64,000 nt of DNA. It comes from an uncultured Lachnospiraceae bacterium (GTDB lineage: Bacteria > Bacillota > Clostridia > Lachnospirales > Lachnospiraceae). Below the pieces are notes generated by a model. That model did not search any database. It was not told the origin of the DNA and saw nothing but the letters and a program-made list of their open reading frames with translations. The translations under genes and the position numbers were made by a program. This document shows, one piece after another, positions 1-64,000 of the stretch; position 1 is the first letter of the stretch, and every line of letters starts with the position of its first letter. Location: NCBI GenBank assembly GCA_947644545.1, contig CANRZW010000002.1, positions 1 to 64,000 on the forward strand, written 5' to 3'.

Positions 1-65
1 CTTTAAAATAGCTGATTGTGGAACATGACGTTTCAAAAAATGGGGAAACTCAAATGCATAAAATA

Positions 66-94
66 TTGTAAATGAGATGGCCCTATGGTAAAAT
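66..94 (+). promoter_or_regulatory. sigma-A-type promoter of the hybrid kinase gene
   Basis: A -35 box TTGTAA (66-71) is separated by 17 bp from a -10 box TAAAAT (89-94). It points toward the hybrid kinase gene that begins at 284. Transcription would start near 101, leaving a leader of about 180 nt. Seen in sequence; promoter activity is inferred. Confidence 0.5.
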
Positions 95-100
95 GAATAA

Positions 101-210
101 GGAATTGCAGATGGATATTCTTGGAATTTACAGGGTCATTTCGGCGTGGCCGGGCATGATGGAGAAAGGAAGATCATGTGCGGTAATGACAGAAGCATAC
201 TATTACGGAT
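101..210 (+). ncRNA. structured 5' leader, class unknown (riboswitch-like layout)
   Basis: The leader can fold as a three-way junction. An outer helix GTCATT/AATGAC (135-140 with 185-190) encloses a small CGGC/GCCG hairpin (142-145 with 149-152). It also encloses a second hairpin, CATGAT/ATCATG (155-160 with 173-178), with a purine-rich 12-nt loop. A perfect 14-bp hairpin with a T-rich tail follows at 211-258, just before the coding region. This aptamer-plus-expression-platform layout suggests a cis-regulatory RNA, but it matches no riboswitch consensus I can recall, so the class is open. Confidence 0.35.
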
Positions 211-258
211 CATTCAAAGATGTTTGAGAATATGCCATGAACATCTTTGAATGATTTT
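211..258 (+). terminator. terminator-like hairpin in the leader of the hybrid kinase
   Basis: CATTCAAAGATGTT (211-224) pairs perfectly with its reverse complement at 240-253 across a 15-nt loop and is followed by ATTTTATTTG. It lies between the promoter and the start codon at 284, so it could act as an attenuator. Alternatively it terminates an upstream transcript. Confidence 0.55.
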
Positions 259-283
259 ATTTGTTGAAGGGTAGATCAGTGCT

Positions 284-2908
284 ATGGATAGGAATGAGAA
301 CAAGGAATTGCAGGAGCTTAAGGAGCGGAATCTGAAAGGGGCGCCGACAATCTTCATTATATTTGCGGTTCTGATTTTGGTGGCGGTATCGGGAAATTAT
401 GTCACGTTTCTGGAGTCTCAGCTCTTTGAGGAACGCAGGAAACATATAGTGGAGTTCACGGATAAGGCGTCCGAGATCGTGGACGGCGTGATCGAGCACT
501 CCTGGCAGCAACTGCTGGCCTGTGAGCATATAATCCGGTATGAACAACCGGAATCGACAGAAGAACTGCTTGCTGTTCTGGGTTCTACCTTGGATTTTAT
601 GGATGGATCCAGTTCTATTGTACTTGCATATGATACCAGAGGAAATTATTATGCGTCGGATCAAAGTATGGGACGTTGGCAGTATATGCAGCAGTTGACG
701 ACAGGGGCAGATGACAGACAGTTGGTGGTGACGGAGATCCCACACAGAGAAGATTCCTATTTCCTGTTTCTGGAGCGGCTTGCAGAGCCGGTATTGCTGT
801 CTGACGGCGTAAAGATCACGCACTTTGCTCTGGGCGTGGATATAGAGACGATGCGGGAGAAGATCTCGGTGAGTGGTTTCGGTGAACAGTGTTACACTTA
901 CCTGATCAACGAGGATGGCAAAAGGCTCTATAAGTATACCTATGCCGATAACTTTATCGAGGGTTATAACGTGCTAAGCGCCATAGCGGATTTTCAGATC
1001 ATGCATGGAGGCGGCTATGAGGACTTTGTACAACAAATACAGGAGCGGAACAATACGGCGCTGGAATTTCGGTTTACGGATGAGGACGGACGCAAGAGCG
1101 ACTGGTATGTGGCAAATGCCTCGCTTTCTTCGGAGCAGTGGCAGATTCTTTTGTTTGTTCCCACAAAAGTGCTGGGCGCTGATTCTTCGCGGCTGCTAGA
1201 TCGGACGCTGTTGTTTTTTGGGGCGGTGTCCCTGGTGTTTTTGGCCTCGGCGGCGGTGATCATCGTGATCACCATGATATCCAGAGCGGATAAGCGACTT
1301 GTGAGGCAGCAGGAAGAGGCGAATAAACTGCTGCGGACAGCAGCGGAGGAAGCCAACAGCGCGAATCAGGCCAAGAGTGATTTCCTTTCCCATATGAGCC
1401 ATGACATCCGTACGCCGATCAACGGTATTATGGGTATGACCGATATTGCCATGAAAAATATCGGCAATCAGGATAAGGTATATGACTGTCTGACCAAAAT
1501 CAGCGGTTCCTCCCAGCATCTACTGGGGTTGATTAACGATGTGCTGGATATGAGCCGTATTGAGTCGGGGAAGACGAAGGTGAACCACGAGAGTTTTGAT
1601 ATCAGGACCTGTATCAATAACTGTGCTTCCATTATCGGCGGTCAATTGGCGGTGCGGGATCTCGAACTGAAATGCGAGATCGATGAGTTTGCCCATCCAC
1701 TGCTGATTGGCGACGAGCTGCATCTGCGCCAGGTGTTCATCAATATACTGGGCAATTCCGTGAAATTTACACCGGACGGCGGCACGATTTATCTGCGTGC
1801 CAAAGAGATGAAAGACGTGGCAGGCAGAGCGCTATACAGGTTTGAATTGGCAGATACGGGTATCGGTATGAAAGCGGATTTCCTGCCGCACCTGTTTGAA
1901 GCTTTTGCCCAAGAGGACGGCGGTATGCGCACGACCTACAAGGGTACGGGACTGGGCATGGCGATCACGAAGAAGTTCGTGGATATGATGGAAGGTACGA
2001 TCGAAGTTACGAGTGAGCTGAATGTGGGTACGACCTTTGTGATCGAGATGTGGTTTGACATCGATGTGGATGCCAGGGAAGATGAGAACAAGGCGGAGTT
2101 CCATGCCAATCTGAAGGATATGAAGGCGCTTCTGGTGGAGGATATCGAGTTGAATCTGGAGATAGCCAGGAGCATTCTGGAGGAGGAAGGCGCGGTGATC
2201 ACGCCGGCCATGAACGGACAGGAGGCTGTGGATGCTTTCTGTAACAATCCGCCCGGCACTTTCGATGTGATCATCATGGATATCATGATGCCGGTGATGG
2301 ATGGGATTACCGCCACGAAGACGATCCGCGCGTTGGAGCGGGAGGATGCCGGTACGATCCCGATCATCGCGATGACCGCCAACGCCTATGAGGAGGATAT
2401 CCGCAGTACCAGGGAAGCGGGCATGGATGCGCATCTGTCCAAGCCGATCGATGTCAATGTGCTGTTTAAGACGTTATCTCACTTCTATCCGCCGGCGAAT
2501 AAGACGGACAGGAGGTCGGATCTGAAAGGGCTTAACGTGCTGCTGGCTGATGATGTGGAACTGAATCTGGAGATTGCCGGGACGGTGCTGACGGACGAAG
2601 GGGCCGAGGTAGTATCGGTACAGAACGGGCAGGAGGCTCTGGAGCTTTTCCGGGACAGCGCCGCCGGGACTTTTGACGTGATCCTGATGGATGTGCATAT
2701 GCCGGTGATGGACGGACTTGATGCGGCCAGGGCGATCCGCAGCTTAGAGCGGGAGGATGCCGGCACGATCCCGATCATCGCGATGACGGCGGATGTCTAT
2801 GAGGAAGATGTCCGGAAAACAAAAGAAGCGGGGATGAACGGTCATCTGACGAAGCCTTTGAATGTGGAGAAAATGATATGGCTGCTGTCCGGTTACAGAG
2901 GCAGCTGA
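284..2908 (+). CDS. hybrid sensor histidine kinase with two receiver domains
   Basis: Membrane-bound signalling kinase of 874 aa. A hydrophobic helix near residues 23-43 and a second near 308-330 bracket an extracytoplasmic sensor region. A HisKA dimerisation domain follows, with the phospho-acceptor H373 in an SHMSHDIRTPING motif. The HATPase domain carries a DTGIGM box and a GTGLGMAI box. Two tandem receiver domains come last, with predicted phospho-Asp at D666 (VIIMDIMMP) and D803 (VILMDVHMP). The two receivers resemble each other closely, which suggests internal duplication. There is no HPt or output domain, so phosphate must pass to a partner encoded elsewhere. The gene sits 72 bp upstream of a lipoprotein with a solute-binding domain, which could feed it a ligand signal (inference). 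Confidence 0.93.
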   Translation: MDRNENKELQELKERNLKGAPTIFIIFAVLILVAVSGNYVTFLESQLFEERRKHIVEFTDKASEIVDGVIEHSWQQLLACEHIIRYEQPESTEELLAVLGSTLDFMDGSSSIVLAYDTRGNYYASDQSMGRWQYMQQLTTGADDRQLVVTEIPHREDSYFLFLERLAEPVLLSDGVKITHFALGVDIETMREKISVSGFGEQCYTYLINEDGKRLYKYTYADNFIEGYNVLSAIADFQIMHGGGYEDFVQQIQERNNTALEFRFTDEDGRKSDWYVANASLSSEQWQILLFVPTKVLGADSSRLLDRTLLFFGAVSLVFLASAAVIIVITMISRADKRLVRQQEEANKLLRTAAEEANSANQAKSDFLSHMSHDIRTPINGIMGMTDIAMKNIGNQDKVYDCLTKISGSSQHLLGLINDVLDMSRIESGKTKVNHESFDIRTCINNCASIIGGQLAVRDLELKCEIDEFAHPLLIGDELHLRQVFINILGNSVKFTPDGGTIYLRAKEMKDVAGRALYRFELADTGIGMKADFLPHLFEAFAQEDGGMRTTYKGTGLGMAITKKFVDMMEGTIEVTSELNVGTTFVIEMWFDIDVDAREDENKAEFHANLKDMKALLVEDIELNLEIARSILEEEGAVITPAMNGQEAVDAFCNNPPGTFDVIIMDIMMPVMDGITATKTIRALEREDAGTIPIIAMTANAYEEDIRSTREAGMDAHLSKPIDVNVLFKTLSHFYPPANKTDRRSDLKGLNVLLADDVELNLEIAGTVLTDEGAEVVSVQNGQEALELFRDSAAGTFDVILMDVHMPVMDGLDAARAIRSLEREDAGTIPIIAMTADVYEEDVRKTKEAGMNGHLTKPLNVEKMIWLLSGYRGS

Positions 2909-2980
2909 ACATAGAGGGAAATGCCCTGCGTTACAGGGGCGTTTGAGTTGAATACGTGACACTTCGGAATGGAGAAGACT

Positions 2981-5587
2981 ATGATGTGGCTTAAGATAAG
3001 AAAAATAACATGCGCTGCCGGCGTGCTGCTGGCTATGCTGTTAACGGGCTGTGCCGGCGGCGATACGAAGGTTGACGTCAGTGGGAAGGCCGATGGCAAA
3101 GAGGGGCAGAAAGAGAACAAGGAAGGGGAAGGCCTGACGATCACCAATTTCCATTATCTGCTCTCGGATGCGTTTATGGAAGCTTTTCATGAGAAATATC
3201 CGGAGATCAATCTGGAGATTACCAACTATTCCGGTATGAACGGCAGCGGTTATGCGCAGTATTCCCTGGAGCATGGGGATATCCCGGATATATATATCTC
3301 TACCCGGAATTTCAGCAGGGAATCTCAGGAGAAATATCTGCTGGATCTGTCCAATTATGATTTTGTCAATGAGTATTCGGAAGGGTTGTTGGGGGCGCAG
3401 GATGTGAACGGCGCTATTTATCTGCTGCCCTGCGGTTATCAGATCATCGGCATCAATTATAATAAGACGATCCTGGAGGAACATGGATGGAAGGTGCCGG
3501 AGAATTTTCAGGAGCTTACCGCGCTGGCGGAGGAGATTGAGGCAGCCGGCCTGCGGGCAGTGGGAAACGGTATGAATCTGGACGGTTACTGTTTCAGCTA
3601 TTTCTTTAACCTTGGCAATACGGTATATTTCAGTACGCCGGAAGGTGCGGAATGGAAGGAAGGATTTCCCAGAGGGGAAAAGAAGGCAGCAGGCAACGCT
3701 GGGCTGCAGGCCGCAGCAGACTACATGAAAAAGTGGGTGGAAGCGGGGCTGATCACGCAGGATAATATGGAAAGGGTGCGGTTCATGGAAGGGGACAGTG
3801 TCTTCTATCTGGGTCTGGGCCTCAATGCATATGAATGGACGACAGAGGACGGCAAACACTATGAATACGGGATCATGCCCTGGCTGGGAGAGGATGCAGC
3901 CGACAACATGCTCACCAGAAGCGTTTCCAGATATGTAGGCATTAACCGGTCGTTAGCGGAGCCGGGGAATGAGAAGAAGCTGGCAGAGGCCTTGCAGTTT
4001 ATGGAGTTTCTTTCCACGCCGGAGGGGCAGCAGACGCTGTTCACCAATGTCATTGATATTCCGACGCTGCATGAGAATGCGATCGGGGAAGGAAGTCCCT
4101 ACTGGGAGATCGCGGATATGATATCCGGCGGCAGGACGGTCCCTCTGGTCTATGAGGGCTGGGAACAGCAGCTTATCCCTATCTCGCAGGAGATCAGGCG
4201 ACTGGTAGACGGGGAAACGGATGCGGAAGGGATGTTGGAAGCCTTCGACAGGGTCAATGAAAGTCTGCTATCCGGGACTTCCGATGATGTGTATGGAACG
4301 GCGGCTTCGACGCTGTCTCTGGAAAAGACCGCGGAGCTGGTGGCTGTGGCGGAGGGTACGGCGGTAGGCGCAGACTGTGCCATGATTTCCCTGAATGGAG
4401 AGAACGGCAGCCGGTGGGGCAATCAATATGGCCTGGGCTGGTACCTGTATGAGGGGCCGATCGATTCCGGGATGATCAATATGATAAGACCGGTCTCTTC
4501 TTCTGTGTCGGTTCTGGAGCTGACAGGCGCGCAGATCAGGGCGATGCGGGACGCGGGTTTCGATGCGGACGGCAGCGGGCAGATTTTTGAGTACAGGTTA
4601 TTTACTGCAGGCGGGATGGAACTGGCGGATGAGACGGTGTACAGGCTGGCGGTCTCCACGGGAGAACTGACGGAGGAACAACGGGCGCAGGCAGAGGAGA
4701 CGACGGTCTCTCCGGCGCAGGCAATTCAGGATTATGTGAGGATGCTTGGAACCGTCAGTGAGGATACGATCGTCTGGGATGCGGCCCGGGCAGTGCAGAA
4801 CGGACAGAATCGGGATAAGGATCTGACGGGCCGGCAGGAAGAGGCGGAATCGGAGCATGACAGGAAGGAGCCGCCGGCCGGCTGGGAACTTACGCTTGCC
4901 TCCGAGGATTGGGGACTGGGATTTGGAGAGCCCGGCACGCAGCCTGCAGGCAATGCGTCAGCGGCGGATCTGGCCTGGTACGATGCCTGGTATGTGGGAG
5001 AAGATGCTGAGAAGGTGATTTATCTCACCTTTGACTGCGGCTACGAGAACGGGAATACGGAGCCGATTCTGGATGCGCTGAAGGAACATGGCGTGCCGGC
5101 AGCCTTTTTCGTGGTGGGACATTATCTGGAGACGGCGCCCGAGCTGGTGAAACGGATGGTGGACGAAGGTCATACGGTCGGCAATCACACCTATCATCAT
5201 CCGGATATGTCCACGATCCTGGACAAGGAGGCTTTCCGGAAGGAGGTGGATGATGTGGCATCGCTTTTCCGGGAGATCACCGGCACGGAACTGTCGCCGT
5301 ATTACCGTCCGCCCCAGGGCAAGTGTAACGTGGAGAATCTGAAGATGGCGCAGGAGCTGGGCTATCGAACGATCTTCTGGAGCCTGGCCTATGTGGATTG
5401 GGATACGGACAAGCAGCCCGGTCATGAGGAGGCCTTCGACAAGCTGACCTCGCGGGTGCATCCCGGAGCCGTGGTACTTTTGCACAATACTTCACAGACC
5501 AACGGGGAGATCCTGGACGAGCTTTTGACAAAGTGGGAGGAGATGGGGTATACATTCAGACCGCTTTCGGAGCTGACTGGTCGGTAA
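2981..5587 (+). CDS. three-domain lipoprotein: solute-binding + 5'-nucleotidase-C-like + PdaA-like polysaccharide deacetylase
   Basis: Start chosen at 2981 because GGAG lies 6 bp upstream; an earlier in-frame ATG is at 2969. The protein has 868 aa. Residues 1-24 form a lipoprotein signal (LLTGC, C24), so it is anchored on the outer face of the membrane. Roughly residues 40-430 are a family 1 extracellular solute-binding domain. Roughly 440-610 resemble the C-terminal domain of 5'-nucleotidases (VLELTGAQIRAMRDAG). Roughly 675-868 form a NodB deacetylase with TFDCGYENG, NHTYHHPDM, RPPQG and LLHNTS motifs. The TFD-GYENG form and FWSLAYVDW are typical of PdaA, which de-N-acetylates muramic acid in spore cortex. 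One uninterrupted frame carries all three, so this is a genuine fusion here and not adjacent genes. Substrate is unknown. Confidence 0.85.
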   Translation: MMWLKIRKITCAAGVLLAMLLTGCAGGDTKVDVSGKADGKEGQKENKEGEGLTITNFHYLLSDAFMEAFHEKYPEINLEITNYSGMNGSGYAQYSLEHGDIPDIYISTRNFSRESQEKYLLDLSNYDFVNEYSEGLLGAQDVNGAIYLLPCGYQIIGINYNKTILEEHGWKVPENFQELTALAEEIEAAGLRAVGNGMNLDGYCFSYFFNLGNTVYFSTPEGAEWKEGFPRGEKKAAGNAGLQAAADYMKKWVEAGLITQDNMERVRFMEGDSVFYLGLGLNAYEWTTEDGKHYEYGIMPWLGEDAADNMLTRSVSRYVGINRSLAEPGNEKKLAEALQFMEFLSTPEGQQTLFTNVIDIPTLHENAIGEGSPYWEIADMISGGRTVPLVYEGWEQQLIPISQEIRRLVDGETDAEGMLEAFDRVNESLLSGTSDDVYGTAASTLSLEKTAELVAVAEGTAVGADCAMISLNGENGSRWGNQYGLGWYLYEGPIDSGMINMIRPVSSSVSVLELTGAQIRAMRDAGFDADGSGQIFEYRLFTAGGMELADETVYRLAVSTGELTEEQRAQAEETTVSPAQAIQDYVRMLGTVSEDTIVWDAARAVQNGQNRDKDLTGRQEEAESEHDRKEPPAGWELTLASEDWGLGFGEPGTQPAGNASAADLAWYDAWYVGEDAEKVIYLTFDCGYENGNTEPILDALKEHGVPAAFFVVGHYLETAPELVKRMVDEGHTVGNHTYHHPDMSTILDKEAFRKEVDDVASLFREITGTELSPYYRPPQGKCNVENLKMAQELGYRTIFWSLAYVDWDTDKQPGHEEAFDKLTSRVHPGAVVLLHNTSQTNGEILDELLTKWEEMGYTFRPLSELTGR

Positions 5588-5722
5588 CAGGAATACAAAG
5601 CGGCGGCTAAGCAGAAAGGACACGGGAAGAAACGGTTTGTATCTGTGCGCTGCCCGGTACAAACTCGCGAATAGGCAGACCCGATGAATGGAGCCATAAG
5701 CAGCGCAGGAATGGAGGAAAAA

Positions 5723-6943
5723 ATGGAAAGAGTGATTGAGAAATTTCTCACGTATGTACAAATTGACACGGAGTCTTCGGAGGACAGCACGACCACGCCC
5801 TCCACGATGAAGCAGCATGATCTGGCCGCGCTCCTGGAGAAAGAGCTTAACGAGATGGGAGCGGAGGAGATCGTATATGACAAAGAGCATTGTTATGTGT
5901 ATGCTTCGATTCCGGCATCGGCGGGGCATGAAGACGCTCCCGTAATAGGGTTTATCGCCCATATGGACACCTCGCCGGCGGTGACCGGTGCGGGGGTGAA
6001 GCCGCGGATTATCGAGGCGTATGACGGCGGGGATATCGTATTGAACGCAAAGAAGCAGGTGGTGATGCGGACTGCCGATTTCCCGGAGCTGGCATCTTAT
6101 CAGGGGAAGAGAATGATCGTGACCGACGGCGAGACACTGCTTGGTGCGGATGACAAGGCAGGCGTGGCGGAGATCATGGCGATGGCGGAATATCTGTTGC
6201 AGCATCCGGAGGTTTCCCATGGAAAAATACGGGTCGGTTTTACGCCGGACGAAGAGGTGGGAGCCGGTGCGGATCATTTTGATGTAAAGCTTTTTGGCGC
6301 AGATTATGCCTATACGGTGGACGGCGGCAGGCTGGGGGAACTGGAATATGAGAATTTCAATGCGGCAGGGGCGAAGGTGACCGTGCACGGTCGGAGCGTA
6401 CATCCCGGATCGGCCAAGGATAAGATGCGCAATGCGATCCTGATGGCACAGGAATTCCAATCCATGCTTCCGGTGGCGGAGAATCCCATGTATACCTGCG
6501 GCTATGAAGGATTCTATCATCTGGATTCCCTGCAGGGCACAGTGGAAGAAGCGACGGCGGATTATATCATCCGTGATCATGACAGGCAGAAATTCGAACA
6601 GAAGAAGGAGAATTTCCTGCGGATCGGCAGTTTCCTGAATGAGAAGTACGGAGAAGGAACCTTTGAGATCGATATGAAGGATTCTTATTATAACATGAGA
6701 GAAGTGCTGGAAGAGCATATGTTTATCGTGGAACAGGCGAAGGATGCCATGATACAGCTTGGGGTGGAGCCGATCGTGTCCCCGATCAGAGGCGGTACGG
6801 ACGGCTGCAGATTGTCCTATATGGGCCTTCCCTGTCCGAATCTGTGTACCGGCGGCGGAAATGCCCACGGCAAATACGAATATGCCTGCATCGACGAGAT
6901 GGAGACGATCGTAGCGCTGCTTGTTAAGATCGCGCAGCGATAG
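5723..6943 (+). CDS. pepT: peptidase T (tripeptide aminopeptidase)
   Basis: Cytoplasmic zinc aminopeptidase of the M20 family that removes the N-terminal residue of tripeptides. Starting at 5723 (GGAGG 6 bp upstream, itself inside an earlier ATG at 5711) gives 406 aa, close to the usual length of about 408. Visible motifs are GFIAHMDTSPAV (metal ligand His-Asp), TLLGADDKAGVAEI (bridging Asp), GFTPDEEVGAG (catalytic Glu pair) and a C-terminal GGTDGCRLSYMGLPCPNL with GNAHGKYE. It is monocistronic, with a strong terminator directly downstream. Confidence 0.95.
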   Translation: MERVIEKFLTYVQIDTESSEDSTTTPSTMKQHDLAALLEKELNEMGAEEIVYDKEHCYVYASIPASAGHEDAPVIGFIAHMDTSPAVTGAGVKPRIIEAYDGGDIVLNAKKQVVMRTADFPELASYQGKRMIVTDGETLLGADDKAGVAEIMAMAEYLLQHPEVSHGKIRVGFTPDEEVGAGADHFDVKLFGADYAYTVDGGRLGELEYENFNAAGAKVTVHGRSVHPGSAKDKMRNAILMAQEFQSMLPVAENPMYTCGYEGFYHLDSLQGTVEEATADYIIRDHDRQKFEQKKENFLRIGSFLNEKYGEGTFEIDMKDSYYNMREVLEEHMFIVEQAKDAMIQLGVEPIVSPIRGGTDGCRLSYMGLPCPNLCTGGGNAHGKYEYACIDEMETIVALLVKIAQR

Positions 6944-6964
6944 AAAGCAGGAAGAGACGCAAAG

Positions 6965-7008
6965 AAGAAAAAGAACCATACCTTGCCCGGGATATGGTTC
7001 TTTTTCTT
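6965..7008 (+). terminator. intrinsic terminator after pepT
   Basis: A perfect 16-bp stem (6965-6980 with 6993-7008) has a 12-nt loop and a T-rich 3' arm (GGTTCTTTTTCTT). Because the 5' arm is A-rich it may work in both directions. Confidence 0.85.
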
Positions 7009-7015
7009 GTCATAC

Positions 7016-7326
7016 TGGATTAGGGCGTCAAAAGGTGCTCTTTAAAAGATGAAAGGGCATACTGTACAAAAAGCTCTTTTGTGTCGGCTCCGTCGAATGG
7101 ATTTTCTAAATAGTCCGATAAGGTTGATAATGAGCGAACGCAACCGCCCTTTACACGCCATCCAGGCGTGGTACGGGCTTTTACGGACATCCATGTCCGT
7201 AAATTGCTGGATGACGAACGGACTATTAAGAAAATCTCAGTCTCCTACGCAAGACAGCTGCGTGAGCATTTTTGAACAATATGCCCATGCAAAATTTGGA
7301 AGAGCACCTTTTGACGCCCTAATCCA
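7016..7326. mobile_element. 311-bp MITE-like element with 27-bp terminal inverted repeats
   Basis: The ends are perfect 27-bp inverted repeats (7016-7042 and 7300-7326, outer bases TGGATTAGGGCG). The resemblance continues inward: GGGCATACTGTACAAAAA on the left matches the complement of the right, and the left block around 7098-7120 (ATTTTCT...AATAGTCCG) is mirrored near 7212-7230. The centre holds a perfect hairpin TTACGGACAT/ATGTCCGTAA (near 7180-7201) and a smaller one around CGCC...GGCG. No transposase reading frame fits inside; the plus-strand reading frame crossing it looks accidental. No clear target-site duplication was found. It could be a non-autonomous transposon or a large folded RNA. 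Confidence 0.65.
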
Positions 7327-7445
7327 TCAGGAAATTTCTCGAATGATCGCACTGCGGCGGCAAAAAATATTTTGGAGGAATGAAACTTTTCGACGAGGCA
7401 GTCTGTCTAATAGGCACAAAAGAAAGGAAAGGATGGAAAGCGGCT

Positions 7446-7913
7446 ATGCGCAACGGGAAGGAAGCATTGGTCCGGAGCATACTTCTGGAAAATTATGAGA
7501 GTTATTACAGGCTGGCGTTCAGCTATGTGCACCAGGAAGCGGACGCCATGGATATCGTGCAGGAAGGGGCGTGCAAGGCCATGGCCAAGGCCCGCAGCCT
7601 GCGGGAGGAGCGCTTTGCCGGGACATGGATCTACAGGATCATGATTAACACGGCCAAGGACTATCTGAAAAAATATGAAAAGGAGCGGGGAACGCTGCGG
7701 GAGGATATGGCAGTCTCCCCGGGAACGGAAACGGATCTGGAACTGCAGGAAGCGCTCGACCGACTGCCCATGCAGGAGAAGACGCTGATCATACTGCGGT
7801 TCTATGAGGATAAGCCGTTGTCCGAGATTGCGGAGATCTTACAGGAGAATCTGAGTACGGTCAAGAGCCGTCTGTACAGGACACTGGAAAAACTGCGCAG
7901 AGAACTTTCCTGA
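7446..7913 (+). CDS. ECF-family RNA polymerase sigma factor (SigV/SigW-like)
   Basis: Alternative sigma factor with region 2 (YRLAFSYVHQEADAMDIVQEG) and region 4 (LPMQEKTLIILRFYEDKPLSEIAEIL...STVKSRLYRTLEKLRREL). It would direct RNA polymerase to stress promoters when released by the anti-sigma encoded next. The start is uncertain. ATG 7446 gives 155 aa, beginning where family similarity begins. An in-frame ATG at 7380 would add 22 aa, but its GGAGG is only 1 nt away. The gene begins about 120 bp after the palindromic element. The partner gene suggests the SigV group (lysozyme response), by inference only. Confidence 0.85.
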   Translation: MRNGKEALVRSILLENYESYYRLAFSYVHQEADAMDIVQEGACKAMAKARSLREERFAGTWIYRIMINTAKDYLKKYEKERGTLREDMAVSPGTETDLELQEALDRLPMQEKTLIILRFYEDKPLSEIAEILQENLSTVKSRLYRTLEKLRRELS

Positions 7914-7970
7914 GCAGGATAGGGGAGATCTTCTAACAGAAGCAGCCAAAAAGAAAGGGTGTATCAGAGT

Positions 7971-9002
7971 ATGAAGAATATGGGAAATGAAAAGAATGTA
8001 AAGAATGCAAAAGACATGATGGTAGAAGAACAGAGGGATTTCACGCAGCTGGAGAACCGGATCATGGCAGGCAGGGAAGCGTATCAGCGTATTCCGGTGC
8101 CGGACGAGATGGAACGGCGTATCAGGCATGTGACGGCAGGAGCGGGCAGGGCGCATGGACTTCGTATCGCCGTTGCGGCGGCGGCCGCGGCAGCCGTGTT
8201 GGTGGTGCTGCCAAATACGGGAGCGGATATGGCTTACGCCATGGGAAATCTGCCGGTTGTGGGGAAACTGTTCCAGGCAGTTACCTTCCGGGATTATCAG
8301 TTTGAGAGCGACCGTTTCAATGCAAATGTGGAAATACCGCAGATCGTGGTGGAGGATGTGGCGGGAGAAAAGCCGGAAAGCGGGGCGGTGCAATCCGAGA
8401 CGACAGGGCAGGAGAAGGAATCATCAGACAGCGGGAAAACGCAGGAGGAAGCGCCGGAAGAGTCTAAGAGGCTGCAGGAGACGATCGAGCAGGTGAACTT
8501 TGATATCGACAAGGTGACAGACCAACTGGTCGAAGAGTTCAAGGAATCGGCGGAACTTGGCGAAAGCTATGGCAGCCTGGAGATCCATCACGAGACCGTG
8601 ACTGATAATGAACGGTATTTTACTCTGAAACTGTCTATTTACCGGGGCGCCGGCAGTGGTATGGAATCTTACAAACTTTATACCATTGATAAGCACAGCG
8701 GCCTGCAGGTGCAGCTCAGGGACTTGTTTAGGGAGGACAGCGGCTATCGGGAGATATTGAGCGAGGAGATTCGTGACCAGATGCGCGCGTTGATGGCGGA
8801 AGACGAGATGAAGGCATACTGGGTCGACCAGACGGATCTACCGGAGTTGAACTGGGAAGGGCTTAAGGAGGATCAGAATTTCTACTTCGATGCCGACGGT
8901 AATCTCGTGTTTGTATTTGATGAATATGAGGTGGCCCCGGGATATATGGGGGCACAGGAATTTACCGTGGAGAAGGCAGTGTTTGAAGGGATGCTGCGAT
9001 AA
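7971..9002 (+). CDS. rsiV: RsiV-like transmembrane anti-sigma factor (DUF3298)
   Basis: Likely membrane-bound anti-sigma partner of the preceding ECF factor, 343 aa. ATG 7971 is preceded by AAGGGTG at a suitable distance. An N-terminal cytoplasmic segment of about 60 aa is followed by one Ala/Val-rich membrane helix (RIAVAAAAAAAVLVVLP). Then come a YAMGNLPVVGKLFQAVTFR segment, a Glu/Ser-rich linker and a C-terminal DUF3298 domain (YTIDKHSGLQVQLRDLF; LVFVFDEYEVAPGYMGAQEF). In Bacillus subtilis RsiV this outer domain binds lysozyme and triggers proteolysis. A similar role here is inference. It is co-transcribed with the sigma gene (57-bp gap) and followed by a hairpin terminator. Confidence 0.82.
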   Translation: MKNMGNEKNVKNAKDMMVEEQRDFTQLENRIMAGREAYQRIPVPDEMERRIRHVTAGAGRAHGLRIAVAAAAAAAVLVVLPNTGADMAYAMGNLPVVGKLFQAVTFRDYQFESDRFNANVEIPQIVVEDVAGEKPESGAVQSETTGQEKESSDSGKTQEEAPEESKRLQETIEQVNFDIDKVTDQLVEEFKESAELGESYGSLEIHHETVTDNERYFTLKLSIYRGAGSGMESYKLYTIDKHSGLQVQLRDLFREDSGYREILSEEIRDQMRALMAEDEMKAYWVDQTDLPELNWEGLKEDQNFYFDADGNLVFVFDEYEVAPGYMGAQEFTVEKAVFEGMLR

Positions 9003-9041
9003 AGAGCCGATAGCATGGAAAGACATGGAGATCAGAACCGG

Positions 9042-9076
9042 AAAAGGACTGCGGCGTGGTGCGGCAGTCCTTTTCG
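9042..9076 (+). terminator. hairpin terminator after the sigma/anti-sigma pair
   Basis: A 12-bp stem GAAAAGGACTGC/GCAGTCCTTTTC (9042-9053 with 9065-9076) lies between the convergent anti-sigma and nitroreductase genes. The T run sits in the stem's 3' arm. The symmetry would allow use from both directions. Confidence 0.6.
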
Positions 9077-9143
9077 TGGGTGAACGTGTTACTGTGGATC
9101 GTTACTTTACAATGCCGAAAAGCGTATAAACAGCATGCGTGCG

Positions 9144-9674
9144 TTACAGATAAGTGATCTGGGCATCCGCATCGTAGGTGTGGGGTTCCTTGGTCACCGC
9201 TTTGTGTCCGAAAGCGATGGCGATCTCATACTCATAGTTATCGGGGAACTGCAGCGCTTTGGAGAAATATTCCTTCTTCTCGCCTCTGAGGGCATCGAAG
9301 ATACAGCCGATGATCAAATTGCCAAGACCCAGGTCTTCCGCGGCCAGTGCCATATTCTCTACGGCGATGCCGGCATCCAGCGGACTCCATCTGTAGGAGC
9401 TGTCGGCGCTTAAGACGACTACTACAGGCGCCTCATAATAGAAGTTGTGCTCCAAAGCCGTGAGACCGCGCAGACGGTTCTTCTCTGCTTCCAGTTCGGC
9501 GAGGATCGGATGATCGCCCTGCAATACGGTGAAGTGGATCTCCTGCTTGTTGGCGGCCGTAGGTGCCTGCAGGCCGGCGTGGAGCAGGGTCTGCAGCTGC
9601 GCATCCGTCAGCGCCTCGTCAGTGTATCCTCTTGTGGAACTTCTCTTTCTGATCGTTTCGATCACATTACTCAT
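9144..9674 (-). CDS. nitroreductase-family FMN oxidoreductase
   Basis: Small flavoenzyme (176 aa), the usual size for compact members of the family. The N-terminal IRKRSSTRGYTDEAL motif holds the phosphate-binding arginines. LQAPTAANKQEIHF and the C-terminal AIAFGHK complete the FMN fold, and GLGNLIIGCI is also typical. It probably reduces quinones or nitro compounds with NAD(P)H; the natural substrate is unknown. The start at 9674 is set by a GGAGGGAG site on the minus strand. It is a single gene convergent with the anti-sigma gene and divergent from the opp operon. Confidence 0.9.
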   Translation of the reverse strand: MSNVIETIRKRSSTRGYTDEALTDAQLQTLLHAGLQAPTAANKQEIHFTVLQGDHPILAELEAEKNRLRGLTALEHNFYYEAPVVVVLSADSSYRWSPLDAGIAVENMALAAEDLGLGNLIIGCIFDALRGEKKEYFSKALQFPDNYEYEIAIAFGHKAVTKEPHTYDADAQITYL

Positions 9675-9788
9675 GGTGTAACTCCCTCCTTAACAAACCT
9701 TTTAGACTATCGTACCTTAAATTTACGCTTTTTGTCTATAGTCAGGAGGGTGTTTTCTGCGGAACAGGAATATCATTACAAAAAATAC

Positions 9789-9818
9789 TTGACAAAATAT
9801 TTTCTTTTCTGCTAATAT
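9789..9818 (+). promoter_or_regulatory. near-consensus sigma-A promoter of the opp operon
   Basis: TTGACA (9789-9794) and TAATAT (9813-9818) have an 18-bp spacer. This is one of the strongest promoter matches in the window. It drives a leader of about 190 nt ahead of oppB. Confidence 0.8.
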
Positions 9819-9824
9819 AGTAGG

Positions 9825-9998
9825 GATTTTTGGAGGGACGGTCGAGTTGCTCTGGATAATGCCGAAGTTCCTTCCTTTTTAACCGCAGAAGCAGGGTAGT
9901 GCAGGTATGATTTACAGTGCGGTTTATGTGAGATGTGTGGGAATGCGATAGTGAAAGATATAGCATAGAAAGCATGATCGAGCAGGCTTTCTATTTTT
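9825..9998 (+). ncRNA. long untranslated opp leader ending in an attenuator-like hairpin
   Basis: The segment between the opp promoter and oppB has no convincing coding frame. It ends in a 9-bp hairpin ATAGAAAGC/GCTTTCTAT (9965-9973 with 9986-9994) followed by a T run (9994-9998), only 19 nt before the oppB start. Placement of an intrinsic terminator immediately before the ribosome site suggests conditional read-through. I do not recognise a T-box or any named riboswitch in the upstream part. Confidence 0.45.
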
Positions 9999-10016
9999 AA
10001 AAAAGGAGACTTTAGT

Positions 10017-10934
10017 ATGTTAAAGTATGTGGCGAAACGAATCCTGTTGGCGATCGTAACGATCTGGGCGGTTGCTACTCTTACTTTCTTTCTGATGAAC
10101 ATGGTTCCCGGCGGACCCTTCCTTTCGGAGAAGGCGATCAGTCCGCAGGCCACCGCTGCTCTGGAAGCGAAATACGGCCTGGACAAACCCCTGATGCAAA
10201 GATATGTGACTTATATGACGGACGCCCTGCATGGTGATTTCGGAGACAGCCTGAAGCAGAGAGGACGTACCGTGATGTCCATTATCAAGATGAAATTCCC
10301 GGTGTCGGCGAGAGTGGGCGGGATCTCCGTACTGGTGTCGTTGTGCCTGGGTGTACCGCTTGGATGTCTGGCAGCCTTAAAGCGTGGGAAGTTCCTTGAC
10401 AGTCTGATCAGCGTGGTTTCCACCTGCGGCATTGCGGTGCCAAGCTTCGTGGTCTGCACATTGCTTCTGTATACGCTGGGCGTGAATCTGAGGCTGCTGC
10501 CCACCATGGGACTGAACGGCTGGAAGAATTATATTATGCCGGTCATCGCCCTGTCCTTTTATCCGACTGCTTACATAATGAGACTGATGCGCTCCTCCAT
10601 GCTGGATGTGCTGGGGCAGGATTACATGCGTACTGCGAAGGCCAAGGGCGTGGCGGGTTTCTGGATTATGTTCAAACATGCGCTGCGCAACGCGATCCTT
10701 CCGGTGGTAACCTATGTGGGTCCCATGCTGGCTTACACGGTAACAGGCAGCTTTGTTGTGGAGAAGATCTTCGTTATACCGGGTCTGGGCGGGGAATTTA
10801 TCGGCGCCATCGGCGGACGTGATTATACCCTGATCATGGGTACCACGATTTTCCTGGCGACGTTGATCGTTATCATGAATGTGATCGTAGATATTGTATA
10901 TAAGATCGTTGACCCTCGTATCAAGTTAAAATAA
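10017..10934 (+). CDS. oppB: oligopeptide ABC importer, permease OppB
   Basis: Inner permease of a peptide importer, 305 aa with about six membrane helices. It shows the OppB/DppB N-terminus (MLKYVAKRILLAIVTIW...FFLMNMVPGGPF). The EAA loop that contacts the ATPases is YMRTAKAKGVAGFWIMFKHALRNAILPV. The start has AAAAGGAG upstream. It is the first gene of a five-gene set (permeases, two ATPases, binding protein) in the canonical order BCDFA. Confidence 0.93.
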   Translation: MLKYVAKRILLAIVTIWAVATLTFFLMNMVPGGPFLSEKAISPQATAALEAKYGLDKPLMQRYVTYMTDALHGDFGDSLKQRGRTVMSIIKMKFPVSARVGGISVLVSLCLGVPLGCLAALKRGKFLDSLISVVSTCGIAVPSFVVCTLLLYTLGVNLRLLPTMGLNGWKNYIMPVIALSFYPTAYIMRLMRSSMLDVLGQDYMRTAKAKGVAGFWIMFKHALRNAILPVVTYVGPMLAYTVTGSFVVEKIFVIPGLGGEFIGAIGGRDYTLIMGTTIFLATLIVIMNVIVDIVYKIVDPRIKLK

Positions 10935-11039
10935 TACGAGACATTTGTGCAGAAGCGTCACAATTTCCGTTGACCGCAGAGCAGAATCCGAATTTCTGCC
11001 TGTGTCCTCAGCGCAAAACGCTTCGGAATGGAGGAAGAG

Positions 11040-12086
11040 ATGAAGCAGAATCCAATGAGTTTTCAGTTAAAGCTAAGTCCGGAGGATTTTCTTCCGGCTA
11101 CGGAGGAGGAGAAACAGAGTCAGATCGTGATGCGTGAGAGCGTCAGCTTCTGGAAGGACGGTATGCGCCGTTTCGTGAAGAATAAGGTGGCGATGGTGAG
11201 TCTGATCGTTATTATTCTGGTGATGTTCTTTTCCTTTATTGTTCCGATGTTCTATCCTTACACCTATAAAGAGCAGTTTAAGGGGTCCAATCATCTGGCG
11301 CCCATGGAATATTCCGAGGCGGAGCTGGAGCGGATCGCCGCAGGCGAGAAGGTGTTCCCGCACATCTTCGGGACGGATAAGATGGGACGTGACTATGCCA
11401 TCCGCGTGATGATAGGAAGCCGGATCTCTCTGGTGGTAGGCCTGATCGCTACGGCCATCATTCTGGTGATCGGTTCTCTGTACGGATCTATCGCCGCCTT
11501 CTTCGGCGGTAGAGTGGATCTGGTCATGATGCGTATCGTGGATATCATCTATACCATTCCGGATATCCTGTTGATCGTGCTCTTGTCTTTTGCCCTGCAG
11601 GCGCCGCTCGATACCTTAAAGGGCGTTCCCGGGTTTAGCTGGGTGGGGATTGTGGGTGAGAACCTGATCAGTATCTTCATTGTATTTGCCCTGCTGTACT
11701 GGGTCGGTATGTCCCGTATGGTACGAAGCCAGATCCTGACATTAAAAGAGAGCGAGTTCGTCACGGCGGCGAGAGCGATGGGTGTGAGCAACGGCAAGAT
11801 CATCCGCAGGCATCTTTTGACAAACTGCATCGGTATTTTGATCGTGACGACGACGCTGCAGATCCCGTCTTCCATTTTTACGGAGAGCTTTCTGAGCTTT
11901 CTGGGTATGGGTGTAGCGGTGCCGCTGCCTTCCCTGGGAAGCCTGGCCAGCGATGCCCTGAACGGTTTCAATACTTATCCGTACCTGCTATTTATTCCGG
12001 CGGGATTGATCAGCTTGATTATCTTAAGCTTCAATCTGCTGGGCGACGGACTCAGGGATGCGTTTGACCCGAAATTAAAACACTAG
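11040..12086 (+). CDS. oppC: oligopeptide ABC importer, permease OppC
   Basis: Second permease of the peptide importer. ATG 11040 is preferred over ATG 11028 because GGAGG (11030-11034) sits 5 bp before it; this gives 348 aa. The OppC N-terminal cytoplasmic segment (SFWKDGMRRFVKNKVAMVSL) is followed by six membrane helices. The HIFGTDKMGRDYAIRVMIGSRISL signature and the EAA loop EFVTAARAMGVSNGKIIRRHLLTN are clear. A 105-bp gap separates it from oppB. Confidence 0.93.
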   Translation: MKQNPMSFQLKLSPEDFLPATEEEKQSQIVMRESVSFWKDGMRRFVKNKVAMVSLIVIILVMFFSFIVPMFYPYTYKEQFKGSNHLAPMEYSEAELERIAAGEKVFPHIFGTDKMGRDYAIRVMIGSRISLVVGLIATAIILVIGSLYGSIAAFFGGRVDLVMMRIVDIIYTIPDILLIVLLSFALQAPLDTLKGVPGFSWVGIVGENLISIFIVFALLYWVGMSRMVRSQILTLKESEFVTAARAMGVSNGKIIRRHLLTNCIGILIVTTTLQIPSSIFTESFLSFLGMGVAVPLPSLGSLASDALNGFNTYPYLLFIPAGLISLIILSFNLLGDGLRDAFDPKLKH

Positions 12087-12104
12087 GAAAGGCGGTTTGG
12101 GATT

Positions 12105-13118
12105 ATGTCGGAATATCTTGTTGATATCAAAAATGAACGGCTTTCTTTCTTCACGCCGGCCGGCGAGGTAAAAGCGCTGAACGATGTGTCCATCCATATG
12201 CGGGAGGGAGAGGTGCTGGGAATCGTGGGAGAGAGCGGTTCCGGTAAGTCCGTGACGGCCTACAGTCTGATGGGACTGACCGCCCATCCGGGTAAGCTGA
12301 TCGACGGCAGTCTTTATTTCAACGGACATCAGATCGAAACGATGTCGGATAAGGAAATGCGCAAGATCCGGGGTAATGAGGTGTCCATTATCTTCCAGGA
12401 CCCCATGACGAGTTTAAACCCCGTTTATACGATAGGTAACCAGATTATGGAAGCCGTGCTCCTGCATACGGATAAGAACAGGGCACAGGCGAAAGAACGT
12501 GCCAGAGAGCTTCTGGAACTGGTGGGTATTAACGAGCCGGAGAAACGTCTGCGGCAGTATCCCCATGAACTGTCAGGCGGTATGCGTCAGAGAGTGATGA
12601 TTGCCATCGCGCTGGCCTGTGAGCCGAAGCTTCTGATCGCGGATGAGCCGACGACGGCGTTGGATGTGACCATTCAGGCTCAGATATTAGAGCTGATGAT
12701 GGAACTGAAAGATAGACTGGGGATGGCGATCATCATGATCACCCATGACCTGGGTGTGGTGGCCAGCATGTGTGAGCGGATCGCGGTCATGTATGCGGGC
12801 AAGATCGTGGAGTACGGTACGACGGATGATATCTTCTATGCGCCGAAGCATCAGTACACCAAGGGCCTGATCCGTTCGATCCCCAGACTGGATACGAAGG
12901 AGCACGAGAGACTGGTGCCCATCGAGGGAACGCCGGTGGATATGCTCAATCCCCCTGCGGGATGTCCTTTCGCGCCCCGGTGTGATGCCTGCATGAAGAT
13001 CTGTCTGCGGGAAATGCCTCCGGTGACCCATTTTGGCAGGGTACATTATACCCAGTGCTGGTTGAACCAGAAGGAGGAGATGGAAGCCCAGAAGGAGAAA
13101 GGAGCCGCAAATGAGTGA
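12105..13118 (+). CDS. oppD: oligopeptide ABC importer, ATPase OppD
   Basis: Cytoplasmic ATPase powering peptide uptake, 337 aa. Walker A is GESGSGKS, the signature is LSGGMRQRV, and Walker B is LLIADEPTTALD with the switch His in MITHDLGVV. The C-terminal oligo_HPY extension has a Cys cluster (PPAGCPFAPRCDACMKIC), as in OppD/DppD proteins that can carry an iron-sulfur cluster. Its stop overlaps the oppF start by 8 bp, which indicates translational coupling. Confidence 0.94.
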   Translation: MSEYLVDIKNERLSFFTPAGEVKALNDVSIHMREGEVLGIVGESGSGKSVTAYSLMGLTAHPGKLIDGSLYFNGHQIETMSDKEMRKIRGNEVSIIFQDPMTSLNPVYTIGNQIMEAVLLHTDKNRAQAKERARELLELVGINEPEKRLRQYPHELSGGMRQRVMIAIALACEPKLLIADEPTTALDVTIQAQILELMMELKDRLGMAIIMITHDLGVVASMCERIAVMYAGKIVEYGTTDDIFYAPKHQYTKGLIRSIPRLDTKEHERLVPIEGTPVDMLNPPAGCPFAPRCDACMKICLREMPPVTHFGRVHYTQCWLNQKEEMEAQKEKGAANE

Positions 13119-14100
13119 GAAATTAGTGCAGGTGGAGCATTTACGCCAGTATTTTCCGGGCGGCGGATTTGGAAAGCGTAAGAAATATATTCAGGCGGTG
13201 GACGATGTCTCCTTTAGCATAGACAGAGGAGAGACGCTTGGTCTGGTAGGAGAGTCGGGCTGTGGTAAGACGACGACGGGCCGGACGCTTCTGCGGCTGT
13301 ATGAGCCGACAGGAGGGCGCTTTCTTTATAATAATGAAGTGATCTTCGATGTGGAGAAGAAACAGTATGCGACCATGCTTCCTTACCGGAAGAAGATGCA
13401 GATCGTGTTTCAGGATCCTTACGCAAGCTTGGATCCCCGCATGACCATCGGCGATATCGTAGGAGAGGCCATTGATGTCCATAAGATGGCATCCAATAAA
13501 CAGGAAAGATACGAGATTATCATAGAGATGCTGCGGCGTGTGGGGTTGAATTCCGAACATGCGAACCGTTATCCCCATGAGTTTTCCGGTGGACAGAGGC
13601 AGCGTGTGGGTATCGCCAGGGCGCTGGCGGTAAGACCGGAGTTTATCGTCTGCGACGAGCCGATCTCGGCGCTGGATGTATCCATTCAGGCGCAGGTTAT
13701 TAATATGTTCGAGGATCTGCAGGCGGAGATGGGGCTGACTTATCTGTTTATCGCCCATGACCTTTCGGCGGTGAAGCATATTTCCAACCGGATCGGGGTT
13801 ATGTACCTGGGCAGGATGGTAGAGCTGGCGGACAGCTATGAGTTGATTACCAGACCACTGCATCCTTATACGAAGAGCCTGATTTCGGCGATTCCCGTGG
13901 CGGACCCGAAAGAGGCAAGAGGCAGTAAGCGTATCGTGCTGGAGGGTGATGTGCCAAGCCCGTTGAACCCGCCGTCCGGCTGCCGGTTCCGCACCAGATG
14001 TCCATATGCGGATGAGCGATGTGCGTCGGAGACGCCAGAGTGGCGTGAACTGGAAAAAGGGCATTTTGCGGCCTGTCATTATATTGACAAATGCAACTGA
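13111..14100 (+). CDS. oppF: oligopeptide ABC importer, ATPase OppF
   Basis: Second ATPase of the importer, 329 aa. Motifs: Walker [13 protein letters not shown]-loop [15 protein letters not shown], signature [15 protein letters not shown], Walker [13 protein letters not shown] and switch IAHDLSAV. The C-terminal [18 protein letters not shown] cluster is typical of the peptide family. It pairs with OppD as a heterodimer. The binding-protein gene follows after 84 bp. Confidence 0.94.
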
Positions 14101-14184
14101 TTATGGTAAACCGATGCGGGTTTCCAAAGAGCCTGCACAGTTTATAGATACTTTTTCATTATTATATTAAGAGGAGGAATAATT

Positions 14185-15975
14185 ATGAAGAAAAGAGTAG
14201 TTTCACTCTTACTGGCAGCGACCATGGTATTTGGTCTGACAGCCTGCGGCGGCAGTGATGCACCGGCTGCGGATTCTGCACCGGCAGAAGAGAGCACGGA
14301 TGCGGCAGCTGATGACGCAGCAGCAGACGATACTGCCGGCGAAGAGACAGATGCGGCAGCAGAGACTGCAACAGGGGAGAAGATCCTTTCCGTTCAGGTA
14401 GGTCCTGACCCTGAGACGATCGATCCGGCGCTGAACAGTGCGGTAGACGGCGGTAATATGTTACTGCATTCCTTTGAGTGTCTGCTGGCAGTGGACGAGG
14501 ATGGTAAGCTGATTCCCGGACAGGCGGAGAGCTGGGAGACAAGCGAAGACGGTCTTACATGGACATTTACACTTCGTGACGGCCTGAAATGGTCCGACGG
14601 TTCTGACCTGACAGCCAATGATTTCGTATACAGCTGGAAGAGAGTATGCGACCCGATGGTAGCAGCTCCTTATGCTGAGACAGTGCTTGGCATGGTGGAA
14701 GGTTTTGCAGAGGCAGTTGGCGGTGATCTGGATGCTTTGAAAGTAGAAGCGACAGACGACAAGACACTGGTGGTTACGCTGAGCAGCCCTTGTTCTTATT
14801 TCGGCAGCCTGGCAGCATTCGCAACCTTAAGCCCGGTTCAGCAGGCGACTGTTGAGGCCAATGGCGATGCATGGGCAACCGCAGCAGAAACCTATATCTC
14901 CAACGGACCGTTCTATGTATCCGAGTGGGTACCCGGCTCTCATATCCTGATGAGCAAGAACCCTAATTACTGGAATGCAGATGCGATCAAGCTGGACGGC
15001 ATCAAGTGGAATCTGATCGAGGATGCCGGCGCATCTTACGGTGCATATCAGACAGGTGAAGTGCTGTTCATCAAAGACGTTCCGACAGAGGAGATTCCTT
15101 CCCTGGAAGGCAACGGCGAGTTCTTCGTAGATCCGATCATCGGTACGTACTACCTGAGCCTGAACACACAGAAAGAGCCTTTTGACAATCCGCTTGTCCG
15201 CAAGGCGCTGAGTCTGGCGATCGACCGTGAGTATGTTGCAGGCACTCTGATGCAGGGTACTTATACAGCAGCAAGCAACTTCATGGGTCCTGGCTGGATT
15301 GATACAGACGGAAGCCAGTTCATTGACAATGCAAACGGCGGTCAGCCTTACATTGACACGACAAATCATGATGCGAACCTGGAAGAAGCTAAGGCTCTGT
15401 TGGAAGAGGCCGGTTATCCGGGCGGCGAAGGTTTCCCTTCCATTACTTATTCTACCAATGATGCAGGTTATCACAAGGTTGTGGCTGAGTACTTACAGCA
15501 GGCATGGGCGGAGCTTGGCATTGACTTGTCCGTAGAGATCGTAGAGTGGGCAAGCTTCACACCCATGAGACGTAACGGTGACTATGAGTCTTCCCGTAAC
15601 GGCTGGGTAGGAGACTACAGCGATCCTTCCAATATGTTGGATCTGCTTTACTCCACCAACGGTAACAACGACGGTAAATTCAACAATGCCGAGTATGATG
15701 CGGCAATGGAGACTTCCAGAACAACACTGGATGCTGCAGAGCGTTCTGAGGCGCTTCATACAGCAGAGGATATCCTGATGGAAGAGGCTGGATGTATTCC
15801 GGTAGCTTACTACAATGACTTCTGGTTACAGAGCCCGAAGATCACAGGTTCCTGGCATTCACCTTACGGATACTGGTACTTCATGTATGCAGATATCACT
15901 GACGGTGCGGCAGCTGCCGATAACGCAGATGCAGATGCAGAGGCAGAGGCAGCTGAGGAAGCGGATGCTGAGTAA
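14185..15975 (+). CDS. oppA: oligopeptide-binding lipoprotein OppA with acidic tails
   Basis: Extracellular family 5 peptide-binding lipoprotein, 596 aa. Residues 1-21 form a lipoprotein signal (LTAC, C21), then a low-complexity Ala/Asp/Glu linker of about 45 residues. The fold starts at PDPETIDPALNSA and includes the SDGSDLTANDFVYSWKR signature. An unusual Ala/Asp/Glu-rich C-terminal tail of about 25 residues is encoded by repeated GCAGAT/GCAGAG codons near 15906-15970. The ribosome site GAGGAGG is strong. Peptide preference cannot be read from sequence. A terminator follows at 16013. Confidence 0.93.
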   Translation: MKKRVVSLLLAATMVFGLTACGGSDAPAADSAPAEESTDAAADDAAADDTAGEETDAAAETATGEKILSVQVGPDPETIDPALNSAVDGGNMLLHSFECLLAVDEDGKLIPGQAESWETSEDGLTWTFTLRDGLKWSDGSDLTANDFVYSWKRVCDPMVAAPYAETVLGMVEGFAEAVGGDLDALKVEATDDKTLVVTLSSPCSYFGSLAAFATLSPVQQATVEANGDAWATAAETYISNGPFYVSEWVPGSHILMSKNPNYWNADAIKLDGIKWNLIEDAGASYGAYQTGEVLFIKDVPTEEIPSLEGNGEFFVDPIIGTYYLSLNTQKEPFDNPLVRKALSLAIDREYVAGTLMQGTYTAASNFMGPGWIDTDGSQFIDNANGGQPYIDTTNHDANLEEAKALLEEAGYPGGEGFPSITYSTNDAGYHKVVAEYLQQAWAELGIDLSVEIVEWASFTPMRRNGDYESSRNGWVGDYSDPSNMLDLLYSTNGNNDGKFNNAEYDAAMETSRTTLDAAERSEALHTAEDILMEEAGCIPVAYYNDFWLQSPKITGSWHSPYGYWYFMYADITDGAAAADNADADAEAEAAEEADAE

Positions 15976-16012
15976 GCTGGCTGAATGGAATAAAGATATA
16001 TTAAAATGAATA

Positions 16013-16056
16013 AAAAAGGACAGGTGCGATTGTAGATTGTGCCTGCCCTTTTTTGA
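16013..16056 (+). terminator. intrinsic terminator of the opp operon
   Basis: A stem of about 14 bp pairs AAAAGGACAGGTGC with GTGCCTGCCCTTTT (one A-C mismatch and G-U pairs) across an 11-nt loop and ends in TTTTTT. Confidence 0.8.
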
Positions 16057-16062
16057 TATTTG

Positions 16063-16091
16063 TTTACACGCTTTGTATAGTTTGCTATAAT
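16063..16091 (+). promoter_or_regulatory. sigma-A promoter of the YesN/YesM-like pair
   Basis: TTTACA (16063-16068) and a perfect TATAAT (16086-16091) are 17 bp apart, about 110 bp upstream of the response regulator. Confidence 0.75.
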
Positions 16092-16182
16092 GATAAAGTG
16101 AAAGTTAAGCATTATGGTTAACGATATGAGTAATTTGGCTTTCGGGTCTGTTAAAGTGTCCACGTCAACAGCGGATTTTTCA

Positions 16183-16191
16183 GGGGGGGGG
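16183..16191 (+). promoter_or_regulatory. nine-G tract acting as ribosome-binding site
   Basis: A run of nine Gs lies 9 nt before the TTG start codon at 16201 and is the only Shine-Dalgarno-like sequence there. Homopolymeric G runs are prone to slipped-strand length change, so spacing or strength of this site could vary between cells (inference). Confidence 0.4.
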
Positions 16192-16200
16192 TAAGACCGT

Positions 16201-17691
16201 TTGAAGATTATTATTGTGGAGGACGAGACGATCATCCGTAACGGGCTGGTAAAGCATATCAAGTGGGAGAGTCTGGGGATCAAGGAACTCCGGGTGGCAG
16301 CCAATACACAGGAGGCGCTCGCAATCTGTGAAAGCTATGTGCCGGATATCGTGGTGTCCGATATTTCCATGCCCGGAGAGAACGGCATTGTGCTGTGCCG
16401 GAAGCTGCGGAAGCTTTTTCCGGAGATCGAGATCATCTTCGTGACCGGCTATGCGGACAAGGAATATCTCAAGGCAGCCATCGACCTGCATGCGGTGCGG
16501 TATGTGGAGAAGCCGATCAATCGTAAGGATATCTCGGAGGCGGTGCAGGAGGCGGTGAGCCGCTATCAGAAGACGATGGAGCATAAGGAAGCGCAGCTGC
16601 ATACGTTGTTCATCGATTCGGCCTCTTTTCCGATTGATCTCAGAGGGAAGAATGTATTCCGGGTTGGCATCCTGCAGCTGGGACAGAGGGAAGGACTGGC
16701 AGAAGTCAAGCAGAAGCTGACGGAAGGATTGGACGGGTGGTTGAGAAAGTACGGCCTGGCAATGCTGACGGAGATTTCGGATCCGACGATGATTTCTTTT
16801 CTGTTAGGCAGAGAGGAGGGGCAGATCGTGGGAGCATCTGCCAGAAAAGAATATGTACAGCTTATGGAGCAGATCCTCGGAGAGGAGATTCGTTGGTTTC
16901 TGGCTATGGGCAGCCAGGTGGAGGGAGCAGAGCATATCACGGATTCCTGGCAGGCGGCCAGACAGGTTAAGAAGGCTCTGGCTTATCTGGGATGGAACCA
17001 TGCAGCCTTTCCCGAGGAACTGCAGGGCAGTCATGGTTTCGAGATGGATATGAGTGTCGTGGAGCGGTTTGCCGAGGCGGTATCCGGTAAGAAGGAGGAT
17101 GCGGCCGTAGAGCTTTTGAACAATTTTGCGCAGGAATTGGAGCGGAAGCAGGTCTTTTTGAATGCGGATGTGCGGCATGTCTATTATGCGCTGAATCTGG
17201 TCATCAAGCAGGCGGAGCTTGCGCTGCGTGTCAATGATAAGAGTCATGGGGTGGAGGAATCCGGTGAGGATCCTTTCGAGCACGTGGCTGCCTTTGCGGA
17301 GATGAACCAGTATCTGCAAAGTCGTCTGGCCGGCCTCTTCGAGGACGGAGAGGCGCAGAAGAGTACTTATGTGGTAAAGCGGGTTATGGATTATATCTGG
17401 GAGAATTACAGCGATTCTTCCCTTTCGATCAAAATGCTGGCGGATCATGTCTATCTCACACCGACCTATCTGAGCAATGTGTTTAAGAAGAGCGCAGGAC
17501 TGACGATCGGACAGTATATGGTGGATGTGCGGATCGATAAGGCGAAACGGCTGATGAAGGAGCCGCAGCTTAAGTTCTATCAGGTGGCTTCCATGGTGGG
17601 CTATGAGGATGCCAATTATTTCGCGAAGATCTTCAAGAAGAAGACGAATATGACACCGTCGGAGTATAAGGAGAGTTTATCGGTTCGATGA
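16201..17691 (+). CDS. YesN-like response regulator (receiver + AraC-type DNA-binding)
   Basis: Transcription factor of 496 aa. The N-terminal receiver has D8 and phospho-acceptor D54 (VVSDISMPGENG) and the conserved Lys in RYVEKPINR. A middle region of about 240 aa without obvious domain follows. The C-terminal AraC-type double helix-turn-helix begins near residue 400 (SLSIKMLADHVYLTPTYLSNVFKKSAG; MVGYEDANYFAKIFKKKTNMTPSEY). Translation starts at TTG. It overlaps the sensor kinase gene by 4 bp (ATGA). It most likely controls the importer and glycosidases downstream, as YesN-type proteins usually regulate adjacent sugar transport. Confidence 0.92.
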   Translation: MKIIIVEDETIIRNGLVKHIKWESLGIKELRVAANTQEALAICESYVPDIVVSDISMPGENGIVLCRKLRKLFPEIEIIFVTGYADKEYLKAAIDLHAVRYVEKPINRKDISEAVQEAVSRYQKTMEHKEAQLHTLFIDSASFPIDLRGKNVFRVGILQLGQREGLAEVKQKLTEGLDGWLRKYGLAMLTEISDPTMISFLLGREEGQIVGASARKEYVQLMEQILGEEIRWFLAMGSQVEGAEHITDSWQAARQVKKALAYLGWNHAAFPEELQGSHGFEMDMSVVERFAEAVSGKKEDAAVELLNNFAQELERKQVFLNADVRHVYYALNLVIKQAELALRVNDKSHGVEESGEDPFEHVAAFAEMNQYLQSRLAGLFEDGEAQKSTYVVKRVMDYIWENYSDSSLSIKMLADHVYLTPTYLSNVFKKSAGLTIGQYMVDVRIDKAKRLMKEPQLKFYQVASMVGYEDANYFAKIFKKKTNMTPSEYKESLSVR

Positions 17692-19502
17692 AAACGATGA
17701 TGGCTAAGATGTCCATGCAGAAAAGGATGATGATTTATTTTGCAGTGCCGCTGTTGATCATTCAGGCGGCGGTTGCAGCCGTCTTCTATCCTGCGCTTCT
17801 GGACAGATTTAAGAGTCAGTTGAATTATTCCGTGGAGCAGTCTATCAATCAGGCGTTGTCTTTTGTGGGAAGCTATCTTCATAGTATGGAATATCTCACG
17901 GAGATGGTGGAAAATAACAGGGAAGTCTATGAAATCATTTCAGCCAGGGATTTCACTGGCCGGAGGAAGCTGGAAGAACAATATCAGGAGTTCTATACGT
18001 TGAACAGAGTTTTTGCATCCCTCGAATTCTCCAATTCTCTTTATCGGTTCGGCCTGTACATACCGGAGGATATCATTTATGTGAGCAATCAATATTATAT
18101 TTTTCCGGATACAAGGCTGGAGATGCGGGATGACTATGAGCAGATGACGGAATACTTTGCTATGGGCAGAGATTATCTGGCGCACAGTGAGGAGAGGAAA
18201 GACGTCGGATCCATGGATACTTTCAGTATGCTGACGCTGTATCATCAGATCTGTGACGGCAGCAACGGAAGGCCTCTGGGGGTGTGCAGCGTCAGTATAG
18301 ACGGGAAGCTGCTCGCGCAGGTCATGGAGAACGCCAACATTACCTCCAACGGTATGGTTTATCTGATCAATGCCGAGGGGGAAGGGGCGGTATCTTCCAA
18401 TGAGGTTTTGTTTGAGGAATTAAAGGGACAGAACGCTCTGCCGCTGATTCGGGAAGAAAGCGTCTGGGAGTCCGTCAGAATTGGACAGAACGCCTATTAT
18501 GCGAGCAGGGAGGCGATAGAGAATACAGGATGGCAGATGGTATCCCTGATCCCTGCCGTAGAGTATGACGGACAGTTCAGACATCTGGTTATGAGCTCCA
18601 TGGTGGCGGTAGTTATCATGATGATTATGATCATGGGCATGTCGTACTTTCTCTCCAATTATTATGTGGGCAGACTGAAAAAACTGAGCACGGAGATGAA
18701 GCATCTGCAGGACGGTGATCTCAATGTGCAGCTGCCTTCGATCCAGCAGGGGGATGAAGTGGAGGAAGTCTACCGGAATTTCAACTTTATGGTGGAGGAG
18801 GTTCGCAGGCTGCTCCGGGAACATTTCCAACTCGGTAAGGATGCCAGGGTGGCGGAGCTGCGCGCTCTGCAGGCCCAGATCAATCCGCATTTCCTGTACA
18901 ATACGCTGGATCTGATCAACTGGATCGCAATGGATTATGAGGCAGAGGATATTGAGAAAATCGCCTGGAATCTGGCGCGGTTCTACCGGCTGAGCCTGAA
19001 TCACGGGCAGGATCTGATCAGCATTGGGGAAGAGGTGGAACATGTACAGGTATACGTCAATATCCAGAAGTTCCATTATGATGACGCGGTTCATCTGGAG
19101 GCGGAGGTACCGGAGGAACTTAAGTCCCTGGCATGTCTTAATATTATCCTGCAGCCTTTCGTGGAGAATGCGATCCTGCATGGGATCGGAGAGAAGGCGG
19201 AGATCAAACAGTGTTCTATTGCCATCAGGGTACAGCGGCAGGGAGAGAATATCCTGTTTACGGTGAAGGATGACGGGCCCGGCATGACGGCGCAGCAGAT
19301 GGAAGATGCGGTGTCGTTCAATATGAACCAGATCAAAGGCGGGTACGGCATCAAGAATATTAATTTCCGAATCAAACTGTGCTTTGGTGAAGAGTATGGC
19401 GTCAGATATGAGAGTGTTCTCGGGGAGGGGACGACGGCATTTATTCTGATCCCGGCAATGGCGATGGAGGAGGCGGAAGTGAAGATAGAAGGAAGATCCT
19501 GA
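17688..19502 (+). CDS. YesM-like sensor histidine kinase
   Basis: Membrane kinase of 604 aa. One helix lies near residues 13-36 and another near 300-325, flanking a large extracytoplasmic sensor domain. A HAMP domain follows (YYVGRLKKLSTEMKHLQDGDLNVQLP). The LytS/YesM-type His_kinase domain has its phospho-acceptor in LRALQAQINPHFLYNTLDLI. The HATPase domain shows QPFVENAILHGI and DDGPGM. It is translationally coupled to the regulator and ends in a terminator that uses the stop codon region. Confidence 0.93.
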   Translation: MKTMMAKMSMQKRMMIYFAVPLLIIQAAVAAVFYPALLDRFKSQLNYSVEQSINQALSFVGSYLHSMEYLTEMVENNREVYEIISARDFTGRRKLEEQYQEFYTLNRVFASLEFSNSLYRFGLYIPEDIIYVSNQYYIFPDTRLEMRDDYEQMTEYFAMGRDYLAHSEERKDVGSMDTFSMLTLYHQICDGSNGRPLGVCSVSIDGKLLAQVMENANITSNGMVYLINAEGEGAVSSNEVLFEELKGQNALPLIREESVWESVRIGQNAYYASREAIENTGWQMVSLIPAVEYDGQFRHLVMSSMVAVVIMMIMIMGMSYFLSNYYVGRLKKLSTEMKHLQDGDLNVQLPSIQQGDEVEEVYRNFNFMVEEVRRLLREHFQLGKDARVAELRALQAQINPHFLYNTLDLINWIAMDYEAEDIEKIAWNLARFYRLSLNHGQDLISIGEEVEHVQVYVNIQKFHYDDAVHLEAEVPEELKSLACLNIILQPFVENAILHGIGEKAEIKQCSIAIRVQRQGENILFTVKDDGPGMTAQQMEDAVSFNMNQIKGGYGIKNINFRIKLCFGEEYGVRYESVLGEGTTAFILIPAMAMEEAEVKIEGRS

Positions 19503-19520
19503 TGAGGGTCTTCTTTTTTT
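19492..19520 (+). terminator. intrinsic terminator overlapping the sensor kinase stop codon
   Basis: GAAGATCC (19492-19499) pairs with GGGTCTTC (19506-19513) and is followed by seven Ts. Confidence 0.8.
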
Positions 19521-19863
19521 GCACTTTTTTTGTGCATATTGTCTGAAAATGTCCGGACAGGAATGGCTTAGACCGCAACTCTGACGATAAAATGCGTCGA
19601 AAAGGGCGTGTACAGGCTGTTTCTACGCCTGGCAGTTGATTTTGAATGCGGATTCCGGCACATAGCTTAAAATTATTAAAAAATACGGGCGAAATGTAAA
19701 CAAAAAGTAAAAAAACATAAAATATTCCTTAATTTCATAGTTTTGCTATATTCAAACCGCACAAAAAAATTTCTATAATGCTTATAGCATTTGTTGAACG
19801 GAAAGTGAAAGCATCTTTCGCAGGCAAATGAAATTCCAAATCAATCAAGTAAGGAGGGTACAC
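19521..19863 (+). promoter_or_regulatory. AT-rich control region of the sugar importer operon
   Basis: No gene is visible in about 340 bp. A promoter TTCAAA (19751-19756) with 17-bp spacing to a perfect TATAAT (19774-19779) points at the importer operon. The stretch from about 19670 to 19750 is A/T-rich and could serve as an UP element or AraC-type regulator target. No clear direct repeats were assigned. Confidence 0.6.
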
Positions 19864-20784
19864 ATGAAAAAAGAAGGCTTCTTATATGAATTTAAGAAGA
19901 ACAAAGCTCTTTTTGCCATGGCGGCTCCGGCGTTCATCCTGGTTCTCGTCATGCAGTATTTCCCCATGAGCGGCTTGATACTGGCGTTTAAAGAGTATCA
20001 GTACAATCTGGGCGTGTTCGGCAGTCCCTTTAACGGGCTGCAAAACTTCGGATACCTGTTCAATTCGGGTACCGGCTGGCTGATTACCAGAAATACAATC
20101 CTTTATAATCTGCTTAATCTGATCACTTCTCAGCTTCTGGCGGTGGTGATCGCGATCTTCATCACGGAGATCCGGGCGAAGTATTTTAAGAAGGTAACGC
20201 AGACAGTCATTCTCCTGCCTTATTTTATTTCCTGGGTTGTAGTCGGCGTCTTCGTATTCTCTATCTTCAATTATGAGACGGGATTGATCAATACAATGAT
20301 CAGCTCTCTTGGCGGTGAGAAGGTCAACTACTACATGATGCCCATGGCATGGCCGATCATTATCTGTGCTTTCAATGCATGGAAATGGACGGGATATAAC
20401 TCGGTTATTTACATCGCGGCAGTTACCGGTGTAGACGGAGAGATCAACGAGGCGGCCGAGATCGACGGCGCTACGATCTTCCAGAGAATTCGTTATATTA
20501 CCTTACCTTCGATCAGACCTACGCTTGTAACGATGGTTCTGCTGCAGGTTGGCCGTATCCTGCGAGGCGATTTCGAGATGTTCTACCAGATCGTCGGCAA
20601 CAATGGCCAGCTGTTTAACGCGACAGATGTTATTGATACATATGTATTCCGTTCCCTGATCACAAATCCTGATATCGGTATGACAGCAGCGGCTACGTTC
20701 TACCAGTCAGTACTCTGCTTCGCGATCATCATGATCGTCAATACGGTTGTGAAGAAGATTGACGAAGACTACGCGCTGTTCTAA
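19864..20784 (+). CDS. CUT1-type sugar ABC importer permease (LplB-like)
   Basis: Permease of 306 aa with six predicted helices. The start at 19864 is set by AAGGAGGGTACAC just upstream. The EAA loop is EINEAAEIDGATIFQRIRYITLPSIRPT. The sequence is of the LplB/YtcP group used for complex saccharides in Firmicutes (FAMAAPAFILVLVMQYFPMSGLILAFKEYQYN). It forms a dimer with the next gene product. No ATPase gene is present in the operon, so a shared MsmK/UgpC-like ATPase from elsewhere is expected. Confidence 0.9.
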   Translation: MKKEGFLYEFKKNKALFAMAAPAFILVLVMQYFPMSGLILAFKEYQYNLGVFGSPFNGLQNFGYLFNSGTGWLITRNTILYNLLNLITSQLLAVVIAIFITEIRAKYFKKVTQTVILLPYFISWVVVGVFVFSIFNYETGLINTMISSLGGEKVNYYMMPMAWPIIICAFNAWKWTGYNSVIYIAAVTGVDGEINEAAEIDGATIFQRIRYITLPSIRPTLVTMVLLQVGRILRGDFEMFYQIVGNNGQLFNATDVIDTYVFRSLITNPDIGMTAAATFYQSVLCFAIIMIVNTVVKKIDEDYALF

Positions 20785-20797
20785 GAGGAGGGACATT

Positions 20798-21724
20798 ATG
20801 GCTAATAAAGATAAAGATTTAATGATGTCGGCGCCGCGCAATATCAAGCTGAGCGCTTCATCCAAAGTATTCTATGTGATCTGTTATGCGATCGTGGCGG
20901 TTATCGCCGTGATCTGCCTGATCCCGTTCCTGCTTCTTATTTCCGGTTCCTTTACGGCGGAGCAGTGGATCAGCTTTCACGGATTCAGCCTGCTGCCGGG
21001 AGAGTTCTCCACGGAGGCATACAACATTATCTTCAAGACGCCGGAGCGGATCTTCCGTGCATACGGCGTATCCATTTTCATCACGCTGGTGGGTACGGTA
21101 CTGGGCCTGCTGCTGACGACGATCACGGCTTACGTAATCAGTCGTAAGGACTTTAAGTACAGGAATGTGCTGTCGTTCTTCTTCTATTTCACGACGCTGT
21201 TTAACGGCGGAATGGTCAGCACTTATATCTTCTATATCCAGTATCTGCATTTGCGGGACAATATGCTGGCGCTCATTCTGCCTGGTATGTTCAATGTCTT
21301 CTATCTGCTGATTATGAGGACCTTTGTCAATAACATTCCGTTCTCACTGGTAGAATCCGCTAAGCTTGACGGTGCGGGTGAGTGGAGGATCTTCTTTACG
21401 ATCATCTTCCCGCTTTTGAAATCAGGCCTGGCAACGATTGGACTGTTCCTGGCGCTTGGTTACTGGAACGACTGGTATAATGCGATGCTGTATATGAGCA
21501 CCGAGGAGAAATATCCTCTGCAGTATATGCTGTATTCCATTCAGCAGCAGACACAGGCGCTTGCAAGAATAGCCGCGCAGGCCGGTATTCAGGTGGCTAA
21601 CTTGCCGTCCAATTCGTTAAAACTGGCAATGGCAGTGGTGGCGACCGGACCGATCGTCATCGTCTATCCGTTCGTACAGAGATACTTCATCGCAGGTATC
21701 ACGATCGGTTCCGTGAAGGGCTAA
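20798..21724 (+). CDS. CUT1-type sugar ABC importer permease (YtcP-like)
   Basis: Partner permease, 308 aa. ATG 20798 follows AGAGGAGGGACATT. Its EAA loop is LVESAKLDGAGEWRIFFTIIFPLLKSGLATIGLF, and the C-terminus (YPFVQRYFIAGITIGSVKG) is the conserved MalG-type ending. It starts 13 bp after the first permease. Confidence 0.9.
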   Translation: MANKDKDLMMSAPRNIKLSASSKVFYVICYAIVAVIAVICLIPFLLLISGSFTAEQWISFHGFSLLPGEFSTEAYNIIFKTPERIFRAYGVSIFITLVGTVLGLLLTTITAYVISRKDFKYRNVLSFFFYFTTLFNGGMVSTYIFYIQYLHLRDNMLALILPGMFNVFYLLIMRTFVNNIPFSLVESAKLDGAGEWRIFFTIIFPLLKSGLATIGLFLALGYWNDWYNAMLYMSTEEKYPLQYMLYSIQQQTQALARIAAQAGIQVANLPSNSLKLAMAVVATGPIVIVYPFVQRYFIAGITIGSVKG

Positions 21725-21803
21725 AGGACAGAATTCTGTTAGTACAGCCAAGTATTTGGCAGCAAATAAATTATGCAATGATAACCATAAGGAGGTAAAA
21801 GGA

Positions 21804-23336
21804 ATGAAAAAGAAACTGGTTGCAGTATTACTTGCAGCAACAATGTCACTTGGTCTGCTTGCAGGCTGTGGTGGTTCGGGTGGAGCAACTTCAGGAGATG
21901 CGGCGTCTTCGGGAAGCTCCTCAGAAGCAGGCGCATCGGGAGAGATTGATACATCCAAAGAGGTGGAACTGGTGATGTACGTCATCAGTGACAGACCGGC
22001 AGGACAGGATCTTGTGGATGAGAATCTGAATACCCTTCTGAAAGAAAAGCTGAACTGCACTCTGAAGATCAACTGGATCGGCTGGGCAGAGTATGCACAG
22101 AAGTATCCGCTGTTGTTCTCATCGGGAGAAGAGTTTGATATGGCATATTGTGCAGGCTGGCTTGGTTTTGCAAATCTGGCACAAAGAGGCGCGTTTATGG
22201 CGCTGGATGACCTGCTTCCCACCTATGCGCCGGATAACTATGCAATGCAGTCCGAGTCCGCGCTGCAGCAGGCAACGATCAACGGTAAGTTGTATGCAGT
22301 TCCTACGTTGCTGCCCACTTACACGACTTATGGAAGTATTTACCGTGGTGACATCGCGGCGGAAGCCGGCATTACGGGACCGATCGATACGTTTGAAAAG
22401 GTAGAAGAGTTTGCGGATTATGTTGTTGCAAATCATCCGGAGATGGAAGCGCTTGACCAGTATTCGGCAGGACCGGAGCTGTCTCTTGTGTGGACGAGAA
22501 TGAACGGTCTTATGGATGTTGATTCCAATATGCGTTATCTGTTCTATGATCCTTCGGAAGAGCATCCGACAGTTAAGGCGATCTACGATCTTGATGGTGT
22601 GACAGAATTCTATCAGATGTGTAAGGAGTGGTGCGACAAGGGCTATTGGAGTAAGTCCGCACTGGCTGATACGGATTCCCAGAAGACACAGAACGGTAAA
22701 GCGGCTATGCGTTTCCACAACATCGACTCCTGGTCAGGTGTATGTGTACTGCATCCCGAATGGGATTTCCAGTATGGCCCGATGACAAAGGACATTGCGC
22801 ATCTGCCGTATACACAGGATTGTATGGTTATCTCCAACACGGCGAAGAATCCGGAAAGAGCGATGGCATTCTGGAATCTGCTGACAACGGATCAGGAAGT
22901 ATATGATGCATTGTATTATGGAGTTCTTGGAACGAGTTATGAACTGAACGATGAAGGACAGTTCACGATCCTGGACACCGATCTGTATGCGACCAATGCT
23001 ATGTGGGCGGCGCGTACCATGGATCTGAACCGTAACCAGGCCGGTGTACCCGAGACTTATGATACCCTGCGGCAGGAATGGGAAGGAAAGATCAAAGAAG
23101 GCGTTGGCGCCGAGAAATTCACCGGTTTTGTAATGGATACTTCCAGCATCAGCACGGAAGTTGCAGCATGTACCAATGCGAGACAGCAGTATGGCTGGCC
23201 GTTGGAGTTAGGGTATACGGATAATGTGGAAGCATCGATCGAGGAATACAAAACTGCAATGCAGGCTGCAGGAATCGATAAGGTGATCGCAGAATGCCAG
23301 AAACAGCTGGATGCATATCTGGAGAGCCTGAACTAA
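21804..23336 (+). CDS. extracellular sugar-binding lipoprotein of the CUT1 importer
   Basis: Lipoprotein of 510 aa. The signal peptide ends at LLAGC (C22), followed by a Gly/Ser/Ala-rich linker and a family 1 solute-binding fold (VELVMYVISDRPAGQDLVDENLNTLLKEKLNCTLKINWIGWAEY). ATG 21804 is preceded by AAGGAGGTAAAAGGA. The glycosidases that follow suggest a beta-linked gluco-oligosaccharide ligand (inference). A stem-loop at 23389 probably stabilises or partially terminates its transcript. Confidence 0.9.
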   Translation: MKKKLVAVLLAATMSLGLLAGCGGSGGATSGDAASSGSSSEAGASGEIDTSKEVELVMYVISDRPAGQDLVDENLNTLLKEKLNCTLKINWIGWAEYAQKYPLLFSSGEEFDMAYCAGWLGFANLAQRGAFMALDDLLPTYAPDNYAMQSESALQQATINGKLYAVPTLLPTYTTYGSIYRGDIAAEAGITGPIDTFEKVEEFADYVVANHPEMEALDQYSAGPELSLVWTRMNGLMDVDSNMRYLFYDPSEEHPTVKAIYDLDGVTEFYQMCKEWCDKGYWSKSALADTDSQKTQNGKAAMRFHNIDSWSGVCVLHPEWDFQYGPMTKDIAHLPYTQDCMVISNTAKNPERAMAFWNLLTTDQEVYDALYYGVLGTSYELNDEGQFTILDTDLYATNAMWAARTMDLNRNQAGVPETYDTLRQEWEGKIKEGVGAEKFTGFVMDTSSISTEVAACTNARQQYGWPLELGYTDNVEASIEEYKTAMQAAGIDKVIAECQKQLDAYLESLN

Positions 23337-23388
23337 GAGGCAATAACAGGTTATATAGAATGGCTAAAAGATTGTGTTAAGGGATATT

Positions 23389-23415
23389 GGGGTTGATGAG
23401 TGATTTGTCAACCCC
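23389..23415 (+). terminator. stem-loop between binding protein and GH30 genes
   Basis: GGGGTTGA (23389-23396) pairs with TCAACCCC (23408-23415), followed by ACTTTTA. The tail is weak, so partial termination or mRNA stabilisation of the transporter part is more likely than a full stop. Confidence 0.5.
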
Positions 23416-23452
23416 ACTTTTACCTTATTCCGGAGAAAGGTATGGTATTTCT

Positions 23453-24802
23453 ATGAAGAAAGCAACGATGTTTACGACGATACTTGACAGTGACGGTATC
23501 AGGCAGGAGACATACGAGACGAGTTTGATCCCTGACAGCAAAGCACAGGAGATGGATGTGGTGAATGTATATCCGCATAAAAAGTACCAGAGCATCCTGG
23601 GCTTCGGGGCGGCGCTTACCGAGTCTGCAGGGTATGCGCTGGCGCGGATGAGCAGGGAGAAGCAGAAAGAGATCGTGGAGTCCTATTACGGCCGGGACGG
23701 GATCGGCTATACGCTTGGCAGGATACATATGGACAGCTGTGATTTTTCCATCAGCAATTATTGTGCGGTTGAAGATGCAGGGGATGCTGCATTCCGTGAT
23801 TTTACGCTGGAGCGGGATGCCAAGTATGTACAGCCGTTAATCCATATGGCCCAGGAAGCTCTGGGGCAGCCGGTTTCGCTGCTTCTGTCCCCCTGGTCGC
23901 CGCCGGCTTTTATGAAGGAGACCGGTGTGCGCAACGGCGGCGGGCATCTGCGCCGGGAGTGCTATCAGGCCTATGCGGATTATGTGGTCAAGTATATCAC
24001 AGAGTATGAGAAACGGGGAATTCCGATTTCCTGTATGACGGTACAGAATGAGCCGCTGGCCGTCCAGACATGGGATTCCTGCGAGTATACGGCGGAGGAG
24101 GAGAAGGAATTCCTGAGAGACTATCTGTATCCGGCGCTGAAAGAGAACGGGCTTGCGCATGTGCAGCTGTATATCTGGGATCACAACAAGGAACGGGTCT
24201 ATGAGCGGACCTGTGAGATTATGGATGAGACTACCAGGGAGATGGTGGCGGGTGTGGCCTATCACTGGTATTCGGGAGACCATTTTGAAACGCTGCAGAT
24301 GGTAAGGGAGGATTTCCCGGGACTGATGTTAATGCGCAGTGAGGGCTGTGTGGAATATGCCAAAGGTCCGGAGCATGTGCAGGATGATCTGCGTCACGCA
24401 AGGATGTACGCCCATGATCTGATCGGGGATCTGAATCACGGGATGAACAGCTGGCTGGACTGGAATCTCGTGCTGGATGAACAGGGCGGCCCCAACCATG
24501 TGGGAAATTACTGCAACGCGCCGGTGATGTGCGATACGACTACGGATACGGTGGAAGTAAAGCCCATGTTCCATGCCATCGGGCAGTTCAGTAAATATAT
24601 CAGGCCGGGCGCCGTCAGGATCGGCAGTTCCAGCTTTTCACCCAGGGTGGAGGTAACTGCGGCGCAGAATCCGGACGGTTCTGTGGCGGTGGTAATCCTG
24701 CATACCGGTCAGGACAGGAAGATGATCCATCTGCGCACGGAAGGGATGATCACGAGAGTCGTCGTGCCGGGGAACAGTATTTCGACGGTGGTTCTTCAAT
24801 GA
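23453..24802 (+). CDS. GH30-family glycoside hydrolase (glucosylceramidase-like)
   Basis: Glycosidase of 449 aa. The opening YQSILGFGAALTESAGYAL and the SPWSPPAFMK segment are GH30 hallmarks. The predicted acid/base is E200 (TVQNEP) and the nucleophile E297 (MRSEGCVEY). There is no signal peptide with the start at 23453, so it acts inside the cell on imported oligosaccharides. It lies in the importer operon with GH5 and GH3 enzymes, which points to beta-1,6- or mixed beta-glucan breakdown. Exact linkage cannot be decided from sequence. Confidence 0.9.
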   Translation: MKKATMFTTILDSDGIRQETYETSLIPDSKAQEMDVVNVYPHKKYQSILGFGAALTESAGYALARMSREKQKEIVESYYGRDGIGYTLGRIHMDSCDFSISNYCAVEDAGDAAFRDFTLERDAKYVQPLIHMAQEALGQPVSLLLSPWSPPAFMKETGVRNGGGHLRRECYQAYADYVVKYITEYEKRGIPISCMTVQNEPLAVQTWDSCEYTAEEEKEFLRDYLYPALKENGLAHVQLYIWDHNKERVYERTCEIMDETTREMVAGVAYHWYSGDHFETLQMVREDFPGLMLMRSEGCVEYAKGPEHVQDDLRHARMYAHDLIGDLNHGMNSWLDWNLVLDEQGGPNHVGNYCNAPVMCDTTTDTVEVKPMFHAIGQFSKYIRPGAVRIGSSSFSPRVEVTAAQNPDGSVAVVILHTGQDRKMIHLRTEGMITRVVVPGNSISTVVLQ

Positions 24803-24856
24803 TCGAAACGGCAGAGAGAATGCAATAAAGGGCAGAAAAGAAGGGAGCGGAAAACT

Positions 24857-26023
24857 ATGGATATCAAAGGCGTCAATTTGGGAAACTGGCTTGTTTTGGA
24901 AAAATGGATGAGTCCGGGACTTTTTGCGGGGACGACGGCGGAGGACGAGTATTATCTGCCGACACAGCTTCCGCGTGATGTGTATGAGGCGAGGATCAGG
25001 ACTCACCGTGCAGAATATATTACGGAACGGGATTTCACGAGGATCAAGGCCATGGGCATGAATACCGTGCGGATTCCGGTGCCCTATTTTATCTTCGGGG
25101 ACAGGGAGCCTTTTATCGGTTGTGTGGAGGAGCTGGACCGGGCCTTTTGCTGGGCGGAGCGGTACGGACTTAAGATCCTGGTTGATCTGCACACCGCGCC
25201 GGACAGCCAGAACGGTTTCGACAACGGCGGCATCAGCGGCGTGTGCAAATGGTCCCAGGAGCCGGAGGAAGTGGAGTTTGAGCTGACGGTGCTGGAGCGG
25301 CTGGCACAGCGTTACGGCAAGCGAGAGGGGCTGTGGGGGATTGAAGTGATCAATGAACCGATTACGGAGGAAACCTGGAAACTGATGGATGTGCCGTCGC
25401 GTTATCCGGCTGTGGATCCGAAGAAGGCGGAAGGAACAAGGCCCAATACGCTTGCGTTTATCCGGCAGTTCTATCTGGATGCCTATGACCGGCTGCGCAA
25501 GTATCTGCCGGAAGAGAAGTATGTGGTGATCCACGACGCGTTCCTTCTGAAAGCCTGGAAGGACTTTATGCGGGAAGATAAGTATCAGAATGTGGTTCTG
25601 GATACCCACCAGTATCTGATGATGGCGGAAGGGATGGGCTGTGAACAGACCATCGAAGGCTATGTGAAGTATATCAAGGAGAATTACGAGGCCGATATCC
25701 GGGAGATGCAGGAGTACTTCCCGGTGATCTGCGGCGAATGGTGCCTCTTCAATTCTCTGGCAGTGGGAAAGGACACGAAGGGCGGCCAGACTGTGTTGAA
25801 CGGCCAGGAAGGGGTTTCCAGGGAGCGTATCAGCGACGAAGAGAAGAAGAAGATCTACCAGGCGCTGGCAGACGCGCAGCTGGAGGCATGGAAAGCAGGC
25901 AGCGGCTATTTCTACTGGAGCTATAAGCTGTTAGTTGATACCGTCAATGAGGACGGCTGGGTAGGCTGGGACAGCTGGGATCTGGGACGCTGTGTGGATT
26001 TCGGCTGGTTCCCGGCAGGGTGA
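24857..26023 (+). CDS. GH5-family glucanase (exo-beta-1,3-glucanase-like)
   Basis: Glycosidase of 388 aa without signal peptide. The N-terminus MDIKGVNLGNWLVLEKWMSP and RIPVPYFIF resemble exo-beta-1,3-glucanases of the fungal/EXG type in GH5. The predicted acid/base is E167 (EVINEP) and the nucleophile E294 (VICGEW). Aromatic FYWSYKLLVD near the C-terminus is also typical. Combined with GH30 and GH3 it would trim imported beta-glucan fragments. GH5 has many specificities, so the substrate is provisional. Confidence 0.9.
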   Translation: MDIKGVNLGNWLVLEKWMSPGLFAGTTAEDEYYLPTQLPRDVYEARIRTHRAEYITERDFTRIKAMGMNTVRIPVPYFIFGDREPFIGCVEELDRAFCWAERYGLKILVDLHTAPDSQNGFDNGGISGVCKWSQEPEEVEFELTVLERLAQRYGKREGLWGIEVINEPITEETWKLMDVPSRYPAVDPKKAEGTRPNTLAFIRQFYLDAYDRLRKYLPEEKYVVIHDAFLLKAWKDFMREDKYQNVVLDTHQYLMMAEGMGCEQTIEGYVKYIKENYEADIREMQEYFPVICGEWCLFNSLAVGKDTKGGQTVLNGQEGVSRERISDEEKKKIYQALADAQLEAWKAGSGYFYWSYKLLVDTVNEDGWVGWDSWDLGRCVDFGWFPAG

Positions 26024-26054
26024 TCCAGGATCAAAAGTTGAGAGGTTGTATGAT

Positions 26055-26092
26055 GGGGAGAGCAGAGAGATACATCTGCTGCTCCCCTTTTA
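26055..26092 (+). terminator. terminator between GH5 and GH3 genes
   Basis: GGGGAG-AGCAG (26055-26065) pairs with CTGCT-G-CTCCCC (26076-26087) with one bulge, followed by TTTTA. Confidence 0.65.
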
Positions 26093-26142
26093 TGATATAG
26101 GAATTAGGAGCAGGATCGTAGAACTTTATGATACAAGAGATA

Positions 26143-26172
26143 TTGTACAAGAGATACGGAATGGATTAGAAT
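26143..26172 (+). promoter_or_regulatory. promoter for the GH3 gene
   Basis: TTGTAC (26143-26148) and TAGAAT (26167-26172) have an 18-bp spacer and lie downstream of the terminator at 26055. The GH3 gene may therefore form its own unit. Confidence 0.5.
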
Positions 26173-26226
26173 ATAAGGAAAGCAGGACGCATAGTTACGA
26201 TATTAGGAGTAAGGAGGAGCAGGAGA

Positions 26227-28743
26227 ATGGCGGTACGATTCAGGGAGCGTGGGTTTTCCGGTACGCTGAATCCGGAAATCTCAGACAGGGAAAAGGAGCA
26301 TGGCAGGCTGGCGCGGCGGGCGGCGGCAGAGGGGATGGTTCTGTTGGAAAATAACGGAGTTCTCCCACTGGCAGAGGGAACGCCCGTTGCGCTCTATGGC
26401 GGCGGCGCCCGCTATACCATTAAGGGCGGCACAGGCAGCGGCAGCGTCAATAACAGATGTAATGTCAATGTTGATGCGGGTTTGCGCAATGCGGGACTGA
26501 AGATTACGACGGATGCGTGGCTTGACAGATATGATGCTGTCTATGAGCAGAACAGGGCGGAATGGATGCAGAGCATCTATCAGATGGCAGAACCGGGAGA
26601 CTTCTTCTCCCTTTATAATGCCTATTCGGCGAACCCGATGCCTATGCCCGGAGGCGGGGAGTTCATACGGACGAAGGCAGAGACGGCCATCTATGTTGTC
26701 AGCCGGGTTTCGGGGGAGAGCGCCGACCGGCATGCGAAGAAGGGAGACTACTATCTGTCCGAGACAGAGGAAAAGGAACTGACAGCGCTGTCCGCCCTAT
26801 ATCCCAATCTGATCCTGATTCTGAATGCAGGTGGGGTAATGGATCTTTCCTTCCTGGAAAAGATCCCTGTGGCGGCGCTTCTTGTGATGTCACAGGCGGG
26901 GATGGAAGGCGGAAATGCACTGGGGGATGTTTTGACAGGAAGAGTGAATCCCTGTGGGCGTTTGACAGATACCTGGGCTTATCATTATGAAGATTATCCT
27001 TGTTGGGATACGTTCAGTCACAATAATGGCAATCTGTATGAGGAAGTCTATGCAGAGGGGATTTATGTAGGGTACCGCTATTTTGACAGTTTTTTGGTAA
27101 AGCCAAGATATCCCTTCGGCTTTGGGCGCTCTTATACAGCGTTTTCTATGACGTGTGAGGAAATCCGTGTAGACGGGGAAGAAGTAATCGCCAGAGTGCG
27201 GGTGACAAATGAGGGAGATCTGCCCGGAAAACAGGTGATCCAGCTCTATGCCGCCTGCCCGCCGGGCAAACGTCCCAAGGAACGCAAGCGGTTAGTAGCT
27301 TTCGGAAAGACAGAGTTGCTTGCACCGGGGGCGTGCGGGATGTTGACACTTACGTTCCCCCTGGAGCTGCTGGAATCCTATCATACGGGCCATTCCAGCT
27401 ATTACCTGGACGACGGAGTGTATGGACTGTTTCTGGGAGAAAATGCAGAGGCGTGCCGTCTGGCCGGGAAACTGACGTTGCGGGAGCGGGTGGTTCTGCA
27501 GAAGCTTTCCCCGATTTGTCCCCTGCAGGATGCGCTGAAGGAGCTTGTGCCCGCAAAGGAGGCGGAAGAAGCGTGGCAGAGTCATTTGCAGGCTCTTTAT
27601 CAGGAAGAACAGGTGATATGTATTGCGATCGATGCTGCGGTTGAACGGTTAAGAAAGCGGTTAGACGAACGACAGATGCCGGCAGCAGATAATTCCTGTT
27701 CGGAGGCCGGGGAGATCCTTCAGAAAATGACACGGCACCAGAAGGCACGGCTTGTCTGTGGACAGCCCTCCGCCGGCAGCAGTGAGGTGATCGGTGCGGC
27801 GGCAGTGCATGTGCCGGGTGCCGCGGGGGAAACGACTACCGGATTGGAACATCTGGGGATCGGAGAACTGATCCTGGCGGACGGGCCGGCAGGGCTTCGT
27901 CTGCAGCAGCAGTATGAGGAAAATCCGGAGGACGGCACGATCTATCAGCTGAGCCGTTACGAAGCGCTGCAGAATCGATTCTTCGGGACGCAATTCCCGC
28001 ATGAGGGGGCAGTTTCCCACTATCAGTTCTGTAGTGCGATTCCGGTGGGCACGCTGCTGGCACAGACTTTCGATACGGCATTGATGAAAGAGATCGGAAT
28101 GCTGATCGGCAGAGAGATGAAGGAGTTTGGCGTGACATTGTGGCTTGCTCCCGGCATGAATATACACAGAAATCCGTTGTGTGGGCGGAACTTTGAGTAT
28201 TATTCGGAGGATCCGGTTGTCAGCGGCTTTATGGCGGCGGCGGTCACGGAAGGGGTGCAGAGCTTTGGCGGCATCGGCACGACGATCAAACATTTTGCGG
28301 GAAATAATCAGGAGGACAACCGGATGGGCGTAACGGATATCGTTTCGGAGAGAGCCCTGCGGGAAATCTATCTGAAAGGATTTGAGCTGGCGGTGAAGGC
28401 GGCACAGCCGATGGCGATCATGACGGCTTACACGAAAATCAACGGCATACATGCGGCCAACAACTATGATCTTTGTACGGTGGCGGCGCGCCGGGAATGG
28501 GGGTTTGACGGTATTATCATGACAGACTGGCTGACCACTAACGATGGACACGGGGCTTCTGCCGTAAAGTGCATCCAGGCCGGAAATGATCTGATCATGC
28601 CGGGTAACGAGTCGGATATTCGGGAAATCTGCGAGGGACTGGAGGGAGAGAGGGACCTGTATTTGGAAGAAAAGGATCTGGACCGCTGTGTGCTGCGGAT
28701 CCTGCAAACGATTCTTCGCTCCGATGTTACCGTGAAAGAATAG
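26227..28743 (+). CDS. GH3 beta-glucosidase with swapped domain order
   Basis: Glycosidase of 838 aa without signal peptide. Unlike most GH3 enzymes, the alpha/beta sandwich half (AAEGMVLLENNGVLPL, residues about 35-300) comes first. A fibronectin III-like part (about 310-400) follows, and the TIM-barrel half is last (about 540-838, with KHFAGNNQE and GFDGIIMTDW). The predicted nucleophile is D767. This reversed order is known from Ruminococcus albus and Butyrivibrio enzymes. The start is supported by AAGGAGGAGCAGGAGA. It likely releases glucose from cellobiose-type products of the upstream glycosidases. Confidence 0.93.
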   Translation: MAVRFRERGFSGTLNPEISDREKEHGRLARRAAAEGMVLLENNGVLPLAEGTPVALYGGGARYTIKGGTGSGSVNNRCNVNVDAGLRNAGLKITTDAWLDRYDAVYEQNRAEWMQSIYQMAEPGDFFSLYNAYSANPMPMPGGGEFIRTKAETAIYVVSRVSGESADRHAKKGDYYLSETEEKELTALSALYPNLILILNAGGVMDLSFLEKIPVAALLVMSQAGMEGGNALGDVLTGRVNPCGRLTDTWAYHYEDYPCWDTFSHNNGNLYEEVYAEGIYVGYRYFDSFLVKPRYPFGFGRSYTAFSMTCEEIRVDGEEVIARVRVTNEGDLPGKQVIQLYAACPPGKRPKERKRLVAFGKTELLAPGACGMLTLTFPLELLESYHTGHSSYYLDDGVYGLFLGENAEACRLAGKLTLRERVVLQKLSPICPLQDALKELVPAKEAEEAWQSHLQALYQEEQVICIAIDAAVERLRKRLDERQMPAADNSCSEAGEILQKMTRHQKARLVCGQPSAGSSEVIGAAAVHVPGAAGETTTGLEHLGIGELILADGPAGLRLQQQYEENPEDGTIYQLSRYEALQNRFFGTQFPHEGAVSHYQFCSAIPVGTLLAQTFDTALMKEIGMLIGREMKEFGVTLWLAPGMNIHRNPLCGRNFEYYSEDPVVSGFMAAAVTEGVQSFGGIGTTIKHFAGNNQEDNRMGVTDIVSERALREIYLKGFELAVKAAQPMAIMTAYTKINGIHAANNYDLCTVAARREWGFDGIIMTDWLTTNDGHGASAVKCIQAGNDLIMPGNESDIREICEGLEGERDLYLEEKDLDRCVLRILQTILRSDVTVKE

Positions 28744-28940
28744 ACGCCAGGATGAGTTGTGCGATAACTTAATGTTCCATAGTGTTCTACTATTGTTTAT
28801 AATGGTTTGTGTCGGAACGCGTCAACAGATCGTTAAGAAATATGTAGGAATAATATGAAATAGGTTGTTGTTTATTAAAAATGTGTATTCTTATGGAACT
28901 GTGACCGTAACAGACCAATCAGAAAGATGGAGGAATGCTT

Positions 28941-29459
28941 ATGGAAACATTAAACATGACCGCGGCGAGAGATCAGAAACAATTTTACAAGCTTCTGGAT
29001 AACCTGATCAGCACGAACAAGGAATTCCAGATCATGATAACAGTTCCTTCGGGAACGGGAGATACAGAAATATCGGAGAAGGATGTGGTTCTGTCACCTT
29101 ATGTGGCAAGAGATCTGGAGAAAGACGTGACGGATATGATCCATGAGATCGGGGTGCCGGCCCATATCAAGGGGTATCAGTATTTGCGGGAAGCGATCAT
29201 GATGTCGGTAGAGGACGTGGAAATGCTTGGCTCCATCACGAAAGTACTGTATCCGACCATTGCGAAGAAGTATCAGACTACGCCCAGCCGGGTAGAGCGC
29301 GCCATCCGCCATGCGATTGAGGTTGCCTGGTCGAGGGGGCGTATGGAGACGCTGGATGCGTTGTTTGGCTACACGATCAATACCGGGAAAGGGAAGCCTA
29401 CCAATTCGGAATTTATTGCGTTGATCGCGGATAAGATCCGCCTGCAGTACAGGCATTGA
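28941..29459 (+). CDS. orphan Spo0A C-terminal DNA-binding domain protein
   Basis: Protein of 172 aa. Residues about 65-172 match the Spo0A effector domain ([52 protein letters not shown]), including the recognition helix region. The N-terminal 60 residues lack the aspartate pocket of a receiver, so it cannot be phosphorylated like Spo0A. It may bind 0A-box-like sites constitutively or compete with Spo0A (inference). GGAGG lies 7 nt before ATG 28941. It is alone between the GH3 gene and glgA. Confidence 0.85.
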
Positions 29460-29542
29460 CGCTTTTCTTTTGTACGATGCCAACAGTCGTATTTATTTTG
29501 ACGGAACCGAAAATAACCCTTTTATTGCCACTGAAAATGCTG

Positions 29543-29548
29543 TATAAT
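29543..29548 (+). promoter_or_regulatory. TATAAT box upstream of glgA
   Basis: A perfect TATAAT lies about 52 bp before the glgA start. No good -35 box is present at 17 bp, so the promoter may be weak or activated. Confidence 0.4.
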
Positions 29549-29599
29549 ATAGGTTAATGACTGGAGAAGACAGGACAATTTATATTTTGGAGGGTTAGT

Positions 29600-31045
29600 A
29601 TGAAAAATATTTTGTTTGTTGCATCGGAAGGGGTTCCTTTTATCAAGACAGGCGGGTTGGCGGATGTGATCGGTTCTCTGCCCAAGTGTATCGACAGAGA
29701 ATACTTTGACATCAGAGTGATTCTTCCTAAATATACCTGTATGAAGCAGGAGATGAAGGATAAGCTCACTTATAAGACACATTTCTATATGGATTTCCAC
29801 TGGAAGGAAGAGTATGTGGGGATCATGGAAGCCGAAGTGGAAGGCGTGAAATATTATTTCATTGATAACGAGGGATTTTTCAGCGGATTCAAGCCTTACA
29901 GCGACAATGCGCTGTTTGAGATCGAGAAGTATGCGTTTTTCTGTAAAGCGGCATTGTCGATTCTGCCGGTGATCGATTTCAGACCGGATCTGATCCACTG
30001 TCACGACTGGCAGACCGGACTGATTCCCGTATATTTGAAAGAGAGATTCCAGGGAGGCGATTTCTACAGAGGCATCAAGACGGTTATGACGATACATAAT
30101 CTGAAATTCCAGGGGAAATGGAGCGTCAAGGAGGTTAAGGAGATCACGGGACTGCCGGATTACTTCTTCACTTCGGATAAGCTGGAAGCCTATAAGGATG
30201 CCAATCTCCTGAAGGGCGGTCTTGTGTATGCGGATGCGATCACCACAGTCAGCGATACTTATGCGGAAGAGATCAAGACGGCGTTCTACGGAGAAGGACT
30301 GGACGGCCTGATGCGCGCCAGGGCGGCGGATCTGCGTGGTATTGTTAACGGTGTTGATTATTCGGATTTCAGTCCGGAAGTAGATACGAATATTGAGTTC
30401 AATTATAATGCGGTGAATTTCCGTAAGGAGAAGGTTAAGAACAAACGGGCGCTGCAGGCGGAGCTGGGCTTGAACCAGGATGATAAAGCGATGATGATCG
30501 GTATCGTATCCCGTCTGACGGACCAGAAGGGATTTGACCTGATCGCTTATGTGATGGATGAGCTCTGTCAGGATAATGTGCAGATCGTAGTGCTGGGAAC
30601 CGGTCAGGAGCAGTATGAGAACATGTTCCGTCATTTCGACTGGAAGTACCATGGCAAGGTGTCGGCGAATATTTATTATTCCGATGCGCTCTCACATAAG
30701 ATCTATGCAGCGAGCGATGCATTCCTGATGCCGTCTCTCTTTGAGCCCTGCGGATTGAGCCAGCTGATGTCCCTGCGTTATGGCACGGTGCCGATCGTGC
30801 GTGAGACCGGCGGTCTGAAGGATACGGTAGCGCCTTACAATGAGTATGAAGGAACCGGGACGGGATTCAGCTTCAAGAACTATAATGCCCATGAAATGCT
30901 TGGCACGATCCGTTACGCGGAGCATATCTATTATGATAAGAAGCGTGAGTGGAACAAGATTGTGGACAGGGCAATGGCAGTTGACTTCTCATGGCATGTA
31001 TCGGCGAAGAAGTATCAGGAGATGTATGACTGGTTGATCGGATAA
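29600..31045 (+). CDS. glgA: glycogen synthase (ADP-glucose type)
   Basis: GT5 glucosyltransferase of 481 aa, the normal family length. The N-terminal motif FIKTGGLADVIGSLPK binds ADP-glucose. Further signs are the HCHDWQTGLIPVYLK segment, a C-terminal PSLFEPCGLSQLMSLRYGTVPIVRETGGL motif and TGTGFSF. It extends alpha-1,4 glucan chains in the cytoplasm. The gene stands apart from other glg genes here. TTGGAGGGTTAGT precedes the start. Confidence 0.96.
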   Translation: MKNILFVASEGVPFIKTGGLADVIGSLPKCIDREYFDIRVILPKYTCMKQEMKDKLTYKTHFYMDFHWKEEYVGIMEAEVEGVKYYFIDNEGFFSGFKPYSDNALFEIEKYAFFCKAALSILPVIDFRPDLIHCHDWQTGLIPVYLKERFQGGDFYRGIKTVMTIHNLKFQGKWSVKEVKEITGLPDYFFTSDKLEAYKDANLLKGGLVYADAITTVSDTYAEEIKTAFYGEGLDGLMRARAADLRGIVNGVDYSDFSPEVDTNIEFNYNAVNFRKEKVKNKRALQAELGLNQDDKAMMIGIVSRLTDQKGFDLIAYVMDELCQDNVQIVVLGTGQEQYENMFRHFDWKYHGKVSANIYYSDALSHKIYAASDAFLMPSLFEPCGLSQLMSLRYGTVPIVRETGGLKDTVAPYNEYEGTGTGFSFKNYNAHEMLGTIRYAEHIYYDKKREWNKIVDRAMAVDFSWHVSAKKYQEMYDWLIG

Positions 31046-31070
31046 GATCAGAGCAAGGCAGAAGATATCG

Positions 31071-31138
31071 GAGCAAGTGTCGGACTTGTCAGTGCAGACA
31101 TAGGGGTTGCCTGGCAGGCTGCCGTGCTTGCTCTTTTT
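31071..31138 (+). terminator. probable terminator after glgA
   Basis: GAGCAAG (31071-31077) can pair with CTTGCTC (31127-31133), which is followed by TTTTT. An alternative 5' partner GAGCAAGGCAG begins at 31051. The long interior makes the exact fold uncertain. Confidence 0.5.
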
Positions 31139-31172
31139 AACATGAAATGTTGTCGGTAACTCGGAGGTGCGC

Positions 31173-32804
31173 ATGGGCGGACAAAAGAAACAGAATAATT
31201 TTGTGCTGCAGGCGGGGATTCTGGCAGCGGCAGGCATAATCGTCAAGGTGATCAGCCTGATCTACCGCAGTCCGCTTCTGAGTATCATCGGTCTGGAGGG
31301 AAACGGTTATTACAGTGAGGCGTTCAATATCTATACGATCATTCTGCTGATTTCTTCCTACAGTATTCCTTCGGCAATTTCTAAGGTGATCGCCCAGAAA
31401 ATGGCCTTCAAAGAATATGTGAATGCGCAGCGTGTCTTTCGGTGTGCGCTTTTTTACGTGTTGGTCGTGGGCGGGGCGGCAGCGGTCATTACGTTCGCAG
31501 CGGCGCCCTGGCTGGTGGGAGAGCATTCGGTGGTGGCGCTCAGGGTGCTTGCACCCACGATCTTTTTCTCCGGTTTTCTCGGAGTGTTCCGCGGATATTT
31601 CCAGGCGCACGGGTCGATGATGCATACGTCCTTGTCGCAGATCTTAGAGCAGATCCTGAATGCGGTTATCAGCATTCTGGCCGCCTATCTGTTGATGATG
31701 ACGGTGAAAGACGACAGTCAGACTGTTCAGGCGATCTACGGTTCCGCGGGCAGTGCGCTGGGAACCGGTGCCGGCGTTGTGATGGCGCTTCTGTTTATGT
31801 TTGCCATGTATATGCTGAATCGTAAGATGATCGACAGACGGGTGCGGTATGACCGGACGAAAACGACGGAGAGCTACGGTGAGATTGCCAGAACTATTTT
31901 TACGGTGGTCACGCCTTTTATCCTGAGTACTTTTATCTATAACTGTTCTACTGTAGTGAATATGAAGATTTACAAGTGGATCCTGATGGAGTTCAGGGAT
32001 GTGGATTACGTAACGGTTGCTATTGATTATGGGATTTTTGCCACCCAGGCAGTTTCCGTGGTCAATATACCGATCGCGATCGCTTCGGCAATGTCTTCGG
32101 CGACGATGCCGGGGGTTTCTACCACTTATATCAGAAAAGAATATAAGAAGACGAGAAAACAGGTAGCGAAGGCCATCCGCATGACGATGATGGTCTCCAT
32201 ACCGGCGGCCATGGGACTTGGGCTTCTGGCGCAGCCTGTGATGCAGTTCATTTTTCCGCAGAAAGATTCGCTGGAGAAGGCATCGGGGCTGTTGGCCGCG
32301 TTGGCGGTATCTGTGGTTCTGTATTGTCTGTCCACGCTGACAAATGCAGTCCTGCAGGGAATCGGTAGGGTGAATACACCTGTGATCCATGCGGCGATTG
32401 CGCTGGTGATCCAGATTGGCGCTCTGATCGGGATGCTGCTCTACACGGACTTGAATCTGTATGCGCTGGTGTGTGCCAATATTATCTATTCGCTGGTGGT
32501 ATGTATCCTGAACCAGATTTCAGTAAGAAAACACCTGAAATATAAGCAGGAGATGATGAAGACCTTTGTCAAGCCGCTGGTTTCAGCCGTGGTGATGGGG
32601 GCTGTGGCATTCGGTGTTTACCACGGCTTGTATCTGCTGCTGCCGGTGAGCCGGATCGTGCTTCTGATTGCCATCGGGCTGGGGGCCTGTGTCTATTTCG
32701 TGATGATACTTTTTATCGGCGGCGTGAATGAGCAGGAGCTGCGGGCTTTTCCGAAGGGGGCTATGCTGGTGCATGTGGCGAAGAAGATGCGTTTGTTAAA
32801 ATAG
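31173..32804 (+). CDS. MVF/SpoVB-type polysaccharide or lipid flippase
   Basis: Integral membrane protein of 543 aa with about 14 helices, of the MOP superfamily (SpoVB/polysaccharide biosynthesis branch). The N-terminal QNNFVLQAGILAAAGIIVKVISLIYRSPLLSIIG and EGNGYYSEAFNIY segments are typical. It likely flips a lipid-linked glycan precursor across the membrane; whether this is lipid II, as for MurJ-like SpoVB proteins, is not certain. ATG 31173 has GGAGG 5 bp upstream. Its last 44 bp overlap the convergent LacI-type gene. Confidence 0.88.
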   Translation: MGGQKKQNNFVLQAGILAAAGIIVKVISLIYRSPLLSIIGLEGNGYYSEAFNIYTIILLISSYSIPSAISKVIAQKMAFKEYVNAQRVFRCALFYVLVVGGAAAVITFAAAPWLVGEHSVVALRVLAPTIFFSGFLGVFRGYFQAHGSMMHTSLSQILEQILNAVISILAAYLLMMTVKDDSQTVQAIYGSAGSALGTGAGVVMALLFMFAMYMLNRKMIDRRVRYDRTKTTESYGEIARTIFTVVTPFILSTFIYNCSTVVNMKIYKWILMEFRDVDYVTVAIDYGIFATQAVSVVNIPIAIASAMSSATMPGVSTTYIRKEYKKTRKQVAKAIRMTMMVSIPAAMGLGLLAQPVMQFIFPQKDSLEKASGLLAALAVSVVLYCLSTLTNAVLQGIGRVNTPVIHAAIALVIQIGALIGMLLYTDLNLYALVCANIIYSLVVCILNQISVRKHLKYKQEMMKTFVKPLVSAVVMGAVAFGVYHGLYLLLPVSRIVLLIAIGLGACVYFVMILFIGGVNEQELRAFPKGAMLVHVAKKMRLLK

Positions 32805-33825
32805 CATGCGCCAAACTTTCCTGTTTCGGTGATACAAAGCGGATTGTAGATTCCCTGGCAATGACACGGGACTCCAGTTCATACATACATGGTTCAGCGT
32901 TGTTGTTTATCTGATCTAACAGGATCTCCACGGATTTCTTCCCGATCTCATCCAGGGGCTGAGCCAGCGCAGTGAGTTTGGGACTGATTTCCTTTGCCAG
33001 CAGGGAATTATCAAAACCGGCGATGGCGATATCCTGAGGAACCGTATAGCCCAGTTCACGGAAAGCGGAGATGGCTTCACAGGCAGTGATATCATCGTTA
33101 GCCAGGTATGCCTCACAATGCAGTCCTGTGTTTTCGGCGTATTGTTTTACCAGCTTATAGACCAGACTGGTGTTCATATTCTCCGGCGCCGGACATTCGA
33201 TCACATCGGTCAGATCGATCTGATTGTCAGACAAATACTGCTGAAACCCTGCATATTTCAGGGCGGAGGTAGATTCTTTGGTAGGACCGATATATCCTAT
33301 CTTTTGAAAACCCATGTTCAGAAAATGTCTGGCGATCTGCTGTCCGCCATTGTAATGGGAGATGTATACGCTGCTGAATCCTTCCATCTTCTTGGTGATC
33401 ATGACGGCAGGCACTTGCAGGCGCTGATAGGCGGGCAGGCTTTGTGTCGTAGAAACCGGAACTGCGATTACGCCGTCAACTTTCCGCTGGCGCAGCTGAG
33501 CGAGTATGTTCTTTTCTTTGTCCAGACTGCGGTGTGTATTGCAGATAATCACACTGTATCCTTCATAAAATGCCTGATTTTCTATGGATTCTATGATTTC
33601 ACTGAAAAAGGGATAGGCGATTTCCGGAACCAGCAGGCCAATGATGTTCGTTCGGTTTCCTGCCAGGCTTTGGGCGATGAGATTAGGTTCATAATCCAGT
33701 TCTTTGACCCAGTGGAGTACCTTTTGACGGGTCTCTGCCTTGACGGAAGGATGGTTTGAGAGAACTCTGGAGACAGTGACTCTGGAAACTCCTGCCTTAT
33801 CGGCAATATCCTGCATACTGACCAC
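32761..33825 (-). CDS. LacI-family transcriptional repressor
   Basis: DNA-binding regulator of 354 aa. The N-terminal helix-turn-helix MQDIADKAGVSRVTVSRVLSNHPSVKAETRQKVL has the hinge YEPNLIAQSLAGNRTNIIG. A periplasmic-binding-protein-like sensor fold follows (residues about 60-335). The gene starts with GTG at 33825, preceded by AAGGAGGG; an ATG three codons later is also possible. It lies next to the PTS gene, and two LacI-type dyads flank the PTS/HAD intergenic region, so it probably represses those genes in response to a sugar or sugar phosphate (inference). Confidence 0.93.
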   Translation of the reverse strand: MVSMQDIADKAGVSRVTVSRVLSNHPSVKAETRQKVLHWVKELDYEPNLIAQSLAGNRTNIIGLLVPEIAYPFFSEIIESIENQAFYEGYSVIICNTHRSLDKEKNILAQLRQRKVDGVIAVPVSTTQSLPAYQRLQVPAVMITKKMEGFSSVYISHYNGGQQIARHFLNMGFQKIGYIGPTKESTSALKYAGFQQYLSDNQIDLTDVIECPAPENMNTSLVYKLVKQYAENTGLHCEAYLANDDITACEAISAFRELGYTVPQDIAIAGFDNSLLAKEISPKLTALAQPLDEIGKKSVEILLDQINNNAEPCMYELESRVIARESTIRFVSPKQESLAHAILTNASSSPHAPA

Positions 33826-33928
33826 GGCAAGCCCTCCTTTCTACGTGCATGGAATTATGAGTAGTTTATATATCGTCAGAAAATATCAGCGATTGAGTTT
33901 TGTCAGATCCGTAATCTTACATAGGAAT

Positions 33929-33957
33929 ATTCTATTCCTGACAATCGCTGTTGTCAA
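33929..33957 (-). promoter_or_regulatory. promoter of the LacI-family gene
   Basis: On the minus strand TTGACA (33952-33957) and TAGAAT (33929-33934) are 17 bp apart. Overlapping dyads (AGGAATA/TATTCCT at 33923-33939 and CAGCGATTG/CAATCGCTG) could be an autoregulatory site. Confidence 0.7.
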
Positions 33958-33970
33958 GAATGGAAGATAA

Positions 33971-33992
33971 GAGCCACCCGATCGGGTGGCTC
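33971..33992 (-). terminator. terminator of the PTS gene
   Basis: A perfect 9-bp stem GAGCCACCC/GGGTGGCTC with a GATC loop is followed on the minus strand by TTATCTT. It lies between the PTS stop and the LacI promoter. Confidence 0.7.
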
Positions 33993-34041
33993 CTTCCGGT
34001 AATAGCCTGATTTGCATCGTCGGCATTTATTGCCTGTGGCA

Positions 34042-35773
34042 TTATGCTTTGAGGCACATCAGTTGGTCGCCGGGCTTAAGCTGGCCGGAAGCTGCAGCTT
34101 CAACAGAGGTCAGGTCATCGGAATTGGTCACTGCGACCATAATAGTAGCGGGATGACCGGCAGCCTTAATCTTTTCCAGGTCCATAGTTAACAGAAGATC
34201 ACCCTTTTTGACTGTCTGTCCTTCTTTGACGTGGCTCTTGAAGCCTTCGCCTTTCATCTCTACGGTGTCGATACCGACATGGATAAGCAGTTCCACACCC
34301 TGTGCTTCAATGCCCACGGCATGTAAGGTATCGGCGAGCTGACTGATGGTGCCGTCCATAGGAGAAAAGACTTTGCCGCTTGCCGGTTCGACGCCGCAGC
34401 AGATGCCAAGAACGCCCTGGGAAAAGGTAGGGTCGGGAATCTCTTCCATGGGAACGTAGGTGCCCTGGGCTACGGCGCCCAGCACACTCGGGAAGGGGAT
34501 CGGCGCCGTTGCCGGTTCCCTTCATGCCGATCAGCATGGCGATCATACCGGCTATGCCGTTGATCGAGCAGCTGAGGAGAAAAGGTTTCATGCCATAACG
34601 CAGGATGACACCGAACAATGCGGGTTCACCGATGCCCAGCAGGGCAGATACGGTTGCACTGGGACCGATAGCGCGGATCTCTTTCTTTCTGGCCTTAATG
34701 GAGATGGCAAGACATACGCCGGCAGAGGAAAAGCCGCACATACACAAAATAGCGTTGAACGGGTTAAAGCCGGTGCTGGCAAGCAGGCTGATCTCCAGCA
34801 TGTTGAATATATGATGTACGCCTGTAAGGGTGATGATGGACCAGAAGAAGCCTACAATGAGACCACCGATGCCCAAAGGAAGTTCCAGTGCATATTCTAC
34901 GATGACTAACAGGACATTTTCCAGTGCGTGCAGGAGAGGCCCGATCACCAGCAGAGAAAGAATCAACATTACGAATAACACCAGAAAAGGCGTGATCATA
35001 AAGTCGAAAACTGCCGGAACCGTTTTTCTCAGTTTCTTTTCCAGTTTACTGCCGATTACGCCGGCTACAAAGGCCGGCAGGATACTGCCCTGATAACCTA
35101 CTATGGGAATAAAGCCGAAAAGCATCAGGGGCGTTACGCCGCTGGCAGGGTCTGCCACAGAGTAGGCATTGGGCAGGGAGCCGTTCACCAGCATCAGACC
35201 CAGAATCAGCCCAAGAACCGGAGAGCCGCCAAATACACGGAAGGTGGACCAGCACACAATAGCCGGCAGGAAAGCGAAAGTCGTGCCGGAGAGTACATCT
35301 ACCAGAACCTGGAAGGTCTGGGGAATATCGGCATTGGTCATGCCGAATAGAGACAGAAAGTTGTTATTGAGCAAGGCGCCCTTCAAGCCAAGGAACAGAC
35401 CGGTGGCCACCAGGGCAGGGATAACGGGAACAAATACGTCTCCGAAAGTTCGGATGGCTTTCTGTACCTGGTTCTTACCGTCCATTTTTGCTTCTTTCGC
35501 TTCGCTTGCGGTAGTCTCTGCAATGCCAAGCTGGACGATCTGCTCATAGACCCGGTTGACATGACCGGTGCCGAAGATGATCTGATATTGTCCGGCTGTG
35601 AAGAAAGTACCTTTCACCGCATCGATTTCGCCTACCTTTTCATCATCAGCCAGGGATCTGTCTGCGACGATGAGACGCAGTCTGGTGGCACAATGAGCGG
35701 CAGACTTAATATTTTCCGATCCGCCGACGGCCGAAATGACTTCTTTTGCTATCTTTGCATAATCGTAGTTCAT
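34042..35773 (-). pseudogene. PTS sugar transporter IIBCA (sucrose/trehalose family), broken by one frameshift
   Basis: The gene would encode a fused IIB-IIC-IIA transporter of about 577 aa. IIB has the phospho-Cys C28 (SAAHCATRLRL). IIC has about ten membrane helices with the TGVHHIFN and GIGEPALFG motifs. IIA has the phospho-His in ELLIHVGIDTVEM. The reading frame shifts at about 34501, within GMKGTGNGA...PFPSVLGAVAQG at the end of IIC. Removing one base there restores a continuous protein. The first frame ends with unrelated residues at 34307, and the IIA part reads in the other frame. A sequencing error or a real inactivating mutation are both possible; no classical slippery site is evident. 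Expression starts from the divergent promoter at 35845-35874. Confidence 0.85.
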
Positions 35774-35820
35774 AGTTTCCTCCTTAATTGTTTGATTGCT
35801 GTACTATTTTTTGAACGCAA

Positions 35821-35834
35821 TGAACTCGCGTTCA
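35821..35834. promoter_or_regulatory. LacI-type operator at the PTS transcription start
   Basis: TGAACTCGCGTTCA is a near-palindrome with TGAAC/GTTCA arms, just downstream of the minus-strand promoter. It resembles the second site at 36000-36013. Confidence 0.6.
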
Positions 35835-35844
35835 TCTTGAAGCG

Positions 35845-35874
35845 AGAATAGCACGCAAGCTAACAAAAAGTCAA
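35845..35874 (-). promoter_or_regulatory. promoter of the PTS gene
   Basis: On the minus strand TTGACT (35869-35874) and TATTCT (35845-35850) are 18 bp apart. The start would fall near 35838, next to the operator. Confidence 0.7.
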
Positions 35875-35962
35875 TACAACGATAATAAAAAAGATAAAAT
35901 TGTCATTCTGCATAAAAACGGAAGCTCCGTTTTGGTAAAAACAGAAAAAGAAGCAGGCCGGA

Positions 35963-35991
35963 TTGACAGGGCTGTTTTCAAAACTTATAAT
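35963..35991 (+). promoter_or_regulatory. consensus promoter of the HAD phosphatase
   Basis: A perfect TTGACA (35963-35968) and perfect TATAAT (35986-35991) are separated by 17 bp. Such a strong promoter fits control by a repressor. Confidence 0.85.
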
Positions 35992-35999
35992 ATACAGAA

Positions 36000-36013
36000 T
36001 GAAAGCGCGTTCA
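36000..36013. promoter_or_regulatory. LacI-type operator at the HAD gene transcription start
   Basis: TGAAAGCGCGTTCA has TGAA/TTCA arms around a GCGC core and overlaps the expected +1 of the promoter. It shares the CGCGTTCA half with the site at 35821. Confidence 0.6.
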
Positions 36014-36038
36014 AGAAGAGATATAGAAGGAGGTTATC

Positions 36039-36869
36039 ATGGATCAGAAATTGATTTTTTTGGATATTGACGGTACCTTGACGGAACCGGGTAAAAATGT
36101 TCCGCCCCCATCTGCGATTGAAGCGGTTCGTCGTGCCCGGGCAAAAGGACACAGAGTAGTATTATGCTCCGGTCGGAATTATGGGATGCTCTTTCCCGTA
36201 CTGGAGTTTGGATTTGACGGTCTGATCGCCAGTGCCGGCGGCTATATTGAGTACGATGGGCAGGTGGTTTATGATTGTCCGATGACGCAGGAGCAGCAGG
36301 CCAGGGTGCTGGATGTTTTTAAGGAAAGCGGTATTTACCGCACCATAGGAGGCAGAAATCATAGTTATACTGACGAGGGATTTAAGGAGTTTCTTGCGGA
36401 AAATGCGCAATCCGAGGCAAACAGTGAGTTGCTGCGGTGGCGGATTCAGATTGAGAGCGAACTGGGCATTCATCCTATGTCGGAATATGATGGCGAGCCG
36501 ATTTATGGGATGGCATTTATGAGCAGAGGCATAGAGCGCCTGCAAAAGCCCATGCAGGTACTGCAGGATGAATTTGATTTCTGTATTCAGGACGAGGATG
36601 CCTGCGGCATTGTGAATGGGGAATTGGCCAGCAAGGCTTTCAATAAGGGAAAGGCAGTGGAAAGATTGTGTGAGTACCTGGGTATTTCCAGGGCAGATAC
36701 GATAGCCGTCGGGGACAGTATGAATGATCTGGAGATGCTGCAGGCTGTGGAAACCGGCATCTGTATGGCGAATGGAAGTCCCGCCCTGCAGAAGATTGCA
36801 GACATGATCTGTCCGCCGGTGACAGAAGACGGTCTTTACAGCGCGTTTGAAAAGCTGCGGCTGCTTTAG
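36039..36869 (+). CDS. Cof-type HAD-superfamily sugar phosphatase
   Basis: Hydrolase of 276 aa. The nucleophile and acid aspartates are D9 and D11 (FLDIDGTLTEPG). Motif II is VVLCSGRN, and the C-terminal motif IV is AVGDSMNDLEML. The large middle cap is of the Cof/YbjI type. It probably dephosphorylates a sugar phosphate produced by the divergent PTS. The gene appears to be co-controlled through the two operators. The ribosome site AGAAGGAGG is strong. Confidence 0.92.
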   Translation: MDQKLIFLDIDGTLTEPGKNVPPPSAIEAVRRARAKGHRVVLCSGRNYGMLFPVLEFGFDGLIASAGGYIEYDGQVVYDCPMTQEQQARVLDVFKESGIYRTIGGRNHSYTDEGFKEFLAENAQSEANSELLRWRIQIESELGIHPMSEYDGEPIYGMAFMSRGIERLQKPMQVLQDEFDFCIQDEDACGIVNGELASKAFNKGKAVERLCEYLGISRADTIAVGDSMNDLEMLQAVETGICMANGSPALQKIADMICPPVTEDGLYSAFEKLRLL

Positions 36870-36901
36870 GATGGATGTGAGAAGGGGGCATCGGTAATAT
36901 T

Positions 36902-38131
36902 TTGGCAAAGTTCACAAAGTCAATGAAAGAGACCCATACGATCCTGCTGCCGGATATGCTGCATTATCATAATGAGCTTCTGCAGGCCGCTTTTGGCGCT
37001 TGCGGTTATCAGGTGGAGATACTTCCGGAGGAAGAGAATCTGCCGGGATATTCGTTACCGCATATCAGCAATGATTACTGCCTTCCGACGGTGCTGATAC
37101 TCGGGCAGGTATTGGCATCGCTTCGATCCGGCAGATTTCAGCCGGATCGGATCGCGTTTATGGAACCTCAGGCAGGCGGGGCATGTCGTGCCGGGAATAT
37201 ATACAATTCCATCATACAATGTATGAGAAAGCTGGGATATGCACAGATTCCGGTAATCTCTCTCAATGCTTTCGGGAAAGAGAAACACCCGGGGTTTACG
37301 ATCACGCCTAAGCTGCTGCTTTGTGCCATAGCGGCGGTTTGTTTCGGGGACTTACTTATGACCCTTTATCAGCAGGTGAGGCCTTATGAGTGCAGGCAGG
37401 GTGAGGTGGCGGCGTGCCGGGAGCGCTGGAATCGGAGATTATGTGAAGATATCCGGGCTGGAAAACATATGTCCGGAAAGAAGCGTGAGGAGCAGTATCG
37501 GCAGATTGTTCGCGATTTTGCCAGAATCCCGGTGAAGGAAAGGAGCATCAGGCGTGTCGGAATCACAGGAGAGATCTACATGAAGTTTTCTCCGATCGGT
37601 AACGAACATCTGGAACAGTTTCTACGGAAGCAGGACTGTGCGTACCGTATGGGAGGATTTATCAATTACGCCATCTATCTGGCAGACAGTGAGCGGGAGG
37701 ACAGGAAGCTTAACGGGGCAGGGCAGATGACGCTGAAAGGCTATGATATGGTTCTTCACTATCTGCTTCGCATTCAGCATGATCTGTACAGGAGTATTAC
37801 GGAGGAGAGCCGGTTTGTACCGGATGCGGAATTTGCGAGGATGAAGGAACTGGCGTCGCCCGTGATAGACAAGGGGTGTCACACCGGAGACGGTTGGCTG
37901 ATCGCCGCGGAGGTGGCGGATCTGGCAGAAAAGGGATATAGGAATATTTTGATACTGCATCCTTTCGGCTGCCTGGTCAGTCATGTATGTGCACGGGGGA
38001 TCATGAAGAAGCTTCATGCGCGGTATCCGCATGTGAATATCCAGACTGTGGAATATGATTACGATTCGTCCCGTACACTGCGCGAGAGCCGTATCTTACT
38101 GGGGATCAGCGGGAATGCAGATTCGCGTTAA
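36902..38131 (+). CDS. CoA-dehydratase-activase-related protein (HgdB/COG3581-like), solitary
   Basis: Protein of up to 409 aa. The start is probably TTG 36902, with ATG 36923 as alternative; neither has an ideal ribosome site. It resembles proteins related to the C-terminal part of 2-hydroxyacyl-CoA dehydratase activases. Signs are the N-terminal LLPDMLHYHNELLQAAFGACGYQVEILP, the Cys-containing MEPQAGGACRAGN, and the C-terminal ILHPFGCLVSHVCARGIMKKLHARYP with VEYDYDSS. Relatives usually come as paired subunits or a giant fusion with an ASKHA ATPase. Here it is alone after the phosphatase gene, so its partner is unknown. Cysteines could bind an iron-sulfur cluster (inference). Confidence 0.7.
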   Translation: MAKFTKSMKETHTILLPDMLHYHNELLQAAFGACGYQVEILPEEENLPGYSLPHISNDYCLPTVLILGQVLASLRSGRFQPDRIAFMEPQAGGACRAGNIYNSIIQCMRKLGYAQIPVISLNAFGKEKHPGFTITPKLLLCAIAAVCFGDLLMTLYQQVRPYECRQGEVAACRERWNRRLCEDIRAGKHMSGKKREEQYRQIVRDFARIPVKERSIRRVGITGEIYMKFSPIGNEHLEQFLRKQDCAYRMGGFINYAIYLADSEREDRKLNGAGQMTLKGYDMVLHYLLRIQHDLYRSITEESRFVPDAEFARMKELASPVIDKGCHTGDGWLIAAEVADLAEKGYRNILILHPFGCLVSHVCARGIMKKLHARYPHVNIQTVEYDYDSSRTLRESRILLGISGNADSR

Positions 38132-38326
38132 TGTGATGTCATCACAGAACCGGGCCGGAAAATAGTGTATTGTTTCGTTATGGCAAACGACATCACGGAT
38201 TTCTGATTCCGGATCCCGGCAGATTCGTGGACGATGGCTTTGTAAGAGTGATGGCAGATGCCGGATGTTGTTAACGATACAGGATGAAAGCATAAGATAG
38301 GGAAGACGATAACAGGAGGATTACCG

Positions 38327-38647
38327 ATGGGACTTTTCGATTTTTTTAAGCAGCCCGATATTAACCAGGGCGTCAAGGAAGCAGGGACAATTCCCGGCGC
38401 CGTGCTGTTGGATGTGCGTACGCCGCAGGAGTACCGGGAGGGGCATGTTCCCGGCAGCAAGAATATACCGTTGCAGACGCTTGATAAGGTGGCATCCGTA
38501 GCGGGCAACAAAGAAGCGGCATTGTTTGTATACTGCTACTCGGGCGCCCGGAGCCGGCAGGCAGTGGGCGCACTGCAGCGCATGGGGTATAGCAATGTGA
38601 CAAATATCGGCGGCATGGCAACTTATTCCGGAAAGGTGGAGCGGTGA
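38327..38647 (+). CDS. single-domain rhodanese-like protein
   Basis: Sulfurtransferase of 106 aa. The domain contains LLDVRTPQEYREGHVPGSKNIP and the catalytic Cys in VYCYSGARSRQAV. It carries persulfide sulfur and probably works with the CoA-disulfide reductase-like enzyme, whose gene begins 1 bp after its stop. AGGAGG precedes the start. Confidence 0.92.
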   Translation: MGLFDFFKQPDINQGVKEAGTIPGAVLLDVRTPQEYREGHVPGSKNIPLQTLDKVASVAGNKEAALFVYCYSGARSRQAVGALQRMGYSNVTNIGGMATYSGKVER

Positions 38648-38648
38648 T

Positions 38649-40343
38649 ATGAAAGTAGTGATCGTAGGCGGTGTGGCAGGCGGCGCAACGGCCGCGGCCC
38701 GTATCCGCAGGTTAGATGAACAGGCGCAGATCGTTGTTTTTGAGCGTTCGGGGTATGTCTCCTATGCGAACTGCGGACTGCCTTATTATGTCGGAGGGGT
38801 GATTACCGATCCGGCGGAGCTGACGCTGCAGACCCCGGAGAGTTTCTATACGCGGTTCCGGGTGGTCATGAAAGTGCATCACGAGGTGACGGCGATCCAT
38901 CCTGACACGAAGACCGTTTCCGTCAGGAATCTGGAAACCGGTGAGACATTCGAGGAAAGTTACGACAAGCTGATTCTCTCTCCCGGTGCAAAGCCTGCGC
39001 AGCCCAGAATCCCCGGGGTTGGCATCGACAAAGTATTCACCTTGCGTACGGTGGAAGACACGTTCCGGATCAAGGAGTATATCAATGCCCACCATCCCAG
39101 ATCGGCGGTGCTGGCCGGCGGCGGTTTTATCGGACTGGAACTGGCTGAGAACTTGAGGGAACTGGGGATGGAGGTAACGATCGTCCAGCGTCCAAAGCAG
39201 CTGATGAATCCTTTGGATGCGGATATGGCTGCCTTCCTCCACAATGAGGTGCGAAAGCACGGTGTCAGACTGTCGCTGGGCCATACGGTAGAGGGCTTCG
39301 CGAAGCGGGATGATGGTGTGGATATCCTGTTGAAAGGGGAAACACCCCTCCATGCGGATCTGGTGGTCTTGGCCATCGGCGTCACGCCGGATACGGCATT
39401 GGCAAAGGAAGCGGGATTGGAGTTGGGGATCAAAGACAGTATTGTTGTCAATGAGCGGATGGAGACTTCGGTTCCGGATATTTATGCCGCAGGGGATGCG
39501 GTACAGGTCAGACATTATGTGACCGGTGAGAAGGCGCTGATCTCTTTAGCCGGCCCGGCCAATAAGCAGGGACGTATCATTGCGGACAATATCTGCGGCG
39601 GGGACAGCCGCTATCCGGGTTCCCAGGGCAGCAGCGTGATCAAGGTTTTTGATCTGACTGCGGCTGTCACGGGCATCAATGAGACCAATGCCGTCAAAGC
39701 AGGACTGGACGTAGATACGGTTATTCTGTCGCCCATGAGCCACGCAGGCTATTATCCCGGCGGCAGGCTGATGACAATGAAAGTTGTTTTCGAGAAAGGA
39801 ACCGGCCGTCTGCTGGGAGCGCAGATCGTGGGATATGAAGGGGTAGATAAGCGGATCGACGTACTGGCGACCGCCCTCCATGCCGGCTTGAAGGCGGATC
39901 AGTTAAGAGAACTGGATCTTGCTTATGCACCGCCTTATTCTTCCGCTAAGGATCCTGTGAATATAGCCGGGTTTATGATCGATAACATTCTCCGGGGAGT
40001 ATTGAAACAGTGGCATCTGGAAGAGGCGGACGGTCTGCCCCGTGACGGCAGTGTCACGCTGTTGGATACCAGGACGGCAGAGGAGTATGAAGAAGGTCAT
40101 ATTGACGGCTTTCGGAATATTCCGGTGGATGAGCTGCGGGAACGGCTTTCTGAGATTGAAAGGGGCAAGCGGGTCTATGTGATCTGTCAGAGCGGCCTTC
40201 GCAGCTATATTGCAAGCCGCATTCTGGAAGGAAACGGTTATGAAGCCTATAATTTCTCCGGCGGTTTCCGGTTCTATGATGCGGTGACGCATGACAGATG
40301 CCTGATCGAGAGCGCGTCGGCCTGCGGTATGGACCGGGTGTGA
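38649..40343 (+). CDS. CoA-disulfide reductase/NADH-oxidase-like flavoprotein with C-terminal rhodanese domain
   Basis: FAD/NAD(P)H enzyme of 564 aa. It has a dinucleotide-binding N-terminus (VVIVGGVAGGATAAARIRR) and the active Cys in SYANCGLPYYVGG, which forms the CoA mixed disulfide. A second Rossmann motif is AVLAGGGFIGLELAENL. The FAD motif VPDIYAAGDAVQV, a dimerisation domain and a C-terminal rhodanese module with VICQSGLRSYIAS (about residues 465-550) follow. Such fusions reduce CoA persulfide or polysulfide. Together with the small rhodanese this suggests sulfane-sulfur handling or thiol redox defence. Confidence 0.92.
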   Translation: MKVVIVGGVAGGATAAARIRRLDEQAQIVVFERSGYVSYANCGLPYYVGGVITDPAELTLQTPESFYTRFRVVMKVHHEVTAIHPDTKTVSVRNLETGETFEESYDKLILSPGAKPAQPRIPGVGIDKVFTLRTVEDTFRIKEYINAHHPRSAVLAGGGFIGLELAENLRELGMEVTIVQRPKQLMNPLDADMAAFLHNEVRKHGVRLSLGHTVEGFAKRDDGVDILLKGETPLHADLVVLAIGVTPDTALAKEAGLELGIKDSIVVNERMETSVPDIYAAGDAVQVRHYVTGEKALISLAGPANKQGRIIADNICGGDSRYPGSQGSSVIKVFDLTAAVTGINETNAVKAGLDVDTVILSPMSHAGYYPGGRLMTMKVVFEKGTGRLLGAQIVGYEGVDKRIDVLATALHAGLKADQLRELDLAYAPPYSSAKDPVNIAGFMIDNILRGVLKQWHLEEADGLPRDGSVTLLDTRTAEEYEEGHIDGFRNIPVDELRERLSEIERGKRVYVICQSGLRSYIASRILEGNGYEAYNFSGGFRFYDAVTHDRCLIESASACGMDRV

Positions 40344-40379
40344 TAGAATAGAATAAAATAAATAGGAATCCAGTAAACA

Positions 40380-40419
40380 GAAACTGTCCACGGTGAGACT
40401 GATACCGGCGGGCAGTTTC
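40380..40419. terminator. bidirectional terminator between convergent genes
   Basis: GAAACTGTCC (40380-40389) pairs with GGGCAGTTTC (40410-40419) with one G-U pair, between the flavoprotein gene and the Crp-type gene. On the plus strand it continues as ATTCG, so it is more convincing as a fold than as a strong T-tailed terminator. Confidence 0.5.
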
Positions 40420-41077
40420 ATTCGTCACACAACTGACTTAATTTCCGGGCATTCGTGATCCTGACGGTTCCGCGAGACAGGCTGACCATGCCTTCATTCT
40501 GGAAATAGCGGAGCATTCGGGTGATCACTTCCCGGTGGGATCCAAGATGGTTAGCGATGGATTCGTGGGTGAGTTTCAGGAGGTCAGTTCCCTCAATGGA
40601 AGCTTCTTCCAGCAGGAAAGCAGCCACCCGTTTGTCCAGGCTCTTCCACATGATCTGTTCTATAAGCCACATAACATCGGAAAAGCGGGAAGCCATCAGT
40701 TCATTGGTATAATTTGCCACGGCGGCCGATTCTTTCATAATACTCTGATAGGTTTCCGCCGGAATGATCCAGAGATCGGTATCCTTCTCGACTTCGATGG
40801 TTACCTCAAACTGGATGGACCGCAGCATACAGGATGCCGAAAACAGGCAAATATCCCTGTCAAACAGACGATAGACAGTGATTTCTCTGCCTGTGTCAGA
40901 GAGAATGTACGCCCGCAGTTGCCCTGTGCGGATTACAAGCAGTCCCGTGCAGTCCGCGCTGCCGTTGTGGATCAGGGTTCCCTGACGGACGTTTCTGGTA
41001 ATCAGGCTGCCGCGCAGCCTGTTCTGCTCGATTGTATTTAATTTGTCCCATATCGGGAAATAGTCTTGAAAGTCCAT
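40418..41077 (-). CDS. Crp/Fnr-family transcriptional regulator
   Basis: Regulator of 219 aa with the start set at 41077 by GGAAAGGAAATC. An in-frame upstream start at 41143 lacks a ribosome site. An N-terminal cyclic-nucleotide-binding-like barrel (GTLIHNGSADCTGLLVIRTGQLRAYILSDTGREITVYRLFDRDICLFSASCML) is followed by a Crp-type winged helix (LKLTHESIANHLGSHREVITRMLRYFQNEGMV). Several Cys occur in the sensor part (about positions 43, 76 and 82), which could respond to redox, but the Fnr four-Cys pattern is not evident. It is convergent with the sulfur-redox pair, so regulation of that pair is plausible but unproven. Confidence 0.9.
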   Translation of the reverse strand: MDFQDYFPIWDKLNTIEQNRLRGSLITRNVRQGTLIHNGSADCTGLLVIRTGQLRAYILSDTGREITVYRLFDRDICLFSASCMLRSIQFEVTIEVEKDTDLWIIPAETYQSIMKESAAVANYTNELMASRFSDVMWLIEQIMWKSLDKRVAAFLLEEASIEGTDLLKLTHESIANHLGSHREVITRMLRYFQNEGMVSLSRGTVRITNARKLSQLCDE

Positions 41078-41122
41078 GATTTCCTTTCCGATCCGTTCAT
41101 AAGCGGATTCCTGCAGGATGAT

Positions 41123-41136
41123 TGTTGATTTCAACA
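41123..41136. promoter_or_regulatory. dyad upstream of the Crp-type gene
   Basis: TGTTGATTTCAACA has perfect TGTTGA/TCAACA arms in the divergent region between the Crp-type gene and the membrane protein at 41302. The 2-bp centre is shorter than standard Fnr geometry. Confidence 0.3.
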
Positions 41137-41301
41137 GATGCACCCTGATCTGTTATACTGAAAACTATTATATGCATTTTTGCCGCCAAATTCAACAGAA
41201 GGAAGGCTCCTTGCTTTGGTTTGGGTTTTACAGATACGAACTTCTATGATATTCTTATTTTATAGGATTAGGAGACGCAGGGCAATCTGGGAGGATGAAG
41301 A

Positions 41302-41823
41302 ATGGCTGACTTGTATGACAATATCAGAAAGGACGCAAAAACCGGCCGTGATATGCCGCTGACGATCATCGTTACGACGCTTATAGTGGGCGCCGTGGTG
41401 TTATTGGTCGTGGGCGGCTGGTATATCGGATACGGAAGGCGGTTTATGAAATTTGTCAGTAACCTGTCAAACAGTACTACCTATGCCTACGAGAATGAAA
41501 GTCTTACGGCCAGTATAGACGGCAGACAGTATAGGGTATCGGCAGATAATATGTATGGGATCTATAGTTATATCACTTTCAACAGAACCGGCAGAGAGAG
41601 CAGTGAGATACCGGAAGGCGAACCTGTTGTACTGGAGTATGGGGACGGCTCGGTTCTGATGCTCTGGGATCAGCCGGAAGAGAAGACGGCAAGCGGCCAC
41701 TGCCTGTTTCTGCATTATACGGATGTGGACGGTAAGGTCTATTCTTATATCAGTTATAAGACGACGTTAGATACGATCGTGACAAGATATCTGCTGTATG
41801 GTAACATGGAGCTTGACGGATGA
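41302..41823 (+). CDS. single-pass membrane protein of unknown function
   Basis: Protein of 173 aa that I cannot assign to a family. It has a charged N-terminus (about 18 aa), one membrane helix (about residues 19-43, LTIIVTTLIVGAVVLLVVGGWYIG), and an extracytoplasmic domain of about 125 aa rich in Tyr and Ser with beta-strand-like alternation. GGGAGGATGAAGA precedes the ATG. An extended -10 TGTTATACT at 41151-41159 may drive it. It is followed closely by a DUF2871-type gene. Confidence 0.75.
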   Translation: MADLYDNIRKDAKTGRDMPLTIIVTTLIVGAVVLLVVGGWYIGYGRRFMKFVSNLSNSTTYAYENESLTASIDGRQYRVSADNMYGIYSYITFNRTGRESSEIPEGEPVVLEYGDGSVLMLWDQPEEKTASGHCLFLHYTDVDGKVYSYISYKTTLDTIVTRYLLYGNMELDG

Positions 41824-41856
41824 AATAAGTAAGTGCGGTGGGAGGAGAAGAGTAGA

Positions 41857-42264
41857 ATGGAAAGACGTTATGCAAATCTGGCGCTGATTTATGCGGTCAC
41901 AGCCATGGTATTTGGCGTGTTTTATAGGGAGTTTACCAAGTTCAGTGAATTTACGGGGCAGACGAATCTGTCCGTTATACACACCCACTATTTTATGCTG
42001 GGTATGTTCTTCTTTCTCGTGTTGATGTTGGTTGAGAAAGCCATTGCCTTTTCTGATCAGGGTGCAGGGCGGATCGTGGCGGCTTATCAGTTTGGGCTGA
42101 ATATTACGGGGCTGGGCTTTCTGATGCGGGGGCTGACGCAGGTACAGGGAACGGATTTAAGCAGAGGGATGGATGCTTCCATATCCGGCATTGCAGGAAT
42201 CGGCCATATTATCACGGGTGTCTGTATCGTTCTTCTTTTGCTGAGGATCAGGAAAAGCGTGTAG
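41857..42264 (+). CDS. DUF2871-type small membrane protein
   Basis: Protein of 135 aa with about four membrane helices. The start 41857 is supported by GGGAGGAGAAGAGTAGA. Conserved-looking features are FGVFYREFTKFSEFTGQTNLSVIHTHYFMLGMFFFLVLML, with an HTH triplet inside the membrane region, and a C-terminal GIGHIITGVC. Function unknown; membrane histidines could bind metal or haem (inference). Confidence 0.8.
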   Translation: MERRYANLALIYAVTAMVFGVFYREFTKFSEFTGQTNLSVIHTHYFMLGMFFFLVLMLVEKAIAFSDQGAGRIVAAYQFGLNITGLGFLMRGLTQVQGTDLSRGMDASISGIAGIGHIITGVCIVLLLLRIRKSV

Positions 42265-42290
42265 CGGCAGACGTTAAAGTTTTATTAATA

Positions 42291-42357
42291 TTTAAACAAA
42301 ATATATTTAAAGTCAGACATGCCTCTGTTCAGTACAATGGTTACTGTACAGGGGCAT
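42291..42357 (+). repeat. copy A of a 67-bp promoter-like element (upstream of the lipoprotein gene)
   Basis: It matches 46647-46713 at 50 of 67 positions without gaps. Shared parts are TTTAAA and TTAAAG boxes 15 bp apart, a TACAAT -10-like box (42333-42338), and a long dyad ATGCCTCTGTTCAG/CTGTACAGGGGCAT flanking that box. There is no good -35, which suits an activator-dependent promoter. The copies precede the genes on either side of the VanR/VanS-like pair. Confidence 0.7.
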
Positions 42358-42403
42358 AATTTATGTGCCCGGATAACGGAAGGTTAAAGAAAGGGCGGAA
42401 AAG

Positions 42404-44716
42404 ATGCGGAGAAAAAGAAGTATGGGAAAAAGAGGCACGGGAAAAAGAGTTATATGTATGCTGACGATGGCCGTGGTACTGCTGACGGCAGGTTGTGGAG
42501 GCCGCGGCGGGGCAGAAGAAGCAGGCGGCGGAGAGGAGAAGGACGTTCAGCAGACGACCATGGGAAGATATGTGGAGTCAGAGACGGATCTGCCGGATGG
42601 GTTGGATGGTGTTTCCGGCTTTTATCAGGGGCCCGATGGGAAACTGATGCTTCTTGGCAAAGAAGGAGAGGCGTTTGTGTCGGAGGATGAGGGCGATTCC
42701 TGGATCGGAATTGAGCGGCAATGGCTTACGGAGAAGGCAGGGGACTCCGCTTTCTATATCATGGATGTCAAGATGGATTCCAAGGGGCTTCTGGGGATTG
42801 TGTATGTAGAGCCGGCCGGTCAGCCATCCCCGAAATGTGTACTGCTTTTGCCGGATGAGACGGTGGTACCCGTCCGGTTTCCGGCGGCGGGAGAGGAGGA
42901 AGGGCTTGACAGGTTCTGGATTTCCGATACGGACCGGTATTTTGTTTCAACGCAGGCAGGCAGTATCTACGAGGTGCAGGAGGACGGCAGCAGTGCGTTA
43001 TATCTGAGGACAGAGGGCAGCCCGCAGACGATACAATTCCAGGGGGATCTGATGATCCTGGACGGGTATGATCTTAAGGCGCCGCTTCTCTATGACATGG
43101 AGCAGGAGGAATATGTGGAGGATGAGGTACTGTCTGCGTTTGTGGAGACGCATTATGCGGACAGAGGATTTAACGGCGCCGGCTGGCAGAACCTATGCCT
43201 TTTTCCGGGAGAGGAGGATGTAATCTATCTGGCGGGCAAGAACGGTCTGCACCGGCATGTGGTGGGCGGCAGTGCAATGGAGCAGATCATAGACGGGAGA
43301 CTGTCTCGTCTGGGCAATCCCCAATACGGGATCGTGGGGATGATGCTTCTGGATACCGGAGCATTTCTGGCAGTATCCGATCAGGGAAAGCTGATCCGCT
43401 TTACCTATGACCCGGATAAGGAGGCGGTACCGCAGGAGAAGTTGAAAGTGTACAGTCTGGAGAAGAACGTGGATCTGTATGCGGCGGTATCTTTTTATCA
43501 GATACAGAACCCGGATATATTCGTGGAATATGAGATCGGGATGGAAGAGGGAGAGGCGGTTACCAGAGAGGATGCGGTCAAAAGACTGAATACAAAGATC
43601 ATGGCTGGGGAAGGCCCGGATGTTCTGATGCTGGACGGTCTGCCCGCAGATTCTTATGTGGAAAAGGGCGTGCTTTGCGAGTTGAATGATCTTGCTGCCG
43701 GTCTGGAGAAGGAGACTTTCGGCAATGTGCTTCGCGCCTTTGAGCGGGACGGCAGGATCTGCATGGTACCGGGACAGGTGAGATTTCCGGTTATGATAGG
43801 GAAGGAAAGCGAGGTCTCCGGGATCGTGGGACTTACGGGACTGGCAGAGTGGATGGAACAGATGCGGGAGGAGATTCCCGGAGAAGATCTGATCGGTCTG
43901 TGTTCGGAGAAGGCAATCATGAAGATCTGCGCGCTTCTTTCTGCACAGGAGTGGAGAAGAGAGGGTGGAGAGATCGACAGGGCGGCTGTCGAAGCATTCC
44001 TCATCCGGGCAAAGCGGATCTATGAGGCGCAGATGGACGGGATTGCGCAGAGCAGTGCAGAGCGGTTTCTTGAGACGGACGAATATTATACACAGTATGT
44101 AGCAGAGGATTGGATGTACGATCTGACACATTATGGATTCTATATGGACTATGTGGCAGAGCATTTCAACACTTTTGTGGGTGTGAGCTTTTCGCCGGCA
44201 AGTTATATGGAAATGGCTTCCATCGTTAAGACGGAAGGTTTCGAGGACAGGGCGCTCGTGCCGCTTAAGGGAGCGGAAGGCAGCGTATTTATTCCGGAAA
44301 CGATTCTGGGGATCAATGCGGCGACACGGAAGAAAGAGCTGGCAGAGAACTTTCTGAAAATGTTTCTGGGAAAAGAAAATCAGTGCAGGCTGAGCGGATA
44401 TGCGGTGAACAGAGCGGCGCTGGACGAGGCATTTATGCTCAGAGGAAAAGAGATCGGAGAAAACGGGGCATACGGCAGGACAGGTATCCTATATGAGGAT
44501 GGCAGAGAGTTGTTCCTGGAATTGTATAAGCCTACGGCGGAGGAGATCGCAGCCGTAAAGGGCTGGATGGAGGAAGCAGGAATACCCTATACGGAAGATG
44601 CGGTCTTCGAGGAGTGTGTCTTTGAGGAAGGATCCCGGTTCCTTCTTGGAGAGCAGGAGATCGGCGAGACATTGGATGCTGTCGAGAAACAGATGGCCAT
44701 TTATCTTGCAGAGTAG
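42404..44716 (+). CDS. lipoprotein with beta-propeller-like N-terminus and solute-binding C-terminus
   Basis: Secreted lipoprotein of 770 aa. The signal ends at LLTAGC (C31). Residues about 55-345 look like a beta-propeller with an Asp-box-like SEDEGDSW motif. From about 350 on there is a family 1 solute-binding fold (LKVYSLEKNVDLYAAVSFYQIQNPDIFVEYE; KIMAGEGPDVLMLDGLP). No permease genes are adjacent, so it is more likely a sensor or cell-wall binder than an importer subunit. It lies directly upstream of a VanR/VanS-like pair and carries the same promoter element as the VanY-type gene, suggesting common control (inference). Confidence 0.85.
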   Translation: MRRKRSMGKRGTGKRVICMLTMAVVLLTAGCGGRGGAEEAGGGEEKDVQQTTMGRYVESETDLPDGLDGVSGFYQGPDGKLMLLGKEGEAFVSEDEGDSWIGIERQWLTEKAGDSAFYIMDVKMDSKGLLGIVYVEPAGQPSPKCVLLLPDETVVPVRFPAAGEEEGLDRFWISDTDRYFVSTQAGSIYEVQEDGSSALYLRTEGSPQTIQFQGDLMILDGYDLKAPLLYDMEQEEYVEDEVLSAFVETHYADRGFNGAGWQNLCLFPGEEDVIYLAGKNGLHRHVVGGSAMEQIIDGRLSRLGNPQYGIVGMMLLDTGAFLAVSDQGKLIRFTYDPDKEAVPQEKLKVYSLEKNVDLYAAVSFYQIQNPDIFVEYEIGMEEGEAVTREDAVKRLNTKIMAGEGPDVLMLDGLPADSYVEKGVLCELNDLAAGLEKETFGNVLRAFERDGRICMVPGQVRFPVMIGKESEVSGIVGLTGLAEWMEQMREEIPGEDLIGLCSEKAIMKICALLSAQEWRREGGEIDRAAVEAFLIRAKRIYEAQMDGIAQSSAERFLETDEYYTQYVAEDWMYDLTHYGFYMDYVAEHFNTFVGVSFSPASYMEMASIVKTEGFEDRALVPLKGAEGSVFIPETILGINAATRKKELAENFLKMFLGKENQCRLSGYAVNRAALDEAFMLRGKEIGENGAYGRTGILYEDGRELFLELYKPTAEEIAAVKGWMEEAGIPYTEDAVFEECVFEEGSRFLLGEQEIGETLDAVEKQMAIYLAE

Positions 44717-44810
44717 ACTTTATCTGCTTTTTCAGGTATAGTAAACAGATAATACCGGAAGACAGGGTTGTTATCCTGATCAGAGATTGAGGAATAAAGG
44801 AGACTTTTTC

Positions 44811-45515
44811 ATGTCAGATAGAATACTGGTCGTCGATGACGAAGTGGAGATTGCGGATCTGATCGAAACTTATCTGCAAAGTGAAGACTATGTCGTATAC
44901 AAATTTTACTCTGCGAGGGAGGCTCTGGCATGTATCGAGACGACGGAGCTTGATCTGGCCATTCTGGATGTTATGATGCCGGAGATTGACGGGCTGTCGT
45001 TGTGCCAGAAGATCAGAGCAGATCATACTTATCCTGTGATTATGCTGACGGCCAGAGACAGCGAGCTGGATAAGATTACCGGGCTTACCCTGGGGGCAGA
45101 TGATTATGTCACCAAGCCTTTTCTGCCCCTGGAACTGATGGCAAGGATCAAATCTCAGCTGCGCCGTTACAAGAAGTATAATCCGGCGCATGGGAGCGGG
45201 GAAGAGAAGGACATCCTGTCCTACCTGGGGTTAACCTTGAATGTCAGGACCTATCAGTGTATTCTGAACGGAAAACCGCTTGTACTTACGCCGACGGAGT
45301 TTGCCATTCTGCGGATCCTGCTGGAAAACAAGGGGCGTGTGATCAGTGCGGAAGAATTATTTCACAGTATATGGCAGGATGAGTATTACTGCAAGGCGAA
45401 TAATACGATTCCGGTCCATGTGCGGCATTTGCGGACGAAACTGAACGATACGTTGAATAAGCCGAAATATATTAAGACGGTATGGGGAGTTGGATATAAG
45501 ATTGAAGAAACATAA
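44811..45515 (+). CDS. VanR-like response regulator (OmpR/PhoB family)
   Basis: Transcription factor of 234 aa. The receiver has phospho-acceptor D53 (AILDVMMPEIDG) and the Lys of DDYVTKPF. The C-terminal winged helix shows LTPTEFAILRILLENKGRVISAEELFHSIWQDEYYCKANNTIPVHVRHLRTKL and the ending KYIKTVWGVGYKIEE. The whole sequence strongly resembles VanR of glycopeptide-resistance operons. AAAGGAG precedes ATG 44811. No vanHAX genes are nearby. The duplicated 67-bp elements are candidate targets. Confidence 0.93.
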   Translation: MSDRILVVDDEVEIADLIETYLQSEDYVVYKFYSAREALACIETTELDLAILDVMMPEIDGLSLCQKIRADHTYPVIMLTARDSELDKITGLTLGADDYVTKPFLPLELMARIKSQLRRYKKYNPAHGSGEEKDILSYLGLTLNVRTYQCILNGKPLVLTPTEFAILRILLENKGRVISAEELFHSIWQDEYYCKANNTIPVHVRHLRTKLNDTLNKPKYIKTVWGVGYKIEET

Positions 45516-46644
45516 GAAGGAAGAGTATGATGCATTTCAGAGGAAGATCATGCGCCGGTTCTGCCTGGCCGTCTTGGGTTCTGTCTGTGTGGTGGTGGCG
45601 CTGTATCTGTTCTTGTGGAGAAAACGGTTTGGAGACTGGACGGTAAGACTGCTTGCGTACGGCCTGGGGATCGGGCGCGAGAAGGCTTTTTATCTGTACC
45701 ATTCCTATTTCAGAGGATATAAAGAAGTCTTTTTTGGGGTGATGATCCTGGCGGTTTTTGTTTTTCTGCTGTGGTATCTGTTCCGGTGGATGACTCGCTA
45801 TTTTAAAGAGATCGATCGGGGGATCGAGGCGCTGTTGGCTGAGGATGCGAAGCAGATCTGCCTGTCGGCGGAAATGCTGCCTTTTGAGCGCAAGCTGAAT
45901 GCGGTAAAGCAGGAACTGGAAAAGGAGAAGGCGGAGGCGGCCAGGGAAAGGCAGCGGAAAGATGAGCTGGTCATGTATCTGGCCCATGACATCCGCACCC
46001 CGCTGACGTCGGTGATCGGTTACCTGCATCTGTTGGAGGAGGATCCGGATATGCCAGCGGCCCAACGGGCAAAGCATGTGCAAATCACGTTGGATAAGGC
46101 CAACCGTCTGGAAGAGATGGTCAATGAATTCTTTGAGATCACCCGGATGAATTCCGGGCAGATGCAGATTTCAAGGGAGCGGATCGACCTGTATTATATG
46201 CTGGTACAGCTGTGTGATGAGGTATCCCCGGTCCTGGAGCTTCACGGGAATCGGGTAACGCTGGATCTTAGGGAGGATCTGGTGATCTGCGCCGATGCGG
46301 ATAAGATGGCGCGGGTTTTGGGCAATCTTCTGAAGAATGCGGCGGCGTACAGTTATCCGAAGACGGAGATTACAATCAGGGCATGGGAAGAAGACGAATA
46401 TGTGGTGATTTCTTTTCAGAACAGAGGCAGGACCATTCCGGCCGGAAAATTGCCGTTATTATTTGACAAATTCTATCGTTTGGATGCTTCGCGGGTATCC
46501 GATACGGGCGGAACGGGTCTGGGACTGGCGATCGCGAAGGAGATCGTATCGCTGCACGGTGGCACGATCGGGGCCAAAAGTGAACAGGAGACGGTCACGT
46601 TCTTTCTCCGGCTGCCAGGGTTGTCAATATTAAAAAATTCTTAA
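45502..46644 (+). CDS. VanS-like sensor histidine kinase
   Basis: Membrane kinase of about 380 aa. The start is probably TTG 45502, overlapping the vanR-like stop by 14 bp, with GGGGAG upstream. Two membrane helices (about residues 15-37 and 75-97) enclose a short outer loop. The HisKA box is YLAHDIRTPLTSVIGYLHLLEEDP, then LVICADADKMARVLGNLLKNAAAYS, and the HATPase has GGTGLGLAIAKEI. It resembles VanS of the short-loop type. What it senses (glycopeptide, lipid II or wall damage) cannot be told from sequence. Confidence 0.92.
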   Translation: MKKHKKEEYDAFQRKIMRRFCLAVLGSVCVVVALYLFLWRKRFGDWTVRLLAYGLGIGREKAFYLYHSYFRGYKEVFFGVMILAVFVFLLWYLFRWMTRYFKEIDRGIEALLAEDAKQICLSAEMLPFERKLNAVKQELEKEKAEAARERQRKDELVMYLAHDIRTPLTSVIGYLHLLEEDPDMPAAQRAKHVQITLDKANRLEEMVNEFFEITRMNSGQMQISRERIDLYYMLVQLCDEVSPVLELHGNRVTLDLREDLVICADADKMARVLGNLLKNAAAYSYPKTEITIRAWEEDEYVVISFQNRGRTIPAGKLPLLFDKFYRLDASRVSDTGGTGLGLAIAKEIVSLHGGTIGAKSEQETVTFFLRLPGLSILKNS

Positions 46645-46646
46645 AA

Positions 46647-46713
46647 TTTAAATAAGCTTATGTTAAAGTTGCTCATGCTTTTGTTCGGTACAATTATTAC
46701 TGTACAGAGGCAT
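46647..46713 (+). repeat. copy B of the 67-bp promoter-like element (upstream of the VanY-type gene)
   Basis: It matches copy A at 50 of 67 positions, with TTTAAA/TTAAAG boxes, TACAAT at 46689-46694, and the dyad CATGCTTTTGTTC.../...CTGTACAGAGGCATG. Here the dyad is followed by TTGTTTTTTT, so it may also end the vanS-like transcript. Confidence 0.7.
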
Positions 46714-46795
46714 GAGTTGTTTTTTTGGCGGCGGCATGGAAACCGGAAGGGCAGTGTAAGGACAGGCGCCATGTATGGGAAAGGAGAATCTGATC

Positions 46796-47611
46796 ATGAG
46801 GCAAAGAGAGACAGCGGTACGGCAGCAGCAAATGGGCAGGCGGAAGCGGAAGAGGCAGAAGAGACAGAAGAGACAGGCCCGGTTTGTGACGGTTTTGCTT
46901 TTCCTGTGGATTTTGGCAGTGGATTTTGGCGGCGGTTTTCTGGTCGGTTCTTCCTGGCAGAAGAGTACGGGAAAGGAGCTGTATCCGGAGAACGGCGCGA
47001 TAGATACTGCCGGGAACAATGGGACCTGGGAAAACATGGTCTATGATGCGCAGTGGAATCTCATTCTTGTGAATGATAAGAATCCGATCCCGGAGGGGTA
47101 CGAAGTGAATCTGGTGGATACAGGAGACGGGGAGCGTGTGGATGAACGGATCTATGCGCCCCTGATGGAAATGCTGGAGGACGCGCGGGAAGCCAACTGG
47201 AATCTTCGGCCCCGTGTGGTGTCAGGCTACCGGACGATGGAAAAGCAGCAGCAGCTCTATGATGACAAAATAGCGGAATACCGGAAGCAGGGTTATGCGG
47301 ATGAAGAAGCAGAAGAATTGGCCGGACAGTGGGTTGCCGCACCGGAACACAGTGAACATCAGCTGGGACTGGCGGTAGATATTAATGGCGCAACCTATGA
47401 TGTCTATTTATGGCTGCAGGAAAACAGTTATAAGTATGGTTTCATATTCCGTTATCCGGGCAACAAGACAGAAATCACCGGAGTGGCGGAAGAAGTGTGG
47501 CATTACCGTTATGTGGGTGTGGAGGCGGCCACGGAGATTCGGGAGCAGGGAATCTGTCTCGAAGAATATGTGGAGAATCTGGACGGCAGGATAGTCGGTG
47601 AGCAGTATTAG
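46796..47611 (+). CDS. vanY: VanY-type D-alanyl-D-alanine carboxypeptidase (peptidase M15B)
   Basis: Membrane-anchored wall enzyme of 271 aa. An Arg/Lys-rich N-terminus precedes one membrane helix (about residues 28-50). The catalytic domain carries SGYRTMEKQQQLYDD, the zinc-binding SEHQLGLAVDI (His and Asp) and EEVWHYRYVG (Glu and His). It removes the terminal D-Ala from peptidoglycan stems. AAAGGAG lies 9 nt before ATG 46796. Position after a VanRS-like pair is as in van clusters. Without vanHAX, general wall remodelling or partial protection is more likely than full glycopeptide resistance. Confidence 0.92.
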   Translation: MRQRETAVRQQQMGRRKRKRQKRQKRQARFVTVLLFLWILAVDFGGGFLVGSSWQKSTGKELYPENGAIDTAGNNGTWENMVYDAQWNLILVNDKNPIPEGYEVNLVDTGDGERVDERIYAPLMEMLEDAREANWNLRPRVVSGYRTMEKQQQLYDDKIAEYRKQGYADEEAEELAGQWVAAPEHSEHQLGLAVDINGATYDVYLWLQENSYKYGFIFRYPGNKTEITGVAEEVWHYRYVGVEAATEIREQGICLEEYVENLDGRIVGEQY

Positions 47612-47624
47612 GATCCTGTCGGAC

Positions 47625-47670
47625 AATGCTTATTGTTAACTTTTTTAAAATAAAGTTGACAATAGGCATT
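47625..47670 (+). promoter_or_regulatory. BirA-type biotin operator, also a terminator-like hairpin
   Basis: ATTGTTAAC (47632-47640) and GTTGACAAT (47655-47663) are spaced by 14 bp, the classic BirA arrangement. The dyad extends to 16 bp per arm and is followed by eight Ts, so the same sequence can end the upstream transcript. TTGACA (47656-47661) within the right arm can serve as the -35 box of the bio operon, placing repressor directly on the promoter. Confidence 0.85.
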
Positions 47671-47739
47671 TTTTTTGTTACCGTAGAGTGCGGACGGACT
47701 GCAGCCGGAGAAGTGATTCATACGAAAGGAAGAAAAGAG

Positions 47740-48291
47740 ATGGAACGGAAGAGCAAGATTCAAAAAATGGCTGTTTGCAGCCTGTTTACGGCGTTGACTG
47801 CGGTGGGAGCATTTATTAAGATACCGATTCCGGTAGTTCCTTTTACGCTGCAGTTTTTGTTCACGATGCTGGCAGGGCTTCTGCTGGGCGGTAAGCTTGG
47901 GGCGCTGAGCGTGGGGGCCTATGCGCTCCTGGGATTGGCGGGACTTCCCATATTCGCGGAGGGCGGCGGCGTCTGGTATGTTCTAAAGCCGAGCTTCGGC
48001 TATATTCTGGGCTTTATTCTGGCGGCTTATGTGACGGGCAGGATGGTGGAGAAGCCGGCAGGATTGACATTCGGAAAAATTCTGCTTGCGAATTTCGTCG
48101 GCCTTGCCATCGTTTATGGCGCGGGAATGGTGTATTACTATATCATCTGCAATTATGTGATCCATACGCCGATCGGGCTGTGGCCCCTGTTTTTGTACTG
48201 CTTTCTGCTGGCGGTGCCGGGGGATATCTGCCTGTGTTTCGTGGCGGCGGCGTTGGCGAAGCGGATCAGGCCGGTACTTGCTAATCGGTAG
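47740..48291 (+). CDS. bioY: biotin ECF-transporter substrate component BioY
   Basis: Membrane protein of 183 aa with about six helices. The start 47740 is taken at MERKSKIQKMAVCSLFTALTAVGAFIKIP. IPIPVVPFTLQFLFTMLAGLLLGGKLGALSVGAYALLGLAGLPIFAEGGG is the BioY signature, with YVLKPSFGYILGF following. It captures external biotin and uses a shared EcfAAT module encoded elsewhere. It is the first gene behind the BirA operator. Confidence 0.95.
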   Translation: MERKSKIQKMAVCSLFTALTAVGAFIKIPIPVVPFTLQFLFTMLAGLLLGGKLGALSVGAYALLGLAGLPIFAEGGGVWYVLKPSFGYILGFILAAYVTGRMVEKPAGLTFGKILLANFVGLAIVYGAGMVYYYIICNYVIHTPIGLWPLFLYCFLLAVPGDICLCFVAAALAKRIRPVLANR

Positions 48292-48408
48292 ACGGCAGAA
48301 TACATGATTGCTGTGGGGAATGCGGCGGATGCCGCGTCTGCATAAACATTTGGCTGGAGTATGAAGTACAGGACGGAATGCGGGAGAGATACGGAGAGGA
48401 AGGATACG

Positions 48409-49404
48409 ATGGAGAAAAGGACAGGCGGCATGGATTTAACGGAAGAGATGAAGGACAAGGTATTACGGGGAGAGCGGATCGACAGGCAGGAAGCGCTGCA
48501 GCTTGTGGAAGAACCGCTTGACAGACTGCGGGAAGCTGCGGAGGAGATCCGAAAGAAAATGTGTGGGGACGGCTTCGACTTGTGTACGATCGTCAATGCC
48601 AAGTGCGGCAGATGTTCGGAAGACTGCAAATACTGTGCCCAGAGCGCCCATTACCGGACGGCGTGTGAGGAGAGTTATCCGCTGCTCTCTACGGAGGAAC
48701 TGCTGGCGGGTGCAAAGCATAACGAACGGCAGGGAGTGCTGCGGTATTCGATTGTGACATCCGGCAGGCGGCTTTCCGACGCGGAAGTGGAGCAGGTCTG
48801 CGGCAGCATCCGCAGGATCAGGGAAGAGACTTCGATCGCAGTGTGTGTTTCGCTGGGACTGCTGGACGAGGCGCAGTTTCTGAAGATCAGGGAGGCGGGC
48901 GCATCCAGGGTGCACTGCAATCTGGAAACTTCGGCCCGTTATTTTCCGTCGGTCTGTACGACCCACACCTATACGGAGAAGATAGAGACGCTGCAGGCGG
49001 CGCAGCGGGCGGGATTATCCGTCTGCTCCGGCGGGATCCTGGGATTGGGGGAGACCATGGAGGACCGGATTGACATGGCGCTGACGGCAAGAGAATTGGG
49101 GGTGAAATCTTTTCCCGTCAATCTTCTGAATCCGATTCCGGGGACGCCTTATGAAAAGAATACGCCTTTGTCCAATGAGGAAGCGTGCCGATGCGTGGCG
49201 ATTTTCCGGTTTCTGCTTCCGGACGCATCCATCCGGCTGGCCGGCGGAAGAGGCCTGGTGGGGGACAAGGGGGAGGCATGTTTTCGCAGCGGCGCCAATG
49301 CGGCAATCTCGGGGGATATGCTGACTACGGCAGGCATCACGGTGGAGACGGATCAGGCGATGCTTCATACTTTAGGATTCGAGGTGACAAGAAACGATGG
49401 CTAA
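48409..49404 (+). CDS. bioB: biotin synthase
   Basis: Radical-SAM enzyme of 331 aa that inserts sulfur into dethiobiotin. The SAM-cluster cysteines are C69, C73 and C76 (CSEDCKYCAQS). Further family motifs are HCNLETSARYFPSVCTTHTY, CSGGILGLGET and the C-terminal ISGDMLTT. GAGGAAGGA precedes ATG 48409; an in-frame ATG at 48361 is less likely. It overlaps bioD by 8 bp. Confidence 0.96.
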   Translation: MEKRTGGMDLTEEMKDKVLRGERIDRQEALQLVEEPLDRLREAAEEIRKKMCGDGFDLCTIVNAKCGRCSEDCKYCAQSAHYRTACEESYPLLSTEELLAGAKHNERQGVLRYSIVTSGRRLSDAEVEQVCGSIRRIREETSIAVCVSLGLLDEAQFLKIREAGASRVHCNLETSARYFPSVCTTHTYTEKIETLQAAQRAGLSVCSGGILGLGETMEDRIDMALTARELGVKSFPVNLLNPIPGTPYEKNTPLSNEEACRCVAIFRFLLPDASIRLAGGRGLVGDKGEACFRSGANAAISGDMLTTAGITVETDQAMLHTLGFEVTRNDG

Positions 49405-50131
49405 GAAGATATTTATCACCGGTACGGGCACGGACGTGGGCAAGACCTTCGTGACGGGTCTGATCGTGAAGAAGTTAAGGGAAAACGGTATCAATGCCGC
49501 CTACTATAAGGCTGCCATGAGCGGGAATGAACGGATGAAGGAAGGCGGGCGGCTGCCCGGCGCCGAACGGATGAAGGGTGGGACACTGATACCCGGCGAC
49601 GCCCTGTATGTGAAGAAGGTATCGGGGATTGTGCAGCCCCTTGAGCAGATGTGCCCCTATGTCTATGAGGCGGCGGTATCGCCTCATCTTGCCTCGAGGA
49701 TCGAGGGCGGGCCGGTGGTTCTGGAAGAAGTGGTGCGGGGATTTGAGGAGGTCTGCAGCCGGTATGAGTTTGTCACTATGGAAGGCAGCGGCGGTATCCT
49801 GTGTCCGCTCTGTTTTGACGAGCGGGAACTGTGGTTGGAGGATGTGATCGGGAAACTGGGTCTGTCCAGCCTGATCGTGGCGGATGCCGGGCTTGGCACG
49901 ATCAACAGTGTGGTGTTGACGGCAGAGTATATGCGGGCAAAAGGGCTGCCCGTGAAGGGGATCATCTTCAATCACTTTCATCCGGGTGACAGGATGGAGG
50001 AGGACAATATACGCATGTGCGAGTACAGGACGAAGCTGCCGGTGCTGGCCTGCGTGGAAGAGGACGCTGCAGAACTTCCCATGGAGATTGACAAACTGTT
50101 GGCGTTGTATGAGGAAGGCAGAGAGTCATAA
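49397..50131 (+). CDS. bioD: dethiobiotin synthetase
   Basis: ATP-dependent carboxylase of 244 aa that closes the ureido ring of dethiobiotin. The P-loop is TGTGTDVGKT (K16). The substrate Lys is in YYKAAMSG, and EGSGGILCPL is the conserved Glu-Gly-Gly segment. It is translationally coupled to bioB. Confidence 0.95.
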   Translation: MAKKIFITGTGTDVGKTFVTGLIVKKLRENGINAAYYKAAMSGNERMKEGGRLPGAERMKGGTLIPGDALYVKKVSGIVQPLEQMCPYVYEAAVSPHLASRIEGGPVVLEEVVRGFEEVCSRYEFVTMEGSGGILCPLCFDERELWLEDVIGKLGLSSLIVADAGLGTINSVVLTAEYMRAKGLPVKGIIFNHFHPGDRMEEDNIRMCEYRTKLPVLACVEEDAAELPMEIDKLLALYEEGRES

Positions 50132-50170
50132 CGGAAAGCGTATGAAAGTGCAGGAAAGAAGGAGGTAACG

Positions 50171-51367
50171 ATGATCTGGTATCCTTATGAACAGATGAAA
50201 ACAATGAGAGAGCCTTTTCGGATCATAGACGCAGAAGGCGTGTGGCTGAAAACGACAGAGCGTGAGATGATCGATTCCGTTTCGTCCTGGTGGAGTGTGA
50301 TCCATGGGTATAAGCATCCGGTGTTGACGGAGGCCATCAAGGCCCAGGCGGATCTCTTTTCCCATGTGATGCTGGGCGGGCTGACCCACGAACCGGTACA
50401 GAAGCTGGCCGATAAGCTGAGCAGTTTCCTGCCGGGCGACCTGGATTACTGCTTTTTCTCTGATTCCGGCAGCGTGGCGGTGGAGGTGGCGCTGAAAATG
50501 GCGCTGCAGTATTATGTAAACCAAGGAGAATGGCAGAGGACGAAGATACTATCACTGACCCATGCTTATCACGGCGATACCTTCAAGACCATGGAAGTGG
50601 GGGATGATGCGGATTATCATTTTATCTTGGAGGCATACGGGGAAAAGAGAGACGTGCTTCATATTCCGACCGAGATTCCGGCTTTGGAGGAAGCTTTCGA
50701 GAAACATCATGAGGAGCTGAACTGCTTTATCGTGGAGCCGCTGCTGCAGGGAGCGGGCGGTATGCGCATGTACGACGTTTCTTTCCTGGAGCGGGCAAGG
50801 CAGCTGTGCGACCGATACGGGGTGTTGTTGATCTTCGATGAGGTGGCTACGGGCTTTGGACGTACCGGCAACCGCTTCGCAGCGGATCTGGTGCAGCCGG
50901 ATATTCTGGTGCTGGGCAAAGCCTTGACGGGCGGCTATATCGGTCATGCAGTCACCGTGGCGAACAGGAAGGTGTATGATGGTTTCTACAGCGACGATCC
51001 GGAGAAAGCGCTGATGCACGGGCCTACGTTCATGGGAAATGCATTGGCATGCAGTGTGGCGCTGAAATCGATTGAGATCTTCGAGAAAGAGGACTATATG
51101 GCGAAAATCCGCCGGATTGAAGAGATCACCAGAAGGGAGATGGCAGGTTTCGAGGCTCCGGAGATCAGGGAAGTGCGGATTATGGGCGGCTGTGTGTGCG
51201 TGGAAGTGAAGGATGCGGTCAGCCTGAAAGGCTACCAGCGGTTCGCTTATGATCATGGCGTGTTCAGCCGGCCCTTCCTTAACTGCATGTATGCCATGGT
51301 GCCTTATATCATTTCGGAGGAAGAATTGGTGCAGGTGCTCTATACGATGAAGGATTGGTTTACATAA
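50171..51367 (+). CDS. bioA: adenosylmethionine-8-amino-7-oxononanoate aminotransferase
   Basis: PLP enzyme of 398 aa, slightly shorter than the usual 420-450. It starts with WYPYEQM and DAEGVWL; SSWWSVIHGYKHP is the BioA substrate signature. LIFDEVATGFGRTG binds the cofactor, and the Schiff-base Lys is in LVLGKALTGGYIG. It makes DAPA from KAPA. No bioF, bioC or bioH/W is in the window, so the cell must obtain KAPA from genes elsewhere or from outside. Confidence 0.95.
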   Translation: MIWYPYEQMKTMREPFRIIDAEGVWLKTTEREMIDSVSSWWSVIHGYKHPVLTEAIKAQADLFSHVMLGGLTHEPVQKLADKLSSFLPGDLDYCFFSDSGSVAVEVALKMALQYYVNQGEWQRTKILSLTHAYHGDTFKTMEVGDDADYHFILEAYGEKRDVLHIPTEIPALEEAFEKHHEELNCFIVEPLLQGAGGMRMYDVSFLERARQLCDRYGVLLIFDEVATGFGRTGNRFAADLVQPDILVLGKALTGGYIGHAVTVANRKVYDGFYSDDPEKALMHGPTFMGNALACSVALKSIEIFEKEDYMAKIRRIEEITRREMAGFEAPEIREVRIMGGCVCVEVKDAVSLKGYQRFAYDHGVFSRPFLNCMYAMVPYIISEEELVQVLYTMKDWFT

Positions 51368-51369
51368 GA

Positions 51370-52224
51370 TCAGAATAAGTTATTTTGAGCGGGAATCTGT
51401 TTTTGAACAGGAATCTCAATCTGCACGATATAATCATCGATGCGGTCGATGACCGCTTCGTTAATGCCTTTCTCATAGGAGAAACCGGACAGCGTCAGTT
51501 CATGGGTACGGGCGAATTCCAGGATGGCCTGATAACGCAGGGGAAGTTTATCCCAGCTTCCCTTGTGAAAGGCTCTCAGATAGGTGCCGCCCGGCTGTAT
51601 GTGCAGGCCGGCTTCCTGCCTGAGGAATGGAATCTCTATAAAAAGGCTGGTATAGTCGTCAAAATGGCCGCCAAGCAGACTGGCTACAGGGATCATGGAG
51701 CCGTAGGAGGCATCGTGCAGGCGGCCCAGCCGATAGCGGGCTGTCTCGGCCGTGATCATTTCCACTTCTTTTTCAAAGGGCGTGTCTTTAGTCACTGCTA
51801 CCGTTACCAGGCAGCGTTCTTCTTTTTCAATCAGGCTGATTTCTGACAGATCCATAGTCAACAGGGTGTTCATATTCTGCTGGTGGTTGGACAGGGTTTT
51901 CCTGACCGCCTGCAGATGTATAATCTGCAAATCGAGAGCGGCGAGCTTTTCTTCCAGGAGCGTCTTCATGTTTCGGGCGGAACGATTATGCAGGAAATTT
52001 TGTATTTCCGGAATGGAGACGTCCAGTTCCCGCAGTAACAGAATGGTCTCCAGAATAGGACTCTGGTGGTAGGTATAGCAGCGATAGCCGTTTGCGGGAT
52101 TGACGGCAGCAGGCCGGAAAAGTCCGATCTCGTCATACCACATAAGAGTCTTCTTATTGATGCCGTGAAGAGCGGCAAATTGTCCGATCGTAAGCAGTTT
52201 TTCTTTTTTATCCATTTTGACCAT
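51370..52224 (-). CDS. MerR-family regulator with GyrI-like effector domain
   Basis: Activator/repressor of 284 aa. The start 52224 is set by AAGGAGACTT. The helix-turn-helix TIGQFAALHGINKKTLMWYDEIGLFRPAAVNPANGYRCYTYHQ is followed by a coiled-coil linker (about residues 80-130). A C-terminal GyrI-like ligand pocket follows (about 150-275). This BmrR-like layout suits sensing of bulky drugs. The gene is divergent from a MATE exporter whose promoter has MerR geometry, so it very likely controls that gene. Its stop is 2 bp from the convergent bioA stop. Confidence 0.92.
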   Translation of the reverse strand: MVKMDKKEKLLTIGQFAALHGINKKTLMWYDEIGLFRPAAVNPANGYRCYTYHQSPILETILLLRELDVSIPEIQNFLHNRSARNMKTLLEEKLAALDLQIIHLQAVRKTLSNHQQNMNTLLTMDLSEISLIEKEERCLVTVAVTKDTPFEKEVEMITAETARYRLGRLHDASYGSMIPVASLLGGHFDDYTSLFIEIPFLRQEAGLHIQPGGTYLRAFHKGSWDKLPLRYQAILEFARTHELTLSGFSYEKGINEAVIDRIDDYIVQIEIPVQKQIPAQNNLF

Positions 52225-52259
52225 AAGTCTCCTTTTTTTTCTTTTCTCGATTTTTCTTC

Positions 52260-52290
52260 TTGACCGTACAGTTACTGTACGGTTTATGAT
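52260..52290 (+). promoter_or_regulatory. MerR-type promoter/operator of the MATE gene
   Basis: TTGACC (52260-52265) and TATGAT (52285-52290) are separated by an over-long 19-bp spacer. The spacer region holds a perfect dyad, ACCGTACAGT and ACTGTACGGT around one central base (52263-52283). This is the hallmark of promoters activated by MerR-family twisting. Confidence 0.88.
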
Positions 52291-52380
52291 ACTATATAGA
52301 GGGAACAATGACAAGCGTTTTCGAAAACCGCGGACTTATTCGTGCATTGCATTGTACACGCAGTTAAGACAAAATTGTTG

Positions 52381-52452
52381 CAGAAATGCAGAAATGCAGA
52401 AATGCAGAAATGCAGAAATGCAGAAATGCAGAAATGCAGAAATGTAGAAATG
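52381..52452 (+). repeat. octamer tandem repeat in the MATE 5' UTR
   Basis: Eight perfect copies of CAGAAATG (52381-52444) and one variant TAGAAATG (52445-52452) run directly into the GGAGG ribosome site of the MATE gene. Repeats of this kind expand and contract by slipped-strand pairing. Each unit contains an ATG. The number of copies would change leader length, not the reading frame of the MATE protein. Confidence 0.9.
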
Positions 52453-52462
52453 GAGGAATACT

Positions 52463-53794
52463 ATGGAAAATCAAACTGCCTACCTGAAACCCGTGACGCT
52501 GAAAAATATTTTGAAATTTGCCGTCCCCACCATCGCCATGACGGTCTTTATGTCCTTTTACACGATGGTTGACGGTCTGTTTGTGTCAAATCTGATCGGC
52601 ACGGACGCGCTCTCGGCGATCAATCTGACGGCGCCCATAATACAGCTTGTCACAGCAATTTCCACCATGCTTGCCACCGGCGGCAGTGCGGTCATCATGA
52701 AGAAAATGGGAGAGCAGAAGTGTGAGGAGGCGAGGGAAGACTTTACCTGCCTGATTCTGGTGAATGTGATCGTGGGAATTGTCATGTGTGCGCTGGGGTA
52801 TTTGATGGTGGAGCGTATTTTTGCCGGGATGAATCTTTCTGTGGCTGTGGAGGGATATTGTGTGGAGTATTTGAGCCGCTACCTGGTCTTTGTCGTGCCG
52901 ATTCTTCTAATGAACAATTTCACGCTCTATATGATCGCCAGCGAGAAGGCGACGCTGTCCCTGATCTGTTCCGTGACAGGCGGGGTCCTGAATATGGTGC
53001 TTGATTATGTGTTTATCGCTGGTCTGCATATGGGGATTAGCGGCGCAGCGATCGCTACGGGGCTGGGATATTCTGTGACAGCGATTGTGGGATTGTTTGT
53101 CTTTAGCCGGAAAAAGAGTCTTCTGCATTTTAAAAAGCCTGTTTTTCGCCTTAAGGTTCTGGCAAATGCCGCCACAAACGGCTGCTCGGAGATGGCTACC
53201 GCTCTGGTCACCGGGATTATTACGATGATGTTCAACTGGACCATGCTTCGCTATGTGGGGGAAGACGGCGTGGCGGCAGTCACGATCATCATGTATGTGC
53301 TGATGTTTGCAAGCTCTCTGTATACGGGATATTCATATGGCGTGGCGCCCATGCTCAGCTACTATTATGGGGAGGAAAACCATGAGAAGCTGCATAAGCT
53401 GGTATCGGTCAGCCTGCAGGTGATCTCCTGCATCAGCCTCCTGACGGTGGCGGCATCCTTCCTGCTGACAAGACCGCTGGTGTCCGTCTTTGCCAGGCCG
53501 GATAATCCGGTCTACGAGCTGGCGGTGGCAGGCAACCGAATCTGTACGACAGCGCTTTTGTTTATCGGGTTTAATATTTTTGCAAGCGGCATGTTCACAG
53601 CCCTGTCCAATGGTGTGGTGTCAGCGGTGCTTGCCTTTTCCAGATCTTTTGTGTTTATGCTGATCACCATGATTGTGCTGCCAATGTTCTTTGGGGTGAA
53701 CGGCATCTGGCTGGCGACGCCTGCGGCGGAATTGATGGCATTGGCGCTCTCCACATTCATGTTCTTGAAGCACAGGAAACGGTATGGCTATTAA
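52463..53794 (+). CDS. MATE-family multidrug/cation efflux transporter
   Basis: Membrane exporter of 443 aa with 12 predicted helices. Two MatE repeats are visible (VPTIAMTVFMSFYTMVDGLFVSNLIGTDALSAINLTAPI and the second half from about residue 230). Na+- or H+-driven drug export is the family role. Expression is probably induced through the divergent MerR regulator. GGAGG lies 6 nt before ATG. Confidence 0.93.
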   Translation: MENQTAYLKPVTLKNILKFAVPTIAMTVFMSFYTMVDGLFVSNLIGTDALSAINLTAPIIQLVTAISTMLATGGSAVIMKKMGEQKCEEAREDFTCLILVNVIVGIVMCALGYLMVERIFAGMNLSVAVEGYCVEYLSRYLVFVVPILLMNNFTLYMIASEKATLSLICSVTGGVLNMVLDYVFIAGLHMGISGAAIATGLGYSVTAIVGLFVFSRKKSLLHFKKPVFRLKVLANAATNGCSEMATALVTGIITMMFNWTMLRYVGEDGVAAVTIIMYVLMFASSLYTGYSYGVAPMLSYYYGEENHEKLHKLVSVSLQVISCISLLTVAASFLLTRPLVSVFARPDNPVYELAVAGNRICTTALLFIGFNIFASGMFTALSNGVVSAVLAFSRSFVFMLITMIVLPMFFGVNGIWLATPAAELMALALSTFMFLKHRKRYGY

Positions 53795-54069
53795 AGTGCA
53801 GGAATATTGCCCATAATGCAGTGGCTTGGTCTTCGGTTTCCTGATACGGAGTCAAAGAGCGGCAAAAACTTGTTGGAGAGCTGGCGGTTATCGGATATCC
53901 TATGAATCATGCGAAACATTGAGCGGCTATGAAAACCGATTGTTACAGGAGAGAGGCGTCGATCGTTCTGGAATAAACCGGTCTGATATGTTATGCTGTA
54001 AAAAGATAGCCGTGAAGGTGCAAAACCGTCACGAAAATACGGGGTTATCATAAGAAGGAGGGGCTTACC
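53795..54069 (+). other. intergenic region without recognised gene
   Basis: It separates the MATE gene from the nucleoside hydrolase. A short hairpin (CGTGA...TCACG near 54010-54035) lies before the ribosome site. No purine-riboswitch consensus was found, and no clear promoter beyond a TATGTT/TATGCT stretch near 53985-53997. Confidence 0.4.
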
Positions 54070-54999
54070 ATGCAACAAACGGATTTATCACTGCTTCAAA
54101 GATTGGAAAAACCGAAAGGTAGAATTGACGTCGTCTTAGACACGGATACTTACAATGAGATCGATGATCAGTTTGCGCTGTCATACCTGCTTGGCTCGGC
54201 AGATAAACTGAATCTGCGGGCTGTCTGTGCGGCGCCTTTTCACAATGCGAAATCAGAAGGCCCGGCAGACGGTATGGAGAAGAGCTTTCAGGAGATCCAT
54301 CATATTTTACAATTGACGGGAAAGCAGGAGTACGCGCAGCAGGTGTACAGAGGTTCTACCATGTGGCTTCCGGACGAGAATACGCCTGTGCTTTCCGAGG
54401 CGGCCGAAAAACTGACGGCGCTTGCGATGGAATATACGCCGCAGAAGCCCTTATATGTGGTGGCGATCGGCGCGATCACCAATGTGGCTTCCGCCATTTT
54501 GCTGAAGCCGGAGATCACAGACAGGATCGTGATTGTCTGGTTGGGTGGCAATGCACATCATTGGCCGGATAACAGAGAGTTCAACTGTCAGCAGGATGTG
54601 GCGGCCGCCAGAGTGGTCTTTGGCAGCGGGGCGGCAATGGTGCAGCTTCCCTGTATCGGTGTGGTATCTTCTTTCACCACTTCTGCCGGGGAATTGGAGA
54701 TGTTCCTGCGTGGCAAAAACAAGCTGTGCGATTATCTGGTGGATATCGTGGAGAGAGATGGGGCTGCCGAGAGCCCATACAAGACCTGGACGAGAGTGAT
54801 CTGGGATGTGACGGCCGTGGGATGGCTTTTGGACGGTGATTTCATGAAGGACAGGCTGGTGCCAAGTCCGATACCGCAGTACGATCATCATTACAGCTTT
54901 GACTGCAGCAGGCACTTCATCCGTTATGTCTATGCGGTTAGCAGGGATGCGCTGTTCGAAGATCTTTTTGCGAAGCTGACAGCTTTATCCGGTGAGTAA
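54070..54999 (+). CDS. inosine/uridine-preferring nucleoside hydrolase family protein
   Basis: Ribosidase of 309 aa. The calcium-binding N-terminal motif is DVVLDTDTYNEIDDQFAL (D24, D26, E30, D32, D33). VWLGGNAHHWPDNREFNCQQDVAAARVVF and a late YDHHYSFDCSRHFIRYVYAV complete the fold. It would split nucleosides into base and ribose for salvage. The EIDD variant in place of the common DDD/DPGxDD motif hints at altered specificity. Single-gene unit with AAGGAGG. Confidence 0.9.
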   Translation: MQQTDLSLLQRLEKPKGRIDVVLDTDTYNEIDDQFALSYLLGSADKLNLRAVCAAPFHNAKSEGPADGMEKSFQEIHHILQLTGKQEYAQQVYRGSTMWLPDENTPVLSEAAEKLTALAMEYTPQKPLYVVAIGAITNVASAILLKPEITDRIVIVWLGGNAHHWPDNREFNCQQDVAAARVVFGSGAAMVQLPCIGVVSSFTTSAGELEMFLRGKNKLCDYLVDIVERDGAAESPYKTWTRVIWDVTAVGWLLDGDFMKDRLVPSPIPQYDHHYSFDCSRHFIRYVYAVSRDALFEDLFAKLTALSGE

Positions 55000-55104
55000 A
55001 TTGTGCATTATTTGTGAACTTTGCTTAAACTATATCATTTGCCGGTCAGATGTGTTACATTTATTATTTGGAAAGATCATTAATAGAGAAAGAGGGCATA
55101 TAGA

Positions 55105-56259
55105 ATGGCAAAGCAAAAGAAAGCTCAGGATAGTGCGGGCATTGAGATGAGCAAAAGCAAGGCAAAGCGCGAGGAACGAAGGAAAGAGGTTCAGAAAGCA
55201 AGGCGGGATGCACGTGTCGCAAGAATAGCCGGTATAGCAGTCGTGGCGGCAGCTGCACTGTTGATCCTGGCGGTAGTGGGCAGACAACTGTATATTCTGG
55301 CGATCCGCACAACGCCGGGCACAGATTACAGCGCAGGGCTTACCGAGGACGGACGGATCGAGAATGCGGATATGGCAACGGCGGTAACGCTGGCTGATTA
55401 TAAGAATATTTCCGTGCCGGAAGAAGAGGTGGCGGCTACGGAAGAAGAGATTGAGAACAGTATCAATTCGACGCTGGAATCTCACAAGGAGCTTGTGACG
55501 GATGAGACGCTTGTAATCGCGGATGGTGACGAGGTCAATATTGATTTTGTGGGAACTGTTGACGGCGTTGAATTTGAAGGCGGTAACAGCGGCGGGAACG
55601 GCTACGATGTAACGATCGGATCGGGATCACTTGTAGATGATTTCGAGCAGCAGCTGATCGGGCATAAACCGGGCGAGGAACTGACCGTGGAAGTTACTTT
55701 CCCCGAGAACTATAATGAAGAGATGGCAGGCAAGGACGCCAGCTTTGCGGTGACGGTTAATGGGATCAGGCAGACGCCGGAGCTTACGGATGCTTTTGTA
55801 GCGGAACAGTTGTCGGAGAGCGAGGGAGTATCCACAGTGGCCGAATACCGCGCAAAAGTAGCGGATGATTTTCGCAGGAGCCATCTGCGTGATTTCCTGA
55901 GCGACTATGTGGTAGCCAATTCTACGATCAACACTTATCCGGACAAGTATGTGAAAGCGACAAAATCTCTTTTGAAATTTGGCGATGATAACAGCGGGAC
56001 TGCGATAGAGGACGAGATCGCCTATGAGAAGGAGCTGACCGGCCGTGCCGAGGAACGTGTGAAAGAGGCGATGGTGTATCAGGCAATTTTTGAGGATGCC
56101 GGACTTACTTTTGACGCGGATGCTTATTTTGCAGAGCAGGCAGAAGAGATCGGTGAAGAGTATGTGGAGAGCATGAAAGAGATGTATGGCGCAGGCTTTT
56201 TGACACAGAGTGAAATGAGACTGATGGCTATCGATCATCTGGTGGAGCTGTACCAGTAA
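55105..56259 (+). CDS. membrane-anchored trigger-factor-like FKBP peptidyl-prolyl isomerase
   Basis: Protein of 384 aa. A basic cytoplasmic tail of about 35 aa leads to one membrane helix (about residues 36-60, IAGIAVVAAAALLILAVVG). The outer part has an FKBP domain (GDEVNIDFVGTVDGVEFEGG...FEQQLIGHKPGEELTVEVTFPENYNEEMAGKDASFAVTVNGI). A helical C-terminal arm resembling the trigger-factor chaperone domain follows (about residues 225-384). It probably helps fold secreted proteins, a PrsA-like role from a trigger-factor scaffold (inference). Confidence 0.87.
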   Translation: MAKQKKAQDSAGIEMSKSKAKREERRKEVQKARRDARVARIAGIAVVAAAALLILAVVGRQLYILAIRTTPGTDYSAGLTEDGRIENADMATAVTLADYKNISVPEEEVAATEEEIENSINSTLESHKELVTDETLVIADGDEVNIDFVGTVDGVEFEGGNSGGNGYDVTIGSGSLVDDFEQQLIGHKPGEELTVEVTFPENYNEEMAGKDASFAVTVNGIRQTPELTDAFVAEQLSESEGVSTVAEYRAKVADDFRRSHLRDFLSDYVVANSTINTYPDKYVKATKSLLKFGDDNSGTAIEDEIAYEKELTGRAEERVKEAMVYQAIFEDAGLTFDADAYFAEQAEEIGEEYVESMKEMYGAGFLTQSEMRLMAIDHLVELYQ

Positions 56260-56384
56260 TATTTTTTCATAACGGAAGTATATTTGGGAGCAGGGCCTGT
56301 CCATGTGGCAGAGTCCTGTTTTTTATGTACAAAATAATTGATATTGAGGTCTTCTCAAAATCGGTCAACGGATTTATGCTGTAA

Positions 56385-56400
56385 TTGACCGGGTGGTCAA
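56385..56400. promoter_or_regulatory. TetR-type operator
   Basis: TTGACC-GGGT-GGTCAA is a perfect 6+4+6 dyad ending 13 bp before the TetR gene start, overlapping its ribosome region. An extra half-site GGTCAA occurs at 56363-56368. Autoregulation is likely. Confidence 0.7.
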
Positions 56401-56413
56401 GGGAGGTGATGCC

Positions 56414-57025
56414 ATGAACGAAAAGTTTTTTGCTCTGCCGGAAGAAAAGCAGAAGAAGATTCTCAACGCAGGGTACCGGGTGTTTTCTCAGAATTCCTAT
56501 AAGAACAGTCCCATGAGTGAGATCGCGCAGGCAGCAGGAATCAGCAAATCCTTATTGTTTCACTATTTTCATAATAAAAAGGAACTGTACTTGTTTTTGT
56601 GGGAAAACTGCGCCAGGCTGACGATCGAGCATATGACCAAATATGACTGTTATAGTCAGAAGGAATTGTTTGAAAGTATGGAACGCGGCATGGAGGCGAA
56701 ATTGGAAATCATCCGCCTGTATCCGGATATGGCAAACTTCGCGATCAGGGCGTTCTATGAAAAGGATTTGGAGATCAATGCCGCCGTACAGGAGAGCTAT
56801 CACAGGCATTTCAACTTAAAGGCAGATAAGGCAAGGATCAGCTTCGATCCGGAACAGTTTATTCCCGGGCTGGATATTTCCATGATGTATAGAGAGATGT
56901 ACTGGGCATCGGAAGGGTATCTATGGGAGATGACGCAGCGGGGAGATGTGGATATCGAACAGATGAGCAGGGATTTCGTGAAGCTGCTGGAGTTCTGGAA
57001 GAGCATCTATCTGCGTAAGCAGTGA
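56414..57025 (+). CDS. TetR-family transcriptional regulator
   Basis: Repressor of 203 aa. GGGAGGTGATGCC precedes ATG 56414. The helix-turn-helix is MSEIAQAAGISKSLLFHYFHNKKELYLF. The ligand domain is diverged, with an unusual Trp/Tyr/Met-rich C-terminus (MMYREMYWASEGYLWEM). It heads an ABC exporter cassette that it probably represses. Confidence 0.92.
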   Translation: MNEKFFALPEEKQKKILNAGYRVFSQNSYKNSPMSEIAQAAGISKSLLFHYFHNKKELYLFLWENCARLTIEHMTKYDCYSQKELFESMERGMEAKLEIIRLYPDMANFAIRAFYEKDLEINAAVQESYHRHFNLKADKARISFDPEQFIPGLDISMMYREMYWASEGYLWEMTQRGDVDIEQMSRDFVKLLEFWKSIYLRKQ

Positions 57026-57108
57026 GGAATGAAGGACAATGTGCCGGGAGCAGGAAGCGGCTTAGTGCCATGGAAGCGGCAGAAAGAGAAGGAGGCGTAG
57101 TTACCAAT

Positions 57109-57975
57109 ATGGAAGCGATCAGGATAGAAAATCTGACGAAATATTATGGGAAAGCCCGCGGCATCGAACGGGTCAGCCTGTCGGTGGAGGAAGGGGAGTT
57201 CTTCGGCTTTATCGGGCCAAACGGAGCGGGTAAGTCCACCACGATCCGGACGCTGCTTGGGCTGATCAGCCCCACAGGCGGTCATGCTGTCGTGCTGGGA
57301 TACGATATTGTAAAGGAGAAGGAGAAGGTTCTTGCCGGAACCGGTTATCTGCCTTCCGAGGCCATGTTCCATCCCGGCATGCGGGTGCGGGATGTACTTA
57401 AGTTTTCTGCCGATCTTAGGAAGAAGGACTGTAGGGAAGCTGCGGCCGGCCTCTGTGAACGGATGCAGTTAGATACGTCACGGAAGGTGGATGAGCTTTC
57501 CTTCGGCAATCGCAAGAAGGTGGCGATCGTCTGCGCTCTGCAGCATGATCCGAAGCTGCTGATCCTGGACGAGCCGACCAGCGGCCTTGATCCGCTGATG
57601 CAGAAAGAATTTTTTGAGATCCTGCGGGAACGGAACGAACAAGGTACGACGGTATTTCTGTCCAGCCATATCTTATCCGAGATACAGCATAATTGCAGCC
57701 GTGCAGCCATTATCCGGGAAGGAAGGATCCTTGTATGCGACAGTGTGGAGGCGCTTTCTCAGAGCAATGCCAGACGGGTGACGGTTCACGGCAGTGTGGA
57801 GCTTGCGGGCTTACCGGGTGTACGTGACAGGAAGGAGTCAGAAGGGGTAATCAGTTTTCTCTACAGCGGTGATATGAAAGCGCTGCTGCGGACGCTGGCG
57901 GCAGGAGATGTCTTGGATCTTTCCGTGTCGGAGCCGGATCTGGAAGAAATCTTTATGCATTTTTATGAGAAATAA
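57109..57975 (+). CDS. ABC exporter ATPase
   Basis: ATP-binding subunit of 288 aa. Walker A is GPNGAGKSTT, the signature is LSFGNRKKVAI (a variant of LSGGQ), and Walker B is LLILDEPTSGLD with switch LSSHILSEI. The start is placed at 57109 (MEAIRIENLTKYYG) with GGAGG 13 bp upstream; an earlier ATG at 57070 is possible. It belongs to the DRA/CcmA-type drug exporter group. Confidence 0.9.
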   Translation: MEAIRIENLTKYYGKARGIERVSLSVEEGEFFGFIGPNGAGKSTTIRTLLGLISPTGGHAVVLGYDIVKEKEKVLAGTGYLPSEAMFHPGMRVRDVLKFSADLRKKDCREAAAGLCERMQLDTSRKVDELSFGNRKKVAIVCALQHDPKLLILDEPTSGLDPLMQKEFFEILRERNEQGTTVFLSSHILSEIQHNCSRAAIIREGRILVCDSVEALSQSNARRVTVHGSVELAGLPGVRDRKESEGVISFLYSGDMKALLRTLAAGDVLDLSVSEPDLEEIFMHFYEK

Positions 57976-57986
57976 GGTTTACATAA

Positions 57987-58034
57987 TGTAAAAAGCAGTG
58001 TGAAAAGTAGTGTAAAAAGTAGTGTAAAAAAGTC
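57987..58034 (+). repeat. 12-bp tandem repeat between ABC genes
   Basis: Four imperfect copies of TGTAAAAAGTAG lie head to tail in the gap between ATPase and permease genes. Confidence 0.8.
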
Positions 58035-58087
58035 GGTAGTTTCTCAGGAGAGTAATTACTTAGGAATGAAAAGGACGGTGACGGATA

Positions 58088-58876
58088 ATGACACTGATAA
58101 AACATGAACTGCGTCAGGGAAGGCTCTCTTTGACGATCTGGACGGCGGCTGTCGGCTCCCTTCTGGTAATCTGCATTTTTCTTTTTCCGGAGATGAAGGG
58201 GCAGATGGAAGGGGTCAATGATGTGTTCGCTTCGATGGGATCGTTTACGGAAGCATTCGGCATGGACAGACTGAACTTCGGAACGCTGATCGGATTCTAT
58301 GCGGTCGAGTGCGGCAATGTGCTGGGACTTGGCGGGGCATTCTTTGCATCGCTGTGCGCGGCGGGGATGCTCAGCAAGGAGGAGAAGGACCGGACGGCGG
58401 AATTTCTGCTGACCCATCCTGTCAGCCGCAGGCGGATCGTGACCGGAAAGCTGCTGGCGGTCTTCGTACAGATCGTTGCCATGAATGTAATTGTCTATGC
58501 GCTTTCCGTTGGTTCCATTGCGGCGGTCGGGGAGGAGATTCCCTGGAAAGAACTGAATCTGTTTCATCTGGCTTATTTCCTGCTGCAGCTGGAGCTGGCG
58601 GGAATCTGCTTCGGCATCTCCGCCTTCATGAGAAAAGGCAGTGCGGGCGCAGGGCTGGGGATCGCGGCTATGATGTATTTCCTCAATCTGGTGGCCAACA
58701 TTACGGAGGCGGCGGAATTTCTGAAATATATCACGCCCTTTGGCTATTGTGAGGGAGCGGATATCGTGGCGGATGGATGCCTGGACGGCGGATTGGTAGT
58801 TGTGGGACTGGTATTGGGGGCAGCCGGCATTGCTGTGGCTTACCTGCAGTATTGCAGGAAGGATATTACCGTTTAA
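58088..58876 (+). CDS. ABC-2-type exporter permease
   Basis: Permease of 262 aa with six predicted helices. Features typical of the Nat/ABC-2 group are the KEEKDRTAEFLLTHPVSRRRIVTGKLLAVFVQIVAMN segment after the second helix and the N-terminal IKHELRQGRLSLTIW. It pairs with the ATPase upstream. The substrate is unknown; a TetR-controlled position suggests drug or antimicrobial peptide export. Confidence 0.88.
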   Translation: MTLIKHELRQGRLSLTIWTAAVGSLLVICIFLFPEMKGQMEGVNDVFASMGSFTEAFGMDRLNFGTLIGFYAVECGNVLGLGGAFFASLCAAGMLSKEEKDRTAEFLLTHPVSRRRIVTGKLLAVFVQIVAMNVIVYALSVGSIAAVGEEIPWKELNLFHLAYFLLQLELAGICFGISAFMRKGSAGAGLGIAAMMYFLNLVANITEAAEFLKYITPFGYCEGADIVADGCLDGGLVVVGLVLGAAGIAVAYLQYCRKDITV

Positions 58877-58910
58877 GGCGGGCGTTAAGAGAAAGGAAGG
58901 CAGATACGGC

Positions 58911-59849
58911 ATGGATTGCAAAGAAGCAGGTATCCTGTTTGAGGACAGAACCCAAATGGATGTTACTCAGATAGAGCGGTGTGGTGTTGGTATTGCGAAT
59001 TATGTTTTTATTGTCCTGGCTGCAGCAAAAAAATTTGTTCTAAGATGCAGTAAAGAGGAGGATGCGTATAAAGATACGACGTATTGGCTTAGTAAGCTGT
59101 CGGCATGTGAGCTGCCAATACCTGCTGTCGTGGCACAGGGAAAATACAAAGACTATTCTTATTTGATTCTTTCCTATATCCCCGGAGATGATATAGGAAA
59201 TGTCTATTTCCGATTAAATGACAGCGAGAAAAAGCAAATTGCCAGAGAGGTGGTTGCCATACAACGAAAGGTATCAAAGATTAGTGTTGCGCCAGATACA
59301 GGATGGACATGGAACAGCGTTGTTGAGGAGATGCTCGATCGTGCAGAGGAGAGGATAAAGAGAAAGCATTATTTTAGTATTGATAAAATAAACAGCATCA
59401 GAACTTTAAAGCAGGAAATGCAGGAATATTTGGATAAGGTTCGACCAACACCGTATTTGGACGATATCAGTACGAAAAATTTATTGATTCATGATGGTAA
59501 ATTATCCGGAATCATAGATATTGATTGGATGGGGTTTGGCGATATGCTTACCTTTGCTGCCATGACGAAAGTAGCGCTGCTTAATATGGAATTGGATACC
59601 AGATATGTTGATGCCCTGTTGGATGAGATGCATCCGAGTACAATCGAATACAAAGCGTTTGCGTTCTATTGTCTGATGTATTGTGTGGATTTCATGGGTG
59701 AGAGAGGTATGCAGTTTCTTGATAAAACGATACCGGTAAATCAATGTATTATACAGAGACTGAATGATATCTATGATATGCTTTTAGAAGAATGGAATAA
59801 CTGCTGTAAAATATTTGAAATATACAGGTTGCCGAAACCGGAGAAATAG
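58911..59849 (+). CDS. APH-family phosphotransferase (aminoglycoside/choline kinase-like)
   Basis: Kinase-fold protein of 312 aa. The Brenner-type loop is YLDDISTKNLLI in place of the usual HxDxxxxN, followed by the metal-binding IIDIDWMGFGD. An N-terminal Lys-strand (KKFVLRCSKE) and LILSYIPGDDI hinge are visible. It may phosphorylate an aminoglycoside or another small alcohol, but sequence does not decide. Its base composition is visibly more AT-rich than its neighbours, hinting at separate origin. It begins 34 bp after the permease gene. Confidence 0.82.
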   Translation: MDCKEAGILFEDRTQMDVTQIERCGVGIANYVFIVLAAAKKFVLRCSKEEDAYKDTTYWLSKLSACELPIPAVVAQGKYKDYSYLILSYIPGDDIGNVYFRLNDSEKKQIAREVVAIQRKVSKISVAPDTGWTWNSVVEEMLDRAEERIKRKHYFSIDKINSIRTLKQEMQEYLDKVRPTPYLDDISTKNLLIHDGKLSGIIDIDWMGFGDMLTFAAMTKVALLNMELDTRYVDALLDEMHPSTIEYKAFAFYCLMYCVDFMGERGMQFLDKTIPVNQCIIQRLNDIYDMLLEEWNNCCKIFEIYRLPKPEK

Positions 59850-59877
59850 CGGATAATAGTCTGGAACGGAGGCGCAC

Positions 59878-61260
59878 ATGTTTCAGATCATTTCGGAAAA
59901 TTTTTTTGTACCGCTGGCATCGCCGAACAAAGCAGTCTATTGGGAATGTCTGGTAAAGCTGTTTACGGTCATGAGCCATCAGCTTTCTTTTGGCGTGGAA
60001 AGAGATATTCTGGTGCAGGAGCTGCAGTATTATTTTGAGCAGGAGCAGGCGGCTTCCATGGAGGAAGAGGGCTTCGACGGCAAAGGCAGCCGGGATAAGG
60101 CCAACTGGATGCTGCGGCGGTTGGAATACTATGACTGGATCGAGATCGAGACGGACAAGAGCTATGTCCAGCGGGCCAGTTTTAAGGAATATGCGGTCAA
60201 GATCATCAGAACCCTTCTGGAGATCGAGGAAGGGAAGCAGATCGAATATCAGGGTTATATCTATACCATCTACAGCCTGGTGCGCAGCAGCACGGACAAT
60301 CCGGGAATCGTGCTGCTGTCCATTCTGGAAAACACCGACATGCTGATCACAGGGTTGAAAAACCTCAATTCCGGGATAAAACACTATATAGACGAGCTGA
60401 CGAAATACAAGACACCGGCAGAGATCATGAACGTGCTGTTCAATGATTATATTGAAAATATCGTGGACAAGGCATACCATCGGCTCCTGACTTCCGACAA
60501 TGTGTCCAAATTCCGTCCGGAGATCGTGGAACGGCTGGAAGCGAAAAGCCGAAGCCGCGCCTACATCGAGAAGGCCAGCGCGGAGCTTGCCGGCATCCGC
60601 GAGATCACGCAGCAGCAAGCGGAGGAGCTGGTCTATCAGTATATTCACGAGATCATAGACGCTTTTCAGAATATGGATGAGATCCTGGCGGAGATCAACC
60701 GGAAGAATACGCAGTACCAGAAAGCGGCCATCAACCGGGCGAAATTCTATCTGATCGGCGGCGAGGACGTGAGGGGCCAGCTTAAGGAGATATTGTCTGC
60801 GGTCAATGAGAAGATCAATGCGGAGGGCATGGAACTTGGCGGCATCTACAGAATTACTTTCCTGGACGAGCTGGTAAAGATCTACAGCGCCGGGGTGCTG
60901 GATGAGAGGTCACTGTTCGTTCCGCTGGAAGGGAAAAAGGAATTTAAGCCGGTGGCGCTTCTGAATGAGCTGCCGGACGAGGCGCTCAGACAGGCCAAGC
61001 TGCAGAAGATGATGGAGAAGATGGAGCGGGTGTTGAATCCACAGAAGATCGACCGCTATGTGCTTGACTGTCTACAGGGCAGGGAAAAGATGCTGGCCTC
61101 CGAGCTGCCGCTTGCAACCACGGAGGATTTCGTATATTTGATCTATATCCGGCTGTACGGGCAGCGCAGGACGATGCGGTATGCGATAGAAGCGGCGGAG
61201 GATATTACGGTCAATGGCTATCGGTTTCGGGATTATGTGATCCGCAGGAAAGAGAAGTAG
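59878..61260 (+). CDS. jetA: Wadjet type I component JetA (MukF/kleisin-like, DUF5716)
   Basis: Protein of 460 aa, helical and charged, opening with FQIISENFFVPLASPNKAVYWECLVKLF as in JetA proteins. N-terminal winged-helix part (residues about 1-110), helical middle with repeated Glu/Lys pairs, and C-terminal winged region (FVYLIYIRLYGQRRTMRYAI). In Wadjet it is the kleisin that bridges the JetC heads and binds JetB. It heads jetA-jetB-jetC in canonical order with a 16-bp gap to jetB. The complex recognises and cleaves small circular DNA. Confidence 0.9.
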   Translation: MFQIISENFFVPLASPNKAVYWECLVKLFTVMSHQLSFGVERDILVQELQYYFEQEQAASMEEEGFDGKGSRDKANWMLRRLEYYDWIEIETDKSYVQRASFKEYAVKIIRTLLEIEEGKQIEYQGYIYTIYSLVRSSTDNPGIVLLSILENTDMLITGLKNLNSGIKHYIDELTKYKTPAEIMNVLFNDYIENIVDKAYHRLLTSDNVSKFRPEIVERLEAKSRSRAYIEKASAELAGIREITQQQAEELVYQYIHEIIDAFQNMDEILAEINRKNTQYQKAAINRAKFYLIGGEDVRGQLKEILSAVNEKINAEGMELGGIYRITFLDELVKIYSAGVLDERSLFVPLEGKKEFKPVALLNELPDEALRQAKLQKMMEKMERVLNPQKIDRYVLDCLQGREKMLASELPLATTEDFVYLIYIRLYGQRRTMRYAIEAAEDITVNGYRFRDYVIRRKEK

Positions 61261-61276
61261 AAGGAGTTTTACGAGG

Positions 61277-61900
61277 ATGGATTTTTTAGAGGGAATGCTG
61301 CAGAAGGATAAGGACGAATTTACGCGGATCTGTAACCGTCTGCTCAGCAACTGCTTTATCTGCAGGCGCAATGAGACGGCGAGAGGCGATTACTATTTTA
61401 TCACCAGATATAAGGAGAAGTTTACGCAGTATCTGGCGGTTACCGGTTACCGGCTGGAGATCAATGAGGAATACGGAGTGGTGCAGCTGACCAATCCGCT
61501 GAATTATAACCGCTATAATATGAAGCTTTTTGAATCCGTGATTCTGCTGATCCTGCGGATCTTATATGACGAGAAGAAGCGGGAGCTGTCCGCCAGCGAT
61601 GAGGTGATTGTCAATATGGGCGACATCCATGAGAAGTTCCTGAGTCTCAAGATCCGGGATAAGATGATGGACAAGACCACGCTGCGCAATGCGATCAGTA
61701 CCATGCGGCGTTTTCAGCTGGTGGAGGTACTGGACCGGGAACTTTCCAATGAGGATTCCCGTCTGATCATTTACGATTCCATCCTGATGGCAGTGCGGGT
61801 GGAGGATATCAAGCTGGCTTATGAAAAGCTGGAAAATTATCGAAAGGGCGGAAAGTCGAATGAAGAAACTGACGAGAGTGAAACTGATCAACTGGCATAG
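61277..61900 (+). CDS. jetB: Wadjet component JetB (MukE/kite-like, DUF4194)
   Basis: Protein of 207 aa with tandem winged-helix character (EFTRICNRLLSNCFICRRNETARGDYYFITRYKEKFTQYLAVTGYRLEINEEYGVVQL; LRNAISTMRRFQLVEVL). It is the kite subunit that dimerises on JetA. AGAAGGAG precedes the ATG. Its end overlaps the jetC start by 41 bp. Confidence 0.92.
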   Translation: MDFLEGMLQKDKDEFTRICNRLLSNCFICRRNETARGDYYFITRYKEKFTQYLAVTGYRLEINEEYGVVQLTNPLNYNRYNMKLFESVILLILRILYDEKKRELSASDEVIVNMGDIHEKFLSLKIRDKMMDKTTLRNAISTMRRFQLVEVLDRELSNEDSRLIIYDSILMAVRVEDIKLAYEKLENYRKGGKSNEETDESETDQLA

Positions 61901-64000
61901 GTTTACCAACGTGCTGATCGATCTTGAGAATTCCGTCCTGATCTCCGGCGAGAACGGTGCGGGCAAATCCACACTGCTCGATGCCATCCAGTTTGTGGTG
62001 ACCTGTTCCACCAACTATTTCAATAAGGCGGCCCACGAGAACGGCAAGCGGAAGCTGACCGGCTATATCCGCTGCAAGACCGGGCGCGAGAACAGGCCCT
62101 ATGAGCGGACCGGAGAGATCAGCGCCCATGTGGCGCTGGAATTCTATGAGGAGAAGCGGCAGAAATATTTTATCGTCGGTGCGGTGGTGGACTCCGCGTC
62201 GGAAGGACAGGAGAAGACGGTGCGCTATCTGATGGACGGGGAGCGGCTGGAGGACGGACTCTTTTTTCAGGGAAAAGTGCCCAGATCCATTGCCCAGTTC
62301 CGGGCCGGTAACGGGAAGAAGATCAAGACCTGGTGTACCACGGAGAAGGATGCGAAGCAGATGATCAAGAATCGTTTCGGCCGTCTGGAAGATAAATTCT
62401 TTAAGCTGATCCCCAAGGCCATGGCTTTTCGGCCCATCGATGATATCAAGGATTTCGTCTACTCGTATGTACTGGACGAGAAGGAAGTGAATATCGACAT
62501 TCTGCGGGAGAATGTACGCACGTATCAGGATCTGCAGCGCACGCTGGATAAGATCAAGCTGCGGATGGGGAGGCTGGAAAAGATTGAAGGATTCTACAGG
62601 CAGGTGGAAGACGGCACGCGGAAAGACCGGATGTACGAGTATTTTCTGGACCGGATAGAAGTGGACATTCTGGAGGAGGAGATCAGGCAGCTGGAGAGTG
62701 CCATCGTGCACGATACCTACAGGCTGGAGCGGTGGAATCAGGAGATCGCGGAATCCCAGAAGGAGAAGGAAGAGAGACAGGCCATCCGGGACAACCTCTA
62801 TGCGGAGCTGGCCAGTGACAAGGATTTTATCGCCAGAGACGAACAGCAGAAGAAACTGCTGCTTTTGGAGGAACGTGAAAGGCAGCTGTCCGGGGAGCGG
62901 CAGCAGCTGCTTGCAAGTGTGAATATGGCGAAAGCCAAAGTTAACCGGCTGTTGCAGGTGCCGGACGCAGACGATTGCATCCGGTCATACGGCGAACAGC
63001 TGGGGCAGCTGGAGAAGACGGTGCGGATCGATGACTTCAAGGATACCCTGCAGAAGGTTATCGCCTATAAGAATCATATGAGCGACCGGGTCTATAAGAG
63101 GCGTGCGGAACTGGATATGAACCTGCGGGAGCTGTCCGGGCAGAAGAAGGAATGGGACTTGAAGATCGAGAACCTGATGAAGAAGAAGCTTTCCTATCCG
63201 GAGGAAGTCACCCGGGTGATGAATGCCATAAGGGAGGAATTCGTCCGCATCGGCAGGACGCCGGAACCGCGGATTCTGTGCGAGATGTTGGAGATCACGG
63301 ACGATTCCTGGCGCAATGCGGTGGAGGGGTATCTGAATACGCAGCGTTTCTATATTCTGGTGGAGCCGGATAATTTCGATATCGCCCTCGGCACTTATGA
63401 CAGACTGCGCAGGGAGAAGAAGACTTACGGCGTGGGGCTGATCAACACGCAGAATCTGGAGGGGTACGATACCGCGCCGGAAGGAGCTCTGGCCACGGTG
63501 GTTACGTCCGGCAACAAGTACGCCAGACGTTACATCAATATGGTGCTGGGCAAGGTGACCATGTGCGAGCATTACAGCCATCTGAAGAAATACAAGACGG
63601 CCATCACCAGAGAGTGTATGCGCTATCAGAACCATGTAGCAAGCGCCATCAAGCCTGCCATCTTCGAGACGCCCTATATCGGCAAAAACGCCATCCGGGT
63701 ACAGTTGGAGCAGGCAAAGCATAAGAGTAAAGAGCTGGAAAATCAGATCAAAGAGAAACAGAATGTGCTGCAGAAGCTGGAAGAACTGCAAAAACCCCTT
63801 TCCACGGAGACGGATACCGATATCAAATACCGCGTGGATGTGCTTGTGGAACTCAGGAACACGGCGCAGGAGATCAAGAACTGCCGGGCCAACATCGCCA
63901 CGCTGGAGAAAAATTCTAATATGATCCTCAAGCAGATCCAGCTGTCGGAGCTGGAGAAGATCATCCGGGAGAAGGAGGAGCAGATCGCCAGAGACAACCG
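61860..64000 (+). CDS. jetC: Wadjet component JetC (SMC/MukB-like ATPase), cut by the window end
   Basis: The frame opens at ATG 61860 and stays open to the last base, giving 713 codons of a protein usually around 1100 aa. The N-terminal head has LTRVKLINWHRFTN and Walker A GENGAGKST (residues 30-38) followed by LLDAIQFVV. Long coiled-coil stretches rich in Glu/Lys/Arg/Gln follow (about residues 280-420 and 610 onward). A hinge-like segment between them contains EPRILCEMLEITDDSWRNAVEGYLNTQRFYILV. It is the motor of the condensin-like complex. The nuclease subunit jetD is expected just beyond the window. Confidence 0.93.
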   Translation, partial: MKKLTRVKLINWHRFTNVLIDLENSVLISGENGAGKSTLLDAIQFVVTCSTNYFNKAAHENGKRKLTGYIRCKTGRENRPYERTGEISAHVALEFYEEKRQKYFIVGAVVDSASEGQEKTVRYLMDGERLEDGLFFQGKVPRSIAQFRAGNGKKIKTWCTTEKDAKQMIKNRFGRLEDKFFKLIPKAMAFRPIDDIKDFVYSYVLDEKEVNIDILRENVRTYQDLQRTLDKIKLRMGRLEKIEGFYRQVEDGTRKDRMYEYFLDRIEVDILEEEIRQLESAIVHDTYRLERWNQEIAESQKEKEERQAIRDNLYAELASDKDFIARDEQQKKLLLLEERERQLSGERQQLLASVNMAKAKVNRLLQVPDADDCIRSYGEQLGQLEKTVRIDDFKDTLQKVIAYKNHMSDRVYKRRAELDMNLRELSGQKKEWDLKIENLMKKKLSYPEEVTRVMNAIREEFVRIGRTPEPRILCEMLEITDDSWRNAVEGYLNTQRFYILVEPDNFDIALGTYDRLRREKKTYGVGLINTQNLEGYDTAPEGALATVVTSGNKYARRYINMVLGKVTMCEHYSHLKKYKTAITRECMRYQNHVASAIKPAIFETPYIGKNAIRVQLEQAKHKSKELENQIKEKQNVLQKLEELQKPLSTETDTDIKYRVDVLVELRNTAQEIKNCRANIATLEKNSNMILKQIQLSELEKIIREKEEQIARDN

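Follow-up and report, generated by a model that had tools for sequence, protein, structure and literature searches.

Why should an enzyme of the PdaA type share one polypeptide chain with a solute-binding lipoprotein, and is such a chain real? The question arises from a gene in the first 64,000 nucleotides (hereafter the window) of contig CANRZW010000002.1 of an uncultured Lachnospiraceae bacterium, which a sequence-only reading had described as a three-domain lipoprotein whose modules are normally separate. PdaA is known from spore-cortex synthesis and, as far as the available text of PMC10116595 and PMC12444981 goes, acts only once CwlD has stripped the stem peptide, uses D73 as the base for deacetylation and also carries out the cyclisation to muramic lactam. 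Solute-binding proteins (SBPs) that act with kinases are established as well, CuaD with CuaS being the case treated in the available text of PMC10384115. Here, we report that a fusion of a kinase-adjacent SBP and a PdaA-class domain is genuine and common to two species. Searches of open-access papers brought up none on an SBP/PdaA fusion of this sort. The fusion allows a test of whether Lachnospiraceae couple the editing of muramic acid to the sensing of their environment, and it draws attention to a family of SBPs, often encoded beside kinases, whose tail resembles the nucleotidase C-terminal domain.

The reading frame and its parts

The frame runs uninterrupted by stops for 868 amino acids (positions 2981–5587, + strand) and begins with a signal peptide and the lipobox LTGC with Cys24 (2981–3052, +; motif read from the sequence by eye), so that both the frame and the lipobox of the earlier reading stand. 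An ATG further upstream, at 2969, would give an alternative frame of 872 aa. The start at 2981 is favoured by the core TTCGGAATGGA (2963–2980, +) in front of it, which contains a GGAG resembling a ribosome-binding site and recurs at the 3' terminus of a dispersed leader repeat: counted from the first nucleotide of the core, the start codon follows after 18 nt, and this spacing matches that in nine of the 11 exact-core copies in the genome (20 of 37 repeat copies were looked at, and one of the 11 is the window's other copy). Domain searches placed two SBP profiles within residues 64–358, both above their Pfam gathering scores (SBP_bac_8, residues 65–358, 78.8 bits with a cut-off of 27; SBP_bac_1, 58.4 bits with a cut-off of 26), and Polysacc_deac_1 at residues 674–797 (121 bits, cut-off 23.1). 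The best NCBIfam model was spore_pdaA (TIGR02884; residues 656–865) at 281.4 bits, below its cut-off of 298. The NodB motifs start at residues 683 (TFDCGYENG), 776 (RPPQG) and 833 (LLHNTS). The family-1 solute-binding domain, the NodB motifs in PdaA form and their union behind a lipobox were thus all recovered as first described. Searched against its own genome (4.07 Mb, 83 contigs), the fusion has one full-length match, none of the others extending beyond one half or exceeding 39% identity. Phage records gave 30 matches, none covering more than 80% of the query, and the five matches listed were all to the NodB part.

Profile searches delimit a family-1 solute-binding domain at about residues 64–430 (3170–4270, +; the boundary at 430 is approximate) and, behind it, a segment remotely like the 5'-nucleotidase C-terminal domain at about residues 431–599 (4271–4777, +), ending at Trp599. 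Residues 1–599 (the N-part) correspond to an existing family of lipoproteins that carry both. The N-part profile was made from a 13-row alignment in which 11 rows are standalone members, and these 11 end 0–2 residues past an invariant Trp, which is Trp599 in the fusion. This profile matched 26 of 397 genomes of the bacterial family at E 1e-50 or better; there were 13 full-length matches above 740 bits, one being the window's 875-aa frame and 12 lying in frames of 591–632 aa. The whole fusion was matched at E 1e-60 or better by 143 of the 397 genomes, and among the matches listed only the window's own covered both halves, those to the N-part lying in frames of 591–632 aa and those to the PdaA part in open frames of 245–447 aa, with one (G302) in a frame given as 16175 aa. 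In a sample of the wider class the N-part was matched in three of 391 genomes; the window's genome was one of the three, and the other two came from the same bacterial family. That SBP and tail make up a single protein family means that two genes have fused and not three. Three separate modules are thereby ruled out, and the statement that the modules are normally separate holds for the PdaA part, which is a separate gene in relatives, but not for SBP and tail.

The tail is called a resemblance to the nucleotidase C-terminal domain and nothing stronger, because the window protein remains below the Pfam cut-off of 23.6 bits for 5_nucleotid_C (PF02872), scoring 13 bits at residues 450–521 (E 0.12) and 13, 13.9 or 16.4 bits depending on the length given. 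PF02872 is found at E 1 or better in eight of the 13 N-part members (best 2.9e-5), or in six of 13 when whole proteins are scanned, and a paralogue matches profile positions 25–142 of 158 at E 5e-4. Aligned with hhalign to PF02872 domains from relatives, the tail gave a probability of 90.7 (E 1.2e-6, 69 columns), and its single PDB match under E 0.1 was the nucleotidase 3ivd (E 0.0014), at residues 334–397 of 509, which are taken to be the nucleotidase C domain. The segment named in the sequence-only reading is therefore upheld as a remote profile likeness but not as a Pfam assignment. It also differs from nucleotidases in that the fusion has no metallophosphatase domain, and a search of the window's genome for PF02872 gave no match at E 0.001. 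As to the SBP itself, its profile matches maltose-, MsmE- and chitin-oligosaccharide-binding proteins, and NCBIfam hits to sugar binders are weak and far under cut-off; the ligand is probably a carbohydrate. A model of residues 1–620 (AlphaFold, two-sequence input) had a pLDDT of 35.6 and was left unused. Elsewhere, locus L200 holds an 844-aa frame in which a part resembling a membrane transporter (by eye) is joined to one of the more distant members of the family of SBPs with this tail.

NodB enzymes usually carry a metal-binding Asp at the position after the catalytic base. By profile, alignment and model, the remainder of the chain, about residues 623–868, belongs to the PdaA class of NodB domains (4901–5584, +). 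In an alignment of 122 PdaA-class rows (121 different sequences, that of the window being present twice) the base Asp685, equivalent to D73 of B. subtilis PdaA, and His736, His740, Arg776 and His835 are invariant, and His739 differs in two rows. Position 686, after the base, is Cys in 104 rows and Ala in 18; it is Cys in the fusion and Asn in B. subtilis PdaA. On the metal ligands, whose loss the earlier reading had named as a reason to abandon it, the base Asp and both metal His are kept, and the residue after the base is Cys. A model of residues 601–868 (pLDDT 85.9) has its best PDB matches in 1ny1 and 1w17 (TM 0.90 and 0.91 by target length, rmsd 1.7), and the structure prediction once proposed as a check therefore gives the fold of B. 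subtilis PdaA, whose structures (1ny1, 1w1a, 1w17) are also the closest by sequence. Compared with PdaA of B. subtilis and PdaA1 of C. difficile (TIGR02884, CE4), the domain is alike in its 42–43% identity to the B. subtilis structures and in retaining the GYENG motif along with the base Asp and two His; it is unlike them in the attached 600-aa sensor-type lipoprotein, in the Cys in place of Asn and in a score under the curated cut-off. Its residues lead us to expect deacetylation by the fused domain. None of 77 genomes of the genus reaches 298 bits with TIGR02884, but 24 stand apart as a group with scores of at least 260 bits, all others scoring 162 or less; in this PdaA class two genes are fused and 22 standalone, 19 of the latter being lipoproteins by pattern. 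Other extracytoplasmic domains stand ahead of NodB in PdaC-type proteins and in L057:6258-8714 of a Lachnoclostridium MAG, where a PdaC-like domain (just below cut-off) and DUF3298 precede a PdaA-class domain in an 818-aa frame, but the N-terminal domains of these proteins are unrelated to those of the fusion.

The join and its history

Among the 77 genomes of the genus searched, one of a second species, G446, has the full-length fusion without a stop, 81% identical over residues 3–867, and the kinase beside it is 86% identical to that of the window. DNA homology between the two is unbroken from about 2616 to 5100 at 78.5% identity (blastn), and homology to the standalone pdaA of two further congeners sets in at about 4864 (G456) and 4846 (G457). 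This onset and the ends of the standalone N-parts therefore place the join between Trp599 and about residue 623, the junction region after Trp599 being 4778–4846 (+). Each domain of the fusion is under purifying selection, with Ka/Ks between window and G446 of 0.11 for the SBP, 0.11 for the tail and 0.055 for the NodB domain (linker 601–640 and signal region, 0.26 each), and the two proteins differ by no indel from about residue 50 to the last residues. Two genes run together by assembly or sequencing would fit the position of the gene, less than 6 kb from the contig start, and the 117 loci fetched, of which 109 have a PdaA domain and three an N-part match, both occurring only in the window's own. 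Relatives with the parts as separate genes and an assembly join at this place had been named beforehand as grounds for rejection; the parts are indeed apart in relatives, but the same fusion recurs in G446 with unbroken DNA homology and is therefore no assembly join, and we give an artefact hardly any credence. The standalone pdaA genes of G456 and G457 were also considered as trimmed fusions, a reading that was rejected, blastn showing no DNA homology to the signal-peptide/SBP region of the fusion.

Peptidase T (pepT; 5684–6943, +; NCBIfam) is the downstream neighbour of the fusion, and pepT also lies downstream of pdaA in G446, G456 and G457; further genes, sigma- and anti-sigma-like as judged by eye, come next in the window, in G446 and in G457. 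These common surroundings place the fusion event at the pdaA–pepT locus of this clade. The neighbourhood is local: one of 61 PdaA loci from other records has pepT downstream and six have a phosphoesterase. Between pdaA and pepT, the genomes G446, G456 and G457 have a metallophosphoesterase gene; the window, where 5588–5683 separates the fusion from pepT, showed none. In a tree of 38 PdaA domains, window, G446, G456 and G457 cluster (support 99/92), and the standalone proteins of G456 and G457 side with the window, apart from G446 (97/81). Two standalone congeners thus stand between both fusions, so close relatives do without it, and the order requires two changes between the fused and standalone states, in conflict with one vertical origin. 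The fusion may have been lost in G456 and G457, or exchanged, or misplaced by the tree. Of the pS values between window and G446, that of the anti-sigma-like gene is the highest (0.70), followed by the PdaA domain alone (0.62), the kinase (0.57), the fusion (0.55), the sigma-like gene (0.53) and pepT (0.50). At sites near saturation, these values give no clear sign that the fusion passed recently from one species to the other. By pS the window is closer to G456 or G457 than to G446 in both the PdaA domain and the anti-sigma-like gene.

The adjacent kinase and the working of the fusion

Upstream of the fusion lies a hybrid histidine kinase of 874 aa with HisKA, HATPase_c and two receiver domains (284–2908, +; Pfam); a dCache sensor domain reaches E 0.11 (Pfam) and is not claimed. 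Kinase-core homology (E 1e-6) occurs within 1.5 kb at 20 of 29 N-part loci; leaving out that of the window makes it 19 of 28, with a weak case at L203 (E 5e-7). Of 61 PdaA loci, which include L057, five show such homology (E 1e-20, within 5 kb), a contrast that is only indicative because distances and limits differ. In 12 wider contexts, with genes called by a simple longest-ORF rule, a homologous kinase is adjacent or one ORF away at ten N-part loci (L148, L149, L151–L158), and the remaining two, L150 and L159, are cut off by the end of their contig. The short flanks of nine of the 28 non-self loci lack kinase homology; for two of these (L180, L181) a kinase is found beyond the flanks, and at L182 the contig breaks off. 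Kinase and SBP are adjacent in the window and in G446, as in SBP–kinase three-component systems, and the recurrence of such neighbours in the SBP family lends support to the link with the adjacent kinase that had been suggested. In CuaD-CuaS-CuaR of Ruminiclostridium cellulolyticum, as described in the available text of PMC10384115, the SBP gene likewise adjoins a sensor kinase gene; the present system differs in its hybrid kinase with two receivers, the extra tail of the SBP and the enzyme joined to it.

The best explanation, to which we give somewhat better than even weight, is that pdaA was captured by the gene for the kinase's outer partner; a PdaA enzyme would thereby be attached to a ligand sensor, with which it is probably co-expressed. 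A lipid-anchored sensor, partner of the upstream hybrid kinase, would have gained the mature part of a neighbouring pdaA at its C-terminus. The SBP domain and its tail would report to the kinase, presumably through contact, as in SBP–kinase three-component systems, and the PdaA domain would act outside the same membrane on N-acetylmuramic acid freed of its peptide, deacetylating and perhaps also cyclising it. The fusion would thereby put the enzyme under the expression of the kinase–sensor pair, probably by shared transcription, and fix enzyme and sensor together at a 1:1 ratio. The fusion, its occurrence in two species, the selection on its parts, the neighbouring kinase, the catalytic residues and the modelled PdaA fold are observed; partnership with the kinase, shared expression and enzyme activity are well-founded inferences.

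The same gene could also be a nearly neutral fusion, in which the halves work as before and one chain means nothing beyond shared expression. The linker is about as weakly constrained as the signal region, anchoring was barely altered given that most standalone PdaA proteins of the genus are already lipoproteins, and two close congeners keep PdaA standalone; the fusion is nevertheless retained in two well-diverged species with hardly an indel, and we consider neutrality unlikely. At the other extreme, the SBP ligand may alter the activity or access of the PdaA domain, or contact of that domain with glycan may alter kinase signalling. The likeness to sugar binders, including those of chitin oligosaccharides and extending to the weak NCBIfam hits, would suit such gating, as would the kinase gene that adjoins the fusion in both species, through which a coupling might run; the weakly conserved linker and the low pLDDT of the N-terminal model speak against it, and it strikes us as quite unlikely. 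Still less weight is given to a deacetylase and lactam synthase built into the hybrid-kinase sensor, with one lipoprotein sensing sugar, signalling and editing the wall under two-way coupling. Capture of pdaA by the kinase partner thus remains our preferred reading.

Whatever the sensor does, the fusion could serve as the species' muramic-delta-lactam enzyme in sporulation. It is the only PdaA-class gene found in the window's genome and in G446 (about 80% complete), and both genomes have SpoIVA as well as a CwlD-like amidase below the CwlD cut-off. Against this stands the distribution in the genus, with SpoIVA above cut-off in 71 of 77 genomes and the PdaA class in 24; it is present in 23 of the 71 and missing from 48, though many of the genomes are incomplete. 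In general, congeners with sporulation genes seem not to need a gene of the PdaA class, and the fusion makes testable whether muramic acid is edited outside spores in such a genus. CwlD-like matches occur in all 77 genomes at E 0.001, none above cut-off, a weak count as the same search matches eight of 14 control genomes. When the DNA upstream of 116 pdaA genes was scanned for sigma-G-like promoters, 19 had hits, compared with a mean of 9.9 (maximum 20) in shuffles and 5.7 (maximum 9) in random windows. A cortex role of the fusion is plausible, and that it is the enzyme of sporulation we hold to be possible, at somewhat less than even weight.

A dispersed leader and an RNA element

The repeat whose 3' core precedes the fusion is about 100 bp long and has a further copy at 10940–11046 of the window (copies L218–L237). 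It has 37 matches in the window's genome, its own included and many of them partial (40 of 75 candidates were scored), and is also abundant in G446 and G457. The exact core was present in 11 of the 20 copies looked at, and a frame of at least 60 codons is opened by ten of these. From its sequence the repeat looks like a mobile 5' leader carrying its own ribosome-binding site; it had no Rfam match at the gathering threshold. A TwoAYGGAY cis-regulatory RNA (RF01731) lies at 7085–7252 on the − strand of the window, with 114.7 bits against a gathering score of 43.
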